DNA of 64,000 nucleotides, from contig CAIXJC010000042.1 in the NCBI GenBank assembly GCA_903919715.1, forward strand, positions 1 through 64,000. The letters are read 5' to 3'. Made by a program: the position numbers and the translations under genes. A model generated the notes under the pieces. It was not told where the DNA came from and searched no databases. It was given only the letters and a program-made list of their open reading frames with translations. Below, piece after piece: positions 1 to 64,000 of the stretch. The stretch is from an uncultured bacterium. Lineage in GTDB: Bacteria; Planctomycetota; Phycisphaerae; Phycisphaerales; SM1A02. Numbering within the stretch: position 1 is the stretch's first letter; each line of letters opens with the position of its first letter.

Positions 1-1
1 A

Positions 2-1579
2 GACTCGTGCGACATCGCATCTGGCGCGTCAATGGACTGCAACTCCAACGCGATTCCTGATTCATGCGATATAGCCACCGGCGCTTCGCGTGATGTGGAT
101 TCCAACGGCGTTCCAGACGAATGCAAACCTGACTGCAACAACAACGACTTGCCAGATGCTTGGGAAATCGCTCAAGGACTCGTCCCAGACTGCAACAACA
201 ACGGCATTCCTGATTCGTGCGAGAACGACTCGCGAGCTGCGAACACAGGAAACATGGGGCGTTTCGGAAATGGCGTGCCAGCAACGGGAACTCTCAGCGC
301 AGTGGTTGCAACCACAACCGCAGTCACGGTGCGCATCGAAGCGGTTGGAGATCTCGGCGCTGCGACAGAATATGCAACGCTGAAACTTGGCCAAACTGTT
401 GTAGGCACGTTGCTCTTCCAAACCTCTGGGCACGATTGTCCGGCGAATCCTGATGTCGCAACATTGACTTTGACAAAGGCGCAGTGGAATGCGATCGTGG
501 CATCCGCTGGATCAAGCGGCAACGTCACAGTGACTCTTACTGGTTCGCCACTTGTCGATGCGGCGCAATGTGGAGGAGCCGGAATGTCTGACGTTTCCGT
601 CACCTATGGCGGGCCTGCGTATGACTGCGACGGCAACGGACTTTCGGATCTTTGCGAATTGGGATCAGGAACTGGGGATTGCAATAACAATTCAATTCTT
701 GACGCCTGCGAATTGCTCAGTGGATCGGCGCCAGACATTGATGCGAATGGTGTGATCGACTCATGCCAAACAGATTGCAACGGCAATAGTTTGCCCGACA
801 CATATGAAGTTGCGCATGGTCTCGTGTCCGACTGCAACGGCAACAGTATTCCTGATTCGTGTGATTTGGCAGGCGGCGCGCCAGACTGCAATGCGAATGG
901 GATCATTGATTCTTGTGATATTGCAAGTGGTTCGGCTCCCGATTGCAATGGCAATGGCAAACCAGATTCATGCGATATTTTGAGTGGAATTGCGCCAGAC
1001 TGCAACGCAAACAGCATCCCTGATTCGTGCGATATCTCGAGTGGCACTGTTCCAGACTGCAACAACAACGGGGTGCCAGATTCGTGCGACGTCGCAAGCG
1101 GCACTCCAGATTGCAATCACAATGGCGTGCCAGATTCTTGTGATGTTGCGTCTGGTTCGAGCAACGATGTTGACACGAATGGCGTGCCTGACGAATGCAA
1201 GACCGACTGTAATGCGAATGGTCTGCCAGATGCTTGGGAGATATTGCAACATCTCGTTCCTGATTGCAACGGCAATAGCGTTCCCGATTCGTGCGACGTT
1301 GCCGATGGAACGGCCAAGGACTGCAACGACAATGGCATTCCCGATTCCTGCGACATCGCCGCGGGTGAAATCGACAAGGATGCCGACGGTCAACCTGATG
1401 ACTGCGAATATCGATACGGCGATTTCGATCTCAATGATTCCATCGATGGCGGTGACCTTGCCGTGTTGTTCGCACTTTGGGAAGTTGCCGACCCAATCGT
1501 TGGCGATGTAACCGGCGATGGCTTGGTGAATGCGCAGGATCTTGCAGTATTGCTCGCGCGCTGGGGTCCGATTCCGTGA
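2..1579 (+). CDS. Secreted calcium-repeat protein with C-terminal dockerin-like module (5' end outside window)
   Basis: The reading frame is open to the left edge, and codons 2-31 already encode the same D-S-C-D-I-A-S-G motif, so the true start lies outside. The visible part is a long series of roughly 15-residue repeats of the form DCNxNGxPDSCDxxxG, resembling thrombospondin type 3/EF-hand-like calcium loops, in which the paired cysteines probably form disulfides. A non-repeat beta-rich insert sits at about residues 70-190. The C-terminus (about residues 450-515) is a two-part dockerin-like module with DxNxSIDGGDLAVLFALW and DVTGDGLVNAQDLAVLLARWG. The role is presumably extracellular or cell-surface, calcium-stabilised. 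No catalytic domain is visible. The same module ends the small protein at 11114. Confidence 0.8.
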   Translation, partial: DSCDIASGASMDCNSNAIPDSCDIATGASRDVDSNGVPDECKPDCNNNDLPDAWEIAQGLVPDCNNNGIPDSCENDSRAANTGNMGRFGNGVPATGTLSAVVATTTAVTVRIEAVGDLGAATEYATLKLGQTVVGTLLFQTSGHDCPANPDVATLTLTKAQWNAIVASAGSSGNVTVTLTGSPLVDAAQCGGAGMSDVSVTYGGPAYDCDGNGLSDLCELGSGTGDCNNNSILDACELLSGSAPDIDANGVIDSCQTDCNGNSLPDTYEVAHGLVSDCNGNSIPDSCDLAGGAPDCNANGIIDSCDIASGSAPDCNGNGKPDSCDILSGIAPDCNANSIPDSCDISSGTVPDCNNNGVPDSCDVASGTPDCNHNGVPDSCDVASGSSNDVDTNGVPDECKTDCNANGLPDAWEILQHLVPDCNGNSVPDSCDVADGTAKDCNDNGIPDSCDIAAGEIDKDADGQPDDCEYRYGDFDLNDSIDGGDLAVLFALWEVADPIVGDVTGDGLVNAQDLAVLLARWGPIP

Positions 1580-1819
1580 TTGAGGCGCAACAATTCAACA
1601 TCATTCACGGCGCGAGGCAGTGCGCTGTTACAAATTCACTAGCCGCTGAATGGCGTCGAGGCAAATTCAAACTGGGATAAATCTCAGCGAATCTGTTGGG
1701 CTTCGCACGGTGTCGAAGCAACTTGCTTGCAGATTCGGGTGTTCGGGGCTTCGGGGTTGATTCAATATTCAAGTATTCGCAGTCCGGGGTTTTTGTCAAA
1801 TTTTATAACAGGAGAAAAA

Positions 1820-3057
1820 ATGACCATTTTTAAATCTGGAGTTGTGGCAATTGTTGGGCTGTCATCGCTGAGTTGTCTGGCAATGGGACAAGAGCTGGCC
1901 GATTGTCTAGGCGGATTCCAAACGTTTTACTCTGCCCCACGAGTAAATGCAGAGGCTCCGTACCTCGTCGATCTGGATGGTGATGGTCTGGTTGACATGG
2001 TCACGCTTGACAGCACGAACATAATCAGAACCTATCACAACACTGGCGCAAGCTTCGCGGATCCATCGCTTGTACAAGGTCCAGCCTACTCATGGCTAGA
2101 GGGCATCGCAGACATAGACAACGATGGCAAGCAGGATATTGTGATCGATACAGCGAACCACAATACTTGCGGCAATAACTCAGTGCGAATCTTCTGGAAT
2201 TCCGGAGACTTCGGTCAGCCATTCACAACCTCGCTCACCACAGAATTCCCAATGCCTTCATCCTCATATTGCATTCACATGGAAATAATTGACTTTGATA
2301 ACAATGGCGATCGCGATCTCATCGTCACAAATATGTGGGGACCCTCACGCACATACAAGAACGTCGGACAGCGACAGTTTCAGGTGCAATCTGACTTTAC
2401 TTGGCCGAGAGATCTTGAACAACGCGCGACCTTCGATTTTGACGGCGATGGCAACGGGACCTTTCAGCCGGCCATCGTTAACTTTGCACAACAACAGACG
2501 CAGACAGGCTTCGCCTTTCGCAATGGATCAGCAGAAATTCCATTATCGATTGGTCTGTACATCGGATCCCAAGCCTCGCAAGCACTCAACATCGGACGTT
2601 GGGATTCTGTCGGCAATTTCGCCTTCACGACCTTGACAATTCCCACGACTTGGTTGCGCGTCAAGGACTTGACCTGGATTCGGATGGAAAAGACGAGTTG
2701 ATTCTGACAGATCAAAGTTCGATTGGATTACTTTCTGCGGCCTCACTGGCGGCAGACGGATCGGGAATTGGACCAGTCTTGAATCTTGTAACTGAACCTG
2801 AATTCGAGTTTCAAGCTTTCTCTGGGGTGGGAATGCTGCGCAAAGTCCTCGTGTCCGAAACGAGCGATCTCGTACGTTTCTATGCCGCAGCGACAAATGC
2901 AACATACTTGAAAGTATTCCGTGGGGGCTGCGCTTACTGCGGTGGCGATGTCAATCAGAGTGGAACAGTTGACGCAAACGATCTCGCCACAATCTTGACC
3001 GCCTGGAGCACGAACGGCGGCGCCCTCCTAGGAGCTTGGGGCCCCTGCACAAACTAA
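1820..3057 (+). pseudogene. FG-GAP/VCBS-like secreted protein with dockerin tail, broken by a -1 frameshift near 2642-2644
   Basis: The start at 1820 follows AGGAG at 1809-1813 and gives a clean signal peptide (MTIFKSGVVAIVGLSSLSC). An in-frame upstream ATG at 1727 lacks such a site. The body has repeated DxDGDGxxD loops typical of FG-GAP/VCBS beta-propeller blades (for example DLDGDGLVDMV, DIDNDGKQDIV, DFDNNGDRDLI). The frame from 1820 stops at 2701, while the matching continuation (DLDSDGKDELILTDQ, then a dockerin-like tail ending GPCTN) lies in another frame ending at 3057. One extra C in the CCC run at 2642-2644 would restore a continuous reading through IPHDLVARQG. The dockerin tail is itself short, with the second calcium loop missing. 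This is either a true broken gene or a homopolymer error in the assembly. Confidence 0.75.
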
Positions 3058-3377
3058 ACTCGTTTATTCGACCTACTCTTGGACGACGCAGCAACCGCAC
3101 GTGCGTTCCGCATCCGCAATCAACCAACATGAAAATATTATTATTTTCGATAACACAATTTGCACATTCCGATTTCCGTGGCATCATTCCAACGTAGAGG
3201 CATGAATCAGTGGCGTCACTGATTCGTTCGGGGAACGGGACGAAAGGGTTAATTCACATTCAATTTGGGGCTCGCAAGGTCGCTGTTTGTTCCTTTGCGA
3301 AATGGACGAAAGTCCTGCATTTCGGGCGTGAAAAATACGTGTAAACAGGGGTTTCTTTAAAATAGGGGATTTAAAAG
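3058..3377 (+). other. Intergenic region upstream of PEP-CTERM gene
   Basis: No open frame with coding character was found. The last 50 bases are A/T-rich and contain CAGGGGTTTC (3347-3356) followed by TTTAAAATAGGGGATTTAAAAG before the ATG at 3378. Similar GGGG-pyrimidine-TTC boxes precede neighbouring secreted-protein genes, so this is probably the promoter and leader. Confidence 0.4.
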
Positions 3378-4142
3378 ATGAAGATTATCGCATTACTGGG
3401 AGCGACCGCGCTCATTACTTCAACCGCAAGCGCAACCTTTACTGGTTGGTCAGTCTCCGTGTCGCAAGGCGTCTTGGTAGCCGGCTCGCTCTCTGGCGAG
3501 CATCGCGACATCTATTCTGTCTATGCCAACTTCAACAACAGCACCGATGTTGTGCTCAATGTGTTTGACTTTGGCAGAGCCGTGACAGCGATTCAAGGAA
3601 ATCAAATCTTGAGCGGCCGTACTGGGTCGATGCAAGCTGTTCACAACGACAACATGATGGGCAATCTTGATATCGATGGCGACGGAATCAACGATGTATA
3701 TGGCAGTCTTGGATCTTGGGAAGCATCCAACGGAACGCAAAGTGCGACCCAAGCTTTGACTGATTCTTACGTCACCATGCAAGGAATCAACCTCGCTTGG
3801 GGAACGGCGATGGACCCATCATTCAGCACCCCATACGGTTCGCATGCCGACGAAATCGCAATGCAGTTGCCGGACGGTTCGTGGATTAACAAGAACGCCG
3901 GTTGGTACGACGCGACACCAGGCACACCAAATGTTGTTGGCGCAACCCAAAAGGTAAAGTTGATGCAAATCTCACGTGTTGCTGGAAACTACGCTGATTT
4001 CGCAGCAAATATCACCATGGGATACAAGGCTAGCGGAACAACGACAGCACTCTGGGGATATGGGAGCTTCGCAATTCCAACTCCAGGAGCGATTGCACTC
4101 TTGGGACTCGCTAGCGCTTTCGGCCGACGCCGACGCGTCTGA
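3378..4142 (+). CDS. PEP-CTERM-type secreted protein (paralogue of 5590 gene)
   Basis: This 254-residue protein has an N-terminal signal peptide (MKIIALLGATALITSTASA) and a C-terminal sorting tail. The tail has a proline-glycine turn (IPTPGAIALL), a short hydrophobic helix (LGLASAFG) and RRRRV, the layout of PEP-CTERM substrates processed by exosortase/archaeosortase-type enzymes. The mature part is beta-rich with no recognised enzyme domain. It contains a DGDGIND calcium-like loop, and the segment around DVVLNVFDF matches DVLLNVFNH in the gene at 5590, so the two are paralogues. The protein probably resides in the envelope or extracellular matrix. No exosortase gene lies in this window. Confidence 0.8.
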   Translation: MKIIALLGATALITSTASATFTGWSVSVSQGVLVAGSLSGEHRDIYSVYANFNNSTDVVLNVFDFGRAVTAIQGNQILSGRTGSMQAVHNDNMMGNLDIDGDGINDVYGSLGSWEASNGTQSATQALTDSYVTMQGINLAWGTAMDPSFSTPYGSHADEIAMQLPDGSWINKNAGWYDATPGTPNVVGATQKVKLMQISRVAGNYADFAANITMGYKASGTTTALWGYGSFAIPTPGAIALLGLASAFGRRRRV

Positions 4143-4532
4143 CTGGAATGTCCGCATTTCTCAAACCAACTATTCGCTATTAGCACGAAATCCATAAATC
4201 GAGTCGTGCGAGATTAATATCTCCGCTGCGTCCGCACAATAACAACGATTGCTCGGGTTGCGCATTATTCTGCGCCTACTGAATATCTTCGAATAAACCG
4301 CAAAGGCAGACAACGCTTATTTTTCTTTGTTTGCGCCGTCAGCAAGTTCTAGCAAAAATTCCAAATAAACAAAAGTTATATTTCGATCTGGGCCGACATG
4401 AAGTAGTATTAAACATGTTTCATGTTTTATATTTCTGGGCTCCGGGCGTTTTCTATTTAAACAAAGAGTGAGGACGACGGCCAGATCGAATTTGACCCGG
4501 GGCTTCTGTGACGTTTTAAAAAGGAATTAGCA
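4143..4532 (+). other. Intergenic, A/T-rich leader region
   Basis: No gene was recognised. The region is A/T-rich with a repeated CATGTTT motif near 4414-4428 and a CCGGGGCTTC box at 4497-4506, about 27 bases before the next start. It is probably promoter and untranslated leader of the secreted-protein gene at 4533. Confidence 0.35.
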
Positions 4533-5258
4533 ATGAAAGATCAAAATCACATCGACAGACACTTTGCCGCATCCGCCATCGCTCTTGCGACTGCCATCGT
4601 CGCAAGTACAAATGCAGCCGTGGTCTATCGATCGGTCAACCTCGTGGTTCCAGCCACCGTCGATGGCGTGTATTTGAATGTCGAAAGCGGTGCCTTCTCG
4701 ACCACCGCAACGACCCCTGCTGGATGGGACATCAATCCGTACGGAACATCGAGCACGGCGATTTCGCTCTTCGCAACAACTGGAACTGGATACATGCGCA
4801 ATCCAGGCGCCGGAACGGCAGCTGGCGCAACGCGCCTCGACCTAGGAACAACCATCGGATCGACGGCGTTTTACTACGGAAACACAATTGCAAACATAGG
4901 TACTGGCGTTGGCCAGTGGACTGCCAACTCGACCGGGTACGTCGGATTCCGATTCGTTGGCGGGGACAGTTTGGTCCACTACGGATGGATGCACCTATCA
5001 ATCGGCTCGAATGCCGGTACGCGAACCATCATTGATTATGCATATGAAAGCACTGCCGGCGTTTCGATTGGAACAACTCCCCCTTGCGCTGGCGATGTCA
5101 TACGAGACAACATGGTTGATGGAATAGATCTTGGCGCAATTCTTGGTGCATGGGGATCAACGGGAGGCGCGATTGACACCGACGTGAATAATGATGGCAT
5201 CGTCAACGGGCTTGACCTCGCCGCCGTCCTCTCTGGCTGGGGCCCCTGTTCAAACTGA
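4533..5258 (+). CDS. Secreted protein with C-terminal dockerin-like module
   Basis: This 241-residue protein follows an AAGGAA site. The N-terminus carries a hydrophobic export segment ending near STNAA. The middle (about 30-180) is a beta-rich domain with GYVGFRF and HYGWMHLSIG, an arrangement seen in many planctomycete surface proteins of unknown function. The last 55 residues form two calcium-loop/helix units (DNMVDGIDLGAILGAWG and DVNNDGIVNGLDLAAVLSGWG) and finish with GPCSN. The dockerin-like tail probably serves attachment or sorting rather than a cellulosome, because no cohesin is present. The biological role of the main domain is not recognised. Confidence 0.78.
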   Translation: MKDQNHIDRHFAASAIALATAIVASTNAAVVYRSVNLVVPATVDGVYLNVESGAFSTTATTPAGWDINPYGTSSTAISLFATTGTGYMRNPGAGTAAGATRLDLGTTIGSTAFYYGNTIANIGTGVGQWTANSTGYVGFRFVGGDSLVHYGWMHLSIGSNAGTRTIIDYAYESTAGVSIGTTPPCAGDVIRDNMVDGIDLGAILGAWGSTGGAIDTDVNNDGIVNGLDLAAVLSGWGPCSN

Positions 5259-5589
5259 TCTTTCCCAAGCCTCAACATTTAAATTCGAAAATAGGTTTGG
5301 TGCGAAAGCTGCGCCACGACCTGCTGCCACCATTTGCGTGCGCGCTGCGAACACTGTCTTGACTTAAAATATATTGGAATAATCGAAGAGTTGATTTGCA
5401 TCACTCGTTTTCGGTGTTAAGTTTCAAAAGTAAGTGAGGTCGGTGTCGTCATCGACCCTCGGGGTTCGGGGATCTAGGGACTTAAAACAATCTAGCTTCA
5501 GAGGCGATGCCGCGGCATGGTTCATTCCTTGCCGCTCCAATTCCCTCTTTACGCTTGGTTTTCCCTAATTATTTTGGAGGAGAGAGAAA
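5259..5589 (+). other. Intergenic leader of PEP-CTERM gene
   Basis: No gene was seen. The region contains CGGGGTTCGGGG at 5460-5471, a box resembling those before the neighbouring secreted-protein genes, and ends with a strong TTGGAGGAGAG ribosome site before 5590. A GG-N10-GC pair near 5297 is only a weak sigma-54-like match. Confidence 0.35.
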
Positions 5590-6264
5590 ATGCGTTATCA
5601 ATCATCAAATCGTTCTGTTCTGTGTGGGCTTGCCGTTTTAGCATCGACGTTGTCTGCAACATGGTCGGCGAGTGCGACATTCACGGGTCTTTATACTGAG
5701 CATGTTGGATTACTCAACGGCCGGGAAGTTTGGCGCATCTATGCCGAATCCGACAACGCAAGCGATGTGCTCCTCAATGTTTTCAATCATCGCGTGACCG
5801 CTGGATCAATGAATGGAGTTCAACAAAATGACTCTTACGGCGGCAGTTGGTTGCCAACAGCCATTTCCAATCCAAGTCAGTTCAACGATTCATATGTCTC
5901 AATCACTGGCAATTTGAACAGTCTCGGAGGCGTTGGAACCCTTTTGGATCCAAGCTTCGGCACTGGATTGGGAAATGTCATTCCGAATAACGCCGGTTGG
6001 TATACATCGAATGCGGCAGTTGATATCAGAGCGGACAGCGGGACATATGTTCAAGGCGTCTATCGCATTATGCTCATGCAAGTTGCGGGCGCGACACTGA
6101 CCCCTGCAACGCTTGCGTATTCCGCAACGATGACCATTGGCTGGAAGGTTGGAGGAACATCGAGCCCATCATTTACTTGGGATTCGCCTTACTCAGTTCC
6201 AGGACCTGGCGCGCTCGGCGCACTTGCGCTCGCAAGTGCATTCGGACGACGACGACGCTCATAA
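5590..6264 (+). CDS. PEP-CTERM-type secreted protein
   Basis: This 224-residue protein has a strong GGAGGAG ribosome site. The signal peptide ends near WSASA, and mature residues start TFTGLYTE, mirroring TFTGWSVS of the paralogue at 3378. The C-terminus has the proline-glycine turn (VPGPGALGAL), a hydrophobic stretch and RRRRS, fitting PEP-CTERM sorting. Conserved blocks shared with the paralogue are DVLLNVFNH, NDSYVSITGN, LLDPSFGTG and NNAGWYTS. The function is unknown and probably structural in the envelope. The gene is followed by a strong hairpin at 6302-6350. Confidence 0.8.
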   Translation: MRYQSSNRSVLCGLAVLASTLSATWSASATFTGLYTEHVGLLNGREVWRIYAESDNASDVLLNVFNHRVTAGSMNGVQQNDSYGGSWLPTAISNPSQFNDSYVSITGNLNSLGGVGTLLDPSFGTGLGNVIPNNAGWYTSNAAVDIRADSGTYVQGVYRIMLMQVAGATLTPATLAYSATMTIGWKVGGTSSPSFTWDSPYSVPGPGALGALALASAFGRRRRS

Positions 6265-6301
6265 GTTCAGCGAAACAACGGCCAATTTGAGTCGAATTAT
6301 T

Positions 6302-6350
6302 CGGGGTCAGTAATGCCTAGGAGGGAGATTCCTGAGCGTTACTGACCTCG
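6302..6350 (+). terminator. Hairpin terminator after the secreted-protein row
   Basis: GGTCAGTAA (6305-6313) pairs perfectly with TTACTGACC (6339-6347). Three more outer pairs (one G-U) extend the stem, and an inner AGGA/TCCT pairing closes it. A TTTCATTT stretch follows. The position, 38 bases after a stop codon, suits a factor-independent terminator. Confidence 0.7.
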
Positions 6351-6494
6351 TTTCATTTCAGAAATCTGACCCTTCCCGACATCCGATCTAGCCGAACGTT
6401 TTTCGCGCCGAGACTCCCCCCGTCGGCGGGCATAGGCAAGTGCAATCGCAGGTGCGCTGTACTCCCATCTTCAAACGCATATAGATTGACTGCT

Positions 6495-7595
6495 ATGCGC
6501 TTGCTGAATCTGATTCAATGCACAAACCTAGGTGGCACTGAACGAGCCTCATTTGGATTAATGCAAGAGCTCAAGAAGCGAGGACACGAGGTAGAAGTTC
6601 TCTCGCTGAATCCGCTGGGCGACTTCGCTCCAATCCTTGCCAGTGCCGGCATCCCTGCGACTGGATTGCCATACTGTGGACGAGGAGGATGGAAAAGCGT
6701 TGGATTGCTTCGGCGCGAACTGCAACAACGTGCTCCCGATGCCCTCATCATGACGGGGCATAATTTGCTCGCATCAGTTGCGCTTGGAAATATGTGCCGC
6801 GGCCACCGAGTTCTGGCGATTCACTTTCATCATGCGGGCGTCAAACCATCTTGGCAATGGCGATTGATTTATCGTGTGGCCTGCGCCCGATTCGATGCGA
6901 TCACATTTCCCTCAAACTTTGTGCGAAATGAAGCCGAAGCGCTGTATCCCAATATTTCAAGTCGAGCGCATACGGTGCGTTATCCCGTCGCACTTGGCAA
7001 GAGATGCAGCGAACGAGAGCGTGCGAATGCACGTGCTAGCTGGAACCTGCCACGGGATGCAACGATCATCGGCAATGCTGGATGGCTCATCCCACGAAAG
7101 CGTTTCGATATTTTCCTGCATGTTGCTGCTGAAGTAAGCAAATCCATTCCGAATTCAGTTTTTCTTATCGCAGGCGATGGCACCGAACGCGATCGCCTGA
7201 AAGGCATCGCGGCGGAACTCAATCTGTCCGATCGAGTCCGTTGGATCGGTTGGCAGACCGACATGACTCCGTTTTACAATTCGCTTGACGTCCTTCTGTT
7301 CAATTCTGACTTTGACGCAATGGGCTTGACCGCGTTGGAATCGATCAGCCACGGCGTACCAGTCGTGGCGTCAGTGCTGAACGGTGGCCTGCGAGAAATC
7401 ATCACGAATAAAGTTCATGCGACTCTGTTGGATCGGCATGATGTGCCCGAAATGGCTCGTGCCATCGTTGAGATCGTGCGCAATCCTGCCGAAGGAGTCG
7501 CTCAAATTGAGCGTGCGCACGAACAGCTTCTTACCATCGGCAATGCGATCGACATTGCAGACACATACGAGCGCCTCCTCGGTTTGGGTGGTTAA
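6495..7595 (+). CDS. GT4-family glycosyltransferase
   Basis: This 366-residue protein of GT-B fold transfers a sugar from a nucleotide donor to a glycan, lipid or surface acceptor, and acts at the inner membrane face or in the cytoplasm. The N-terminus has the GT4 opening (IQCTNLGGTERA). The C-terminal half carries the donor site with GWLIPRKRFD, GDGTERDRL and FDAMGLTALESISHGVPVVAS, which is the EX7E motif with Asp in the first acidic place. I chose ATG 6495 over an in-frame TTG at 6486 because the family motif begins directly after MRLLN. No good ribosome site is visible. The acceptor cannot be told from sequence. Confidence 0.85.
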   Translation: MRLLNLIQCTNLGGTERASFGLMQELKKRGHEVEVLSLNPLGDFAPILASAGIPATGLPYCGRGGWKSVGLLRRELQQRAPDALIMTGHNLLASVALGNMCRGHRVLAIHFHHAGVKPSWQWRLIYRVACARFDAITFPSNFVRNEAEALYPNISSRAHTVRYPVALGKRCSERERANARASWNLPRDATIIGNAGWLIPRKRFDIFLHVAAEVSKSIPNSVFLIAGDGTERDRLKGIAAELNLSDRVRWIGWQTDMTPFYNSLDVLLFNSDFDAMGLTALESISHGVPVVASVLNGGLREIITNKVHATLLDRHDVPEMARAIVEIVRNPAEGVAQIERAHEQLLTIGNAIDIADTYERLLGLGG

Positions 7596-7661
7596 GCAAT
7601 CCCGAGGGGCTCGATTGCGAAGATCGATCAATCAACTTTCCGTTGGTTCAATTTGCTCTCT

Positions 7662-8327
7662 ATGATCGAATCGATGTTGCCACCCGAATACCGAATCCGC
7701 TTGATGCACGCCGATGACTTCGAAGCGATCTCTGCGATCTGCGCTCGGGTCTATCCAAACGAAACTCCATACACAAGCGAGGAACTGACAGCGCATCATC
7801 GGATTTTCCCCCAAGGACAATTTGTTGCAGAGCACATGCCCACTGGAAAAGTTGCTGGCGTTCACTTCACACTGCGACTGTGCATGCATGACTTTCATAT
7901 CGACGATCCGTGGGATGTACTCACCGCAAAGGGAGCATTCACCGATCACGATCCAAATGGACACACGCTGTACGGTGCGGATGTCATGGTCGATCCCACT
8001 CATCAACATCATGGCATTGCACATGGACTGACCGATGCAACGCGCGGGCTCGTCCAAGCCGAGCAACTCTGGCGCATGGTCGGCGGAAGTCGATTGCCTG
8101 GATATCACCTGCGACAAAGTGAAATGGATGCGCAGACATATGTAAATGATGTCGTCGACGGATCCTTAAGTGACCCAGTGCTGAGCGTTCATCTCAAAGA
8201 TGGATGGCGAGTCGTCCGCCCAATCTTTGGATATTTGCCACACGACGATGAGAGCGCAGGATGGGCCGCAGTCATTCAATGGGTGAACCCCGCATGCCCG
8301 CCGCCCAAAGAGTTCGAGCTTCGATGA
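7662..8327 (+). CDS. GNAT-family N-acetyltransferase
   Basis: A 221-residue protein. The acetyl-CoA pyrophosphate-binding motif A is visible at about residues 105-125: GADVMVDPTHQHHGIAHGL, where HQHHGIA fits Q/R-x-x-G-x-G/A. The start of the domain (IRLMHADDFEAISAICARVYP) is the usual beta1-alpha1 of GNAT enzymes. The substrate is unknown. The ATG at 7662 is preferred to the in-frame TTG at 7653. It follows the glycosyltransferase by 66 bases and might be co-transcribed with it, though no functional link is evident. Confidence 0.8.
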   Translation: MIESMLPPEYRIRLMHADDFEAISAICARVYPNETPYTSEELTAHHRIFPQGQFVAEHMPTGKVAGVHFTLRLCMHDFHIDDPWDVLTAKGAFTDHDPNGHTLYGADVMVDPTHQHHGIAHGLTDATRGLVQAEQLWRMVGGSRLPGYHLRQSEMDAQTYVNDVVDGSLSDPVLSVHLKDGWRVVRPIFGYLPHDDESAGWAAVIQWVNPACPPPKEFELR

Positions 8328-8625
8328 CGGCATGATTGCACATCGACGCTTCAGATCTTGCGCCAAAAATTTGCTATGACTGCGTGAATTGAGTGAACCA
8401 CCTCACTTTCACGCCCGTAAATTCGCTTCGGGGGAATCATTCTTCAAACTGAGACATACGACTTGCATTGTCCGTTGTGAATGCCACTCTCTTGCTGTTG
8501 GAAACCTGAGACCCGATGCGCCTGCATTGGTACTCAGGTCGTCGTTGCGAGGCATCAGCCTTGCGCCGGGGTAAACAATGCATAACGCTGGATTGGGCTT
8601 CTGTTCTGACAGGAGATGAAGTATT

Positions 8626-10938
8626 ATGTTCACCAATCAAATGAACCATTCGACACTGGCCAAGATCATCGGGACGTTGGTCGTGACCTTGATTGTTTGC
8701 TCGCCAGCTGAAGCGCGACAGTCACGAATTGCGGTTCCTACTCGAACAAATGCTGTCGCTCCATCTGCCAAGCCGCCCGTTGCCAAAGCACCTGCTGCCG
8801 CAGTAAGCACTGCCAAGACCGCAGCAGTAACAACGAGCAAGACGATTGCGCCAATTGCCGCTGCTACTCCCGCCACAACAGCAGCGAAAGTCGTTGCGCC
8901 AGTCGTTGTCGTCGCGCCTGCAGTCAACCCAGCGAAAGTCGTTGCGCCAGTCGTTGCGCCAGTCGTTGTCGTCGCGCCTGCAGTCAACCCAGCGAAAGTC
9001 GTTGCGCCAGTCGTTGCGCCAGTCGTTGTCGTCGCGCCTGCAGTCAATCCAGCGAAAGTCGTTGCGCCAGTCGTTGCGCCAGTCGTTGTCGTTGCGCCTG
9101 CAGTCAATCCAGCGAAAGTCGTTGCGCCAGTCGTTGTCGTTGCCCCGGCGCCAGTCGTCGCGCCAGCAGCCCCTGCCGTCGTGATCGCTCCAGCGAATCC
9201 TGCTGATTCGAAGACCATTCTTGGAGCAACTCAAGCTGGAAAAACTCCAGTCACAACAGTCGCAACAATCGCTCGCCCAACTGCGACATCAACTGCTGTT
9301 GACGCAATCGCTGTCGCGACAACTGGGCCTCTTGCGAATCCCGCAGCACCACTTTCAATTGACGAAACTGCAAAGGCCGTCGCCGCATTGGCTGCTGGCA
9401 CTATGAGCGCCGCAGATTTCACGGCAGCATTGGCTGGAGCCGGAACAGAACCCGTTGTGGCCGCTGTCGATCCTGCGCGCGAAATTTGGGCTGCGACTTG
9501 GGAACAGCAACCATCACTTCAGTATGTTTTCCCGATGGTTTGGCTCCGTTGGCCAATGGACAAGCAGCCGATCTATGAAAACAATATCGAGCGATACCAG
9601 AGCTTTTTCCCTCGCGTTTCAGTGCCAGATGTTGCGTCCATTAAAGGCGCATTGAGTGCACTTCCACCTGGACGACGCGCCTTGTTTGCTTGGCACTTCG
9701 GCGCCGGATTCTTTGGCGACACGACGTGGACCGCAGACAATGTTGCGACTTTGGATGGGGCTCCATCACAGCAACCTAGCCCGTGGTGCGAATCGGCTCT
9801 CGAATTAGCGCGAACACAGTGGACTGCTGCGTTGAGTTCCATGAAGACGCAAGACGTCAACTTTGATTTCTTGGTTTTGGACAATGAACAACAAGGGATC
9901 TTTAACAACTTCAACCTGATGGACAAAGACGCATCTGGGAAATTCGTTCAGTCAATCGTCAATGACCCTCGGGCGGATGAAGCACTGTTCGGATTGCCAG
10001 CGTTGAACGATCAATTGTCCGGTGTCGATACGAATCGAATCGGAGGACCAGGCGCAGGAACTGCCTATCTCGCATGGAATAATGTGGTCGCCAAATTGAC
10101 AACAGCGGTGCTCAACGAGGCTCTCTGGACTCCAGCAAAGTCCGCATACCCAAACTTGAAGGGCAGTAATTATGAAGGCTTCAAGATGTCTGCGGAAGAT
10201 GCTGCCCCAGACTGGTACGGACATGCTCAACCGCATGACAATGTCTTCGGCTCGAGCAATAGTCCAATCTGCTACGGCGTTCTCATCGATGCTGCAACGG
10301 CTTGGGGAATCAATTCGGCCGATCCGACCCGCCTCGTTCTTGGTGGCTCCACGAAATTGCCGCGTGGACCATGGTCCAGCCTATTGATGGACGTCCAAAC
10401 GATTCGATCGGTTCGACGATCTGGACAGACCGAACTGTGCCCATGGATCTCAACACCGGTGTATGCAGGCGGCGATCCTGGTCAGCAATTGGCTACGCCG
10501 CTTTGTGGGTATCCCGCCGCGCCTCAGTACCACGATGAAATGATCCGACATTTGGCTCTCGCTGGATCGAAGACTTTTCTTGTCTGGAACTCACCCTCCT
10601 CTCCAATCACAACGGTGTATCAAGCAGCAGCACCAGCTCTGCGACTTGAGCATGCAAACAGACTCAATGAATTGTTGAGAGAACTCAATACCAAGTTGGG
10701 TGGCTTTGTAGAAAACCCTCTGGCAACGAATCGGATTGCATTCAATTCAAACATCCTTGTCAGTGGCGCACAAGCTGCATCGGGGCGTTACGTGTGGCGA
10801 GTCTCGGTCAAGCCTGGTGTGACCGCCCTCTCGCTTCGTGGAACAACGACTGTCCTTGCAATCCCCGCAGGCGAAGCAGGAGTTTGGTTTGAGTCCACGA
10901 CCGCCGAAGTGCCTGTCTTTGATTCCGTGAGCCCATAA
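8626..10938 (+). CDS. Large secreted protein with Ala/Pro/Val tandem repeats, function unknown
   Basis: This 770-residue protein has an AGGAG ribosome site. The signal peptide is at about residues 1-27, ending near SPAEA. Residues about 30-200 are low-complexity, Ala/Pro/Val/Lys-rich, with a 20-residue unit (VVAPVVAPVVVVAPAVNPAK) repeated nearly identically, probably an extended cell-wall or linker stalk. The remainder (about 280-770) is a globular domain with many aromatic residues and a hydrophobic strand ending in acids (FDFLVLDNEQQG), suggestive of a TIM-barrel hydrolase active site, but I cannot assign a family. It is isolated, with no operon partners. A G-rich tract lies directly after the stop. 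Confidence 0.75.
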   Translation: MFTNQMNHSTLAKIIGTLVVTLIVCSPAEARQSRIAVPTRTNAVAPSAKPPVAKAPAAAVSTAKTAAVTTSKTIAPIAAATPATTAAKVVAPVVVVAPAVNPAKVVAPVVAPVVVVAPAVNPAKVVAPVVAPVVVVAPAVNPAKVVAPVVAPVVVVAPAVNPAKVVAPVVVVAPAPVVAPAAPAVVIAPANPADSKTILGATQAGKTPVTTVATIARPTATSTAVDAIAVATTGPLANPAAPLSIDETAKAVAALAAGTMSAADFTAALAGAGTEPVVAAVDPAREIWAATWEQQPSLQYVFPMVWLRWPMDKQPIYENNIERYQSFFPRVSVPDVASIKGALSALPPGRRALFAWHFGAGFFGDTTWTADNVATLDGAPSQQPSPWCESALELARTQWTAALSSMKTQDVNFDFLVLDNEQQGIFNNFNLMDKDASGKFVQSIVNDPRADEALFGLPALNDQLSGVDTNRIGGPGAGTAYLAWNNVVAKLTTAVLNEALWTPAKSAYPNLKGSNYEGFKMSAEDAAPDWYGHAQPHDNVFGSSNSPICYGVLIDAATAWGINSADPTRLVLGGSTKLPRGPWSSLLMDVQTIRSVRRSGQTELCPWISTPVYAGGDPGQQLATPLCGYPAAPQYHDEMIRHLALAGSKTFLVWNSPSSPITTVYQAAAPALRLEHANRLNELLRELNTKLGGFVENPLATNRIAFNSNILVSGAQAASGRYVWRVSVKPGVTALSLRGTTTVLAIPAGEAGVWFESTTAEVPVFDSVSP
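8884..9150 (+). repeat. 60-bp tandem repeat inside the 8626 gene
   Basis: About four and a half copies of a 60-base unit, starting GCGAAAGTCGTTGCGCCAG, are aligned so exactly that successive copies differ by only one or two bases. The unit length is a multiple of three, so each copy adds 20 residues in frame. The near-identity at DNA level points to recent expansion and likely copy-number variation between strains. Confidence 0.9.
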
Positions 10939-10950
10939 ACAATCGATTCT

Positions 10951-10983
10951 GGGTGACTCTGGGGGGGTGGGGGTTCGTGGGGG
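10951..10983 (+). other. G-rich tract with quadruplex potential downstream of 8626 gene
   Basis: Runs of 3, 7, 5 and 5 guanines occur within 33 bases, beginning 13 bases after the stop codon. The short loops (T and TTCGT) would allow a G-quadruplex on the coding strand or its transcript. It may act in mRNA stability or termination. Confidence 0.45.
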
Positions 10984-11113
10984 CAAATAAACGCTAAACG
11001 CCGATGATGCGCATACGCATCTGCAAAAATTAATGCCGCAAAGAGTGCTTAGGCGATACCAATGCCTCACAACGTTCTGGGGATTATCACGCACCTTATA
11101 GATCAGGAAAACC

Positions 11114-11623
11114 ATGAAAAGACTCTTACCTATCGTCATTCTCTCGCTCGCAACGGCCGCATACGGTGGAACAATCGCTATCACCACCGTCACCGCGACC
11201 AAGAAAGTCGTGACGCAAGTCAATACTGCGACTGCCCAGGCCGAAACAACACTCGTCATGAAGAAAAGCGGAACCAATTGGATTCAAGACACATCAGCGA
11301 CCAATAATGCGATTGAGACATTAACTCAAACGCCTGCGGCAGCTCTCGTGGTGCTCGTCGACTGCAACGGAAACGGGATCAGCGATTCCGTCGATATTGC
11401 TAACGGCGCAGCTGACACGGACAGCGACGGGAAATTGGATTCTTGCGAGATGCGTTATGGCGATCTCAACCTCAATGGCGTGATCGATCAACAGGATGTT
11501 TACATTTTGCTCGGATGGTGGGACATTCCAAATCCACTCGCAGGCGACCTCAACGGCGACACGCATGTCAATGCCGAAGACCTTGGAATGCTGTTGGCTC
11601 GCTGGGGTCTCGTCCCTTCTTAA
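11114..11623 (+). CDS. Small secreted protein with calcium repeat and dockerin-like tail
   Basis: This 169-residue protein has a signal peptide (MKRLLPIVILSLATAAYGG) and a short Thr/Val-rich region of about 70 residues. One DCNGNGISDSVDIANG repeat of the type filling the first gene of the window follows, then DTDSDGKLDSCEM and a dockerin-like pair (DLNLNGVIDQQDVYILLGWW and DLNGDTHVNAEDLGMLLARWG). The tail layout (Y-G-D-x-x-L-N, ending RWGxxP) matches the first gene closely, so both belong to one subclass. The likely role is an extracellular attachment or matrix protein. A strong terminator follows. Confidence 0.75.
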   Translation: MKRLLPIVILSLATAAYGGTIAITTVTATKKVVTQVNTATAQAETTLVMKKSGTNWIQDTSATNNAIETLTQTPAAALVVLVDCNGNGISDSVDIANGAADTDSDGKLDSCEMRYGDLNLNGVIDQQDVYILLGWWDIPNPLAGDLNGDTHVNAEDLGMLLARWGLVPS

Positions 11624-11661
11624 AGCACAGAATCGCAATCCGCCACAAACGAATTCGAATC

Positions 11662-11688
11662 AAGCCCCTCGTTATCGAGGGGCTTTTT
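11662..11688 (+). terminator. Rho-independent terminator
   Basis: A perfect 10-bp stem AAGCCCCTCG / CGAGGGGCTT with a TTAT loop is followed by T residues, 38 bases downstream of the stop codon at 11623. Confidence 0.92.
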
Positions 11689-11707
11689 CGTGGACTCGCT
11701 TGGCGGA

Positions 11708-11806
11708 TTACAGTCCCATTGCTCGGGCAAGCAATATGCCCAAGAAAAGGCTGAAAGCGGCGACAAGAACCTGCTGAAATTTGTTTGGACCCTGAACTTT
11801 ACTCAT
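11708..11806 (-). CDS. Possible 32-residue single-pass membrane peptide
   Basis: A short minus-strand frame starts MSKVQGPNKFQQ, then has one hydrophobic segment (VLVAAFSLFLGILLA) and ends RAMGL. It occupies an otherwise empty gap between the terminator at 11662 and the DinB gene at 11912, facing away from the latter. There is no clear ribosome site, and the same frame runs open far upstream inside the DinB gene, so the coding case rests only on the membrane-like segment. Confidence 0.25.
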   Translation of the reverse strand: MSKVQGPNKFQQVLVAAFSLFLGILLARAMGL

Positions 11807-11911
11807 CTCAATAAGAAGGTCGGTTTGGCTTGGGAAACTTGCAAGAAAATCCGTACATTTTTTTAAGTTTTCTCGGCAATCGCAACCCGCATTCTTTGGG
11901 AGAATCACCGC

Positions 11912-12490
11912 ATGACCGCCCAACCATCGCCACACACACTTGCGCAAATGATCCGCGCGTCCGCTCCCCTGCTCTTGCGATTCTTGCGCGACTTTGACGA
12001 AAGCAATCGAGCGTTGCAACTTCCTGGACTTCCCAATCACCCGATTTGGATTCTCGGTCATACCGCATTCACAATGGCGCGCTTTGGACATCTCGTCGGC
12101 GGCCCCGCTCCAAACGAAAAAGACTTTGCGCCCGAGGACGGTTCGGATGGCGCGCGAGATTCTTCCATCAGATTTCGAATCAACGATGTCATGAAGGACT
12201 CCCAACCAGTTGATGACCCAAATTTTTATCCCTCGCTTGCTCGTGGACAAGAGATCTTTGCACGCGCCGCCGAAGGACTTGCTTGCGTTCTCGAATCGCT
12301 TCCTGCGGAGCGGTTGACACAGAGCATTCTCTGGAACGGCGATCCGCAGCCCATCGATGCAATGGCGATTCGGCTTTGCTTTCACAACGGGATGCATGCA
12401 GGCCAATTGACCGACTTGCGCCGAGCAAGTGGATTTGCGCATGTTTTACCGACATCGTTGGCGACATCGAATCATTCCCGCCCGACGTGA
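11912..12490 (+). CDS. DinB-fold putative metal-dependent protein
   Basis: This 192-residue protein of the DinB/YfiT-like four-helix superfamily shows the scattered histidines of the metal triad: one in WILGHTAF (about residue 50) and a pair in the last helix FHNGMHAGQLTDLRR, the hallmark C-terminal motif. Members include thiol-dependent S-transferases and uncharacterised damage-inducible proteins, so the exact reaction is not known. The start ATG has a GGGAGAA site. The gene ends 34 bases before the ATP-grasp subunit at 12525 and may be transcribed with it. Confidence 0.75.
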   Translation: MTAQPSPHTLAQMIRASAPLLLRFLRDFDESNRALQLPGLPNHPIWILGHTAFTMARFGHLVGGPAPNEKDFAPEDGSDGARDSSIRFRINDVMKDSQPVDDPNFYPSLARGQEIFARAAEGLACVLESLPAERLTQSILWNGDPQPIDAMAIRLCFHNGMHAGQLTDLRRASGFAHVLPTSLATSNHSRPT

Positions 12491-12524
12491 ACGCCACGCG
12501 ATCGACTGCTATCTTAAGGTTCTC

Positions 12525-14105
12525 ATGGCACGACTCCACGAACACCAAGGCAAGGCGATACTGGCAGCTCATGGATTCCTGATTCCTCGCGGGCGCGCCG
12601 TGACGAGTGCCGATCAAGCTGCTGCTGCTGCCTACGAACTCAATGCCGATGGCGGCGAAGTGGTGATCAAGATTCAGGCGTGGATGACTGGCCGAGCTGG
12701 GATCGGCGGCGTCGCATTCGCTCGAACACCTGACCAAGCGAGCGCGCACGCAGCGCGCATGCTTGCGATGAAAGTTGGACAGTTTCCAGTCGAAGCGGTG
12801 TTGGTCGAAGAAAAAATATCGATCGCACGCGAGTTTTTCCTTTCGCTCGCGATCGATGATGCAGCACGTGCCCCAGTCATCATCTTCGCTGATGGCGGCG
12901 GAAGTGGAATTGAAGAGCGTGCCAATTCCACCAGCAGAATCCCCTGCGATGTGACACGCGGCCCCGACGAAGCTGCGGTACGTGCCGCGACTGAATCCTG
13001 CGGACTCGATTCAGCGCAGGCGCACGAGTTGCGCAGTTCGATACACAAACTGTTCGCTGCTGCGCGAGCTGTGGAAGCGCGATCATTGGAAGTCAATCCG
13101 CTGGTGCTGACAACCGATGGAAAGTTCGTCGCAGCAGATTGTCGAATCACCATCGATGATTACGCCGTCGCACGGCATCCAGAACTCGGTATCGAAATCG
13201 CCCGCGAATTCGATCATCCCCCAACCGCGCTCGAGCGCGTCGCGTATGCCGCAGAACAAAGTGATCACCGCGGAACTTTCTACTTTGCACAGTTGGCAAC
13301 ATCCGCGAACAAGGACACGAACGGTCTCGTTGGATTCCACGGCGCCGGCGGCGGTGGCTCGATGATGTCGATGGATGCGATTGTCAACGCAGGCTTCACC
13401 ATCGCCAACTTCACTGATACCAGCGGTAACCCTTCGGCATCAAAGGTCTATCGCGCAAGTCGAATCATCCTGACACAGCCAGATTTGATTGGTTATTTCG
13501 GATCAGGATCTGGAGTCGCGAGCCAAGAACAGTATTGGTCTGCGTATGGACTCGCCAAAGCGTTCTGGGAACTTGATCTTGATATCCCCGCAGTCGTTCG
13601 TCTCGGCGGCAACACTGAAGATCGCGCGGTCGACATTCTTCGGCGCATTTCGCCGCTTCTCAGCGCTCCAGTCGAGGGTTATCGAAAGACCGATTCGCCT
13701 GCGATGATTGCCGCGCGATTCACAGAACTCGTCAGTGAAGCGGGCGGGAAAAAATGGGTGCCGCGTGCGCCTCGTCTCCCTGCGTTCGTCAAAGATCCAT
13801 CGGCGACATCATTCCCCGTCAAGAGCGGACGCGTTTGGATTGACACTGGAATGTGGTCGCAGATTCGCCGTGCGGTTGAAACCCATTCGGGCGGATTGAT
13901 CGTCGACCGCAGCGGAGCACCAGTGATTTCAATCTCCGCCGAAGAGTTTGCATCGAAAGATTCCGAATTGCTTGCATGCGATGTTGAATGTCGCATCGCT
14001 GGCGTTGACGGCTTCTATTTGGAACTCGACATCCCTGGACTTGCCGCCCTGACTCCCCATGGTGCAAGGGAATCCGCCCCCGCAACTTCGCAAGGAGCAC
14101 GCTGA
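12525..14105 (+). CDS. ATP-grasp CoA-ligase subunit (ATP-citrate lyase small subunit-like / succinyl-CoA synthetase beta-like)
   Basis: A 526-residue protein. The N-terminus ([16 protein letters not shown]) is the classic opening of succinyl-CoA synthetase beta and ATP-citrate lyase ATP-grasp domains, and [11 protein letters not shown] (near residue 190) is the magnesium-binding motif. The second half begins [18 protein letters not shown] and includes [16 protein letters not shown], where succinyl-CoA synthetases and ATP-citrate lyases have their glycine-rich CoA-ligase domain. A C-terminal extension of about 100 residues goes beyond the usual succinyl-CoA synthetase length. The ATG at 12525 is used because it begins the conserved motif and follows AAGG. 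The stop overlaps the next start by one base, so the two are translationally coupled and probably one enzyme. The acid substrate (citrate or another) is inferred from the partner. Confidence 0.75.
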
Positions 14106-15820
14106 TGGCAATTCTCATTGACGAAACAAAGCGCGTTCTTGTGCAGGGCATCACTGGCCGAGAAGGCCAAGCTCGCACAAAGTTGATGCGTGAATATGGA
14201 ACGAACGTCGTTGCAGGCGTCACGCCAGGCAAAGGCGGACAATCAATTCTGGGCGTACCTGTTTTCAACACGCCTCAGGAGGCTGTCACAGCACTGGGCG
14301 AAATCGACATCTCCGTTTTGTTTGTGCCCGCCGCTGGCGTGAAAGATGCTGCGATCTCTGCAATCGAAGCGGGAATCAAATTGACAGTGCTCGTTCCTGA
14401 CCGCGTTCCCGTGTGGGATGCGATGGAAATCGCAGCAGCTGCGCGTGCGAATCATGCGCGATTCCTTGGACCAAACACGCTCGGCGTGCTCAGTCCAGGC
14501 AAAGGTGTTGTCGGCATGATCGGCGGTCGCGCAGAAAGCGCACGTCAGTGGTTCAAGCCCGGCGTTCCTGCTGGTGTTGGCATCATCAGTCGCTCTGGAG
14601 GAATGGCATCGAGCACTGGTTATTACTTAGGCCAAGCTGGTGTTCGCATTTCCACGATCGCACACATCGGTGGCGATGCGGTGCTTGGCATTCGCATTCC
14701 AGAAGCTGCGCTGATGTTCGAAGCAGATCCGCTCACTGAAGCAATCGTGATCTTTGGCGAAATTGGATCGACCCAAGAAGAAGAACTTGCACAATTGATT
14801 CGCGATCGCAAAGTCACGAAGCCCGTCATTGCATACATCGGTGGCAAGGCTGCGCGCGAGGGAACTCGCTTCAGCCACGCAGGTGCAATCATTGAAGGCG
14901 GGCGTGGAACGCATGCAGGAAAAGTGACGGCTCTGCGCGAAGCAGGCGCAACAGTCGTCGATGCCTTTGGCGAACTGCCGAGCGCAGTGGTCGAAATTCT
15001 TAAGAGAATCAAGGGAAAAAGTCTTATGAGCGAAGCAGAAAAGAATGCCGCGTGGCATACAGCGGTCACACATATCGAACCAAACAAGGTTGCCGTCCGC
15101 GGATACGACATTGCAGACTTGATGGGACGAGCGTCGTTCGGCGCAACCGTGCATCTCATTCTGACTGGCGAACTGCCCTCCGCGCCCATCGGTCGATTGA
15201 TGGATGCTGTGCTTGTCGCGTCGATTGATCACGGTGCGACACCACCAAGCGCACTTTCTGCACGAACCGTTGCATCGACTGGCGCATCGCTCAGCGCATC
15301 TGTAGCCGCTGGCATCATGTCAATCAATCGACACCACGGCGGCGCGATCGAAGATTGCGCTCGGCAACTGAAAGCGATTGCAGATCGGGCAGCGAAAGAA
15401 TCGATCACGATGGACGACGCAGCCGCGCGCCATCTCGCTGCGATGAAAGAGGCTGGGGAGCGAATGCCTGGCTTTGGACATCGATACCACACGAAAGATC
15501 CACGCACTGCACGGCTCTTCACGCTCGCGCAAGAAGCAGGCGTCGACGGAGCACATATGAAAGCAGCTCGCGCAGTCGAGAAATGCTTTGCAGATGCGAA
15601 GAAACCGCTACCAATCAATGTTGATGGCGCGATCGGCGCGATCCTTGCCGATGTTGGAATCAATCCATCGGTCTTCAACGGCATCTTTATGATTGCGCGA
15701 ACGCCAGGACTTGTTGCGCATGTGGTTGAAGAACAGACACGCGAAAAACCAATGCGCCGCATCGATCCCGTCAATCACGGATATGACGGACCCTCTGCGC
15801 GTTCGCTCCCCGCTTCTTGA
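14105..15820 (+). CDS. CoA-ligase alpha / citrate synthase fusion (ATP-citrate lyase large subunit-like)
   Basis: A 571-residue two-domain protein. Residues 1-300 are a succinyl-CoA synthetase alpha-like CoA-binding and phosphotransfer module ([17 protein letters not shown]; phosphohistidine His258 in SHAGA). Residues about 310-570 are a citrate-synthase-like domain keeping His376 (IDHGA), His459 (GFGHRYH) and Asp507 (NVDGAIG), the three catalytic positions of citrate synthases and ATP-citrate lyase. The domain order equals the C-terminal part of ATP-citrate lyase, so with the preceding subunit it should make or use citryl-CoA: citrate + ATP + CoA giving acetyl-CoA + oxaloacetate + ADP + phosphate. 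It has an AAGGAG ribosome site and start-stop coupling. A related acid could be the true substrate. Confidence 0.8.
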
Positions 15821-15854
15821 TGTTGCTTCACTTCACCATATCTTTGAGAGCATT

Positions 15855-16487
15855 ATGACCACTATGACAAATTCGCCTTCCAATTCACGCACCAACTCAG
15901 GCGCAACCCTTGGCGTCCCACAAATTGCGGAACTCTTTCCCAGCCTTATGAAAATCAAGGACGAAACATTGCGCGCCAAGGTTGCGGCTGTTTGGAATGA
16001 AGCAATTGCGACAGGATGCGGCGGCAAAGGATGGACCTTCGAGGAACTTCGCGCAGTCAAGTTCACACTGCTCGCTGGCGACATCGAGATGACATTCATC
16101 GAGCACTTGAATTCATGTGTGTTGCAGTGCATTGCCATCGCTGGCGTGCTTGAAAGCAGTTTTCGCTGCGATATCCCGATTCAACACGACTATTTGATCG
16201 CAGGCGCACTGCTTGCTGATTGCGGAAAGCCGCTTGAGTTCGACAAGGACGCTTCGGGGAAAGTCGTTCAAGGAACATTTGGTCAGCAAGTGCGACATCC
16301 ATTCACGGGAGTTGCGCTGGCATACAAGCACGGCATCCCAGGCGAGGTCATGCACATCATTGCGACCCACAGCCACGAAGGCGACAAGATGGAACGATCG
16401 ATCGAATCGATCATTTTTCACCACGCCGACTTCGTCGACTTTGACATTGCGAAGTTCCTCGGAAAACGCGCCGCTAAAAAATCTTGA
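15855..16487 (+). CDS. HD-domain-like protein within the citrate cluster
   Basis: A 210-residue protein. The helices and histidines resemble an HD-type phosphohydrolase fold: EHLNSCVLQ, LIAGALLADCGKPLEF, RHPFTGVALA, ATHSHEGD and FHHADFVDFD. The defining His-Asp pair appears as Ala-Asp (LLADCGK instead of LLHDxGK), so metal binding may be altered, though other histidines (HSHEGD, HH) remain. It sits 34 bases after the citrate-cleaving fusion and 53 before the aconitase, implying a role linked to that pathway, possibly regulatory or metabolite repair. ATG 15855 is the first start clear of the upstream gene. Confidence 0.6.
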   Translation: MTTMTNSPSNSRTNSGATLGVPQIAELFPSLMKIKDETLRAKVAAVWNEAIATGCGGKGWTFEELRAVKFTLLAGDIEMTFIEHLNSCVLQCIAIAGVLESSFRCDIPIQHDYLIAGALLADCGKPLEFDKDASGKVVQGTFGQQVRHPFTGVALAYKHGIPGEVMHIIATHSHEGDKMERSIESIIFHHADFVDFDIAKFLGKRAAKKS

Positions 16488-16540
16488 TCGCTGGACTTGA
16501 TCGCTGGATTTGATCACTCAACTTGATCTTTGGAGCAACT

Positions 16541-18529
16541 ATGCCACTCACGCTTGTCGAAAAAATTGCTGCGCGCCACGCTGACGGATTGCCTGCAGGG
16601 ACGAAAGTCCACGCAGGCGACTTCATCTCAATCCGTCCACGCCACGTGATGACCCACGACAACACCGGCGCAGTCATTCCAAAGTTCAAGCAAATCGGTG
16701 CGACGAAAATCGCTGATCCATCGCAACCCGTCTTTGCGATCGATCACGACATTCAGAATGTCACTCCAGAAAACCTTGGCAAATACGCGAAGATTCAGGC
16801 CTTTGCACGCGAGCACGGAGTGGATTACTACCCGCCAGGCACTGGCATCAGCCATCAAGTGATGGTCGAGCAGGGATATGTTGTTCCAGGCTCGCTCGTT
16901 GTCGGAAGTGATTCGCATTCGAATTTGTATGGCGCGGTCGCCGCTCTGGGCACGCCAGTTGTTCGCACTGATGCCGCGAGCATTTGGGCGACTGGCGTGA
17001 CGTGGTGGCAAGTACCCCCTGTTGCGAAGGTTCTCTTGCGCGGGAAGCTTGCCGCTGGAGTCACGGGCAAAGATGTGATCATCGCACTCTGCGGATTGTT
17101 CAATCACGACGAAGTCTTGAATCACGCTGTCGAATTTCTTGGCGATGGCGTTGCTGCGCTCTCGATGGATGCGCGCATGACAATCTCCAACATGACAACA
17201 GAATGGGGAGCACTCGCCGGACTTTTCCCGTTTGACGAAGTGACAGTTGGATATCTCAAGTCGCGCGCCACAACTTTCGCCGGCGATCGACGACCTGGTA
17301 CGCGCAGCGAAAAATCTCGATCTGGATACTCGCTTGCACAAATTGACGCGTGGTGGAAAGATCGCGCCAACCTGACTGCGGATGCCGATGCGTCCTATGC
17401 CATCGAATTGGAACTTGCTCTTTCTACGGTTGTTCCCCATGTTTCTGGGCCAAATGAAGTCAAGACGATGGTCTCATTGCCAGACATGGAAGCAAAACAT
17501 ATTCCGATTCAGAAGGCATATTTGCTTTCATGCGTCAACGCGCGTGTCGAAGATCTTCGCGATGCTGCGGCAGTCGTACGTGCCAAAGGTGGACGCGTTG
17601 CAGCGGGCGTCGAGTTCTATCTCGCTGCAGCGAGCGCCGAAGTGCAAGCGAATGCAGAAGCGAACGGCGACTGGAAGACGCTCGTCGATGCGGGTGCGAT
17701 TGCGCTCCCGCCAGGATGCGGAACATGCATCGGACTTGGACGCGGACTTGTCGGCAAAGGTGAAGTTGCAATCAGTGCAACCAATCGAAACTTCAAAGGA
17801 AGAATGGGAGATCCAGACTCGCAGGTCTATCTCGCATCACCAGCTGTTGTTGCGGCGAGCGCTCTTGCGGGATTCATTTGCGCCCCACAAAAGTTTTCGA
17901 ATCAACCTGCCGGGACTGCGATTCGTCGCGCCGAGAGTGTCGTGCGTGCGGCGAGCACGGTGGAAATCATTGCGGGATTTCCTGCCACCGTCAATGGACG
18001 AGTGTTGCTGCTGGACAAGGATAATCTCAATACCGACGGCATCTACGCTGGAAAGCACACGTACAACGACAATTTCACGCCAGAGCAGATGGCGGCGGTG
18101 ACTTTTGAAAACTTCGACCCCAACTTCAATTCGATGTATCGCGCGGGCGACATCGTTGTAGGCGGACTCAATTTCGGCACAGGTTCAAGCCGAGAGCAAG
18201 CAGCGACGGCGCTCAAATTTAAGGCAGTTCCCTGCGTGATTGCGAGCAGCTTCTCCGAGACATACAAGCGCAATGCGTTCAACAATGGGTTCGTTGTCTT
18301 TGAGTGTCCAGAATTTGTCGCGCATCTTCGCGCAACTTTGGCAGACAAAAGTTTGACCACAGTTGGGCCAGAAATCACAATCGACTATCGAACCTCAACG
18401 ATTTCCGCTGCGGGGAAGAAATTCACATTCCCTCCACTCAGTCCTGCGGCACAAGAACTGATCGTCGCAGGCGGCGCAGAAAATCTCGTCGCGGCGAGAC
18501 TGCGTGCAAGTCAAACGCAGCATGCGTGA
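16541..18529 (+). CDS. Aconitase/homoaconitase-family hydratase
   Basis: This 662-residue [4Fe-4S] hydro-lyase would isomerise citrate to isocitrate (or homocitrate to homoisocitrate). Cluster cysteines are Cys331 (LLSCVNAR), Cys393 and Cys396 (GCGTCIG). Substrate and swivel-domain signatures include GSDSHSN and FGTGSSREQAATAL. The length and the blocks RTDAAS-WATGVTWWQVPP, DVIIALCGLFNHDEVLNHAVEF and GSSREQAATA resemble fungal homoaconitase (Lys4) more than bacterial AcnA/AcnB, which are about 860-890 residues. Because it lies among TCA-type genes with no homocitrate synthase nearby, aconitase activity is the likelier role. Both large and small domains are fused in one chain. Confidence 0.82.
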   Translation: MPLTLVEKIAARHADGLPAGTKVHAGDFISIRPRHVMTHDNTGAVIPKFKQIGATKIADPSQPVFAIDHDIQNVTPENLGKYAKIQAFAREHGVDYYPPGTGISHQVMVEQGYVVPGSLVVGSDSHSNLYGAVAALGTPVVRTDAASIWATGVTWWQVPPVAKVLLRGKLAAGVTGKDVIIALCGLFNHDEVLNHAVEFLGDGVAALSMDARMTISNMTTEWGALAGLFPFDEVTVGYLKSRATTFAGDRRPGTRSEKSRSGYSLAQIDAWWKDRANLTADADASYAIELELALSTVVPHVSGPNEVKTMVSLPDMEAKHIPIQKAYLLSCVNARVEDLRDAAAVVRAKGGRVAAGVEFYLAAASAEVQANAEANGDWKTLVDAGAIALPPGCGTCIGLGRGLVGKGEVAISATNRNFKGRMGDPDSQVYLASPAVVAASALAGFICAPQKFSNQPAGTAIRRAESVVRAASTVEIIAGFPATVNGRVLLLDKDNLNTDGIYAGKHTYNDNFTPEQMAAVTFENFDPNFNSMYRAGDIVVGGLNFGTGSSREQAATALKFKAVPCVIASSFSETYKRNAFNNGFVVFECPEFVAHLRATLADKSLTTVGPEITIDYRTSTISAAGKKFTFPPLSPAAQELIVAGGAENLVAARLRASQTQHA

Positions 18530-18576
18530 GAGATTGAGAACTGGCAGTTTTGTGGGCGCGGACGTTGCGCGCGTCG

Positions 18577-18639
18577 ACCCCTTGTTTACGGGCAAATCGT
18601 AAGGCTGCAGCACGGCGTTCTGCCCGTAATCGGTGGGGT
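18577..18639. repeat. Palindromic structure between convergent aconitase and fic genes
   Basis: TTACGGGCA (18586-18594) pairs perfectly with TGCCCGTAA (18621-18629), and outer ACCCC/GGGGT segments extend the stem. It lies between two converging genes and may be a bidirectional terminator or a structured RNA end. Confidence 0.55.
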
Positions 18640-18681
18640 GACGAATAATGTTCACCAATTCTGTCGCGCGAAAAATGAAAC

Positions 18682-19764
18682 TCACTTGCTGAGTGTCGTC
18701 GTGCTGAGTGTCGTCTCGCCGAGTTCGTACCACGCACCACGCGCGCGACCTCGCTGAACAAGTGTTCCCTTTGCTTGGAGTGATCGGAAATGCATCTTGA
18801 GCGTATTGCGGCTGGCTCCCGTCAAACGAATCGCTTGTGCCATCGTGACTCGCCCATGATTGCGTGCGAAATCGACAATGATGAGCGAGAGCGCAGGAAG
18901 TTCCGCGAGCACGATGCGCTCCACTTCCAACTTTCCCTCGAGATTCCCGACTTGTGTCGTCACCGATTGGACGAAGAAATCAATCCACGGTTGCCAGTCT
19001 GGAGATGGCTGGCGAATTGTCGATTGTGTGCGACGAAGCGCGAGGTAGTACGCGTCCTTGTTTTGTTCGATCACACTCTCGAGTGAACTGTATGGAACAA
19101 ATCCATATCCAGACTGAAGCATGAGAAGAGTCGTGAGAATGCGCGAGAGTCGTCCATTACCATCTTGAAATGGGTGGATTTCCAAGAAGATCACATTCCA
19201 AATCGCGATGATGATGAGCGGGTGGACCTTGTCAGCGGTGCGCTCTGCGGTGATCCACTCCATGAGTTCTGCCATTCGCTGAGGGGTATCGAATGGAGAT
19301 ACGGTTTCGAAGATGATGCCAATCTGCTTTCCCTGGGAATCGAATGCCGCAACACTATTTGGAGTGGTCTTGTACTTCGCACGTTGGCGCGAATCCTTCT
19401 CGCTGTACTTCAACAAGTCGCGGTGGAGTTGCTTGATGTGATTTTCGGTGAATGGAATGTGCTGCCACGAAGAGAACACCAAATCCATGACGGCGGCGTA
19501 ACCAGCAACCTCCTGTTCATCTCGTGTCGCGAAAGATGTGACTTGCAATTGCGTGAGTAGAGACTCGACTTCACGATCTGAGAGTTTGCTTCCCTCAATC
19601 CGAGTCGACGATGCAATGCTCTCGATCGTTGCGATGCGCCGCAGCGCACTCAGTCGATCCGGAGCGAGCGTTCCAAGCGACCGCCAAGCTCCTTTGAACT
19701 CGTCGATTCGAGCGATTCGCTTCAACTGATCTGACGTGATGACTATTGAGGTGATATCGAACAT
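18682..19764 (-). CDS. Fic-domain protein (probable AMP-transferase) with C-terminal winged helix
   Basis: A 360-residue protein. The active motif HPFQDGNGRLSR is the canonical Fic HPFx(D/E)GNGRxxR, which uses ATP to AMPylate a protein hydroxyl. An N-terminal inhibitory helix motif (S-T-R-I-E-G near residue 55) marks the self-inhibited class whose glutamate blocks ATP. The C-terminal 90 residues look like a winged helix-turn-helix (VTMAQAIRLTGASRNTLKMHFRSLQAKG), common in stand-alone Fic proteins that may bind their own promoter. Start 19764 (MFDITS) is chosen because longer versions begin inside the ACACCCA repeat array; 19776 is an alternative. The gene interrupts the citrate cluster on the opposite strand. 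Its target is unknown. Confidence 0.85.
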   Translation of the reverse strand: MFDITSIVITSDQLKRIARIDEFKGAWRSLGTLAPDRLSALRRIATIESIASSTRIEGSKLSDREVESLLTQLQVTSFATRDEQEVAGYAAVMDLVFSSWQHIPFTENHIKQLHRDLLKYSEKDSRQRAKYKTTPNSVAAFDSQGKQIGIIFETVSPFDTPQRMAELMEWITAERTADKVHPLIIIAIWNVIFLEIHPFQDGNGRLSRILTTLLMLQSGYGFVPYSSLESVIEQNKDAYYLALRRTQSTIRQPSPDWQPWIDFFVQSVTTQVGNLEGKLEVERIVLAELPALSLIIVDFARNHGRVTMAQAIRLTGASRNTLKMHFRSLQAKGTLVQRGRARGAWYELGETTLSTTTLSK

Positions 19765-19776
19765 CAGGCAGAGCAT

Positions 19777-19846
19777 ACACCCAAAAATACACCCAATAAC
19801 ACCCACAATGATAGATTTTCACATAAAACACACCCAAAAACACCCA
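19777..19846. promoter_or_regulatory. Five phased ACACCCA repeats upstream of fic
   Basis: ACACCCA begins at 19777, 19789, 19799, 19830 and 19840, so spacings are 12, 10, 31 and 10 bases, close to whole turns of the helix. On the fic coding strand this reads TGGGTGT repeated directly. The sites end next to the fic start, a position fitting an operator for cooperative binding, possibly by the Fic protein's own winged helix. Confidence 0.6.
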
Positions 19847-19849
19847 TTA

Positions 19850-20279
19850 TGAGTTTCATTGCCGTGGAACTGCACTCAACCCAGTATCGGAGGTTTGTAC
19901 AAACAGAAATCTCACAAAATCATGCTTCGCAATCAACAACTGAACTTCCCCACATGCGGTCAGCGAAGTATCGCTCGTGGACACCGCCTGAACCGTGGGT
20001 CTGAGCCCTTTCGATTACGGCGGGAGCGTGCCCATCGCATCTTGAATAGATTCAATACTGAATATCGAGAGTCGCTTTCCGTATGGATGACATGCGGCGA
20101 CTGGAGAAAAGCCGCGTCTGCACTAGCGTTTTCTCGTCGTGCGGCCCACAAGCACTGGGGGGTGCTCCGCAGTCAAATTCGCTATGCTTTGGGACTTTCC
20201 AACAGCGTTTGGAAGTCAGTCCAAGAAGTAAATCCGTTCATACTTTAATCAGCCCTTATAAGAGAAGGAACCCCCACCA
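19850..20279 (+). other. Intergenic region between fic and isocitrate dehydrogenase
   Basis: About 430 bases without a convincing gene. A plus frame at 19859-20248 is open but Arg/Ser/Trp-rich without family features. The last 30 bases include CTTATAAGAGAAGGA, giving a plausible -10-like TATAAG and the ribosome site for the gene at 20280. The rest shows no clear structure. Confidence 0.4.
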
Positions 20280-21452
20280 ATGAGCAAGTACAAAATCGCA
20301 TGGATGCCAGGAGATGGAGTCGGAAACGATGTGATGGAGGGGGCTCGAATCGTCCTCGACCAACTGAAACTTGATGCTGAATATGTCCACTGCGACATTG
20401 GCTGGGAGTTCTGGTGCAAAGAAGGCAACGCCCTTCCCGACCGCACCGTCGCGGCGCTCAAAGGAACAACCTGCGGACTCTTCGGCGCAATCACCAGCAA
20501 GCCACAGGACGAAGCGAAAGAAGAACTCATCCCATCGTTGAAGAACACGGGACTCGTCTACTTCTCTCCAATCGTCAAATTGCGACAGATGTTCAACCTG
20601 CACACCAACATGAGGCCGTGCAAGAGTTATGCCGGCAACCCGCTCAACTACCGAGGCAACTCGATCACGAATCCGAGTGGTGCTGATGTGCCGATCGACC
20701 AAGTTGTCTTCCGCGAAAACACCGAAGGAATGTACGGCGGCGTCGAATTCTTCCCATTGCCTGAAGATGTCTACAACGCTCTTTGCGCAAATCCAAAGAT
20801 GAAACCATGGAAGGCGAAGGGGCTTGAGAATGTCGCCCTGTCGACTCGCATTGTCAGCAAGCAAGGATGCACAAGCATCTGCAAGCAGGCGTTCGAATTC
20901 GCCCACAAAAATGGCCGAAAACGCGTCACACTGATCGAGAAGCCAAACGTACTTCGCGAGACAGGCGGACTGATGACACGCTGCTTCCGCGAAGTCGCCA
21001 AGAGCTACCCACACATCTGGGCCGACGAAGCGAACATCGATGCGATCTGCATGTGGATGTTTAAAAATCCGCAGGATTATTCAGTCCTCGTCGCAGAAAA
21101 TATGTTCGGCGACATCGTCAGCGACTTGTGCGCCGGACTCATCGGCGGACTCGGCTTTGCACCGAGTGCGAACATGGGCGACACCTATGCGGTCTTCGAA
21201 CCAACGCACGGCAGTGCGCCGAAGTATGCCGGACAATACAAGGTCAACCCAATTGCCATGATCTTGACTGCGAAGATGATGCTCGATTGGCTCGGCGAGA
21301 AAGACATGGCGACTCGACTTGAAGCTGCCGTTGCGCGCGTGATTGCCGAAGGAAAGGTCCGCACCTACGACATGGGCGGCAAGGCGAGCACACTCGATGT
21401 CTCGCGAGCGATCGCGGACTATGCATCCCAAGGCGTTTGCCAAACTGTCTGA
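20280..21452 (+). CDS. icd: Isocitrate/isopropylmalate-family dehydrogenase, probably NADP-dependent isocitrate dehydrogenase
   Basis: This 390-residue beta-decarboxylating dehydrogenase would convert isocitrate + NAD(P)+ to 2-oxoglutarate + CO2. The N-terminus WMPGDGVGNDV is the family opening. The substrate loop FNLHTNMRPCKS has the N-x-R-P pattern of the IDH3/homoisocitrate branch, and ENTEGMYGG is the family glutamate motif. The cofactor loop HGSAPKYAGQYKVNP has the Lys-Tyr pair that gives E. coli Icd its NADP preference, where NAD enzymes have Asp-Ile. The metal aspartates are in ENMFGDIVSDL. It has a GAGAAGGA ribosome site. Together with the adjacent aconitase-type gene it supports a citrate-to-2-oxoglutarate segment. 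Homoisocitrate as substrate is a less likely alternative. Confidence 0.82.
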   Translation: MSKYKIAWMPGDGVGNDVMEGARIVLDQLKLDAEYVHCDIGWEFWCKEGNALPDRTVAALKGTTCGLFGAITSKPQDEAKEELIPSLKNTGLVYFSPIVKLRQMFNLHTNMRPCKSYAGNPLNYRGNSITNPSGADVPIDQVVFRENTEGMYGGVEFFPLPEDVYNALCANPKMKPWKAKGLENVALSTRIVSKQGCTSICKQAFEFAHKNGRKRVTLIEKPNVLRETGGLMTRCFREVAKSYPHIWADEANIDAICMWMFKNPQDYSVLVAENMFGDIVSDLCAGLIGGLGFAPSANMGDTYAVFEPTHGSAPKYAGQYKVNPIAMILTAKMMLDWLGEKDMATRLEAAVARVIAEGKVRTYDMGGKASTLDVSRAIADYASQGVCQTV

Positions 21453-21480
21453 ACCTCCACAATTTCCCAAAGCACTACCC

Positions 21481-22950
21481 ATGGCACACAATCCAACAGA
21501 CTCAAAGTCAACCGAATCGAAGCGTCTTCTTTCTATGGTCATCGCAGAGTGGGCTTGCGCGCTCAAATATGAGCACCTCTCCCCCGCTGCGATTCAATCG
21601 GCGAAACTTTTTTGGTTCGACTCGATCGGATGTGCAATCGGCGGAAGTCAGCAAGACGACGCGAAGATCTTGCTGAAGCACTACCGCGAAATGGGCGGCG
21701 GAAATGGCAAGGCCACATCACTTGTCAGCGGCTTCAAGACGAATCCGGTGGATGCGGCATTCCTCAACGGACACATGATCCGCGCGATGGATTACAACGA
21801 CATCTACTGGAAGGCGGACCCCTGCCATCCAAGTGATCTCATTGCTGCGCCACTTGCACTGTGTGAGGCATACGGACTCGGCGGGCGAGAACTGATTCTT
21901 GCAACGGTCATCGCGTACGAAATCGAAATGCGACTTTGTGAATTTGGATTGCCAGGCATTCGCGAATACGGTTGGCATCACGCAACGCTCAGCGCGTTTG
22001 CAGCACCAATCGCCGCAGGTCGCGTGCTCAATCTCAATCCAGCGCAGATGGTCGCAGCGATGGGCATCAGCGCATCGCGAACTTTCTGTCCTGGTGCGGT
22101 GACTGCTGGAAAACTGACCAACATGAAGAACACCGTTGATCCGTGGGCGGGTCGCATGGGCGCAGAGAGCGCGCTGCTCGCTCGACACGGATACTCGGGA
22201 CCAGAGCACATTATCGATGGCAAGGAAGGTCTCTTCGCTGTCTTCAATCATGTGCAGTACAAGGGAAAACCTGCTGCGTTTGATGCAGAGATGCTGGTCA
22301 AGGCGCTGCCAACGTGCCCGAAGTGTCACTTTCGAATCATTGATTGCGGCATGAAGAGTTTCCCAATCGAAGCACTCAGCCATGCTCCACTGACTGCAAT
22401 GATGAAGACCATCAAGGACAACAATTTGCGCTCAGATCAAGTGACCGAGATCAAGGTCGAAGTCATCGCGCGCGCCGCAGACATCTTGGGCGACCCGCAC
22501 AAGTATCGACCCGATTCGAAGGAAACGGCCGATCACTCGCTGCCATACTGCATGGCGGTCGGGCTGATCGACGGAATGGTGACGCCGCTTCAGTTCAAGG
22601 AAGAGCGTGTAATGGACAAGTCGCTCATCCCAGTGATGGACATGGTGAAGGTCGTTGCCAACGAAGAATTCGAAGCGCTCTTTCCAAAGTTCCAACCGAG
22701 CCGCGTGACAATCACGACCAAAGATGGAAAGACCTTCGCAACTCGCGTCGATGTTCCAAAGGGCGACCCTCGCGATCCAATGACCGAGGAAGAAATCTCC
22801 ATCAAGTTCAACGCACTCGGCGGTGACGTGATCGGAATAGACAACTGCGAAAAGCTTCGCAATTGCATTATGAAAATGGAAACCGCACGCAATTTCGACG
22901 AGTTGTTCTCACTTGCGACCGCGCGCAAAGGAACACCAGTCCACGCCTAA
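21481..22950 (+). CDS. MmgE/PrpD-family protein (2-methylcitrate dehydratase or cis-aconitate decarboxylase-like)
   Basis: A 489-residue protein. The MmgE/PrpD fold is indicated by the opening LKYEHLSPAAIQSAKLFWFDSIGCAIGG, NGHMIRAMDYNDIY (the first active-site block, about residue 100), GWHHATLSAFAAPIAAGRVLNL and KTLPTCPKCHFR-like central motifs, and a C-terminal DHSLPYCMAVGLIDG block. Members dehydrate 2-methylcitrate or decarboxylate cis-aconitate to itaconate. Placement 28 bases after icd and before sdh suggests a tricarboxylate substrate. ATG 21481 starts just before the conserved region; an in-frame upstream extension overlaps icd and is not used. No prpB or prpC lies nearby, so the methylcitrate cycle is not proven. 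Confidence 0.8.
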   Translation: MAHNPTDSKSTESKRLLSMVIAEWACALKYEHLSPAAIQSAKLFWFDSIGCAIGGSQQDDAKILLKHYREMGGGNGKATSLVSGFKTNPVDAAFLNGHMIRAMDYNDIYWKADPCHPSDLIAAPLALCEAYGLGGRELILATVIAYEIEMRLCEFGLPGIREYGWHHATLSAFAAPIAAGRVLNLNPAQMVAAMGISASRTFCPGAVTAGKLTNMKNTVDPWAGRMGAESALLARHGYSGPEHIIDGKEGLFAVFNHVQYKGKPAAFDAEMLVKALPTCPKCHFRIIDCGMKSFPIEALSHAPLTAMMKTIKDNNLRSDQVTEIKVEVIARAADILGDPHKYRPDSKETADHSLPYCMAVGLIDGMVTPLQFKEERVMDKSLIPVMDMVKVVANEEFEALFPKFQPSRVTITTKDGKTFATRVDVPKGDPRDPMTEEEISIKFNALGGDVIGIDNCEKLRNCIMKMETARNFDELFSLATARKGTPVHA

Positions 22951-23091
22951 TCGACTTGCATGATATGCCGACAAATCCGACCGCATATCTTTATTTCGAA
23001 TGAATGCATCGCTCGCGAAATCGCACTATAGTCAGGCTCTTCCCCAGAACGGGACCGCTGCGATTCACCCAGATTCAGGAGCATTTCCGCT

Positions 23092-23940
23092 ATGACTCAA
23101 ACTCGATTCTCACTTCCGCAAGCCCGAGCATTTCTTAAAACAGAGCGCAAGGATCGCTGGTGGATCGTGCCCGTGCTCGTCCTCGCTGGGCTGGGCGGCT
23201 TTGTCATCTATTCAACATGGGCTGCATTTCAAGGGCAGAACTTCTTTCTCGGTGGCGTCAACCAACCGGGCGTTCAACAACTGCTCTCGCCCTTCTATTC
23301 TCCAGTGCTCTGGGATCCGCGCGGAATTCATTCCGGCCACGCATGGCTTGGCGAACTTCCTGCGTGGTGGCCTGCTTGGCTGCTCTTTTCTCCAGCACTC
23401 TTGATCTTGCCATTTCCAGCTGGATTTCGATTCACCTGTTACTACTACAGAGGTGCGTATTACAAAGCTTTCTGGGGAGACCCAGCAAGTTGCACAGTCG
23501 GCGAGCCTGCGTTCCGCGGCGAAAATTATCGCGGAGAGCAGAAGTTCCCGCTGATCTTTCAGAACATCCACCGTTACTTTCTTTATGTCGCCATCCTGTT
23601 CATCGGACTTCTCTTCTGGGACGCCTTTGAAAGTTTCTGGCATCACAATGCAGATGGCACGCTTGGCTTTGGAATCAGCGTTGGAACAATTGTCCTTGTA
23701 ATGAATCCAATCTTTCTTTCGCTGTACACGTTCGGATGTCACTGCATGCGACATCTCGTTGGCGGAAAGCACGATTGCCTTTCGTGCAGCAAGAGCCGAC
23801 TCGGTCGATACAAGCGAGTCAGCTGGCTCAATCAACGGCACATGCTCTTTGCGTGGATCAGCCTCTTCGGCGTCGCATTCGCCGATATCTATGTACGAAT
23901 GTGCGCGAGTGGAACTTGGACTGACTGGAGGATCCTGTGA
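23092..23940 (+). CDS. sdhC: Succinate dehydrogenase membrane anchor, Sdh1-type
   Basis: This 282-residue integral membrane protein has five hydrophobic helices (about 22-45, 84-105, 158-180, 192-215, 247-268). It would anchor the dehydrogenase and pass electrons to quinone. The blocks FRFTCYYYRGAYYKAFW, FPLIFQNIHRYF and NQRHMLFAWISLFG resemble the anchor of mycobacterial Sdh1 (Rv0249c type) rather than E. coli SdhC/SdhD, as I recall that family. A Cys/His cluster, CHCMRH followed by DCLSC after helix 4, matches the place where Sdh1 anchors carry ligands of a membrane-embedded Rieske-type [2Fe-2S] cluster. The stop overlaps the SdhA GTG start by three bases. Confidence 0.75.
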   Translation: MTQTRFSLPQARAFLKTERKDRWWIVPVLVLAGLGGFVIYSTWAAFQGQNFFLGGVNQPGVQQLLSPFYSPVLWDPRGIHSGHAWLGELPAWWPAWLLFSPALLILPFPAGFRFTCYYYRGAYYKAFWGDPASCTVGEPAFRGENYRGEQKFPLIFQNIHRYFLYVAILFIGLLFWDAFESFWHHNADGTLGFGISVGTIVLVMNPIFLSLYTFGCHCMRHLVGGKHDCLSCSKSRLGRYKRVSWLNQRHMLFAWISLFGVAFADIYVRMCASGTWTDWRIL

Positions 23941-25757
23941 GTTTTCCTGATGGATTTATCGTTCATGAACATGACGTGCTTGTCATTGGAGCTGGCGGCG
24001 CTGGATTGCGCGCTGCGATTGAAGCCTCTGGCAGTGGCGTCTCCGTTGGAGTGATTTGCAAATCGCTGCTTGGTAAAGCGCACACCGTGATGGCTGAAGG
24101 CGGCATGGCGGCGGCGATGGGAAATGTCGATGACCGAGATAACTGGGAAGTGCATTTCGCCGACACGATGCGCGGCGGGCAATACCTGAACAATCCGATC
24201 ATGGCGGAACATCACGCCAAAGAATCACCAGACCGCGTTCGCGAACTTGAATCGTGGGGCGCAGTCTTTGACCGAACCAAAGACGGCAAGATTCTTCAGC
24301 GCAACTTTGGTGGCCATCGTTATCCGCGACTTGCACACGTTGGAGATCGCACGGGTCTTGAATTGATCCGCACACTGCAAGATCATGGAATCCATCAGGG
24401 AATGGAAGTCTTCATGGAGATGACCGTCGTGTCACTCTTGAAGTCGGGCGGACGCATTGCGGGTGTTCTCGGTTATGACCGCGAACGCGGACGCATGCAT
24501 GTTTGGAAGGCGAAAGCCGTCATCTTGGCAACGGGCGGTATCGGCAAATCATTCCGAATCACCAGCAATAGTTGGGAAGGAACGGGCGATGGACATTCGC
24601 TTGCATATCACGCTGGCGCCGAATTGATGGATATGGAATTTGTGCAGTTCCACCCAACTGGAATGGTGTGGCCGCCAAGCGTGCGCGGAATCCTCGTCAC
24701 AGAAGGTGTGCGCGGCGAAGGCGGCGTTCTTCGCAACAGCGAAGGCAAGCGATTCATGTTCGACGATGTGCCCGATGCCTATCGCGCTCAAGTTGCGACC
24801 ACCGAAGAAGAAGGTTGGCGATATGTCTGCGGCGACAAGAATGCGAATCGTCCACCAGAACTTCTCACTCGCGACCATGTCGCTCGCTGCATCAATCGAG
24901 AAATCAAAGCTGGGCGAGGCTCACCGCACGGCGGCGTCTTCCTCGACATCGCATGGATCAAAGAGAAAATCCCAAATGCCGCAGCGCACATTCAGCGCAA
25001 ATTGCCGAGCATGTATCACCAGTTCAAACAACTCGCAGGCGTTGATATCACGACCGAGCGAATGGAAGTTGGACCGACCACTCATTATGTGATGGGCGGA
25101 GTTGCGGTCGATGGCGACACGCAGGAATCATGCGTTCCTGGACTCTTTGCCGCAGGCGAAGTGACGGCTGGCCTTCACGGCGCGAACCGCCTCGGTGGCA
25201 ATTCGCTTTCAGATCTCATTGTGTTTGGAAAACTCGCGGGCGAACACGCCGCAAAGTTTGCCAAGGCGAATCGGGCTGTCGAAGTCGACCCCGCTCAAGT
25301 CAACGAACACACGAGAGAAATTGAGAAAGTCTTCGATCGACCCAATGGCGAAAATCCATTTGCGATTCAATATGCGCTCCAAGATGCAATGCAAGACTTG
25401 GTTGGCATTGTGCGTACTGAAAAGGAAATGGAGTTGGCTCTCGTCAAGATCGACGAACTCAAGAAGCGATACGAGAAAGTTGGAATCAGTGGACACCGCG
25501 AATACAACCCAGGTTGGCATACTGCGATCGACTTGAATTGCATGCTGACCGTTTCCGAGTCAATCACTCGATGCGCACTCGAACGCAAAGAAAGCCGCGG
25601 AGCCCAATTCCGCGACGATTATCCAGAAAAATCCGCAGAATGCGCGACGTTCAACTTGCTTGCCAAGAAAGCAATCGATGGCACGATGGAAATTCGGCGC
25701 CGTCCGATCATTGCGATGCGTCCGGACTTGAAAGCTGTAATCGAGAAGATGAAATGA
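23937..25757 (+). CDS. sdhA: Succinate dehydrogenase/fumarate reductase flavoprotein subunit
   Basis: A 606-residue catalytic subunit that oxidises succinate to fumarate (or the reverse) with covalent FAD. The dinucleotide fold is VLVIGAGGAGLRAAIEA. The FAD-linking His lies in KSLLGKAHTVMAEGGMAAA. The active-site region shows VQFHPTGMVWPP, TEGVRGEGGVLRN, GPTTHYVMGGV and GANRLGGNSLSD. The start is GTG at 23937, overlapping the anchor gene, and the stop overlaps sdhB as ATGA, so all three subunits are coupled. The length is typical. Sequence alone does not separate dehydrogenase from fumarate reductase. Confidence 0.93.
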   Translation: MSFPDGFIVHEHDVLVIGAGGAGLRAAIEASGSGVSVGVICKSLLGKAHTVMAEGGMAAAMGNVDDRDNWEVHFADTMRGGQYLNNPIMAEHHAKESPDRVRELESWGAVFDRTKDGKILQRNFGGHRYPRLAHVGDRTGLELIRTLQDHGIHQGMEVFMEMTVVSLLKSGGRIAGVLGYDRERGRMHVWKAKAVILATGGIGKSFRITSNSWEGTGDGHSLAYHAGAELMDMEFVQFHPTGMVWPPSVRGILVTEGVRGEGGVLRNSEGKRFMFDDVPDAYRAQVATTEEEGWRYVCGDKNANRPPELLTRDHVARCINREIKAGRGSPHGGVFLDIAWIKEKIPNAAAHIQRKLPSMYHQFKQLAGVDITTERMEVGPTTHYVMGGVAVDGDTQESCVPGLFAAGEVTAGLHGANRLGGNSLSDLIVFGKLAGEHAAKFAKANRAVEVDPAQVNEHTREIEKVFDRPNGENPFAIQYALQDAMQDLVGIVRTEKEMELALVKIDELKKRYEKVGISGHREYNPGWHTAIDLNCMLTVSESITRCALERKESRGAQFRDDYPEKSAECATFNLLAKKAIDGTMEIRRRPIIAMRPDLKAVIEKMK

Positions 25758-26566
25758 CGAGCAAGACAAACATGACAAGCATGCCCACCGCACCTTCAAA
25801 TCCACGTTCTCAAGACGAATCGACCACCGTGCAATTCCGCATCTGGCGCGGCGACAGTTCCGGCGGAACTTTTCAAACATTTCCAGTTGCTGTTTCCGAA
25901 GGCATGGTGGTTCTTGACTGCGTGCATCGCATCCAAGCTGAGCAGGCAAACGATCTTGCTGTTCGGTGGAATTGCAAGGCTGGAAAATGCGGATCGTGCT
26001 CTGCTGAAATCAACGGCCAACCAAAGTTGATGTGCATGACACGCATGGAGACTCTGCCCGTCGGACAACCCGTCACCATCGAACCGCTGCGATCATTCCC
26101 ATCGATTCGAGATCTTGTGACCGACGTCAGTTGGAACTTCCGCGTCAAGAAGAAGATCAAACCATTCAAGCCACGAAAACCAGATAACGCCGACGGATCG
26201 TGGACAATGATGCAAGAAGACGTCGATCGCGTACAAGAATTCCGAAAGTGCATCGAGTGTTTTCTCTGCCAAGATGTCTGCCACGTGTTGCGCGATCATC
26301 ACAAGCATGACGAGTTCATCGGACCCCGCTTCTTGCTGTACACCGCTGCGCTGGAAATGCATCCGCTCGATACCGAAGATCGCATCGCGGATCTGAAGAA
26401 CAACGACGGCATCGGTTATTGCAACATCACCAAGTGCTGCACGAAAGTTTGCCCTGAACACATCGGCATCACTGACAACGCGATCATCCCGATGAAGGAA
26501 CGCGTTGTCGATGAGTTTTATGATCCGATGACGCGACTCTTCCGTATGTTCAAACCGAAAGGGTGA
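25754..26566 (+). CDS. sdhB: Succinate dehydrogenase/fumarate reductase iron-sulfur subunit
   Basis: This 270-residue subunit carries electrons from SdhA to the anchor. The [2Fe-2S] domain has CKAGKCGSC and a downstream LMCMTR cysteine. The ferredoxin-type part has CIECFLCQDVCHV and CNITKCCTKVCPEH for the [4Fe-4S] and [3Fe-4S] centres. The ATG at 25754 overlaps the sdhA stop (ATGA). An N-terminal Thr/Ser/Met-rich extension of about 25 residues precedes the domain. It ends the citrate-related cluster; the next gene converges from the other strand. Confidence 0.92.
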   Translation: MTSKTNMTSMPTAPSNPRSQDESTTVQFRIWRGDSSGGTFQTFPVAVSEGMVVLDCVHRIQAEQANDLAVRWNCKAGKCGSCSAEINGQPKLMCMTRMETLPVGQPVTIEPLRSFPSIRDLVTDVSWNFRVKKKIKPFKPRKPDNADGSWTMMQEDVDRVQEFRKCIECFLCQDVCHVLRDHHKHDEFIGPRFLLYTAALEMHPLDTEDRIADLKNNDGIGYCNITKCCTKVCPEHIGITDNAIIPMKERVVDEFYDPMTRLFRMFKPKG

Positions 26567-26624
26567 ACGATTGATTGGCCTGCAGCCACGCCGAAAAATT
26601 GTGTCTCCAGATCTGGGACGGCTG

Positions 26625-26656
26625 CCAACCGTCACTTCGGCCAACCATCACTTCGG
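26625..26656. repeat. 16-bp tandem duplication at the end of aguA
   Basis: CCAACCGTCACTTCGG is followed directly by CCAACCATCACTTCGG, one mismatch, between converging sdhB and aguA. The second copy together with the following GGTTGG can form a small hairpin (CCAACC/GGTTGG) covering the aguA stop codon. Confidence 0.6.
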
Positions 26657-27670
26657 TTGGTGACAACTCAAGCAGTGCAGACTTCCCAGACCGACGACGA
26701 GATTCCGTGCCATCACGCCTTCGATCTTCCAACCTGGCAACAACTTCGCAAGAATCTCGAGTGCTTTGCCATCGCTGCCCGAATTGAAAATTGGAACGAA
26801 TGCTGTTCCGTTGGAGAGCAAGAAATTCGCATGACTTGCGGGAATCATGCTGCGACCTCCTGGACCAAATCGATCCGCGGGGTATTCATACTCAATCGGA
26901 TTTGGAACGGGGAGCGCAACAATCTGAAATCGCTCTCCACGCTCATCGCGTGCGGCCTGCAAGACTTCCCAGTTCTCTTCCAAGACCTCATAATCTGGAT
27001 GACCCACTGGCGCACGCAGTGCAACGATCGTGTCGCGTGAAACGAATCGTGCGATGTCGTCAATGTGACCATCGGTGTCATCGCCTTTGATACCGCCTGG
27101 AATCCAAACGATATTTGTCACACCGAGCGCATCGCGCAAGGTCAATTCGATTCTCTCTTGTGCTGCGTGCGGATTTCGGTTCTGACTCTCGAGGCATTGA
27201 CTCGTCGTCAAGACCGTGCCGGTTCCGTTGACATCAATCGATCCACCTTCGAGCACGAAATCATGATGCCACATCGGTATATGACATCGTCGAGAAATCG
27301 CGCTAGGAACTGCATCATCGAGCACGCGTGGTTCGTACTTGTCGCCCCATCCATTGAAGCGAAACGAATGCCCAGCGATACCGCGCGTTGGGTGCGATAC
27401 AAAGATTGGACCGAAGTCTCGAATCCAACTGTCGTTCGTGGGAATGCCGCACTCTCCAGCTTCACGAACTTCGACAACTTTCGACAACTTCGCGCGCCAC
27501 GCTTCCCACTCGCGCTTCGCTTCATCCAAGCAACCTGGCCACGTTTCATGATTATGCGGATGAACAAGCCACACGCAGGTTTGCTTTTCCCATTCTGCGG
27601 GCATACGAAATCCCTGCTCAGCCGCAGAGCCTTCTAATCGAACTTCACTCTCTATCGGATTTGATTTCAT
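26648..27670 (-). CDS. aguA: Agmatine deiminase (peptidyl-arginine deiminase family)
   Basis: This 340-residue enzyme hydrolyses agmatine to N-carbamoylputrescine and ammonia. Guanidino-group-modifying motifs are seen in order: PTNDSWIRDFGP (substrate aspartates), VLEGGSIDVNGTGT, DDTDGHIDDIARF (catalytic His and Asp) and GLGSLHCLSCHQP near the C-terminus with the catalytic cysteine. The start at 27670 is set by a strong AAGGAGGT site; a longer in-frame start at 27694 would overlap aguB and lacks such a site. It lies 20 bases downstream of aguB, forming a two-gene polyamine operon. Confidence 0.9.
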   Translation of the reverse strand: MKSNPIESEVRLEGSAAEQGFRMPAEWEKQTCVWLVHPHNHETWPGCLDEAKREWEAWRAKLSKVVEVREAGECGIPTNDSWIRDFGPIFVSHPTRGIAGHSFRFNGWGDKYEPRVLDDAVPSAISRRCHIPMWHHDFVLEGGSIDVNGTGTVLTTSQCLESQNRNPHAAQERIELTLRDALGVTNIVWIPGGIKGDDTDGHIDDIARFVSRDTIVALRAPVGHPDYEVLEENWEVLQAARDERGERFQIVALPVPNPIEYEYPADRFGPGGRSMIPASHANFLLSNGTAFVPIFNSGSDGKALEILAKLLPGWKIEGVMARNLVVGLGSLHCLSCHQPK

Positions 27671-27690
27671 AGTTGGGACCTCCTTCGCGA

Positions 27691-28587
27691 TCACTCGTCA
27701 ATCATTCGGCGCGTGATGCCGCCATATGCATCGATGCGTCGATCACGCAAGAACGGCCATCCGCGACGCTGCTGTTCAATTTTCGACAAGTCGCATGGCA
27801 CGATCAACACGGCGGGTTGATCGATTGGCGCTTCTGCGATGACTTGTCCGCTTGGATCACACACGATGCTTGTTCCCCAGAATTTCAGGTCTTTCTCGTC
27901 TCCGATTCGATTGATCGCAGCGACATAAACACCATTTGCAATTGCGTGAGCACGGTGCATTGTGATCCACGCCTCTCGCTGATTGCGCATATCCGTTTCA
28001 GTTTCGCCGTGATACCAACCGATTGCAGTTGGATAGAAAAGAATCTCCGCGCCCTTGAGTGCAGTCAGTCGCGCAGCTTCGGGATACCACTGATCCCAGC
28101 AGACCAACATCCCAGCCTTTGCGTGAACTCCCTGCACAACTTGCCAATCCAAATCTCCAGGCGTGAAATAAAACTTTTCGCTGAAGCGAGGATCATCTGG
28201 AATATGCATCTTGCGATAACGCCCCATCACATCTCCCGCCGCAGAGATGTACACGCTCGTGTTGTGATAGACACCAGCCGATCGCCGCTCGTACAAGCTC
28301 GCCGTGATCTCGACTTTCAATTCTCGCGCAAGTGAACGCATGAATGTGCAGGTCGCTCCATCTGGAATCGCCTCGGCAAGATCCATCAGCGCGGGGTCTT
28401 CCTGTTGGCAAAAATAATGCGAGACAAAAAGTTCTTGAGTTGCGATGACTTGTGCACCTTTGGCGACAGCCTCGCGAGCAAGGACGGCAACTCGTTCAAG
28501 CATTTCAGCTTTCGATGCGCCAACAGGGCTTGCGTGTTGAAGAAGTCCAAGCGTGACAGTTCCAGAAGAGTGGGGACTTTGAGCCAT
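27691..28587 (-). CDS. aguB: N-carbamoylputrescine amidase (nitrilase superfamily)
   Basis: This 298-residue enzyme hydrolyses N-carbamoylputrescine to putrescine, CO2 and ammonia, completing arginine-derived putrescine synthesis with AguA. The Glu-Lys-Cys triad is visible: ATQELFVS (Glu), YRKMHIPDD (Lys) and LVCWDQWYPEAAR (Cys). The CWDQWYPE and YPTAIGWYHGE blocks are characteristic of carbamoylputrescine amidases within the family. It is first in the operon and reads divergently from the SGNH hydrolase at 28750. A TATATAG sequence lies just upstream in the short divergent gap. Confidence 0.9.
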   Translation of the reverse strand: MAQSPHSSGTVTLGLLQHASPVGASKAEMLERVAVLAREAVAKGAQVIATQELFVSHYFCQQEDPALMDLAEAIPDGATCTFMRSLARELKVEITASLYERRSAGVYHNTSVYISAAGDVMGRYRKMHIPDDPRFSEKFYFTPGDLDWQVVQGVHAKAGMLVCWDQWYPEAARLTALKGAEILFYPTAIGWYHGETETDMRNQREAWITMHRAHAIANGVYVAAINRIGDEKDLKFWGTSIVCDPSGQVIAEAPIDQPAVLIVPCDLSKIEQQRRGWPFLRDRRIDAYGGITRRMIDE

Positions 28588-28749
28588 GATTTGGGCAGTC
28601 TATATAGAGCCCGTCAGTCGAATTTGGGGGTGCACGCAAGGTCCAAACGAGGTCACGGTGAAATCCCCAAGCCGGCGAACTGCCTCAACCAGTTCTGTGG
28701 ATGTCCAACCTGAAGTATTGAGAGAAGATCGCCGTTGTAGGCTCATTGC

Positions 28750-29463
28750 ATGGCACTCAACGCTCGCCGCTTCGGACTCCTCGCCTATCTTTCGCTCGCA
28801 ATGCTGGCCATGACGGGCGAACCAACCTCTGTGATCCCCGCGCCGCGAGACGATGCCGATGCAATCGCACGTCAGGAGCAGCTGATCAACCGCGTGCGTG
28901 ACGCCAAAGGTTCGGTTCCGGTGGTCTTTGTCGGTGACAGCATCACCCAAAGCTGGGACGCACCTGGAAAAGAAGTGTGGGACACCATGCTCGCACCGCT
29001 TGGAGCGATGAATCTTGGCAACAGTGGTGACCGCACCGAGAACGTCCTGTGGCGACTTCAGAAAGCGCCGCTGACGCCGCTCAAGCCGCGTGCGATCGTG
29101 CTCCTCATCGGCACCAACAATATTGGACATGCGAAGAGCACTGCGTCAGAAACGCTTGCTGGCATCCAACGCGTGGTCGCAACACTCCGCGCGCAATGTC
29201 CCAACTCGAAGATCGTGCTCATGGCCGTATTCCCTCGCGGTGAGCACATCAACAACATGCGTGGCGATCTCATTCAGGTCAATCAAGCGCTTGCCGCCGA
29301 CCCACAACCCGGCGTGACGCTCGTCGACATCGGCACACGATTTATCAATGCGAATGGCGACGTTCGCAAAGAACTCATGCCGGATGCACTGCATCTATCT
29401 CCTGCGGGTTATCGCATCTGGGCCGAGGCAGTGCTGCCGCTCATCAACGCGCCAACGGGGTGA
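28750..29463 (+). CDS. Secreted SGNH/GDSL-type hydrolase
   Basis: This 237-residue esterase-like protein has a short hydrophobic N-terminus (FGLLAYLSLAMLAMTG). Block I is VFVGDSITQSW with the nucleophile serine, block II has the Gly in NLGNSGDRTE, block III is LIGTNNIGH with the Asn, and block V is PDALHLSPAGY with the Asp and His of the triad. The closest style is the platelet-activating-factor acetylhydrolase IB-like group that often removes acyl or acetyl groups from carbohydrates. The substrate is unknown. It stands alone. Confidence 0.85.
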   Translation: MALNARRFGLLAYLSLAMLAMTGEPTSVIPAPRDDADAIARQEQLINRVRDAKGSVPVVFVGDSITQSWDAPGKEVWDTMLAPLGAMNLGNSGDRTENVLWRLQKAPLTPLKPRAIVLLIGTNNIGHAKSTASETLAGIQRVVATLRAQCPNSKIVLMAVFPRGEHINNMRGDLIQVNQALAADPQPGVTLVDIGTRFINANGDVRKELMPDALHLSPAGYRIWAEAVLPLINAPTG

Positions 29464-29791
29464 TCGCGAAACATTGCGTCTTCGCTCCTGCAATGCAATT
29501 GCTTGATGGAGCGTTTACCACGCCATCTTGATTGACATCCCAGAAACCCATCGAGCCCCACTCGCCCATCATGCCGGCAAGATCTTGGCCGTGTCGTCGA
29601 ATCGCCCGCAAATGCAGTCGATGCGATCGACTCTGCAGCGATCGGTTAGCCGACGCAGACGAACGAAATGGAAATGCGAATGACCGAGTGCTGAATGAAT
29701 TAGTGGTGAGTTCTCACAGGTAATCATTTCGGAAACGGATAATTGAAAACGTCCTGGGTGAGAGTCAGCAATGTCTTCACACCAGGCGCCG
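29464..29791. other. Eroded intergenic region holding a dockerin-like scrap
   Basis: No intact gene was found. On the minus strand, 29590 down to about 29510 reads QDLAGMMGEWG, then DVNQDGVVNA, which is the hallmark of the dockerin-like tails elsewhere in the window. There is no start or upstream domain, and the frame ends inside the hydrolase gene. It is probably the leftover of a deleted secreted-protein gene. Confidence 0.45.
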
Positions 29792-30980
29792 TCATGGTTG
29801 AGGCGGAGGCAGTTTTTGAATCAGCGGGAATCGGCAGGTCGCCGACCGTGAATCGTTGGGAAAAGGTGAACCGGATTGATCTCCGCCGACTGTCTCCGAA
29901 CTTGGGCATTCGGGGCAAGGCAGAATCGACGGCGGCGCGCTGCCGGCCTGCCCCGCATAGATTCGGAAAACCGGCCATATTTTAGAGTTCAACACCTTCG
30001 CATCTGGATACAGCGCCGCGAGAGCTTTCTGCGACGGTGTGGGGATCCAGTTCTCGATGAATGCTCCCGTTGGCAGCACAGGCGCCAGCCAGATCGTGTA
30101 GGTGCCGTCAGGGTTTCCGCTCCCATCGGCGTTTTGACGTAGCAGCCCGCCGTTGATCTCTGAGGATCCAAGTTGTGACACGGGTTGCACGATGCCGTAT
30201 GTAAGCGGTGACACGCCGTCTGTCAGTATCGCCACGGGTCCAGCCTCACCGGAGTACTGAACAGGTGTGCCGGGATCCCCCGCGGCAGTGGAAAGTCGTT
30301 GGATCCACGTGGACGAAACTTGGAACGTGACCGTGTCGCCGCTGACAACTGGTGCGTTGACGATGAAGTACGCGACCTTGGGCTGCAATCCGTATTCAGC
30401 TGCCGTATCGCCAAAGAGCACAGGGCTGCTCGCGACGAGGGTTGCGCCATCGGGCACCTTAGCGGTGATGGATCCGGTCTTCGAGTTGATCGAGACCACA
30501 TCGGTCAATGCTTGCGAGTAGTGCGTGTTCAGCACGCTGGCCTGACTGAGGCACGGGCATGCTGCCTCGCCGTTACCGGGTTGGTAGATGGTGAGCGACC
30601 AAAATCCGACTTGCGAACCGTCGGCTTTGAGCATCAGCGGCGGTTGAGTTCCGTCGGCAGGCAACGTGGCGCCGTCCGAAGCACGAAACGTGAGCGTGTA
30701 GATGTTGTCGCCCGTGAGCGAGTCGGTGCTATTGGCTTCGGTGAACTGTGCTGCGTAGAGACCGTCGGCGACTAGGCTCGGGAAACCTCCGAAAATTACG
30801 CCCACGGCGCGCGTCTCATACCCAGGGATACTGCTCTGGCAAGTGCCCCACTTTGAGTTCTTGTAAGTCCACCAGTTGGTGGGCGGCGGTAGCCGAGTGG
30901 TCCAGTTGGTCTTGGATGAACGTGATGCCGTCACTCCAACTTTCCTGCAGCGCAGCGAGTTGCAATTCACTCACTCGCAC
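29792..30980 (-). pseudogene. Truncated, frameshifted DUF1254/DUF1214 protein remnant
   Basis: The C-terminal DUF1214 half is recognisable: WWTYKNSKWGT, GDNIYTLTFRASDG, GFWSLTIYQPGNG, DGTYTIWLAPVLPTGAFIENWIP. The N-terminal DUF1254 half is missing. A GTG two bases after the stop of the regulator at 30981 begins a coherent frame (RVSELQLAALQESWSDGITFIQDQL) that must shift near 30885 to join the rest, so the gene carries a frameshift. The C-terminal 50 residues are Pro/Ser/Cys-rich and unlike the family. Base composition and codon choice look richer in G+C than the neighbours, hinting at foreign origin. The function of the family is unknown. Confidence 0.55.
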
Positions 30981-31373
30981 TTAACCGTGCGGCGAGTTCG
31001 TCATGCGACGAATCTCCTGCACACGGCTCGGACCGAAGAGTTCTGTCATCTCTGCCTTGAGCGCTTCATCGATTGGGTCATATGGTGAGAAAGCGACGAC
31101 AATCGAATCGCCGATCACATTCCACTTTGGAACTCGATTGGCACGCGTCGCACGAATCCAAGAAACCAAACCAACAACTTCGAGAGCCGAAAGCGATTTG
31201 TTGACGCTGTCCAAACTCTGCCCGACTTGAAGTGCGATCTCCTTCATCGTGGCTCCGCGACCAAATCGACGAAGCGCCTCCCACACAACAAGATTTACGA
31301 TTGATCCGAGTGCCTCGACGAGACCAGTGGTACGTATGTCAATCACTCGCAGCTGAACGATCGAGGATCTCAT
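30981..31373 (-). CDS. Winged-helix (ArsR/MarR-like) transcriptional regulator
   Basis: This 130-residue protein has a helix-turn-helix at about residues 40-70 (ATMKEIALQVGQSLDSVNKSLSALEVVGLV), followed by the wing WIRATRANRVPKWNV. No metal-binding cysteine pair or ligand domain is visible, so the inducer is unknown. It sits two bases upstream of the broken DUF1254/1214 gene and may once have controlled it. The composition fits the rest of the chromosome. Confidence 0.65.
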   Translation of the reverse strand: MRSSIVQLRVIDIRTTGLVEALGSIVNLVVWEALRRFGRGATMKEIALQVGQSLDSVNKSLSALEVVGLVSWIRATRANRVPKWNVIGDSIVVAFSPYDPIDEALKAEMTELFGPSRVQEIRRMTNSPHG

Positions 31374-31748
31374 TGGTCAAAGGAGGTACGGCAACAAAAC
31401 TCTTGGAAAAATCTCCAATAAGCACAAACTATACGACGAGGAAATCCAATGAATCAAAATGGTCGTGACCGTGCGACTTCCGACGCACCAATCGAGCTTG
31501 CGTGCTGTACGGAACCCCAACATGACCGCTCCCGAAGTGACCGTTCCAAGCCTGTCGGCTCTTTGAACCAAGGGTTTGGGGTTTTAAAACGTTCCACAAA
31601 TCCAATTCGGCGCAAATAACGACTTGAATCACCCAAACCACCTCGAAATTGGCAAAGGAAATTCGTCTCATAAATGGAAGAATGTCAGATTAGGGCTATG
31701 TTCATGACCAAGAGTTCGTAGTGATATCTGTTGAGAAGGCCACCGAGA
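31374..31748. other. Intergenic region between divergent regulator and haloperoxidase-like gene
   Basis: About 375 bases with several short overlapping frames on both strands, none with family character or a ribosome site. It must contain the promoters of the two divergent genes, but no convincing -35/-10 pair was found. Confidence 0.4.
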
Positions 31749-33803
31749 TTGAAACTAAAGAAATACATCCTGCGCCTACTCAGCGTCCTTGCGCTCTCGC
31801 TGACTGCGACCCAAGCGGCAATCGCTGCAGATCAATCCGTCGCACGCCAGTGGAATGAAATTCTGCTGCAATCCATTCGCTTGGACTTAGCACGACCAAC
31901 CGTGCACGCTCGAAACCTCTGCCATATCAGCGTTGCGATGTGGAACGCATGGGCGACCTATGACACGCAAGCCCAACCTTGGATGTTCAGTGAACATCAC
32001 ACGGTCGCGGACACCGAAGCAGCTCGCCGTGAATCAATCAGCTTTGCCTCATATCGCATGCTGCTCAATCGCTTTGCGACGAGTCCAGGATTTGCGACCA
32101 TGTCGCCGCAATATCAATCACTGATGGTTCAGTTGGGATATGACCCAAGCATTACCACCGTTGTCGGCGACTCTCCTGCAGCGATTGGAAATCGAATTGC
32201 CCAAGCGCTCATCGCCTTTGGCCTTGCCGATCATTCCAATCAAATCAACGGTTATGCAAATCAGTATTACCAACCGATCAATCCAGCGATGATCGTGAGT
32301 CTGCCTGGAAATCCAAACGTGATTGATATTCGCAGATATCAACCGCTCGCACTTTCATTCTTTGTTGACCAAAGTGGAATTCCAATTCCTGGCGGATTCC
32401 CCCCATTCCTCTCCGCCGAATGGGGAAACGTCACACCCTTCGCGATGACTTCTGCGGACCGAACGAATTATGTTCGCAACAATAAAACATGGCCTGTCTA
32501 TCACGATCCTGGTGCGCCGCCAACGCTCGGTGGTCCTGGCGACGATCTCTGGAGACGCGGGCACGAAATGGTCGCCGTCTGGTCAAGCCATCTTGATCCA
32601 AGCGACGGCGTCACGTGGGATATCTCGCCAAAGAGCATGGGAAATAGCACTGCGCCGACTGATTGGAACTATGAGTCTTATTACAAATACAACGAAGGCG
32701 GCGATGCGGGAACTGGTTACACAGTCAATCCAGTCACTGGCCAACCCTATGCACCCAATCTGGTGAAACGCGGCGACTACACGCGAGTGCTCGCAGAGTT
32801 TTGGGCCGATGGCCCTAATTCTGAAACACCCCCAGGACATTGGTTCACGATTCTGAATTATGTTCGAGACCATCCGCTTTCGAATCGGCGCATGGGCGGA
32901 GTCGGAGCAGAACTCGATCCGTTGCAATATGACGTGAAGGCGTACCTCGCTCTGGGCGGCGCAATGCATGACACGGCGGTCAGCGTGTGGGGAACAAAAG
33001 GTTGGTACGACACAAGCCGCCCCGTCACAGCGATTCGGTGGATGTGCGGTCGAGGACAATGCTCTGATCCCACGGGAGCGAGTTACGACGCAGGTGGCAT
33101 TCACCTGATTCCAAACGAAATTGAAATGATCACTGCGAAGACCACAGCACCTGGTCAACGACACGAGAACCTCGAAGGTTATGAAGGTTCGATTGCAATC
33201 AAAGCATGGCGTGGTCCTTACGCGATCAACAATCCGCAAACTGATGTTGCGGGAGTTGGATGGACCTTGGGATCGCAGTGGTGGCCATACCAGCGTCCCT
33301 CTTTCGTCACACCCCCCTTCGCGGGATACACCTCTGGACACAGTTCATTCAGCCGAGCCGCAGCGCATGTTCTCGAACTCCTCACAGGAAGTCGGTACTT
33401 CCCAGGTGGCATGGGATCATTCACTGCAACACAGAATCAATATCTCGTCTTCGAGGATGGACCGAGCACAAATGTGACTCTGCAATTTGCAAGCTATTAC
33501 GACGCCGCCGACCAAAGTGCGCTCAGTCGCATTTGGGGCGGAATTCACCCACCATTTGACGATATTCCATCACGCGTCATCGGTGACCAGACTGGACCTG
33601 CAGCATTTCAATTCGCAAAGCAACTCTGGGGATCAAGCGGATGTCCTGCAGATCTCTCGGGAGATCATGTCGTGAATGGTCTTGACGTGGGCATCCTGCT
33701 TGGGCAATGGAACCTTGCAGGAACCGCCGACATCGACGGCAGCGGAATTGTCGACAGCCTGGACTTGGCGATCATCCTTGGTGCTTGGGGACCATGCAAC
33801 TGA
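31749..33803 (+). CDS. Vanadium-dependent haloperoxidase-like (PAP2 superfamily) secreted protein with dockerin tail
   Basis: A 684-residue protein. Acid phosphatase/haloperoxidase motifs appear in order in the second half: KGWYDTSRPVTAIRW (oxyanion-binding Lys and Arg), TSGHSSFSRAAAHVLE (SGH with the acid-base His) and WGGIHPPFDDIPSRVIG (the vanadate- or phosphate-linking His with Asp). The family oxidises halides with peroxide or hydrolyses phosphate esters, and the architecture matches bacterial vanadium haloperoxidase-like proteins. The C-terminus is a dockerin-like pair ending GPCN. I chose TTG 31749 because AGAAGG lies nine bases upstream and it yields a normal signal peptide ending near QAAIA; TTG 31731 is possible. 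Confidence 0.8.
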   Translation: MKLKKYILRLLSVLALSLTATQAAIAADQSVARQWNEILLQSIRLDLARPTVHARNLCHISVAMWNAWATYDTQAQPWMFSEHHTVADTEAARRESISFASYRMLLNRFATSPGFATMSPQYQSLMVQLGYDPSITTVVGDSPAAIGNRIAQALIAFGLADHSNQINGYANQYYQPINPAMIVSLPGNPNVIDIRRYQPLALSFFVDQSGIPIPGGFPPFLSAEWGNVTPFAMTSADRTNYVRNNKTWPVYHDPGAPPTLGGPGDDLWRRGHEMVAVWSSHLDPSDGVTWDISPKSMGNSTAPTDWNYESYYKYNEGGDAGTGYTVNPVTGQPYAPNLVKRGDYTRVLAEFWADGPNSETPPGHWFTILNYVRDHPLSNRRMGGVGAELDPLQYDVKAYLALGGAMHDTAVSVWGTKGWYDTSRPVTAIRWMCGRGQCSDPTGASYDAGGIHLIPNEIEMITAKTTAPGQRHENLEGYEGSIAIKAWRGPYAINNPQTDVAGVGWTLGSQWWPYQRPSFVTPPFAGYTSGHSSFSRAAAHVLELLTGSRYFPGGMGSFTATQNQYLVFEDGPSTNVTLQFASYYDAADQSALSRIWGGIHPPFDDIPSRVIGDQTGPAAFQFAKQLWGSSGCPADLSGDHVVNGLDVGILLGQWNLAGTADIDGSGIVDSLDLAIILGAWGPCN

Positions 33804-33847
33804 GTGCATGACTTGACCGATGTGGGAGATTCGGCGACACTCGCTCC

Positions 33848-34474
33848 ATGAAGATTCAAAAGTTCGTCGTCGTCCTGACAGTCGCAACCGGCTTGATCGC
33901 CCTGACCTCCTTGACCGGCTGCAGTAAGAATGCGATCAAAAGCGCTCCTGTTGGATTTCTGACTCAGCCGAAGCTGATGAAGGAACAAAGCGATGGATCA
34001 TGGCAATATCTCGCCTCGAAAGTTGACTGGTCGAAGTACACATCGTTCTATGTCGCCCCCGTCTCAATCGCAGCAGGCGTCATGAATGGCAAGAATGCTG
34101 ACCAGACTGCTGAACTCCCACAAATCGTCATGAAGTTTCAAGCAGAACTTGAAAAGGCGATGTCCAAGAAATACACGCATGTCCAAAGTGCCACACCAAA
34201 CACGTTGGTTATTCGTGCTCAGTTAGTGAAAGCCGAACCAAATGCTCCTGCGCTGAATGTCGCGCCACAAACCCAAATGGGCGGACTTGGATTTGGATTT
34301 GCTGAAATTGTGATCGAAGTCGCAGAAGGTGGAAACGGAATCGTGCTCTTTGAGTATGCGGATGTGGATAACACCAGCCGCTTCTCTACTGAAAAGATGT
34401 CTGTTTGGGGAAGTCTCGAGAAGAGTTTCACCACTTGGGCAGAGAAGGTCGCCACCGTGTGCGGCGCATCCTGA
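33848..34474 (+). CDS. DUF3313-like lipoprotein preceding the RND efflux operon
   Basis: This 208-residue lipoprotein has a signal peptide with lipobox LTSLTGC (Cys near residue 25). The mature part has a WxxxSKVDWSKYTSFYVAPVSI block and an alpha/beta fold with a conserved Tyr/Val core, as in the DUF3313 family of envelope lipoproteins. It would be anchored to a membrane. It is 45 bases upstream of the outer-membrane efflux gene and probably part of the same operon. Its role in efflux is inferred only from position. Confidence 0.65.
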   Translation: MKIQKFVVVLTVATGLIALTSLTGCSKNAIKSAPVGFLTQPKLMKEQSDGSWQYLASKVDWSKYTSFYVAPVSIAAGVMNGKNADQTAELPQIVMKFQAELEKAMSKKYTHVQSATPNTLVIRAQLVKAEPNAPALNVAPQTQMGGLGFGFAEIVIEVAEGGNGIVLFEYADVDNTSRFSTEKMSVWGSLEKSFTTWAEKVATVCGAS

Positions 34475-34519
34475 TCGAGAGATCGCCGACAACGGTGATT
34501 TAGTTCGCTCGGGTGAGGT

Positions 34520-36016
34520 ATGCTTCGCCCCCTCATGCGGCTCATAAAAAATGCAATTCGAACGAGCGTGATCGTCGCAGCCATGACTGCGCTGGTCACG
34601 ACTGCATGCAAAGTTGGACCGAATTATGAGGAGCCCAAAGTGCTCCCAGCAGAGTTGTGGAGCCAACCAGTTGAAGGCCCGATCACAACAGCGGAACCAG
34701 ACCTGAAGGAGTGGTGGAAACGATTTAACGATCCCGTTTTGGATCAGCTGATCGTTCAAGCGCAAGAATCCAATGCGACTCTCGAAAAGTCACTCGCGAA
34801 TGTGCGAGTTTCCCTTGCTGTACTCGGTGTTTCGGAAAGCCAGTTCTGGCCGTCGATCACTACCGCAGTCGAGTATTCCCGCAACAAGACCAACGTTTCA
34901 CTTCTTGCATCACAAGGAGTCGAGACCAGCCCATACGACCTCTGGCTCGGTGGAGCGGCGATGGCGAGTTGGGAGATCGATGTATGGGGACGCGTCGCAC
35001 GAATCGTTGAATCGTCCAAGGCGACTCTGGAATCCACAGTTGAAGACCTGCGAAATGTTCTGATCTCCGTTCGATCGCAAGTTGGAACGACTTACATGAC
35101 GGTGCGAACGTTGCAGTTGCAACTCTCGATTCTTCGCACGGCCGTCGATAATTACAAGACCACGCTTGACCTCGCCAAGGCGAAGTACAAGGCAGGAACA
35201 AACACACTGCTCGACGTGAATCAATCCCAAACCGATATGGATATGGCCAATGCAAGCATTCCAGCAGTCGAATCCGATCTCGATACTGCGATCTTTTCGC
35301 TTGCACAACTCTGCGGGACGACTCCAGGGCCAATGAAGTTGTTGTTGGCTGAGCCTGCTCCACTTCCAACCAGCCCAGACGCCATCGGGATTGGAATCCC
35401 CGCGGAACTCTTGCGTCGACGGCCAGATGTTCGCAGCAGCGAGAGATTGGTTGCCGCTGCAGTCGCCAACATCGGCGCGAACGAAGCTCTCAACCTGCCC
35501 ATCTTTTCGCTCTCTGGAAATTTCTATCTCGCAGCCGACCAGTTTTCAGGACTGGGAAATGGAAGCAATTCCGCATACGGATTTGGCCCAACCATTTCAT
35601 GGCTTGTCTTCCAAGGTGGCTATGTGAATTCGATGATCAAACAAAGCAAAGGACAAGCGCAAATGGCCCTTGCGGCTTACCGCGACACCGTCCTTGGAGC
35701 GATGCGCGATGTCGAAACTTCAATCAGTTTGCTTGTGAATGCGAAGCGATCAGCAGCGCTGTACACCACTGCTGAGAAGAGCGCACAAGACACATTTGAT
35801 CTTGCGAAGCTTCAGTACGGTGCAGGAACAACCGACCTCAACACGTTAATCAAAGTGCAGAACGACCTCCTCGACTCCCAGAAGAAGCTTGCAGATAGTC
35901 AAGGTTCGGTTGCGCAGAACACGGTCGGCCTCTACCGCGCCCTCGGCGGTGGTTGGGACGATGGCGCCGTAAACAAAGCCGCTGAACGCTCCGCCGCAAT
36001 GAAAGACCCATCATGA
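34520..36016 (+). CDS. RND efflux outer-membrane channel (NodT/OprM family)
   Basis: A 498-residue TolC-like lipoprotein channel. The lipobox is LVTTAC, followed by KVGPNYEEP, the typical mature start. Two internal repeats of long helices with LDLAKAKYKAGTNTLLDVNQSQ and FDLAKLQYGAGTTDLNTLIKVQN, plus ELLRRRPDVRSSERLVAAAVANIG, are diagnostic of NodT-type factors. It forms the outer-membrane exit duct for the adaptor and pump encoded next. The stop overlaps the adaptor start (ATGA). The presence of such a channel supports a diderm envelope. Confidence 0.92.
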   Translation: MLRPLMRLIKNAIRTSVIVAAMTALVTTACKVGPNYEEPKVLPAELWSQPVEGPITTAEPDLKEWWKRFNDPVLDQLIVQAQESNATLEKSLANVRVSLAVLGVSESQFWPSITTAVEYSRNKTNVSLLASQGVETSPYDLWLGGAAMASWEIDVWGRVARIVESSKATLESTVEDLRNVLISVRSQVGTTYMTVRTLQLQLSILRTAVDNYKTTLDLAKAKYKAGTNTLLDVNQSQTDMDMANASIPAVESDLDTAIFSLAQLCGTTPGPMKLLLAEPAPLPTSPDAIGIGIPAELLRRRPDVRSSERLVAAAVANIGANEALNLPIFSLSGNFYLAADQFSGLGNGSNSAYGFGPTISWLVFQGGYVNSMIKQSKGQAQMALAAYRDTVLGAMRDVETSISLLVNAKRSAALYTTAEKSAQDTFDLAKLQYGAGTTDLNTLIKVQNDLLDSQKKLADSQGSVAQNTVGLYRALGGGWDDGAVNKAAERSAAMKDPS

Positions 36017-37203
36017 ACTTGAACTCTAAGAAATCAACACGATTCACAATCACGCAGGTCTTACTTGCATCCGCAATCGCGGGGCTTCTCTCGTGCGGTG
36101 GACCGCCACCAGGACTCGTTCGACCAACGACTGTGCCAGTGACCACAGCGATTGTGATCAGCAAGAACATTCCACTCAGCCAAACATATCCAGGACTCGC
36201 TGTCTCTCCCCGATCGATCACGATTGATGCACGAGTCGAAGGATTCTTGTTGAAGCAAGAAGTTGCTGACGGATCGGTCACGAAGGCGAATCAGGTGATC
36301 TACCGAATCGATCCCCGCCCCTTCGAAGCCACGCTTGCCGCAGCGGCAGGAGCTCTTGCGCAGGCGGTTGCACAGCGCGATTATGCCCGCAAGGAAATGG
36401 AACGAAACGCACCGCTCGTTCCAGCAAATGCGATCAGCCAGCAATCCTTTGATCAGCTGGTTGTGAATTACCAAACCGCTGACGCACAAGTCTTGACATC
36501 GGATGCGAATGTCGTCACCGCAAAGATCAATCTTTCATACTGCACAATGGCCAGCCCTTTCCCAGGACTTCTGGGAGCAAGTGACTTCTTCGAAGGCGCC
36601 GTTGTTGGAAATGCAAATTCGCAGACTCTCAATTCGCTCGTTCAAATCGATCCGATGTGGGCAGAATTCAGCCCGTCGGCAACTGTTTGGCCTCGATACT
36701 CCGCCCTGATGGCGAAGGGACCACTTGAAGCAACCGTGACCTTCGACGGCGACGACACGATCAAGGCGACTGGCAAAGTCATCTTTGCCGACAATCAAGT
36801 CTCGACCTCGACTGGAACGCTGATGCTGCGCGTGGAATTCACGAATCCAAACCTCATTTTTCGGCCAGGCGTGTATGTCAAGGTCGAGGTCGCACTTGGC
36901 GAAGAACCCAACATAATGTTGGTTCCACAAGATTCCGTTTTCGCCCGAGAGACGGACTTGTATATCTGGCGCGTCAAGGCGGATGACACAGTGGAAATCG
37001 TCCAAATTCAATCTTTGAAAAAGATCGGAACGATGATGGCGCTCAAGAGTGGCCCAAATATCGGTGACCGCATTGTTGTTGATGGAATTCAACGACTGAA
37101 ACCAGGCAGCAAGATTAAAGATGCTGGTGCACAACCAACGTCCACACCTCCTGCTGCAGTTCCAGCGGCAACTCCTGCTGCGACTCCCCCGGCAACCAAG
37201 TAA
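36013..37203 (+). CDS. RND efflux periplasmic adaptor (membrane fusion protein)
   Basis: This 396-residue adaptor links pump and channel. The lipoprotein signal ends LLSCGG. The lipoyl/biotinyl half-motifs DARVEGFLLKQEVADGSVTKANQVIYRIDP and YCTMASPFPGLLG flank a helical hairpin (about 100-165), then come beta-barrel and membrane-proximal domains (MLVPQDSVFARE; GDRIVVDGIQRLKPGSKI). A Pro/Ala/Thr tail of about 25 residues is added at the C-terminus. The family is HAE1/AcrA-like. Confidence 0.92.
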   Translation: MNLNSKKSTRFTITQVLLASAIAGLLSCGGPPPGLVRPTTVPVTTAIVISKNIPLSQTYPGLAVSPRSITIDARVEGFLLKQEVADGSVTKANQVIYRIDPRPFEATLAAAAGALAQAVAQRDYARKEMERNAPLVPANAISQQSFDQLVVNYQTADAQVLTSDANVVTAKINLSYCTMASPFPGLLGASDFFEGAVVGNANSQTLNSLVQIDPMWAEFSPSATVWPRYSALMAKGPLEATVTFDGDDTIKATGKVIFADNQVSTSTGTLMLRVEFTNPNLIFRPGVYVKVEVALGEEPNIMLVPQDSVFARETDLYIWRVKADDTVEIVQIQSLKKIGTMMALKSGPNIGDRIVVDGIQRLKPGSKIKDAGAQPTSTPPAAVPAATPAATPPATK

Positions 37204-37225
37204 TCCTCACTAGACAGAAATCACA

Positions 37226-40200
37226 ATGGTTCGATTCTTCATCCACCGTCCAATCTTCGCCAGCGTGATTGCGATCATCACCGCACTCGCCGGAACTATT
37301 GCGATGGTGCTTCTGCCCATCTCGCAATTTCCAAACATCGTTCCACCAACCGTTCAAGTCACTGCGACATATAACGGCGCAGACGCGATCACAGTTGCAA
37401 ATTCGGTGACGATGCCGCTGGAAGAGCAGATCAACGGTGCAGAAGGCATGATCTACATGTCTTCCAACAGCACCAACAATGGTGCATGTGTCATCACTGT
37501 GACATTTCAGGTGGGCTACGACCTGAATATTGGCGCAGTCGATGTGTTGAACCGCGTGCAGTCTGCAACATCGCAGCTTCCGCAACAAGTTCAGCAACTC
37601 GGAGTCACGATCACGAAGCAGTCAACAAACTTGACCCTCGTCGTCTCGCTGACATCAGCCGACGGTACATACGACAGCAAGTTCCTCTCGAACTATGCCA
37701 ATATCGTCGTCCAACCCGTGCTGTCACGCATCGATGGCGTAGGAACGATCACGATCTTCGGTCTCCTGCAATATTCGATGCGCGTCTGGCTTGATCCGAT
37801 GCGCATGAGTGCGATGGGAATTTCAACTGACGAGGTCGTGCAAGCGATCAAAGATCAGAATCAACAGGCGGCAATCGGAAGCGTGGGATCAAGTCCGACG
37901 ACAGGTTCACCCGGATACGACTTGACGCTCACGACGACTGGCCGGTTGACCACTCCAGAGCAATTCGGCGAAATCATCGTTCGGACTGGCAAGAACGGAG
38001 CGCTTGTACGGATCTCTGACATCGGCCGCGCAGAATTAGGCGCGTACCAATACGACACGACTTCGACAAAGAATGGACAAAGCACCGGCACCGTCGGCAT
38101 CTATCAGTTGCCAACTGCCAACGCCTATGCCGTCGTCGAAGCTGTGAAGGCACAGATGACCCGAATTGCACCGCTCTTTCCGCCAGGCGTGACGTGGAAT
38201 GTCACCTATGACAGCACGGCTTTCGTTTCAGCTTCCATCGACGATCTGACCACAACGCTGATCGAAGCAGGGCTTCTCGTTCTCGCTGTGATCTTCATCT
38301 TCCTGCAGAGTTGGCGAGCGACATTGATTCCGATGATCGCAATCCCCGTCTCGATCATTGGAACATTTGCGATCATGTTGGCGTGTGGCTTCACGATCAA
38401 TACGCTGACACTGCTTGGACTTGTTCTGGCGATCGGACTGGTCGTTGACGATTCGATCATCGTCGTCGAAAACGTGTATCGACAACTTGAACTCGGCGCA
38501 CCCAACGGCAAAATTGCGGCCGAACGCGCGATGAAAGAAGTTGCGGGACCGATCGTTGCAACGAGTTCGGTCTTGCTCGCCGTCTTCGTTCCTGCAGCAC
38601 TCATGCCAGGAATCACTGGGCAGCTTTACAACCAATTTGCACTCACGATCGCATTCAGCATCGTGCTGAGTATGGTCAATTCACTGACCCTCTCGCCCGC
38701 TCTCTGTGGCGTGTTCCTGCAGAAGCCGCACAAAACCACTTTCCGGCCATTCGTCATCTTCAACGAAGGCTTCGAGTATTGCACTGGCCGTTATTCGCGT
38801 TTCGTACGCTGGCTTGCACATCACTGGTACGTGATCGCCGCAACGTTTGTCATTGGCGCTCTTGGAGTCGTCTATCTGCTCGAACGGACTCCGACTGCGT
38901 TTATCCCAAACGAAGATCAGGGTTACTACTTCATCGGCATGACACTTCCATCGGGTGCGACGCTCGAACGAACCGAAGCTGTCAGTGCGCAAGTCTTGGA
39001 AATCGTCAAACGCGATCCAGCAGTCGTCGACGTCATTCAAATCAATGGATTCAACTTTCTCACGAGTGTCGCAACGACCAACGCAGGGTTTCTCATTGTC
39101 GTCCTCAAGAATTGGGACGAACGAGATCCACGTACTGAAAATGCGCGTGCGATCATCCTCCGCGCCTTCCCAGAGCTCTTCAGCATTCCACAAGCAACAG
39201 TCGTACCCTTCCCGCCTCCGCCAATCCCTGGACTTGGAGCGGTTGCAGGTTGGCAGTTGCAGTTAGAAGACGTGAATGGAATCGGCTTCCCATTGCTCTC
39301 CGCCGCTGCGCAAGACTTCATCAGCGAACTTGAAAAGCGACCAGAAGTATCGGGAATCACATCTCCTTTCCAAAGTCAGGTTCCAATTCTGCGCCTGAAG
39401 ATCGACCGTGCGAAGGCGATCAGTTATGGATTGGACATGAGTGATGTGTTCAACACTCTGGGACAAACCATCGGCCAATCGTTCGTCAACAATTACAACC
39501 AGTTCAATCAGGTCTACAACGTGATGGTCCAAGCGGACGCTGCAGACCGCATGAAGTTGGCTGACATTTTTAAGCTGTATGTAAAGAACAAGGATGGCGG
39601 AATGGTTCCCGTTGCATCCTTCACGGATTTCTCTGTCGAAGTCGGAACGGATAATGCCACTCGATACAACATGTACAACACGATTCAGTTGAATGGATCG
39701 ACTGGTCCTGGGTATGGCTCTGGTGATTCGATCAAAGCCGTCGAAGAAGTCGCAGCGGCGACTCTTCCCGATGGTGTGACCTATGAATGGACGGGAACGA
39801 CATATCAACAGATTGAATCTGGCGCATATGCCCCGCTCATTTTCGCGCTCGCTCTTGTTGCCGTCTTCTTGTTGCTCGCGGCGCTCTATGAAAGTTGGAT
39901 TCTCCCACTCAACGTGCTGCTCGCCGTGACGTTCGCCGTCTTGGGCGCACTGCTGCTGATGCACATTCGCGGCAAAGCACTAGATGTTTATGCCCAAATC
40001 GGACTCGTCATGCTTGTCGGATTGGCAGCCAAGAACGCGATCTTGATCGTCGAATTTGCGAAGACTCGATATGACGGCGGAGAGAGCATCATCGATGCCG
40101 CAGTCAACGCATCGCATCAAAGATTGCGACCGATCATGATGACTGCGATCGCATTTATGCTCGGCGTATTGCCGTTGACAATCGCTCATGGTGCAGGCGC

Positions 40201-40405
40201 GAACAGTCGCCAATCCATCGGAACAACCGTTATGGGTGGGATGATTGGATCAAGCACGATGGATCAGCTTGTTGTGCCAGTCTTCTTCGTGATGATTCTC
40301 TCTTTGACCGCGCGATTTGGGCCCAAGCGACCTCCTGCCGCTGCTCCAGGCAGTGCGAGTGAAGCTGCGGCCGAAGGTGATCCACCACCTGCCGCTTCGC
40401 ACTAA
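37226..40405 (+). CDS. RND multidrug efflux pump (HAE1/AcrB family)
   Basis: A 1059-residue inner-membrane proton antiporter with twelve helices and two large periplasmic loops. The N-terminus FFIHRPIFASVIAIITALAG is typical. Helix 4 shows GLVLAIGLVVDDSIIVVENV with the two proton-relay aspartates, and the corresponding helix 10 shows QIGLVMLVGLAAKNAILIVEFA with the relay lysine. PIRPRPIMMTAIA-like RLRPIMMTAIAFMLGVLPL completes helix 11. The pump exports drugs, detergents or bile-like compounds. The closing gene of the four-gene operon, it has an Ala/Pro-rich tail and a large palindrome after it. Confidence 0.95.
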   Translation: MVRFFIHRPIFASVIAIITALAGTIAMVLLPISQFPNIVPPTVQVTATYNGADAITVANSVTMPLEEQINGAEGMIYMSSNSTNNGACVITVTFQVGYDLNIGAVDVLNRVQSATSQLPQQVQQLGVTITKQSTNLTLVVSLTSADGTYDSKFLSNYANIVVQPVLSRIDGVGTITIFGLLQYSMRVWLDPMRMSAMGISTDEVVQAIKDQNQQAAIGSVGSSPTTGSPGYDLTLTTTGRLTTPEQFGEIIVRTGKNGALVRISDIGRAELGAYQYDTTSTKNGQSTGTVGIYQLPTANAYAVVEAVKAQMTRIAPLFPPGVTWNVTYDSTAFVSASIDDLTTTLIEAGLLVLAVIFIFLQSWRATLIPMIAIPVSIIGTFAIMLACGFTINTLTLLGLVLAIGLVVDDSIIVVENVYRQLELGAPNGKIAAERAMKEVAGPIVATSSVLLAVFVPAALMPGITGQLYNQFALTIAFSIVLSMVNSLTLSPALCGVFLQKPHKTTFRPFVIFNEGFEYCTGRYSRFVRWLAHHWYVIAATFVIGALGVVYLLERTPTAFIPNEDQGYYFIGMTLPSGATLERTEAVSAQVLEIVKRDPAVVDVIQINGFNFLTSVATTNAGFLIVVLKNWDERDPRTENARAIILRAFPELFSIPQATVVPFPPPPIPGLGAVAGWQLQLEDVNGIGFPLLSAAAQDFISELEKRPEVSGITSPFQSQVPILRLKIDRAKAISYGLDMSDVFNTLGQTIGQSFVNNYNQFNQVYNVMVQADAADRMKLADIFKLYVKNKDGGMVPVASFTDFSVEVGTDNATRYNMYNTIQLNGSTGPGYGSGDSIKAVEEVAAATLPDGVTYEWTGTTYQQIESGAYAPLIFALALVAVFLLLAALYESWILPLNVLLAVTFAVLGALLLMHIRGKALDVYAQIGLVMLVGLAAKNAILIVEFAKTRYDGGESIIDAAVNASHQRLRPIMMTAIAFMLGVLPLTIAHGAGANSRQSIGTTVMGGMIGSSTMDQLVVPVFFVMILSLTARFGPKRPPAAAPGSASEAAAEGDPPPAASH

Positions 40406-40452
40406 AACAAATTCGCAGAACAGAACAGATACGGAATTGCATAAGCAATCAT

Positions 40453-40575
40453 CCGTTGGAAAGTCCTCTCGGGGCTCAGACAGTCCTCGGCGACCGACAC
40501 AATCTGTTTGTCTGATGTTCGGTCGCAAACGAAGTCGGGCGCCTGCGGAACTCGCCCGAGAGAATTTTCCAACGG
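40453..40575. repeat. 123-bp imperfect palindromic element between convergent genes
   Basis: The outer left arm CCGTTGGAAA...CTCTCGGG (40453-40473) pairs with CCCGAGAG...TTTCCAACGG (40555-40575) with a three-base mismatch. A nested inner pair, GCGACCGA (40490-40497) and TCGGTCGC (40519-40526), lies inside, as does an alternative TCAGACA/TGTCTGA pairing. No flanking target duplication is evident. It may be a MITE-like or REP-like element, or a bidirectional terminator. Confidence 0.6.
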
Positions 40576-40612
40576 CTGACACGGTTTCAGTATCGCGTGC
40601 GTCCCGCGGCGT

Positions 40613-42073
40613 TCAATAAATCGATACGCGGCTGATGCATGGGCATGCGCGCGACTGATCAATCACAACTCGCATGCCGCTCACGCCTTCACCGTCCAGT
40701 CTGAGAATTCGCCGAACTCCAATGGTTGTTCCTTCGACGGCTTTGCGCCAAACTCCATCAGCGCCCCGCAGCTCAACGTGAAACGCATCGACTCGCTGTC
40801 CAAGTTGCACGGCTTCTTCGATGCGAATGACACGGGGCGCAATTGGATTTGAAAAGCGAAACTCCAACGTCCCGCTCGTCACCGAATCATCAGTCGCCCA
40901 GTATGTGGCTGAATTTCCGTCGGTCACGTTTGTTGCTGCGAATGCTGCTGAATTCGATGCGAAGCGCACTGAAGTTGCCGCGACTTGCGCTTTCGATGCG
41001 AGATCGTTGGCAAACATTGCGCGCTGTTGATCGCCCCATTGCTTCAGAGAGGCGAGTTCTTGTGGCGCAACCAGTCCGCGTGAATCCACTGGAATATTCA
41101 AGAGCAGATTGCAACCTCGCCCGACGCTCTCGAACCATATTTTCTCAAGCGTCTGTGCGCTCTTGACTCGATCATCTTCAGCGGCTCGCCAAAACCAACC
41201 AGGACGAATGCTGACATCGACTTCCGCTGGCAACCAATCGGTTCCATCTCGTTGACCATGTGCAAGATCTTCGTTTCTCCCAGTGATGCCAGGATAAAAA
41301 TCCTTTGCATTCATTCGGTTCCAATTCGTTTCGCTGCCAATACCGCTTTCGTTACCGACCCAGCGAACGTCTGGCCCACCATCGCTGAAGATGCATGCGC
41401 CCGGCTGGCATGTTCGCACGACGTCGATGAACTTTGGAAAGTCATACACCTGTCGTCGACCATCAGGTCCTTCGCCGCATGCGCCGTCAAACCAAACTTC
41501 TGAGATTTCGCCATAATTCGAAAGCACATCCTTCAGTTGCGACGCGAAATATTCGTTGTACGCCTCGCCCGTTCCATACTTTGGATTATTGCGATCCCAC
41601 GGAGACAAATAGACGCCGAAAGCCAATCCTTCTGCGTGACATGCGGTCGAAAGTTCGCGCAGAACATCGCCTTTGCCATCGCGCCATGGACCGAATTTGA
41701 CCGAATGATCAGTGACCGCAGAAGCCCAAAGACAAAATCCATCATGATGCTTGGCCGTGATGATCATTCCACGAAGGCCTGCATCCTTTGCCGCGCGCGC
41801 CCATTGCCGACAATCAAGTTCAGTCGGATTGAAGAGCGCAGGCTTTTCCTTTCCGCCCCCCCACTCGGCGCCAGTGAATGTGTTCACGCCGAAATGAATG
41901 AACATGCACGATTCCATCGCATGCCAACGCATCTGCCGCGCCGACGGGACGGGACCGAATGGCGCAGGTGCGCCAGCGATTGTTGCGACAACAGGAATGG
42001 CAATCGACGATGGTGTTGATTGATTGTTCATCGGGTGAATCATCGATGTGATCAAAGCGAGTGTTGGAATCAT
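40613..42073 (-). CDS. GH29 alpha-L-fucosidase
   Basis: This 486-residue glycoside hydrolase removes terminal alpha-L-fucose by a retaining mechanism. The barrel signatures are FIHFGVNTFTGAEWG, ITAKHHDGFCLW, FGVYLSPWDRN and ISEVWFDGACGEG, in which the Asp of WFDG is the nucleophile. After the catalytic barrel (to about residue 350), a beta-rich segment with VTDGNSATYWATDD resembles an F5/8-type carbohydrate-binding domain. A Met/Ile/Leu-rich start may be a weak export signal. It starts 7 bases downstream of the permease and belongs to the sugar-import operon. Confidence 0.9.
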   Translation of the reverse strand: MIPTLALITSMIHPMNNQSTPSSIAIPVVATIAGAPAPFGPVPSARQMRWHAMESCMFIHFGVNTFTGAEWGGGKEKPALFNPTELDCRQWARAAKDAGLRGMIITAKHHDGFCLWASAVTDHSVKFGPWRDGKGDVLRELSTACHAEGLAFGVYLSPWDRNNPKYGTGEAYNEYFASQLKDVLSNYGEISEVWFDGACGEGPDGRRQVYDFPKFIDVVRTCQPGACIFSDGGPDVRWVGNESGIGSETNWNRMNAKDFYPGITGRNEDLAHGQRDGTDWLPAEVDVSIRPGWFWRAAEDDRVKSAQTLEKIWFESVGRGCNLLLNIPVDSRGLVAPQELASLKQWGDQQRAMFANDLASKAQVAATSVRFASNSAAFAATNVTDGNSATYWATDDSVTSGTLEFRFSNPIAPRVIRIEEAVQLGQRVDAFHVELRGADGVWRKAVEGTTIGVRRILRLDGEGVSGMRVVIDQSRACPCISRVSIY

Positions 42074-42080
42074 GATTGGG

Positions 42081-43130
42081 TTATCGATGACGCCGCCGAT
42101 CAGCGAGCGCGGCGATCACGATAACCACGCCCACTAAAATTTCTTGGACATAATTTGGTATTCCACTCGAACCGAACCAGTGCGACAACGTTTGCGCCAA
42201 TTCAGGAGATCCCCCCCAACGACCGAGTGCTGTCCAGTCGACGAGATTGCATCCATTTGCAAGCGCCGCCATCAAGATGGCACCAACGATCGAACCTCCG
42301 ATGGTTCCAAATCCGCCAGAAAGAGCAGCACCACCGATCACGACAGCTGCGATCACTTCAAGTTCCTTGCCAGTTGCAGTCGTTGGATCACCGCCGCTCA
42401 ATCGATGGAATTGCAGAACTCCGGCTACACCAGCGAGGAGTCCACAGAGCGCGTACGTCGACCACCGGACGCGTGCGACTGGCACCCCGCAGAGTCGCGC
42501 TGCAGATTCATTACTTCCCACTGCGGTCACCCATGCGCCAAACACGGTGCGACTGAGAATGAATCCAAATGCAAGTGCAACGATGATTGTGATCCACACG
42601 CCAGGAGCGACGAGCAGCCACGCAGGATCTGGGTTCTTTGCCATCAATGAACTTGCCCACCCCTCTGGTGGATAGATCGTGCTCTGGCTCGCAAGCCACT
42701 TTGCGACTCCGCGTGCGATGCCCATCGTTCCAAGCGTTGCGATGAATGCTGGAAGTCTGAAGGATGCCACGAGAAATCCGTTCACGCATCCGACGATCAA
42801 TCCGACTGCGCATCCCACGAAACCAGCTGCAGCTGATCCAAATCCAGCGCGAACCATCAGCGCCGCTGCGACGGATGAGAGTGCGATCACAGATCCAATT
42901 GAAAGATCGATGCCACCGCCCACCACCACGAAAGTCATACCAATCGCCCCAAGCACGACAACGACTGACTGGGCGGAAAGCGTTCGTGCATTTTGCACCG
43001 TACAAAATGACTCTGGGGCGACAAGTGAAAAGACCAGAATGACCGCGCAAAGCGCCGCGCTCGGTCCAAGCAAACGCTTGAATGCGCGCTTGAATCTTGC
43101 ACTGCGATCAAGTTCATTTGCCGCACTCAT
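42081..43130 (-). CDS. Sugar ABC transporter permease (RbsC-like)
   Basis: This 349-residue inner-membrane permease of the ribose/galactose importer class has eight to ten hydrophobic helices. GMTFVVVGGGIDLSIGSVIAL is the hallmark of RbsC/XylH-like proteins, and AVGSNESAARLCGVPVARVRWSTYALCG is the conserved cytoplasmic loop contacting the ATPase. It overlaps the ATPase gene by four bases, indicating coupling. Confidence 0.92.
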   Translation of the reverse strand: MSAANELDRSARFKRAFKRLLGPSAALCAVILVFSLVAPESFCTVQNARTLSAQSVVVVLGAIGMTFVVVGGGIDLSIGSVIALSSVAAALMVRAGFGSAAAGFVGCAVGLIVGCVNGFLVASFRLPAFIATLGTMGIARGVAKWLASQSTIYPPEGWASSLMAKNPDPAWLLVAPGVWITIIVALAFGFILSRTVFGAWVTAVGSNESAARLCGVPVARVRWSTYALCGLLAGVAGVLQFHRLSGGDPTTATGKELEVIAAVVIGGAALSGGFGTIGGSIVGAILMAALANGCNLVDWTALGRWGGSPELAQTLSHWFGSSGIPNYVQEILVGVVIVIAALADRRRHR

Positions 43131-44530
43131 GCGGCAGACTCCGCACCTGAACCACGCAGGTCAGCATCAACGATCGAATGTTCATCCCACTCATGCGTCG
43201 GCCTTGCAACTCCAAGCGTTCCCCGCCACATAACTGCGATGCGATCACAGAGTGTCAGCAACTCTCGACTCTCGCTCGATACAACCACGATCGAATGACC
43301 ATCGTCCGCCGCACGGCGAAGAATGTCGTGAATTGCCGCCTTCGCGGCAACGTCGATTCCGCGAGTCGGTTCATCGACGAGGACGAGCGCCGTCCCTTGC
43401 TCTAGCACCCGAGCGATCGCAACTTTCTGTTGATTACCACCAGAGAGTTCGCTGATTCGTTGCCAAGGTCCGGTGCATTTGATCGAGAGTGCGTCGCGCC
43501 ACTTGTTGGCAAGTCGCGCTTGATCATTTGATCGCAAGATGCCCCAGCGACTCAACCGTCCAAGAAATGGAAGCGTCAAATTCTCAGCGATCGACAGCGA
43601 CTGCGCAAAGCCTTCGCCGCGGCGATCTTCGCTCACGCGAGCCGCCAATGTTTTCTGCGCGAGTCCACGAAGCCAACGACTGCGGCCGGAACCGACAAGA
43701 CCGCCCACTCCAAAGATTTCTCCCGCACGAAGTTGGAGGGCTCCCTCTTGAAAACAGACTTTCCCCGCAATGCGAGTTCCACGTGCCGTGGGAGTTTGTA
43801 TGGCGCTTCCAGACATTGCTCGCACGAGCGCATCATCGTCAAGAATCGCAAGCAGACCACTTTCCACGACAGCGCCATCACGCAAGATCGTCGCACGATC
43901 TGCGATGCGACGCACCTCATCCAGGCGATGCGAGACGAGCGCGATCGCGACTCCAGACTTTGCCAATGTGCGAACAGCAACCCAGAGTTGATCCGCTTCA
44001 ACGCGTCCAAGAGAACTTGTTGGCTCGTCAAGAAGGAGCACGGACGGATGAGAAACAAATGCTCGTGCGATTTCGACCAACTGCCTTGTTCCAGATGTCA
44101 GCGTGCTTGCAGATGCAGCGGGATCTACAAGACTCCCAGCGCCGATGGCTTCAAGCGCCATGCGCGCCGTCTGAAGCTGAGCACTTCGATCAATCACGCC
44201 ACACGATGAAATCTCTCGGCCGAGATTAATGTTGTCCGCAACAGTTCGATGATCGGCGATCGCAGGCTCTTGGTGCACAACGCAAACGCCCGCCGCACGT
44301 GCGTCGCGAGGCGCCCGCGGCGCATACGTCTGACGTTTCAATTGCATCGACCCCGAATCGGATTGCTCCGCCCCTGCCATGATTCGCAGGAGCGTGCTTT
44401 TCCCTGCGCCGTTCTCCCCAAGCACTGCGTGAATTTCTCCCGCAGCGAGATCGAGGTCGACTCCGCGCACTGCCAGCACTCCGCCGAATGCCTTTCTTAC
44501 GCCGCGCAAACAAAGAGTTGGAGAGGTCAT
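43127..44530 (-). CDS. Sugar ABC transporter ATP-binding protein (RbsA-like, two domains)
   Basis: This 467-residue protein has tandem nucleotide-binding domains. Domain 1 has Walker A GENGAGKSTLLRI, a signature LTSGTRQ (Thr instead of the usual Ser-Gly-Gly pattern) and Walker B VLLLDEPTSSLG. Domain 2 has the usual degenerate P-loop GLVGSGRSRWLRG, signature LSGGNQQKVAIAR and VLVDEPTRGID. It is about 30 residues shorter than typical RbsA, the loss lying between the second P-loop and its signature. It powers uptake with the permease and binding protein of the same operon. Confidence 0.92.
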   Translation of the reverse strand: MTSPTLCLRGVRKAFGGVLAVRGVDLDLAAGEIHAVLGENGAGKSTLLRIMAGAEQSDSGSMQLKRQTYAPRAPRDARAAGVCVVHQEPAIADHRTVADNINLGREISSCGVIDRSAQLQTARMALEAIGAGSLVDPAASASTLTSGTRQLVEIARAFVSHPSVLLLDEPTSSLGRVEADQLWVAVRTLAKSGVAIALVSHRLDEVRRIADRATILRDGAVVESGLLAILDDDALVRAMSGSAIQTPTARGTRIAGKVCFQEGALQLRAGEIFGVGGLVGSGRSRWLRGLAQKTLAARVSEDRRGEGFAQSLSIAENLTLPFLGRLSRWGILRSNDQARLANKWRDALSIKCTGPWQRISELSGGNQQKVAIARVLEQGTALVLVDEPTRGIDVAAKAAIHDILRRAADDGHSIVVVSSESRELLTLCDRIAVMWRGTLGVARPTHEWDEHSIVDADLRGSGAESAA

Positions 44531-44587
44531 TTCAAGAATGTGTGTGATGAACTATCTGGGGCGCAACTCATGCGAAATTCCAAAGGC

Positions 44588-45583
44588 TCATTTCAACCAC
44601 TCTGCGATTGGTGGTTCAAGGACGGTTCGAATTGCCGGCTCGTCAATATTGGTCCGCGTAACGAGCGTGCAGCCCGTATCCACATTTGCAGGAACGGTCT
44701 CGCCGCGAATGACTTTCGCCATTGTCGTGACTGCCAACTCACCCATACGAAATGGATTTTGAACGACGAGTGCGTCGATCGATCCAGCGCGGAGGCCCGC
44801 GACCAATTTCTCGCTCGCATCAAAGCCTACGAGATGCACTTTCGTTCCTCGGCGCAAATCTGTCAGCGCCTTCATGCACGCATACGAAGTCGATTCATTT
44901 GGGGAATACATCCCATCCAATTCTGGGAATCTATTCAAGAGGTTTTCTGCCACCTTGTATGCGGAGTCCACTGTTGCGCCGCCGTACTGATCACTCGACA
45001 CAATCTCGATGCCAGGAAACTTCTCCTTGATCGTGCTTAAGAATCCTTCCTCGCGCAACCCTGTACTGGCTGAACCCTCTGCATAACGCATCATCACAAC
45101 CCGCCCTTTTCCCGCAAGAATTCTGCCCATTTCATCGGCTGCCAATGATCCACCATGGCGATTGTCCGTTGCGACAAATGATGAACGACCGTCCCACTTG
45201 ATCCCACTATCGAAGATCACGACTGGAATCTTCCCCGCTGCGGCTTCGCGCAAACTTGGCACCAGTGCTTGTTCGTCAAGCGGTGCAATCACGATCCCTT
45301 GCACATTGCGCGACACGGCGCTCTCGACAACTTTAATTTGATCATCGCGGTCGTCTTCGCGCGCAGGACCCTTCCACAGAATGTCGACGCCAGCCTCGGA
45401 TGCTCCTTTGAGAGCACCCGCATGCACCGTCTTCCAAAATTCATGCGTTGTTCCCTTAGGAATCACTGCGATCATCGGCTTCGCTTTTTCCTGCGTGGCA
45501 AATGCGCCAGTCCCAACAATGATTGCCAAACTTGCGATGACCAAACTCGACCGAGGTGAAGGCAAATACTTTGTTGGGTGCAT
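44588..45583 (-). CDS. Sugar ABC transporter periplasmic substrate-binding protein
   Basis: A 331-residue protein of the ribose-binding (type I periplasmic) fold. The signal peptide ends near GAFA. Family blocks: AVIPKGTTHEFWKTVHAGALKGASEAGV, QGIVIAPLDEQALVPSLREA, PVVIFDSGI and VHLVGFDASEKLVAGLRAGSIDALVVQNP. The start at 45583 gives the signal peptide at the N-terminus and overlaps the stop of the upstream phosphatase gene; the longer in-frame version does not. The sugar is unknown; the neighbouring fucosidase suggests fucose or a related deoxy sugar. Confidence 0.92.
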   Translation of the reverse strand: MHPTKYLPSPRSSLVIASLAIIVGTGAFATQEKAKPMIAVIPKGTTHEFWKTVHAGALKGASEAGVDILWKGPAREDDRDDQIKVVESAVSRNVQGIVIAPLDEQALVPSLREAAAGKIPVVIFDSGIKWDGRSSFVATDNRHGGSLAADEMGRILAGKGRVVMMRYAEGSASTGLREEGFLSTIKEKFPGIEIVSSDQYGGATVDSAYKVAENLLNRFPELDGMYSPNESTSYACMKALTDLRRGTKVHLVGFDASEKLVAGLRAGSIDALVVQNPFRMGELAVTTMAKVIRGETVPANVDTGCTLVTRTNIDEPAIRTVLEPPIAEWLK

Positions 45584-46155
45584 CAGGAGATGATAGTGGG
45601 CGTATTCGATGCGTACTTCGCAACAAGCCCATCCCACTTGCCCTGCGCCCGCAAGATCAACTCGATCAATTCGCGAACCGCCCCGTGTCCACCTCTTGCC
45701 GAAGTCGTGATTGCGGCGACCGCGAGGATTTCTCGCGGTGAATCTGCAACTGCGACTGCAACTCCGACCATGCGCATCACAGCAAGATCAGGCAGATCAT
45801 CGCCGACGAATACACACTCTTTTCGAGTGACTCCCAATCGCGCCGTGACTCGGTCGAGTGCAGCCACTTTGTCAGCGGCACCTTGCTCGACGGCACCGAT
45901 ATGCAACTCTCCCATTCGGTGGGTCAGCGCCAAGCCCTTGCGCCCAGTGATCACCGCGGACTTGCCACCAGCGCGGTGCCACATCGAAAGTGCGAATCCA
46001 TCACGGACGTCGTAACGCTTGAACTCTGCGCCCGCATCATCAAGATAAATCCCGCCATCGGTCAGCGTTCCGTCGGCATCCATGAGAATCGCGCGAATGC
46101 CACCAAGTGCCAACGCAAGTGATTCCGAGGGTGTTTTTGTCTCTTGCGGCGTCAT
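45583..46155 (-). CDS. KdsC-like HAD phosphatase
   Basis: This 190-residue protein of the C0-type HAD superfamily has motif I LMDADGTLTDGGI (nucleophile Asp and the LTDG signature of KdsC), motif II VITGRKG and motif IV FVGDDLPDLAVM. KdsC removes phosphate from 3-deoxy-D-manno-octulosonate 8-phosphate in lipopolysaccharide core synthesis. No other kds genes are nearby, and it leads the sugar-import operon, so it could act on another sugar phosphate. It reads divergently from the carbonic anhydrase gene 23 bases away. Confidence 0.82.
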   Translation of the reverse strand: MTPQETKTPSESLALALGGIRAILMDADGTLTDGGIYLDDAGAEFKRYDVRDGFALSMWHRAGGKSAVITGRKGLALTHRMGELHIGAVEQGAADKVAALDRVTARLGVTRKECVFVGDDLPDLAVMRMVGVAVAVADSPREILAVAAITTSARGGHGAVRELIELILRAQGKWDGLVAKYASNTPTIIS

Positions 46156-46178
46156 TTTTATATCGCTACTCTGACCGA

Positions 46179-46937
46179 ATGAACAAAGTCTACAACAGTC
46201 GTTTGATTCTTATTGCCTCAAGTTTGGTCATCTTGAATGCTGCTTTCGGCATCGCAGCACAAAAGGTTGAAACCACACCACCCACACGGGAGCAAGCGCT
46301 CGCTTCCCCAGCTGGAGCATTCGCTTACTTTCAAGCCGCCGACGAAAACGCAAAAATAGTGATTCGAGCCCAACTTGAGAAGAATCCAGGTTCCCGAGAC
46401 GGCCTGTTGCTTGGGCAGACTCCTTATGTTGCCATTGTCGGTTGCTCTGACTCTCGAGTGCCGTACGAGGAAGTGATTGGAGCGAAGAGCAATGACGTCT
46501 TCACGGTCAGCCTTGCTGGCAATGTTGTCTCCGAGGACGCAATCGGATCAATCGAATATGCCGTCAAATATCTTCACGTGCCGCTGATTGTCGTTCTTGG
46601 GCATGACCATTGCGGAGCCGTGTCCGCATGCATGAATGAAGCGGAAGTCGGCGGAGCGCTGCCACAATTGCTTGGCAAGATTCGCCCAGCAGTTCAATCA
46701 GCAACCAAAGCCTGCATCGGCTGCAACAAAGAAGCACTCTTTTCCGCATGCATTGCAGCAAATGCCAAACTCGGGATGGATGAATTGTTGAGCCGAAGTG
46801 CGACGATCCGTTCGCTTGTCAAAGAAGGGAAAGTGGCAATCGCTTGCGGCGTCATCGACCTCTCAGATGCCTCCATTCAATGGGTCGTCACGCCGGAATT
46901 CGTCAAGTCAAAGCCCGTCACCCCAGCGGCGAAATAA
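46179..46937 (+). CDS. Exported beta-class carbonic anhydrase
   Basis: This 252-residue zinc enzyme interconverts CO2 and bicarbonate. Zinc ligands are visible as Cys-Asp-x-Arg in VGCSDSRVP and His-x-x-Cys in GHDHCGAV. The mature domain begins after a signal peptide (RLILIASSLVILNAAFGIAA), so it acts in the periplasm. A second cysteine group, CIGCNKEALFSAC, is unusual. The start at 46179 gives the signal peptide at the N-terminus. The final 20 bases overlap the end of the convergent peptidase gene. Confidence 0.9.
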   Translation: MNKVYNSRLILIASSLVILNAAFGIAAQKVETTPPTREQALASPAGAFAYFQAADENAKIVIRAQLEKNPGSRDGLLLGQTPYVAIVGCSDSRVPYEEVIGAKSNDVFTVSLAGNVVSEDAIGSIEYAVKYLHVPLIVVLGHDHCGAVSACMNEAEVGGALPQLLGKIRPAVQSATKACIGCNKEALFSACIAANAKLGMDELLSRSATIRSLVKEGKVAIACGVIDLSDASIQWVVTPEFVKSKPVTPAAK

Positions 46938-47547
46938 GCGTCAAGAAACTTGCGCGAACTCCCGTCAGAATGTGGCGAAGTTCGGCCGAGGGTCCACCAC
47001 GTTCTGCTGCTTGCTCTGGAAGTTGCGGAACATGAATGAATCCGCCTGATACCACGCTTTGAAATTCGCCGACTTCGATTCCGTGCAACAGCGTGTACAT
47101 AATTTCGTTGCATATAAAAGTCCCGGCGCTCATAGAAATGAGTGCCGGGACTCCTTCTCCTTCGCATGCGTCGCGCATCGCACGAACTGGCAGCGATGAA
47201 AAATATGCGTCGGGTCCACCAGCAACGATTGGTTGGTCCTGAATTTGCACGCCAGCATTGTCAGCAATGCGATCATCACGCAAATTGACTGCGACTCGTT
47301 CGAAAGCGATATGAGTTGCTTTGGCTGACTCGCCAAAGCACACAACAAGACTGGGCTGATTCAACTCAATCGCTCGCCCGAGTGCGGCACGCGAGCTCTC
47401 CTTGCCTTGACCGCCGACCACAGGAAGAACCGCACGACTCACGATCGCACCTGGCCAGTGTTCTTCTGCGATGGCTTGCGCCAAGATCTCACTGGGATTG
47501 ATGGGACTTCCACCAAAGGGTTCGAAACCAGTCACGAGAATGCGCAT
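46918..47547 (-). CDS. pcp: Pyroglutamyl-peptidase I
   Basis: This 209-residue cytoplasmic cysteine peptidase removes N-terminal pyroglutamate. The N-terminus ILVTGFEPFGGSPINPS is characteristic. The catalytic triad is visible as Glu in CFGESAKATH, Cys in MSAGTFICNEIMY and His in SGGFIHVPQLPEQ. The start MRILVTG at 47547 (or MM at 47550) matches the family. It converges on and overlaps the carbonic anhydrase gene by 20 bases, and is divergent from the antiporter at 47628. Confidence 0.9.
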   Translation of the reverse strand: MRILVTGFEPFGGSPINPSEILAQAIAEEHWPGAIVSRAVLPVVGGQGKESSRAALGRAIELNQPSLVVCFGESAKATHIAFERVAVNLRDDRIADNAGVQIQDQPIVAGGPDAYFSSLPVRAMRDACEGEGVPALISMSAGTFICNEIMYTLLHGIEVGEFQSVVSGGFIHVPQLPEQAAERGGPSAELRHILTGVRASFLTLISPLG

Positions 47548-47627
47548 CATGTCTATGCACGGTACCGAACTCCCTTGGCAGATGTGCACCGCCGATGTGC
47601 TCTTGCGGGTACTTTCTCAAAAGAAAC

Positions 47628-48794
47628 ATGAATTCAATTCTGCGCGAAATCTGCCTGCTATTGATTCTGATCGTTCCGTGCCTCATTGTTTCCAATCGAC
47701 TGCACTTTGGAAGCATCCTCGGCCTGCTTGCCGGCGGAATCCTCATCGGGCCAAGTGGCTTTGGCCTCATCCAAACAACTGGGGCGATCCACAATATTGC
47801 AGACGTCGGAGTCATCCTCTTTCTCTTCCTCGTCGGACTTGAGTTACATCCCGCCAAGATCGGCAAGTCGTGGCGCCGACTCTTGGTGTTTGGAATTCTT
47901 CAGATCCTGCTCACTGGCGTTGTTCTTTCAGCAATTGTCCTTCCAATTTCCACCTACTGGACTGGAGCACTTGTCGGTGGATTCACGCTTGCGATGTCCT
48001 CGACCGCCCTTGTATTTCAGACGCTGCGCGACCGTAACGAACTGAATACCAAGATGGGACAAACCGCAGTCGCCATCTTGATCGTGCAGGACCTTGCCGT
48101 GATCCCGCTGCTGGCAATCATCCCGATAATCAACCCCACGGTATCGATGACGAGCACGGAGACGACGACGTCGATCACGATCATCGGCGCGGTGACCGCC
48201 ATTGCTTTGCTCTTGGGAATCAGCCATTTTATTGCTCCTCGCATCATTGAACATCTCGACCGAAAACACGATTCGAATTCGCTCGCCGCTTTGATCGGCC
48301 TGATTGTGCTTGGATCTGCGTTCATCGCAGATTCCGCAGGTCTTTCGATGGCGCTTGGAGGGTTTATCGCAGGAGTATCACTCTCCACATCCTCGTCAGC
48401 AAAGCGGATTGATCAACTCGTTCGGCCCCATCAAACATTGCTCATGGCGCTCTTCTTTGTCTCGGTCGGATTGAGCATCAACCGACACGAGATTTCAGGA
48501 TCATTCACCGCCATTCTCATTATGCTTCCATGCGTGCTGATCGCCAAGTTCCTCTGCCTGTATGCATTGGGACGAGTTATGGGGTCGGCGAACCGTGCAA
48601 GTTGGCGTCTCGCACTCCTCCTGTCGCAGGCTGGCGAATTCGGGTTCGTTGTCTTGGCCGCTTGCTTCAGCGTCGGGTGGGCGACTGCTACACAAGTCGC
48701 TGCGGCGACGACGGTCATCGCTTTCACCATGGTTGCGACACCGATCATTCAGCGGTTCGTCCCGCCGTTGGGCGATCTCGATCGCTGCGAATGA
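47628..48794 (+). CDS. Kef-type cation/proton antiporter (CPA2 family)
   Basis: This 388-residue integral membrane protein has about twelve helices and no TrkA-N domain. CPA2 signatures are GLLAGGILIGPSGFGLI, GVILFLFLVGLELHP, AMSSTALVFQTLRDR, AILIVQDLAVIPLL (with the transport Asp) and LSQAGEFGFVVLA. It exchanges Na+ or K+ for protons and serves pH or osmotic balance. The start at 47628 excludes a polar Cys-rich leader. Its stop overlaps the sigma-factor start (ATGA), so the transporter and sigma genes are coupled. Confidence 0.88.
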   Translation: MNSILREICLLLILIVPCLIVSNRLHFGSILGLLAGGILIGPSGFGLIQTTGAIHNIADVGVILFLFLVGLELHPAKIGKSWRRLLVFGILQILLTGVVLSAIVLPISTYWTGALVGGFTLAMSSTALVFQTLRDRNELNTKMGQTAVAILIVQDLAVIPLLAIIPIINPTVSMTSTETTTSITIIGAVTAIALLLGISHFIAPRIIEHLDRKHDSNSLAALIGLIVLGSAFIADSAGLSMALGGFIAGVSLSTSSSAKRIDQLVRPHQTLLMALFFVSVGLSINRHEISGSFTAILIMLPCVLIAKFLCLYALGRVMGSANRASWRLALLLSQAGEFGFVVLAACFSVGWATATQVAAATTVIAFTMVATPIIQRFVPPLGDLDRCE

Positions 48795-49375
48795 ACTCTC
48801 CTGTCCCCAACGGGCACTTGTCCCCCAATAACGCGAAGATGAAACTCACAAACCGCGAGCCGAGTGCCCATGATGTCTTTGAGCTCCTCGCACGGGATCA
48901 TGCGGACCATCTCTTGGTCTTCCTTCGCGCCGTTGTGCGGGATCGCAGCATGGTCGATGACGTGTTTCAAGAAACGATGATGGTCGCATGGCGCCGATTG
49001 GCTGACTTCGATCGCACACGATCATTCGGCGCATGGCTTCGAGGGATCGGGTCGCGTGTCGCGATGGATTTCGCTGGGCGAAAGCGAATGGTGATCGTGG
49101 ACCCAACGATGATTCAAGAAATTGAACAACACTCCGTCGCATTCGACGGTGATCACGCGCACGCTTTTCAAACACGAATGGCAACCCTTGACGACTGCAT
49201 CGAGCGGCTTCCAAACGATTATTCCCAAGTGATTCAAATGGTCTACCGCGCCGACTTGCCTCTTCGCAAGATTGCTTCCAATCTTGCGCTGACTGAAGAA
49301 GCGGTCAAGAAACGTATTCAACGAGCTCGAGCCCTTCTCGCACAGTGCCTCCATCGCAAAGGAGTTTTGGCATGA
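48791..49375 (+). CDS. ECF-like RNA polymerase sigma-70 family factor
   Basis: A 194-residue sigma factor. Region 2 is VFELLARDHADHLLVFLRAVVRDRSMVDDVFQETMMVAWRR with the usual DDVFQ-ET core. Region 4 is CIERLPNDYSQVIQMVYRADLPLRKIASNLALTEEAVKKRIQRARALL with a helix-turn-helix for -35 recognition. The planctomycete-type ECF layout (HDVFELL...) is evident. It is coupled to the antiporter by overlap and to the next gene by another ATGA overlap. MKLTN at 48840 is a possible shorter start. It probably controls envelope or stress genes. Confidence 0.88.
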   Translation: MNSPVPNGHLSPNNAKMKLTNREPSAHDVFELLARDHADHLLVFLRAVVRDRSMVDDVFQETMMVAWRRLADFDRTRSFGAWLRGIGSRVAMDFAGRKRMVIVDPTMIQEIEQHSVAFDGDHAHAFQTRMATLDDCIERLPNDYSQVIQMVYRADLPLRKIASNLALTEEAVKKRIQRARALLAQCLHRKGVLA

Positions 49376-50487
49376 CAAACATCGACCCAAATCTATCTCA
49401 ACCAGAATCAAACGATCCGAACGAGCTCCCACAAGATCGATTCGTGGATGCGCTTCTCGCCCACAAGTTCAGCGAAACGCGCGAGTCCATGGATGCTCGG
49501 ATCGATCGCGTGCTGCGTTCGATTCATGCGAAACCGAGTCGCGCGCACTCCATTCGGTCGTGGCACTGGTGGGCGATCCCACTCGCGGCGCTCATCGCGA
49601 TATCCATCTTGTTTATGCCAACGAGCAGTTCAGCGTCCGCAGTCGTGCAATCCGCTGCGAGGGTCGCTCGCAAAAGTGTTGATCGACAGTACCAAGTCAT
49701 TCTGATTCCAAAAGGTCGGCGCGTGAGCGATCAACCGCCACCAATTTTTGCGACTTTGGATGTGCGCGATTCTCAGCACATGCGAATTGAGATTCATTTC
49801 CAAGGAGGTCGTACCGAAATTCATGGGCGCGACGGCGACACTTCGTGGCAACAGCGCCCCGATGGATCTGCGATCATTTCTGATCGGAATATTCCGTGGC
49901 CCCGCTGGGTCGAAACTCCTGACGGATCGCTTCTCGTCGATTCGATGGCTGAGATGTTGAAAGATCTCGATGATTCGTACGACATCGCAAAGGTCGATGA
50001 TGCACAGGCGTGTGGTCGATCAGGGCTCTTGCAAATTCGTGCAAGCCGACAAGAAATCGAGTCAGTAGTCGCGAGCCAATCCGATGAAAAACTCCACCGA
50101 AACCCTGCTGAGCGAATCGAGATGTGCATCGACCCAGCGACGAATGAAGTCATTCGGCTTGAAATGTTTTTCCCAGTGCAAAGTGGTCCAGGTCCAAGCG
50201 ATCAGCATGGTCCACCGCCGCCACCAATGGGAGAGCGAGGTTCGCCGCCACCAATGGGAGAGCGAGGTTCGCCGCCACCAATGGGCGAGCGAGGTTCGCC
50301 GCCACCAATGGGAGAGCGAGGTTCGCGACCACCAATGGGAGAGCGAGGTTCGCCACGAGGTGGTGGACCCCACGGTCCGCTCGGACCACCGCAGTCGATC
50401 AGCTTTGAAAGAACCGAGACAACCTCGTTCCCAAGCGATTGGTTTAAGGCTCCTGCTCATGCGGTCGAAGCAGATCCCACGCAATAA
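49372..50487 (+). CDS. Single-pass membrane protein with PPPMGERGS repeats, probable sigma-factor partner
   Basis: This 371-residue protein starts inside the stop of the sigma gene, the usual place of an anti-sigma factor. The N-terminal 70 residues are cytoplasmic and charged (FVDALLAHKFSETRESMDARIDRVL), followed by a membrane helix (WWAIPLAALIAISILFM). The extracytoplasmic domain (about 100-280) is beta-rich and resembles a LolA/RseB-like sensor in style, for example EIHGRDGDTSWQQRPDG. Five copies of a nine-residue Pro/Met/Gly/Glu/Arg/Ser unit follow, then a Gly/Pro linker. A negative regulator role is inferred from position; no zinc-binding anti-sigma motif was seen. Confidence 0.65.
   Translation: MTNIDPNLSQPESNDPNELPQDRFVDALLAHKFSETRESMDARIDRVLRSIHAKPSRAHSIRSWHWWAIPLAALIAISILFMPTSSSASAVVQSAARVARKSVDRQYQVILIPKGRRVSDQPPPIFATLDVRDSQHMRIEIHFQGGRTEIHGRDGDTSWQQRPDGSAIISDRNIPWPRWVETPDGSLLVDSMAEMLKDLDDSYDIAKVDDAQACGRSGLLQIRASRQEIESVVASQSDEKLHRNPAERIEMCIDPATNEVIRLEMFFPVQSGPGPSDQHGPPPPPMGERGSPPPMGERGSPPPMGERGSPPPMGERGSRPPMGERGSPRGGGPHGPLGPPQSISFERTETTSFPSDWFKAPAHAVEADPTQ
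50218..50352 (+). repeat. 27-bp tandem repeat, five copies
   Basis: The unit CCGCCACCAATGGGAGAGCG plus AGGTTCG occurs at 50218, 50245, 50272, 50299 and 50326, nearly identical (one copy has GGGCGAG, the last begins CGA). Each encodes PPPMGERGS, the last RPPMGERGS. In-frame copy-number change would lengthen or shorten the linker. Confidence 0.93.
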
Positions 50488-50511
50488 GGCGGGTCATGTA
50501 AACATAGTGGC

Positions 50512-51249
50512 GTGCCGACCCTCTTCGTAGTGATCCCCGTCTTTAATGAGCCACAAACGCTCAACGAGTGCGTCAAGCGAGTCTTAGGTGTTGTGCTAAA
50601 AAAATCATGGACAATCCATGTCGTCCTCGTCGACGACGGATCAGATGCAGTCACTCGGCTCGCTGCAGAACAACTCACTGAGAAATTTCCAACCTCGCTG
50701 ACGCTCTTGCGACACACAGACAACCGTGGCAAAGGTGCGGCACTCCAAACTGGATTCTCTCATGTCGTCGTTGAGTCCAAAGACGATCTCGACGCCATGA
50801 TCATTCAGGATGCGGATTTGGAATATGACCCGAATGATTTCGTGCAGCTCATTGATGCGCTTGAATCGTGTGGTCCAAACTGCGCGGTCTTTGGAAATCG
50901 GTGGCACGGTGGATCAGTGGAGACGGGCATGAAAGCATGGCTGCATATGCGCGCCAATCGGCTGCTCACGATCTCGAGCAATCTCGCAACGGGACTGCGA
51001 ATCAGCGATATGGAGTGTTGCTATAAAATTATTCCCCTGCCAATCTTGAAAAGGATCCTCCCCGCCCTGACGGAAAATCGTTTCGGGATCGAGCCTCAAA
51101 TCGCTGCTGCCCTGGCAAGAGCCAGAGCCTATGTCGCGGAAGTCCCTGTTTCCTATGTGCCTCGGACCTTCAAGGCGGGCAAGAAAATTGGCCCGATCGA
51201 CGGGCTACGCGCTTTTTGGGTCATCCTTCAATCAAAATTCCACTTCTGA
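50512..51249 (+). CDS. GT2-family glycosyltransferase (dolichyl-phosphate mannose synthase-like)
   Basis: This 245-residue GT-A fold enzyme has the opening LFVVIPVFNEPQTLNECV, donor motif VVLVDDGSDAV, metal motif MIIQDADLEYDPND (DxD-type) and GLRISDMECCYKIIP, which together resemble bacterial polyprenyl-phosphate glycosyltransferases and cell-wall teichoate-type GT2 proteins. It lacks a long membrane tail. It begins with GTG 24 bases after the sigma-partner gene, so it may belong to the same operon. The acceptor is unknown. Confidence 0.85.
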   Translation: MPTLFVVIPVFNEPQTLNECVKRVLGVVLKKSWTIHVVLVDDGSDAVTRLAAEQLTEKFPTSLTLLRHTDNRGKGAALQTGFSHVVVESKDDLDAMIIQDADLEYDPNDFVQLIDALESCGPNCAVFGNRWHGGSVETGMKAWLHMRANRLLTISSNLATGLRISDMECCYKIIPLPILKRILPALTENRFGIEPQIAAALARARAYVAEVPVSYVPRTFKAGKKIGPIDGLRAFWVILQSKFHF

Positions 51250-51307
51250 ATTGACGGAAAGCCACAGATTCACTTGGAATAATCCAAATCTGAGTTATCG
51301 TTCAGCG

Positions 51308-52330
51308 ATGAAACTCATTCCGCTGGCTCTCGTCACATTCATCGCTCCCTGCGCAATGGCAAGTTCGTTCGACTTCCACTTCCTTCCGGTAAGTACGGCG
51401 CACCAGACGATCTCCATCTTGTATCCGCTCGCTGGAACATTCATCGGCGACTATGACGCGACGACCAACCCAGCGGGAACGCGGACGTTGCCTGGATACT
51501 TCGGCGGTTCGGGCAATCAGCCGATCCCTTACTCATCGACATTGAGACTCGGTGATGTGATTGATTCCAATCCGCTTGGAACATTCCAGCTCACGGTGAA
51601 TGCTGGAGGCACATGCACGATCACGAATTTCACGACTGACCTCGTCAACGAAAACCCGGGAACCGTCACCATCGATATGTTGTTCAGCTATACGAGTTTC
51701 CATACCGTCGCACCCTCTTCAGTTTTCCCATCTGTTGGATCAATCACGATTCCAATCGCAACCGGTGCCGTCAAAGTTGCCACCGCAGTTCAAACTGGAC
51801 CCGCAATCGGCGCACTGGTTGAAACAGCTCCCAACACTTACACAATTTCGATTCCTGTCCCAGTTTCGGTTCTTGTAACAGGAAGCGCGGGAGGTCAACC
51901 ATTTGGTGGAGATCCAATGCCCGCGGTTCTTGCGTTCACTGGAACCTTGACCATCAATGGTTCGACAGCGACATTCATCTCATCCGCGGCATCGACCGAT
52001 CCGATCGGTCCATTAACCGCTCCGCCGGCACTCGTGAATCAACCGCTTGCGATTCCGACTGTCATCCCCTCGGGATCGACAGCCAATCTCCTTCTCTCTG
52101 GAACTTTTTCTGAGGGCAATGGAACGTCGGTCTTCAACATTTCTGTGAATGCGGCAGGAACACCTTCGCCCGTCCTAGGCGATCTCAACGGCGACGGGCA
52201 CGTCGATGGCGTCGACTTATCAATACTCCTTTCCGCGTGGGGAACTGCGAATTCCGTTGCAGACATCAATCATGACGGAAACGTCTCGGGCGCCGATCTC
52301 GCCGCACTCCTAAGTAATTGGGGGAACTGA
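51308..52330 (+). CDS. Secreted protein with dockerin-like tail, function unknown
   Basis: This 340-residue protein has the signal peptide MKLIPLALVTFIAPCAMA. The mature part is a Thr/Ser/Val-rich beta protein with no recognised catalytic motif, organised as repeated strands (GTITIPIATGAV style). The C-terminal 60 residues are two calcium-loop/helix units (DLNGDGHVDGVDLSILLSAWG and DINHDGNVSGADLAALLSNWG) ending GN. The start is 51308 because the upstream in-frame codons overlap the glycosyltransferase. It is probably a surface adhesin or matrix component. Confidence 0.75.
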   Translation: MKLIPLALVTFIAPCAMASSFDFHFLPVSTAHQTISILYPLAGTFIGDYDATTNPAGTRTLPGYFGGSGNQPIPYSSTLRLGDVIDSNPLGTFQLTVNAGGTCTITNFTTDLVNENPGTVTIDMLFSYTSFHTVAPSSVFPSVGSITIPIATGAVKVATAVQTGPAIGALVETAPNTYTISIPVPVSVLVTGSAGGQPFGGDPMPAVLAFTGTLTINGSTATFISSAASTDPIGPLTAPPALVNQPLAIPTVIPSGSTANLLLSGTFSEGNGTSVFNISVNAAGTPSPVLGDLNGDGHVDGVDLSILLSAWGTANSVADINHDGNVSGADLAALLSNWGN

Positions 52331-52388
52331 CCAGTATTGCTGTCCCCCACAGGATCTTCGTTCCAATGAGAAGCGAGGATATTGAACG

Positions 52389-53525
52389 ATGAACCTTTCA
52401 AACAAACTGTCAATTCTCTGCGCACTCGCCGTCACCGCCATCGCTCCTGCGCAGTCTATTTTTCCGACCGTGGTTCCGTGGAAAATTAATACGACAGGTC
52501 AGACTGGCTTTCAGGGATTCGCCGCGGATGTTCAATCAGTTCGTTATGGCGCGACCTATGTCTATGTCGCTGCGAGTGGAATCCCTTCATACTCAATCGG
52601 ACCGTGGCCGAATAATCCTGGCTCGCCGACTGTGCAGAATTGGTCGTTTCGTTTACCGCGAACGCCCGTGTTTGCGACAACACCAACTGCTGTTGGTGGC
52701 GGACACATCGGCGTGTACATCAACGGCGTCCCATTCTTCAATCCTGGCGATGCTCGTTCGTATAACAATTTGAACATCTGGCATCAGAATGCGATGTTCT
52801 TTGAGGTCCTTGGATTCGATTCTGCGCTTGGTCATCCCGCTGGCACTGAGTATCACCATCATCAGCGAACACCACAACTTCCTGGTGGCGACCCCGTGCA
52901 CCACGCTCCAATTCTCGCATACGCATTCGACGGATTCCCCGTCTATGGACCTTTCGGTTATGCCAACGCTGACGGCACTGGCGGAATCGTCAAAGTCACT
53001 TCGAGTTACCGAACACGAAGTATCACCCAGCGAACAACGTTGCCAAACGGAACTCAGCTCACTGCGGCTCAATACGGTCCACCAGTTTCAACGACCTATC
53101 CAATTGGTTGCTACATCGAAGACTTTGAATTTGTCGCTGGTCTTGGAATGTTGGATTCGAGCAATGCCCGATTCTGCGTCACTCCCGATTATCCCAACGG
53201 GACATATGCATACTTCGCTCCGATCGACCAGAATGGATTAAGCGTCTACCCATACATGATTGGCCCGACGTATCGCGGTGTTCTCGTGACTGGAAACACG
53301 GGTCCAGGCGCTGGCCACAACGTTCCAACTGAAACCGTTGTGACTTTCTGCTGCACTCCATGTGCGGCAGACTTAGACCTCAACCGCACTGTCGATGGAG
53401 CGGATCTTGCGAGCCTTCTATCGCGGTGGGGCGATGGCGGTGGACTGGGCGACATCAATCGCGACGGAATTGTCGATGCTGCGGACATGACCGCACTGCT
53501 CGCTGCTTGGGGAAATTGCTCCTAA
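52389..53525 (+). CDS. YHYH-domain secreted protein with dockerin-like tail
   Basis: A 378-residue protein. The signal peptide ends near APAQS. The central YHYH-type domain shows NIWHQNAMFFEVLGFDSALGHPAGTEYHHHQ, PILAYAFDGFPVYGPFGY and a late LDSSNARFCVTPDYPNGTYAYF, the order of blocks in the YHYH family, which contains many histidines likely to bind a metal such as copper. The function is not firmly known. The C-terminus is dockerin-like (DLNRTVDGADLASLLSRWG and DINRDGIVDAADMTALLAAWG) and closes GNCS. It directly follows the dockerin gene at 51308 and precedes the cytochrome/FGE fusion by 21 bases. Confidence 0.85.
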   Translation: MNLSNKLSILCALAVTAIAPAQSIFPTVVPWKINTTGQTGFQGFAADVQSVRYGATYVYVAASGIPSYSIGPWPNNPGSPTVQNWSFRLPRTPVFATTPTAVGGGHIGVYINGVPFFNPGDARSYNNLNIWHQNAMFFEVLGFDSALGHPAGTEYHHHQRTPQLPGGDPVHHAPILAYAFDGFPVYGPFGYANADGTGGIVKVTSSYRTRSITQRTTLPNGTQLTAAQYGPPVSTTYPIGCYIEDFEFVAGLGMLDSSNARFCVTPDYPNGTYAYFAPIDQNGLSVYPYMIGPTYRGVLVTGNTGPGAGHNVPTETVVTFCCTPCAADLDLNRTVDGADLASLLSRWGDGGGLGDINRDGIVDAADMTALLAAWGNCS

Positions 53526-53546
53526 AGAACCCAAGGCGGCTGTAGT

Positions 53547-55505
53547 TTGCCAGTGTTGACACAACACCCGTTCAATCTGTTTGTTTTTTCTTTGATCTGC
53601 TGCCTGACGAATTCGTTCGCGGTCGCCAAAGCCATGGCAGAAGAACCGTGCGACGTTGTCCGCAATGTCATTGCAGCGAATTGCATTCAATGTCATGCGG
53701 GCCAAGGCCCTGGACCCTTTCCACTCGTGACAGATGGCGACCTCGTACGACATGGCCCAACGATGGTGGCCGCTGTCGAATCTGGATTGATGCCGCCGTG
53801 GCTTCCCACTGGAGCACGCGGCGTTTTTCGCGATGACTGCAGACTGAGCCCCAGCGAGATTGCCGCATTTTCGCAGTGGAAAACGATGGGCTTTCCACTT
53901 GGAATCCCAGCGAAGAAAAATGCGGATGCCGCGGCAGTTGTGTCGGTGATTGCTTCGCCGATCTCAATCGATGTCGCTCGCGATTGGATTCCAAGCCCTG
54001 AAGATCCCGAAGCACTTCGCTCTTTCGCCACAGCGCTTCAGAACACAATACCGCTTCGCGTTCGAGGATGGAAAGTGATCCGCGACACGCCGACGCTTGT
54101 GGTGCGATACAACCTGCTCCTGTGCGATGGACCCGAAGCGATCGCACTTGATCAGTCCGATCCTGGCCCCGGTTTTTTTGGGAATGGAGATCGTCAAAAC
54201 AAAACGAGTGGTGCCAGTGGCGCAATCGGCATTGATGGAACCTTCCAACTTCCCGAAGGATTTGCATTCGCCGTCCCCATCAACGCTGCGCTCGTCGCCG
54301 AAGCGCTCTCGAGCGGTCGCGGACGACCAGAATCTGCAGGGGCAGTATTCCAAGCAATACCAGCAGCATCAAACGACCGCGTTGTCCAAAGTTTTCCCGT
54401 CATCCCTGATCGAAGCGCGCCTGCCCTGCGATCCAATCAACTCGTCTCGGTAACCACCGAACCATTAAGCGCACCGCTTGATCTCGTTGGCGTTGTGATT
54501 CGCCCCGACATGCGCGCAAGGAGCATCATGCTCCATGTCATTTCAGAATCAGGTACGGAGTCATCATTGATTGACATCCCCCGCTACTTGCCAAGCCTCG
54601 ACCGCGGATATGTACTTCAAAAACCGTTGACGCTTCAGGTGGGCGACCGCATTCGATTCGTCGTGCGGTACGACGATGATCCGAGGGCTCGCCGCTCAGC
54701 GCCCGTCGCAGTCCTCTTGGTTTCACAACCGCTTGCAGATGATCATGCACCTATCTCTGAAAGAGAGACGATCGCTGCTCATTTGAGTTTCACCCTCGGT
54801 GTTGCGGCGAAAGATCTTGGGATCGACTTGCTCTCAAGTGGACCTGACTGCCAATACCTCTTGGGGAAAACAGAGATCACGCAGCGACAGTTCATGGCAG
54901 TCCTCAAACGCAATCCGTCGGCATTCTCACAGACCCAACCGAATCTCGACCGTCCTGCGGATTCGATCACATGGTTTGATGCTGCGGAGTTCTGCAATGC
55001 GCTTTCACATATCGAAGGACTGCCGCCTCGATACATACTGCATGGAATCGAACGTGAATCGGATGGATGCATCACGAGCGCACGTGTTGAAATCACGACG
55101 AGTCACGGATACCGATTGCCACGCGAATCCGAATGGCTTCGAACTGCGTGTTCAGACAAGTCGAAATCTCCTGATGAACATGGAGATGCGGTAGTTCTGG
55201 AAACAACGGCATGGTTGAGTCCGTGGGCAAACAATATTTCCCACCCAGTTGCGACAAAAGCACCGAATGCTTCTGGCTTTTATGACCTCGTTGGCAACGT
55301 TTGGGAATGGTGCGAGGACGCATGGATCGACTCAGAGAGTCGCGGACCAACGGCTCGTGTTGTGCGAGGCGGTGCGTGGTGCGATGGAATCGCCGCAGCG
55401 AACTGCGAATTCCGAAGCGGCATTGCGGCTGGAACTCGAAACTCGCCATTTGGATTTCGAATTGCGGTCGACACACCTGCATCGACGTCGACTCCGCAGC
55501 CATAA
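53547..55505 (+). CDS. Fusion of cytochrome c/monooxygenase-like module and formylglycine-generating-enzyme (FGE)-like domain
   Basis: A 652-residue protein. After an N-terminal export segment, CIQCHAGQGPGPFPL is a single heme-c-like CxxCH site, followed by MPPWLPTG and SPSEIAAFSQWKTMGFP, blocks found at the front of planctomycete copper-ascorbate-type monooxygenases. The central 300 residues are beta-rich and may be the remaining copper-type domain. The C-terminal 220 residues are FGE/sulfatase-modifying-factor-like: KTEITQRQFMAVLKRNPSAF, ITWFDAAEFCNAL, GYRLPRESEW, LVGNVWEWCEDAW, RVVRGGAWCD and SPFGFRIAV. Starts TTG 53547 or GTG 53553 are both possible. It lies 21 bases after the YHYH gene; a shared copper role is speculative. 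Confidence 0.75.
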   Translation: MPVLTQHPFNLFVFSLICCLTNSFAVAKAMAEEPCDVVRNVIAANCIQCHAGQGPGPFPLVTDGDLVRHGPTMVAAVESGLMPPWLPTGARGVFRDDCRLSPSEIAAFSQWKTMGFPLGIPAKKNADAAAVVSVIASPISIDVARDWIPSPEDPEALRSFATALQNTIPLRVRGWKVIRDTPTLVVRYNLLLCDGPEAIALDQSDPGPGFFGNGDRQNKTSGASGAIGIDGTFQLPEGFAFAVPINAALVAEALSSGRGRPESAGAVFQAIPAASNDRVVQSFPVIPDRSAPALRSNQLVSVTTEPLSAPLDLVGVVIRPDMRARSIMLHVISESGTESSLIDIPRYLPSLDRGYVLQKPLTLQVGDRIRFVVRYDDDPRARRSAPVAVLLVSQPLADDHAPISERETIAAHLSFTLGVAAKDLGIDLLSSGPDCQYLLGKTEITQRQFMAVLKRNPSAFSQTQPNLDRPADSITWFDAAEFCNALSHIEGLPPRYILHGIERESDGCITSARVEITTSHGYRLPRESEWLRTACSDKSKSPDEHGDAVVLETTAWLSPWANNISHPVATKAPNASGFYDLVGNVWEWCEDAWIDSESRGPTARVVRGGAWCDGIAAANCEFRSGIAAGTRNSPFGFRIAVDTPASTSTPQP

Positions 55506-55541
55506 CTCACCACTCCAAGCCGTTTCGCTACTCTCGCCCAA

Positions 55542-56543
55542 GTGCTGCGGACCTTTTTCCCAAACTTTCATCAAGGCGTTGCGACAAAGATCGAGCGCGA
55601 AAAACTTTGCCGCCTCGGAATCGTCGATCGAACGAACCAAGACTTGCTTGCTTGGCGGCGTAGCGCACTCTGGACCGCTGTCGGAGCACTGTGCCTTTCA
55701 GGTGCGCTCAACTTTTTTGCTCACGCTGAAGAATGGAACGCTGGACTGCTCTTCAGCGATTTCGGTCACAAGGCGCGCATCATCCTGCCCTTGATCGTGA
55801 CTGCGATTGCGATTGTGACAACCACACTCGCTGGCGTGGCTTGGACTGGTCTCTTGCGCTGGCGAAGCGTGATGTTGAGCGGAGCCTTGGTCTACCTCTC
55901 AGCTCCGTTTCTTCTCTCCATGTTCCCATCACACTTGATGCTCAAGTTGGATAATCAGTTGACGGAATTGGATTATGCCCTCCTGATCGGAACGTCGTTG
56001 CTTGTCCCCGTGTACTCGCTGCTTGCGGGACTTTTTCGCGGCGCACGCGTCGTGAAGGACGCGATGCCTCAGACTTCAGGCGCTGGCCTTGTTGTCTTGT
56101 TACTCGTACCAATCAATTTGGCTGCGATCGGATGCTTTGGATTGGTGACGCTACACCTCACAACTGGCTGGGCATTGCCACTCGCTTGCATCGGTGCTGT
56201 CGTTGCTCAATTGCCATACATCATTCGCGCTGGGACGGTCGTCTCGCCGCTTCGTCGAGATGAATATGACCGCCAGATGATTTCCGTGCGTTGGATTCGA
56301 CTGACTGGAATGGCGGTGATGACTGTAGGAATCGTATGGGCACTGCTGGCAACCACCGTACAAGGTCGGCCACTGCTGGGTTCTTCGGATCAGCAACCGT
56401 GGCTTTCGTGGAATCATCTCTTTCGAATCGCCGCGCATCTCTTGGCGAATTACCTCATTCTCCTTGCGGCATTCTGCGATCTGGTCGATCTCGCTGCGAT
56501 CCGATCGAATCGTGCTGTTGCGTCGCACTCCGATGTGATCTAG
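55542..56543 (+). CDS. Multi-pass membrane protein of unknown function
   Basis: This 333-residue protein has about eight hydrophobic segments (for example ALWTAVGALCLSGALNFF, IILPLIVTAIAIVTTTLAGVAW, MLSGALVYLSAPFLLSMF, GLVVLLLVPINLAAIGCFGLVTL). The short N-terminal cytosolic region includes KIEREKLCRLG. No family motif was recognised. The start codon is GTG at 55542. It is 14 bases upstream of the STAS gene and may be a membrane partner of that regulator. Confidence 0.6.
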   Translation: MLRTFFPNFHQGVATKIEREKLCRLGIVDRTNQDLLAWRRSALWTAVGALCLSGALNFFAHAEEWNAGLLFSDFGHKARIILPLIVTAIAIVTTTLAGVAWTGLLRWRSVMLSGALVYLSAPFLLSMFPSHLMLKLDNQLTELDYALLIGTSLLVPVYSLLAGLFRGARVVKDAMPQTSGAGLVVLLLVPINLAAIGCFGLVTLHLTTGWALPLACIGAVVAQLPYIIRAGTVVSPLRRDEYDRQMISVRWIRLTGMAVMTVGIVWALLATTVQGRPLLGSSDQQPWLSWNHLFRIAAHLLANYLILLAAFCDLVDLAAIRSNRAVASHSDVI

Positions 56544-56556
56544 CGTCAAGGCATCT

Positions 56557-56913
56557 ATGACGACAAACGAATCAGCACTCACGGTCGGCGAAAGTCAACG
56601 CGATGGAATCTGCGTCATTTCGATCGACGGTCGCCTCGATTCTCAAACGACAACGGGAGCGCAAAGTGTCTTCACTGAAGCAGCAAAGACGCACCCACGC
56701 ATTCTCCTTGATTGCGCTGGGACAACATTTCTCAGCAGTTCTGGATTGCGTGCGATCGTCATGACCCACCGATCAGCGTGCGACAACGGCGGACGGATCG
56801 CCGTGCATGTACCAAGCCCAGAAATCATGAAGACGATTCACATTTCTGGAATCCAGAAGATGGTTGCGATCCACTCCAACATGGCAGACGCGATTGCTGC
56901 ATTGAAGGCATGA
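56557..56913 (+). CDS. STAS-domain anti-sigma factor antagonist-like protein
   Basis: This 118-residue protein of the SpoIIAA/RsbV fold has ICVISIDGRLDSQTTTGAQ (first strand-helix), ILLDCAGTTFLSSSGLRAIVM with the phosphorylatable serine in FLSSSGL, and IHISGIQKMVAIH near the end, typical of STAS antagonists. It would bind and release an anti-sigma kinase when unphosphorylated, or act as a STAS sensor. No kinase or sigma gene is adjacent; the sigma factor at 48791 is eight kilobases away. Confidence 0.85.
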   Translation: MTTNESALTVGESQRDGICVISIDGRLDSQTTTGAQSVFTEAAKTHPRILLDCAGTTFLSSSGLRAIVMTHRSACDNGGRIAVHVPSPEIMKTIHISGIQKMVAIHSNMADAIAALKA

Positions 56914-56963
56914 GAATTCGCCGAAGAGATGCGGCAGTGAACACGACCCATCAAGCGAACTTC

Positions 56964-57395
56964 ATGAAAAACGCAACAACGTCCGCGATTGGTTTGATTC
57001 TGCTCGCAACAATGCTTTTCGTGGCGGGATGCGAAACAAAACCAATTGTAAAGAAGGCGACGCAAATTCCCGTCGCCAAGGATTCAACGCTCCCACTGCC
57101 AAAAATAACTGACCTTTGGGTCGGCCAGAATCTCGTCGTCGTGCTTCCCGCGAAAGCTGGTGCAGATGTTGTTTGGCGGGCTCAAACTCCACTGCCAGAC
57201 TTTCTTTCACTCGCAAGTGAGACAACTCAAACGTCGCTTGGGGGCGAGGCTGGAGCGCCCGACCAACAGGTTTTCAATTTCAGCGCGAAAAGTGCTGGCG
57301 ATGCAAGTCTCTCGTTCTTACTCGTTCGGCGATCGGCACTTGATTCGCCGCCACTCGAAATCAGGACAACGCGGCTGATTGTTACTCCGCGGTGA
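56964..57395 (+). CDS. Small lipoprotein, chagasin/I42-like fold suspected
   Basis: This 143-residue protein has the signal MKNATTSAIGLILLATMLFVAGC with a lipobox ending AGC. The mature part has ITDLWVGQNLVVVLPA, VVWRAQ, QVFNFSAKSAGDASLSFLLVRRS, an arrangement recalling I42 cysteine-protease inhibitors (chagasin type), with W and the R-R turn present, but the diagnostic loops are weak. A longer start at 56910 overlaps the STAS gene; 56964 is preferred because it begins the signal peptide. The function is otherwise unknown. Confidence 0.55.
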   Translation: MKNATTSAIGLILLATMLFVAGCETKPIVKKATQIPVAKDSTLPLPKITDLWVGQNLVVVLPAKAGADVVWRAQTPLPDFLSLASETTQTSLGGEAGAPDQQVFNFSAKSAGDASLSFLLVRRSALDSPPLEIRTTRLIVTPR

Positions 57396-57441
57396 AGTTC
57401 AGACCGAATCTACGAAAACAAGAACAGAGAGTACGAACCGA

Positions 57442-58047
57442 TCAGAATCCGATCGCGTTCTTTTCTCCCTGCTTCGTGATGGTCTTTTCACCTTCCCAAA
57501 CCAATCGGCCAGTCGCTGTGTTGGCCAAGGACATTTGAAAAATGTACGAAACCTGCTTCGTACTGCCTGCAGAAGTTGAGTTCTCCAAGATCTTTGCCGA
57601 GATGGTGAAGTCGGGAAGATCAACTGGAGTCTGCGACTGTCCCGCTAAAAAGCGTTTCGCCTCATAGGTCTCTTTCGCCATTGGATCCTCCACCTTGCCG
57701 CCAAGGCCGACGGCCTGCGTGACCTGGACTTTGCCAGTTTGCAGAAGTGAAATCCTGATTTTCTTCATCAACTGATCCGTGTCGAACTGATCGCTTGTGT
57801 CGTTTGTGACTCGAGAAATCGAAAGAGCAGCAGGCTGCCGTGATGCTTGCAAAAGCACGCCACTCTCAACCATGCTGGCTACAAGCGCTTCGCTCGCCTT
57901 TTCGAAATCTTGGATATTGACCTTGTTCATGCTGACAACAAGATCGGTTCCCTTGGAGTCGACGTATTGCGTGGGACGACAACCTTGTGTCACGAAGCAC
58001 GCAGAAAGTGCGAAGGTTGCGACGGCCATGTTTGTTTTATGTTTCAT
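57442..58047 (-). CDS. LpoB-like lipoprotein (penicillin-binding protein activator family)
   Basis: A 201-residue lipoprotein. The signal ends CFVTQGC with the lipidated Cys. The domain shows DLVVSMNKVNIQDFEKASEALVASMV, SISRVTNDTSDQFDTDQLMKKIRISLL and SYIFQMSLANTATGRLVWEGEKTITKQG, matching the LpoB/PenA-activator fold, which in Enterobacteria stimulates the bifunctional PBP1b. It is the last gene of a four-gene minus-strand operon; the start is set by GGAG seven bases upstream and the signal peptide. Whether a PBP1b-type target exists in this organism is unknown. Confidence 0.75.
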   Translation of the reverse strand: MKHKTNMAVATFALSACFVTQGCRPTQYVDSKGTDLVVSMNKVNIQDFEKASEALVASMVESGVLLQASRQPAALSISRVTNDTSDQFDTDQLMKKIRISLLQTGKVQVTQAVGLGGKVEDPMAKETYEAKRFLAGQSQTPVDLPDFTISAKILENSTSAGSTKQVSYIFQMSLANTATGRLVWEGEKTITKQGEKNAIGF

Positions 58048-58076
58048 TTTAAATCTCCAAAAGGAAGTCAGGGCGA

Positions 58077-58547
58077 TCACGGTGCGCTGGAGTACCAAGG
58101 ATAGTTCGTGTCCGAGATCTGAAGGATCCAGTCAGAAACGGCTGGACTCGGCGCGATTGCTCCAATGATGATCGTTTGTTGAGGCAGGATCATCACGCTC
58201 TCCCAAGCATCCATACCTGCGACTTTCATACCGTTCTTGTCGAACCATTCAAACTTGTATGAAAAACGCTGCTGTTGCGCCTGCGAGGAAAAGATCGACG
58301 CTTGCACTTTCTTCGTATCTCCATTCACGACGCTCTCGCGTGCGTCAACAACGCTCGCCTTTGATTCAAGCCACCAATTCGGCGCACTCTGCGAAACGCC
58401 AGAAATAGCACCATCGGTCGCACGATTCGGACGGACCGTATTCGTCAGGTTGCAACCGCCGAGCACGCTCAGCAGACCGAGCGCAATCACGATCATCATT
58501 GGACTGCGGCGAATGTGCGTCAGGGAAATATTTCGTTTCATGTTCAT
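58077..58547 (-). CDS. YcfL-like (DUF1425) lipoprotein
   Basis: This 156-residue lipoprotein has the signal IVIALGLLSVLGGC. The mature immunoglobulin-like domain has SYKFEWFDKNGMKVAGMDAWESVMILPQQTIIIGAIAPSPAVSDWILQI, the standard YcfL block sequence. In E. coli ycfL lies beside lpoB, and here the same pairing recurs, which supports both names. It overlaps the preceding gene by four bases. Confidence 0.75.
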   Translation of the reverse strand: MNMKRNISLTHIRRSPMMIVIALGLLSVLGGCNLTNTVRPNRATDGAISGVSQSAPNWWLESKASVVDARESVVNGDTKKVQASIFSSQAQQQRFSYKFEWFDKNGMKVAGMDAWESVMILPQQTIIIGAIAPSPAVSDWILQISDTNYPWYSSAP

Positions 58548-59983
58548 TGTCGATGTATCCCAAGGAGGTGAGCGTTCGGCGCTGTCCCCGCCGCAACCGA
58601 CTTAATGTAGACCACCGAGACGGGTTCGGCGCCAGGGGTGAAAGGCCCGACTTTTCTGCCATCTGAGAGGGTCACCGTGACTTCGCCAGGAGTTTCTGGA
58701 AGAATCAGGCGGCCGTAATAAAACGCTTTGGGCAATGTGGTCCATGTTCGCAGATCCGCACTATTCATCGCGACCTGATAAACGACTCCAGCAACCATAC
58801 CCCAATCCCCCGCCGCTTCCTTCATGCCGTACGTCGCTGCAGCTTTGGTCGCGCTCGAGATCAGTGTTGCGATGATGATGCTCCCAAGTCGATTCTGAAA
58901 ATCCTGTGTGACTACAGCATCCATATCAGTCAACAATTTTGATTCGCACGATTCATTTGCATGAGTCGCCGTGAAACCCGTCACTGCATTTTCGTGATAA
59001 ACGAGCGCAGGAAATGCTGCGCCAACATAAGGAACATCGCGCAGAAAAATGGGGATATCAATGCGCACCTCGCGTCGACTCGCTGCCAATCCGCTCTCCA
59101 ACACGATGTAACACACGCGTGCGCCTGGCTTGCCACTCGCCACGTCCTCAGCCACTTGAGCATCTGCGAGCGCGGGCACCCCGTTGGTCTCTCCCAGCAT
59201 TCCAGCAACGCGGCTGAAGCATTGACGCGCCTGTTCGAAATCGCTCGGCTCGCCTCGTGCGAGATAGAACACGCCGCGCATCCAAGTCGCCGCAGGGATT
59301 TCGTAATCCGAATACCCTTGGAATCGACTCATCGGACCATAGAGTTCCTTCATTTGCGCCTGAAACTCTGGACTCTTCAGCGTCTTGTCTGGGTCGTATC
59401 CAGAAGAGCTCTTTGAATTCTGTGCCCGCCATGCTTGATTCTCATCGTCGATTCGCTTGCGCTCCTTCGCGACCGCATCTTCCTGCCAATTTCGCATACG
59501 AACGAATTCAACTCCAGCCTTCCCCACCTCATTGGTATCGAGATAGTTCAGCGCCTGATAAGTGCTCGACATGATGCGGTCGTAAGTTGTTCCGCGGTAT
59601 GTTCGAACGAGCTGATTTGTGAATGCGGCTGCAACTTCTTCAGTGACCTTCGTCTCTGCTTCGCCGTTGTAGTACGGCGACATTCGATCCCATGCTTCGT
59701 TGAAGGCGGCGATGCTGGTTCCCGTCTGACCGGCCGCACGGCTGACGGATCCTTCTTCGAGATCGAAGATCACGGCATCCACATCGTCGCTGCGATACTT
59801 CTCCCACACTGGCAACATCGCGGATGCGGCCTTAGAAAAGTCTCCGGCGTTATACGCAACGGTTACCTCTTGCAGCCGATTGTTATGGCTGCAGCCAAAC
59901 AACAGCGCAGTCAAGATTGCTGCGGCTGAAAAAAACAAAACTCGGCAACTTCGCATCGTCACGATTATCTGGAGTCCCGGCAT
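58544..59983 (-). CDS. COG3014-like envelope lipoprotein
   Basis: A 479-residue protein. The signal segment ends LTALLFGC with a lipobox Cys. A TPR-like N-terminal part (VTVAYNAGDFSKAASAMLPVWEKYR; FDLEEGSVSRAAGQTGTSIAAFNEA) is followed by the conserved GTTYDRIMSSTYQALNYL and VEFVRMRNWQEDAVAKER blocks and by a C-terminal beta domain. In Shewanella and Vibrio-type clusters this family precedes YcfL and LpoB, and the order here is the same. Start 59983 follows TAAGGATCG eight bases after the upstream stop; 59956 is an alternative. Confidence 0.7.
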   Translation of the reverse strand: MPGLQIIVTMRSCRVLFFSAAAILTALLFGCSHNNRLQEVTVAYNAGDFSKAASAMLPVWEKYRSDDVDAVIFDLEEGSVSRAAGQTGTSIAAFNEAWDRMSPYYNGEAETKVTEEVAAAFTNQLVRTYRGTTYDRIMSSTYQALNYLDTNEVGKAGVEFVRMRNWQEDAVAKERKRIDDENQAWRAQNSKSSSGYDPDKTLKSPEFQAQMKELYGPMSRFQGYSDYEIPAATWMRGVFYLARGEPSDFEQARQCFSRVAGMLGETNGVPALADAQVAEDVASGKPGARVCYIVLESGLAASRREVRIDIPIFLRDVPYVGAAFPALVYHENAVTGFTATHANESCESKLLTDMDAVVTQDFQNRLGSIIIATLISSATKAAATYGMKEAAGDWGMVAGVVYQVAMNSADLRTWTTLPKAFYYGRLILPETPGEVTVTLSDGRKVGPFTPGAEPVSVVYIKSVAAGTAPNAHLLGIHRQ

Positions 59984-59991
59984 TTCGATCC

Positions 59992-62355
59992 TTACGGCCT
60001 TGCGGGTACCGCAACTGGGGGTTGTTGGGGCAGAATGGTTCCGCTCGGCTGATTGATTCCAGGCTGATTGATTCCAGGCTGATTCCCCCACGGTGCGCTC
60101 GGCCACCAACTTGGAACGAGATATGTCGGTGCCTGATTTGTATTGATGTTTGTCGAATTCTGAATGTCAAGCACCATCCGCGAATTTCGGATGAACTCCG
60201 CCGTCGCTCGAATGCGGTCCACATCTGCGTCAACCAATTGCTGCCGCTGAGTGAGGGTCTGCATGAACTCTAACTGACTTCGCCAGCGAATCAGTCCTTC
60301 ATCGGTCAGTTGCAAAGGAACATTCAAACTCATTCCAGGACGCACATTGATCGTTCGGCTCCAAGGACGAAAACCTTCGCAGGTGATGCTGACCTTGTGT
60401 AGCCCAGGAAAGACATTCAACATTTCAGGTGAATTGCCAACGACAAGACCGTCCATTTCGATCGCAGCATTCGTCGGCAGCAGATTCCAACTGACCCCAC
60501 TGACCACATATCGACCCGTCGCCGCATCCGTCACAACGCCGGGGATGATCATGTCTTGCATCGTGCACACAATGCGAAATGGAACCTCAACTGGCAGCGT
60601 GTTTGGACTTGTGACCGTCGCTTCAGCACACCGCTTTCCAACGCTTTCGCCGATTGATTGAGCGCAGCGGCGAATGACCACATCGATGAGATCGCGCTCC
60701 TGTTTCAGGTTGGGAGACTGGCGAACTTTTTCGGTTGCGGTCACGGAATCACTCGTAATGACCTGACCTTGAACACGACCGAGCAAGCGATATGTGACAT
60801 CCATCTGAGCGGATCGAATATCCGTCGTGGCTCCATACGCATCGGTCTGCTGACGATCATTGATGTATGCAGTAATCGACGCGATCAAGATGTAATCCAC
60901 TCCCATCTGCTGCGCCAATCGAAGCGCCGATGTCTCGTCGGACAAAATGCGATCGAGATCCTTCTGGGGATCGACGGCCGTTCCGACATTCGCTCCTGCT
61001 GTTGCAAAGCGAGCGACCGCATTGAGCGTGTCTTCACGACTGATCGTCGTAAAGCAAAACTTGTCGACTTGCGCAGCGATGTAGTCCTCCAAGACCATCA
61101 CCTTCTCGGCCGAAACATCCGCCGGCCGATTTTTGACAAAGATCGCGGCGGAGTAACGCTGCGGAACAATCGGAACTACTCCGCTGCCAACTGCGCCGCT
61201 CGTCGCCGAAGGCGCTGTCACCCCAGCTGGACTCGCAGCTGGATTCGCAGCTGGACTCGCAGCTGGATTCGCAGGCGCTGCAGGAACCGACGGCGGTACC
61301 TGTGGCGCCGTGCGTGGATCGCCAACGGCTCCTGGTGCTGCCGACGAGGGACATGCTGTCTTGGTTGATCGCCGCACGATGCATCCTGTTGCTACGCCGA
61401 AGTCATCGCCGCAGACTCCACCCCGTGCAACTCGCGCATCAGCCACTTGAATTTGCAACCATCCAACAGGAACCTCTTCTGCACCAAGCGACTCTCCAGT
61501 GTCGGGATCGGTCAAGGCTTGACCAAGTGCGAACACTTGCCAAATCTGGCCCACAGTAACCCCTGCCCCAGCACCACGACTGATTGTCGCCATGCGATCC
61601 GTGATCGCGAGAATCTTCGCAGGCATCAGTCGATCGACGATGTCGCGCGCAACCTGCTCACTCGTCGTTCGTGCGATATCCAAGATCATCGAATCAGTGA
61701 AACGACCTCCTTGCACTGTTGAATTTATCGGGTCATTGATGATCTTCTGGTCGTCGTAACTTGAATTGACACTTTCGACTAACCGTCCACTCGTTGTTTC
61801 ATACACCTTGGTCACGAGTGCCAATTTGACGATTCGTCGGGTCAGTTTCTGACCGAGTCCCTCGAAGACACCAGTCTCGATGTAATCCTGAAAATCTGCG
61901 ATTTGTGGAACAACGATCCAGCGAATTCCCTTGAGCATAAAACTTCGTGCTGCTTGGGGATCCATACCGTTCACATTTCCTCCAGCGGCAAAGTCTTGCT
62001 CGCGCAGAATCTGTGGCCAATCACTACGGGCGATCACATCGAACTTTGCAGTTGCGCCGAATGCTGCTGTGAGTTGACCGTCCAATGATTGCTGAATCCG
62101 ATCGAGTTCGATGACTTGATCCGCTCCGCGCGCTGCGAGAGTGTTCTTCAGTGCGGGAAGGACATCAACTGCTCCAATTCCTAAGGCGACTCTCCCAGAT
62201 GCGCCAGCAGGTGGCACGGTATTGCCCGGCGGCGCCTGCGCAGTAGCGATCCCAGTGATCGCAAGCACCGAAAGCAAAACAGTTCGAAGCGTCCAGCGAC
62301 TTGCGCCGCACCGTAAAAAAAATGCCTGAGCGGATTGGGTTGCTGCATTCATCAT
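59992..62355 (-). CDS. CsgG-like protein with PEGA domain, first gene of the lipoprotein operon
   Basis: This 787-residue secreted protein starts at 62355, after an AAGGA site, and carries the signal WTLRTVLLSVLAITGIATA. The N-terminal 300 residues follow a CsgG/curli-assembly-like plan (DVIARSDWPQILREQDF, IRWIVVPQIADFQDY, LVTKVYETTSGRLVES). The linker (about 330-410) is Ala/Pro-rich with NPAASPA repeats. A second similar domain (DRILSDETSALRLAQQMGVDYILIASI) is followed by a PEGA domain (AAIEMDGLVVGNSPEMLNVFPGLHKVSITCEGF). It ends in a Gln/Pro/Asn tail with GINQP repeats. It may organise surface-protein export or an outer-membrane complex with the lipoproteins downstream. Confidence 0.7.
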   Translation of the reverse strand: MMNAATQSAQAFFLRCGASRWTLRTVLLSVLAITGIATAQAPPGNTVPPAGASGRVALGIGAVDVLPALKNTLAARGADQVIELDRIQQSLDGQLTAAFGATAKFDVIARSDWPQILREQDFAAGGNVNGMDPQAARSFMLKGIRWIVVPQIADFQDYIETGVFEGLGQKLTRRIVKLALVTKVYETTSGRLVESVNSSYDDQKIINDPINSTVQGGRFTDSMILDIARTTSEQVARDIVDRLMPAKILAITDRMATISRGAGAGVTVGQIWQVFALGQALTDPDTGESLGAEEVPVGWLQIQVADARVARGGVCGDDFGVATGCIVRRSTKTACPSSAAPGAVGDPRTAPQVPPSVPAAPANPAASPAANPAASPAGVTAPSATSGAVGSGVVPIVPQRYSAAIFVKNRPADVSAEKVMVLEDYIAAQVDKFCFTTISREDTLNAVARFATAGANVGTAVDPQKDLDRILSDETSALRLAQQMGVDYILIASITAYINDRQQTDAYGATTDIRSAQMDVTYRLLGRVQGQVITSDSVTATEKVRQSPNLKQERDLIDVVIRRCAQSIGESVGKRCAEATVTSPNTLPVEVPFRIVCTMQDMIIPGVVTDAATGRYVVSGVSWNLLPTNAAIEMDGLVVGNSPEMLNVFPGLHKVSITCEGFRPWSRTINVRPGMSLNVPLQLTDEGLIRWRSQLEFMQTLTQRQQLVDADVDRIRATAEFIRNSRMVLDIQNSTNINTNQAPTYLVPSWWPSAPWGNQPGINQPGINQPSGTILPQQPPVAVPARP

Positions 62356-62464
62356 GCTTAATTCCTTATTGCGTTGCATAGATCCGAAATGGGTGGAACG
62401 GGGGACGCATCATTCATCCCCCGAACCACACCCATCGTAGACCATCCATGCGCACTCTTGCGAG

Positions 62465-63184
62465 TTACTGCCGGCGCCGAGTTCCCAGTCCAGCCGCAAC
62501 ACCTGCAACTCCCAGCGCAATCGCTGCTGGCGCGGGTACCGCAACTCCCTGAATAGTCACCAAATCAAAGCGAACCGTTCCGCTCGGCGAATAATTCGAC
62601 GTCAAACTTGTTGGCGCATACGCAGCAGTGGTTGGAGCGAAAATACTGACGATACGGACCGCGAATTTGGGATTGCCAGTGACACCCTGAATCGATCCCA
62701 ACTCCACTCGGCGCTCAGGCTGCCAAACATCGCTCCCAAGCGTTGCTTCGAAGATTCCGCCATTGGCGATTCCATCACTCGTGAATGTGGCGCCATCAAG
62801 GGCATACTGAAATTGGACAAATCGACTTGCGGAACTTGAGTGACGTTCATGCCACGTCACTGCCATCGATTCAAATCCAACCGACGAACATTGAAAGACC
62901 GCACCTCGTTCGCCGCTCGCCGTTCCTTGCGATGCAAAGCTTGCGAGATTCCATCCCTTGTTGTCTGCAGGAACTGTCGCGCGATCGTCCGCTGGATCTC
63001 CAGCGGAAAAATTCGCGGAGACGCCACCCACAGTCAATGCAGTACCAGTTCCAACCGACGGAGCGGTCGTTCCTTGTGGACCGTTAAAATTCCAGCCTCC
63101 GTACGTCACGCCAGCAAATGCTGACGACCACGATGCCGAAATCGAAACCGTAACAACCACGCTCATTTGACTCAATTTTCTCAT
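62465..63184 (-). CDS. PEP-CTERM-type secreted protein
   Basis: This 239-residue protein has a GAGGAA ribosome site. The signal peptide ends near SSAFA. The mature region is beta-rich (TYGGWNFNGPQGTTAPSVGTG; FVQFQYALDGATF; PKFAVRIVSIFAP), an arrangement common in choice-of-anchor PEP-CTERM proteins. The tail has VPAPAAIALGVAGVAAGLG followed by TRRRQ: a Pro-Ala turn, hydrophobic helix and basic end. It is probably a matrix or surface protein. It is unrelated in sequence to the pair at 3378 and 5590 apart from the tail. Confidence 0.8.
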   Translation of the reverse strand: MRKLSQMSVVVTVSISASWSSAFAGVTYGGWNFNGPQGTTAPSVGTGTALTVGGVSANFSAGDPADDRATVPADNKGWNLASFASQGTASGERGAVFQCSSVGFESMAVTWHERHSSSASRFVQFQYALDGATFTSDGIANGGIFEATLGSDVWQPERRVELGSIQGVTGNPKFAVRIVSIFAPTTAAYAPTSLTSNYSPSGTVRFDLVTIQGVAVPAPAAIALGVAGVAAGLGTRRRQ

Positions 63185-63380
63185 TATTCCTCATCTCCGG
63201 TGCACTATTTCGCAACCTGCCCGCGGCACCAAGCGCACGACAAAAGCGGATGACGCATCCGCCGGTTGCGCGGGGAACATAAGAGCCCGCCATGCGCTCC
63301 CTTCAAAGTCTTCCCAAATTTCTTTTTGCCAAGAACCCCGCAGATTGTTCGCGCTCCCCCGCTCTCTCAACTCTTTCCAT

Positions 63381-64000
63381 CTATGACGCTGCGACAACTG
63401 TCTTTGCTGCACCCAGACGCTTGCGCCATTGCAACACAGCGAGCGCAATCGCCCCGAGAGAAATCACCATGACGATCGCAACGATCACAGCGACGATCGG
63501 CAGCAAGACCGCCAACCCCGCCAAGATAAAGCTTGAAAGCGTTTCAACGATTGCGAAGATCGGGTTCAGCAATCCGCCGCTGACCGTCGTCGATCCGATA
63601 CGCAGCGTTCCAGCCGCAGCGTGAACACCCGTTGCAACACCACCGCCGACAACTGCTGCCATCGCCCATGTCACCCACTGGGGAACGGAGCTCGTATCCA
63701 TACCTGCCGTCCCAGCAAGCTGCGACGCCATAACAACCGTTCCTGCGACGGCTGCCACGGGTGCGCCCGCAACATCAAGTACATGATCGAGCCACGGAAT
63801 CAGCATCCCCAAAATCTCCACCACGCACGCAAATGCAAAACAAACCACCGCAGGCATTGATCCGATCCATGCGAACCCGCCGCCTAGATTCACCCATCCA
63901 AAGTGAGTTGCGATCGACACGATTGCCAGCGGCGCAAAGATGCGCATTCCACACGCAGCGCTCAAAGAAAATCCAACGAGTATCGCGAATCCATAACTGA
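63381..64000 (-). CDS. DUF4126-family membrane protein (start outside window)
   Basis: The frame is open to the right edge (SYGFAILVGFSLSAACGMRIFAPL), so the beginning is cut. An apparent internal start at 63965 is a TTG within this family motif and not the true start. At least 206 residues with about six hydrophobic helices and the DUF4126 signature LSAACGMRIFAPLAI and PWLDHVLDVAGAPVAAVAG are present. The function of the family is unknown. The last helix is followed by QWRKRLGAAKTV. It is the nearest neighbour of the PEP-CTERM gene but separated by about 200 bases. Confidence 0.75.
   Translation of the reverse strand, partial: SYGFAILVGFSLSAACGMRIFAPLAIVSIATHFGWVNLGGGFAWIGSMPAVVCFAFACVVEILGMLIPWLDHVLDVAGAPVAAVAGTVVMASQLAGTAGMDTSSVPQWVTWAMAAVVGGGVATGVHAAAGTLRIGSTTVSGGLLNPIFAIVETLSSFILAGLAVLLPIVAVIVAIVMVISLGAIALAVLQWRKRLGAAKTVVAAS

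What the first reader, a model, noticed from the sequence alone, without database searches (positions are those of the whole stretch)
57442..62355. CsgG/PEGA - COG3014 - YcfL - LpoB operon in a planctomycete
This order is known from gamma-proteobacteria, where LpoB activates PBP1b. Many planctomycetes are reported to lack class A penicillin-binding proteins, so the target of an LpoB-like protein here is unclear. The operon may point to another envelope machine.
Basis: partly seen in the sequence, partly recalled or inferred. Interest (0 to 1): 0.52.

Follow-up and report, generated by a model that had tools for sequence, protein, structure and literature searches.

The report
LpoB operon without its known target
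A planctomycete carries a set of outer-membrane lipoprotein genes related to a known switch of a cell-wall enzyme, but that enzyme is absent here, and relatives suggest the set is a self-contained envelope module that moves between bacteria as a unit.

Summary
The four-gene operon is real. CsgG/PEGA, a TPR lipoprotein ("COG3014"), YcfL/DUF1425 and LpoB run head to tail on the minus strand, 62355 to 57442. The own genome (94% complete) has no class A transglycosylase and no UB2H; it has five Mur-ligase hits, two SEDS proteins and two class B PBPs. Over 294 planctomycete genomes LpoB tracks the TPR protein (148 of 175 LpoB genomes; 94 of 96 with strong LpoB) and is independent of class A PBPs (odds ratio 1.1, p 0.87). 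Twenty class A PBPs examined from LpoB-bearing genomes are PBP1C-like, without UB2H. The same three-gene core occurs in Campylobacter (cj0089-cj0091), one Helicobacter, Aeromonas and Azospirillum; trees of both core genes disagree with taxonomy in similar ways, as if the pair moved together. The lipid-to-domain tether is 24 residues here against 59 in E. coli. Best reading: a self-contained outer-membrane lipoprotein module in which LpoB works with the TPR protein, not with PBP1b; PBP1b activation looks like a later recruitment. Its biochemical output is not shown. The kind of system is known; the PBP1b-free setting and the CsgG/PEGA partner make a variant.

The parts
59992..62355 (-). CsgG/PEGA periplasmic protein, with a signal peptide but no lipobox (by eye); two CsgG-like halves followed by PEGA
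   Evidence: Pfam CsgG at residues 92-205 of the 795-aa ORF (window 61765-62106) and PEGA at residues 635-692 (60304-60477). ATG at 62355 with AAGGAA upstream; an in-frame ATG also at 62379. In family f48 the two halves are separate genes in the reverse order.
60640..61160 (-). second CsgG-like half (approximate limits, by eye)
   Evidence: Aligns with the PEGA-bearing separate gene of L066, L067 and L068; one search counts two CsgG stretches in the protein.
58544..59956 (-). TPR lipoprotein (COG3014 by recall, homologue of Cj0089), 470 aa
   Evidence: Lipobox Cys22 nearly invariant in 52 aligned rows. AlphaFold2 model pLDDT 89.8, pTM 0.89.
59138..59887 (-). TPR helical domain, about residues 24-273
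   Evidence: Model helices 24-273; profile match to designed TPRs; TPR folds fill the structure list.
58547..59134 (-). C-terminal beta-sandwich split by a 53-residue helix, with GxxP and ADxRxWxTLP motifs
   Evidence: Invariant D and R, nearly invariant G, P, L, P in 52 rows; model pLDDT 89.5; no Foldseek match better than E 0.4.
58077..58547 (-). YcfL/DUF1425 lipoprotein
   Evidence: PF07233 E 1.3e-16; lipobox Cys invariant in 32 rows; start overlaps the stop of the TPR gene as ATGA; profile finds PDB 3o0l and 4gio.
57442..58047 (-). LpoB-family lipoprotein with a 24-residue tether
   Evidence: PF13036 E 9.1e-25; TIGR02722 89.2 bits, below its 110.55 cut-off; profile finds the LpoB solved structures at 1e-10; tether length.

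Best explanation
A self-contained outer-membrane lipoprotein module. Three lipoproteins (the TPR scaffold, YcfL and a short-tethered LpoB) sit at the periplasmic face of the outer membrane, here with a secreted CsgG-like/PEGA protein. The direct partner of LpoB is most likely the TPR lipoprotein of its own operon, not a class A PBP. The module probably couples outer-membrane upkeep to peptidoglycan growth or remodelling. The only synthases found here are SEDS plus class B PBPs, so any effect on synthesis would have to act on those. Shown: the operon, absence of the known target, phylum-wide linkage, similar non-taxonomic trees, short tether, domain anatomy. Inferred: physical complex, membrane location, output. 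The E. coli LpoB-PBP1b pairing would then be a later recruitment.
For: Own genome: 0 hits to the class A transglycosylase, with 10 of 14 control genomes ringing; 2 class B PBPs; 2 SEDS, one beside a class B PBP on C78; 5 Mur-ligase hits. Linkage: 57 of 60 chosen LpoB regions hold the TPR gene, 57 of 57 on the same strand within 985 nt; the C-terminal domain alone gives the same 57. The 3 misses: L046, where LpoB is 1.3 kb from a contig end; L072, a 4.4-kb contig; L071, a second LpoB copy of a genome (G065) whose other copy on C610 does have the TPR gene beside it. Profile over 294 genomes: both 148, LpoB only 27, TPR gene only 11, neither 108, odds ratio 54; strong LpoB 94 of 96. Class A PBP: 26 of 175 LpoB genomes against 16 of 119 others, p 0.87. 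Class A PBPs taken from 20 of 26 LpoB-bearing genomes: all match PBP1C and none UB2H. Core conserved in Campylobacter, Helicobacter sp., Aeromonas, Azospirillum. Both trees reject planctomycete monophyly and own-class monophyly. Tether: window 24, median 24 in 45 of 60 planctomycete rows where it could be measured, Campylobacter 27, Aeromonas 24, E. coli 59.
Against: No interaction, localisation or phenotype was measured here. Genomes are related, so the Fisher values overstate independence. The 60 regions were chosen for strong LpoB hits and contig length. Aeromonas has both the TPR gene with a short-tethered LpoB and a UB2H protein, so a short tether does not rule out PBP1b as a partner there. 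In C. jejuni Cj0089 was found in the inner-membrane fraction and Cj0091 in the outer (PMC3100323, abstract and passages), which speaks against a single outer-membrane complex. YcfL is in only 31 of 60 regions, so it is not obligatory. In 27 of 175 LpoB genomes no TPR gene was found, mostly with weak LpoB hits.
Confidence: 0.58

Rival explanations
1. LpoB here directly activates the SEDS-class B PBP synthases (RodA-PBP2 or FtsW-FtsI), replacing the missing class A PBP as target.
For: These are the only peptidoglycan polymerase/transpeptidase families found in the genome; the LpoB domain is well conserved.
Against: The LpoB tether is 24 residues against 59 in E. coli, a poor fit for reaching an inner-membrane synthase from the outer membrane (inference). 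SEDS proteins are near universal (recalled) while the module is patchy and tracks the TPR gene instead.
Confidence: 0.17
2. The module controls peptidoglycan hydrolases, as proposed for the Helicobacter homologue HP0018 with AmiA and MltD.
For: HP0018 co-immunoprecipitated MltD and, less cleanly, AmiA; deletion caused hypervesiculation and less helical cells (PMC11394524, abstract, section 3.5 and passages). Campylobacter and Helicobacter sp. homologues match the window's profile.
Against: The own genome has no Amidase_3, SLT or M23 hit, while the controls ring, so those partner families are absent; other hydrolase families were not searched. The published co-IP is one biological replicate.
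Confidence: 0.13
3. The CsgG-like/PEGA protein forms a secretion channel, with the lipoproteins as accessory parts, as in curli export.
For: CsgG Pfam match; CsgG is itself a lipoprotein channel (recalled).
Against: No lipobox in the CsgG/PEGA protein (by eye); the core occurs without it in most regions; the Pfam match is weak and covers about half the model.
Confidence: 0.06
4. A PBP1b with UB2H exists but lies in the missing 6% of this draft genome.
For: Completeness is 94.09%, 85 contigs.
Against: Class A PBPs are in 1 of 22 searched genomes of the own class and 42 of 294 of the phylum; the 20 examined from LpoB-bearing genomes carry no UB2H.
Confidence: 0.03

Closest known systems
Campylobacter jejuni cj0089-cj0090-cj0091 operon (and Helicobacter HP0018/HP1457)
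   Same: Same three proteins in the same order, each matched by the planctomycete profiles: TPR lipoprotein 8e-27, YcfL 8e-10, LpoB 2e-42 in L106. Short LpoB tether (27). No UB2H protein found: the two weak hits in four Campylobacterota genomes are 660-aa frames, taken as UvrB without a scan.
   Different: No CsgG/PEGA gene is described in the operon; Campylobacter is a pathogen in which Cj0091 affects adherence (PMC3100323). Class A PBPs of these genomes were not searched.
E. coli LpoB-PBP1B (UB2H) activation system
   Same: LpoB domain homologous; ycfL stands beside lpoB in both.
   Different: No class A PBP, no UB2H, tether 24 instead of 59, TPR gene present.
Aeromonas hinT-TPR gene-ycfL-lpoB-thiK operon
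   Same: Three-gene core with short-tethered LpoB.
   Different: Has a UB2H protein of 809 aa; no CsgG/PEGA gene at the locus.
CsgG / PEGA-domain envelope proteins
   Same: Pfam CsgG and PEGA matches.
   Different: Two CsgG-like halves in one protein without a lipobox; no curli genes recognised among the neighbours scanned.

Membership tests
LpoB family (PF13036) | LpoB domain above the curated cut-off | tested here: met
   87.7 bits against 22.3; profile hits 4q6z, 2mii, 4q6l
LpoB family (PF13036) | lipoprotein signal with lipobox cysteine | tested here: met
   Cys17 of the 201-aa protein, nearly invariant in 58 rows
PBP activator LpoB, equivalog TIGR02722 | score above the equivalog cut-off | tested here: not met
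   89.2 bits against 110.55
E. coli-type LpoB-PBP1B system | class A PBP in the genome | tested here: not met
   PF00912: 0 matches, 94% complete genome
E. coli-type LpoB-PBP1B system | UB2H docking domain | tested here: not met
   PF14814: 0 matches in G000
E. coli-type LpoB-PBP1B system | long disordered tether (145 A in E. coli, PMC6220978 passage) | tested here: not met
   24 residues against 59 in E. coli K-12
E. coli-type LpoB-PBP1B system | stimulation of PBP1B activity | not testable with these tools
   needs biochemistry
cj0089-cj0091-type lipoprotein operon | TPR lipoprotein with the C-terminal GxxP / ADxRxW domain | tested here: met
   A4 profile hits L106-L109, L099, L100 at 1e-25 to 1e-37
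cj0089-cj0091-type lipoprotein operon | DUF1425 and LpoB genes directly downstream, in that order | tested here: met
cj0089-cj0091-type lipoprotein operon | co-transcription | not testable with these tools
   short gaps and one overlap only
CsgG curli channel | CsgG domain | tested here: met
   31.5 bits against 20.8, about half of the model
CsgG curli channel | lipid anchor | tested here: not met
   no lipobox cysteine near the N terminus, by eye
CsgG curli channel | curli subunits and accessory genes | not tested
   the genome was not searched for CsgA/B/E/F

The most novel reading that the evidence does not exclude
LpoB did not arise as a PBP1b activator. It is an old part of a mobile outer-membrane module (TPR lipoprotein, YcfL, short-tethered LpoB) that works without class A PBPs in most planctomycetes that carry it. 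The enterobacterial lineage lost the TPR partner, lengthened the tether and recruited LpoB to UB2H. This would revise the published view that LpoB and UB2H arose together and recently in enterobacteria (PMC3060616).
Probability: 0.45. Interest if true: 0.66.

Novelty: new variant of a known kind. Interest (0 to 1): 0.5.

Why it matters
LpoB is a textbook outer-membrane switch of a cell-wall synthase, described as restricted to enterobacteria (PMC3060616, passages). Here its family is in over half of the sampled planctomycete genomes, most without any class A PBP, and nearly always beside one TPR lipoprotein. That makes its older role testable in class A PBP-free bacteria, and suggests looking for that TPR partner when the Campylobacter and Helicobacter proteins are studied.

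Tried and rejected
A missed PBP1b: searched with PF00912 and PF14814, none. UB2H-model hits in 78 of 294 planctomycete genomes looked alarming at first; three were scanned: two carry the TRCF/helicase domains of Mfd, and the third has the UvrB interaction domain as its best match; none of the listed UB2H hits shares a contig with a listed transglycosylase hit. Shared hydrolase partners with Helicobacter: Amidase_3, SLT, M23 absent. A known fold for the C-terminal domain: Foldseek best E 0.4, VIA-align best Z 7.5, rmsd 2.8, 90 aligned, which is at the level of chance arrangements; no family claimed. LpoP (6w5q) appears at Z 11.3, rmsd 2.4, 104 aligned, against the TPR part, which is common for TPR folds and not taken as kinship. 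Another conserved neighbour: clustering 411 flanking frames gave none with a constant position. Literature: LpoB with planctomycete gave 2 papers (seen as a listing only), LpoB with Planctomycetota 0, COG3014 0, DUF1425 with lipoprotein 0, LpoB with CsgG and PEGA 0.
Full report
What is there. Gaps are 35 nt, an ATGA overlap and 29 nt. Pfam supports CsgG, PEGA, DUF1425 and LpoB above their cut-offs. Three of the four proteins have a lipobox, with the cysteine invariant or nearly so in relatives. The CsgG/PEGA protein has a signal sequence without one (by eye). LpoB is below the curated equivalog cut-off of TIGR02722 (89.2 against 110.55 bits), but a planctomycete LpoB profile finds the solved structures of LpoB at 1e-10.

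The target is missing. The genome (2.90 Mb in 85 contigs, 94.09% complete) has no class A transglycosylase, no UB2H, no Amidase_3, no SLT and no M23 peptidase; each search rang in 6 to 10 of 14 control genomes. It has five Mur-ligase hits, two SEDS proteins and two transpeptidases with the class B dimerisation domain, one of them next to a SEDS gene on contig C78. So it most likely makes peptidoglycan with SEDS and class B PBPs only. Planctomyces sp. has been listed among bacteria lacking class A PBPs (PMC8406291, passages).

Linkage across the phylum. In 294 planctomycete genomes LpoB (PF13036) matches in 175, class A transglycosylase in 42 and the C-terminal domain of the TPR lipoprotein (alignment A4) in 159. 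Both LpoB and the TPR gene occur in 148; LpoB only in 27, TPR gene only in 11, neither in 108 (odds ratio 54). With LpoB at E up to 1e-10, 94 of 96 genomes have the TPR gene; in the two without, LpoB lies 717 nt from a contig start (G014) or on a 4.4-kb contig (G037). LpoB is independent of class A PBPs: 26 of 175 with against 16 of 119 without, odds ratio 1.1, p 0.87; for the strong set 14 of 96 against 28 of 198, p 1.0. Relatedness of genomes is not corrected for, and drafts are incomplete. I fetched 60 regions around LpoB hits, chosen for hit strength, contig length and family spread, not at random. 57 of 60 hold the TPR gene, all 57 on the LpoB strand within 985 nt, and 31 of 60 hold DUF1425. 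51 of the 60 lie in genomes without a class A hit, and 48 of these 51 have the TPR gene.

Class A PBPs of planctomycetes are of another kind. Of 26 genomes with both LpoB and a class A hit I took the PBP from 20. All 20 match the PBP1C model (best E 1.9e-190, against 3.6e-68 for the PBP1b model), 13 carry the BiPBP_C domain, and none matches UB2H at E 0.01. The five best class A hits of the phylum (L093-L097; only L097 is from a LpoB genome) have no UB2H either. The UB2H model did match in 78 of 294 genomes, but mostly in frames of about 1100 or 670 residues. The three I scanned all hold the UvrB interaction domain as a stronger match; two also show TRCF and helicase domains.

Wider spread. 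The TPR, YcfL and LpoB profiles find the same three-gene core in two C. jejuni records, one Campylobacter sp. and one Helicobacter sp. (L106-L109), in Azospirillum sp. TSH100 plasmid p1 (L099) and in Aeromonas caviae (L100). E. coli K-12 has only ycfL and lpoB there. In Aeromonas the order is hinT, TPR gene, ycfL, lpoB and a thiK-like frame (hinT and thiK by eye, order as). The C. jejuni operon is published as cj0089-cj0091, with an adherence and colonisation defect for cj0091 (PMC3100323, abstract and passages). The Helicobacter TPR homologue HP0018 is tied to vesiculation, cell shape and, by a one-replicate co-IP, to MltD and AmiA (PMC11394524, abstract, section 3.5 and passages). That paper also notes the LpoB homology of HP1457/Cj0091 and its synteny with the TPR gene in many enterohepatic Helicobacter species.

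History. Trees of LpoB (68 rows) and of the TPR protein (64 rows) put the window, its family relative L051, five members of family f48 of another class, two same-class members, three further planctomycetes, Azospirillum and the four Campylobacterota sequences into one group of 17 rows (99% SH-aLRT in both), while same-order members L044, L086 and L087 lie elsewhere. Aeromonas groups with two other f48 members in both trees (96% in the TPR tree; 85% and together with E. coli in the LpoB tree). Holding planctomycetes together is rejected (AU p 0.010 for the TPR protein, 0.00012 for LpoB), and so is holding the own class together (1.5e-6 and 2e-60) (E. coli and the long-branched L091 were left out of the LpoB test). 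This fits transfer of the pair as a unit; old duplication with loss is not excluded, non-planctomycete sampling is thin (6 or 7 rows), and some branches are long.

Anatomy. The TPR protein was modelled with high confidence (pLDDT 89.8, pTM 0.89): helical TPR domain, then a beta-sandwich interrupted by a 53-residue helix. The second domain carries the invariant D and R of ADxRxWxTLP and a GxxP motif. Alone it has no Foldseek match better than E 0.4 and at best Z 7.5 by VIA-align, so no fold relation is claimed. The tether from the lipobox cysteine to the first conserved aspartate of LpoB is 24 residues in the window and has a median of 24 in the 45 of 60 planctomycete rows where the simple lipobox pattern was found (range 13-93; the 93 is L072, where the pattern probably sits in a preceding domain). 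It is 24 in Aeromonas, 27 in Azospirillum, 27 to 30 in Campylobacterota and 59 in E. coli. In E. coli the disordered sequence is said to reach 145 A to meet UB2H (PMC6220978, passage). Aeromonas has a UB2H protein (809 aa, E 6.8e-28) and a short tether, so the long tether is not a simple marker of PBP1b use.

CsgG/PEGA. The window protein holds two CsgG-like halves and a PEGA domain. In f48 (L066, L067, L068) the halves are encoded by two adjacent genes in the reverse order, just upstream of the core. The window and L051 thus carry a fused form, which suggests that the halves work together. Most other regions lack it, so it is an addition to the core.

Reading. The core is best seen as an outer-membrane lipoprotein module whose inner bond is LpoB to the TPR lipoprotein. 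Its output is open; coupling the outer membrane to wall growth or remodelling is the reading I back, without direct proof. The published statement that LpoB is restricted to enterobacteria and arose with UB2H (PMC3060616, passages; made with a 100-bit cut-off) holds for strict orthologues at most, not for the family.

Noticed in passing
G000 whole genome: No Amidase_3, SLT or M23 peptidase hits in a genome that has Mur ligases, SEDS and class B PBPs: a very small or unusual set of wall hydrolases.
   Followed up: partly
L045 3940-5892: In this planctomycete a second CsgG-type protein with Glucodextran_B and Ig-like repeats lies next to lpoB.
   Followed up: no
L099 8388-10989: On an Azospirillum plasmid the core is followed by a DUF6844 protein and a frame with a weak LpoB match, in a stretch also holding glycosyltransferase and methyltransferase genes.
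   Followed up: no
L048, L052, L055, L056: Family f60 carries two tandem DUF1425 genes between the TPR gene and lpoB.
   Followed up: no
window 53547-55505: FGE-sulfatase-domain protein with a weak cytochrome match near the operon, on the opposite strand.
   Followed up: no
window 56557-56913: STAS-domain anti-sigma-factor-antagonist-like protein just beyond lpoB, on the opposite strand.
   Followed up: no
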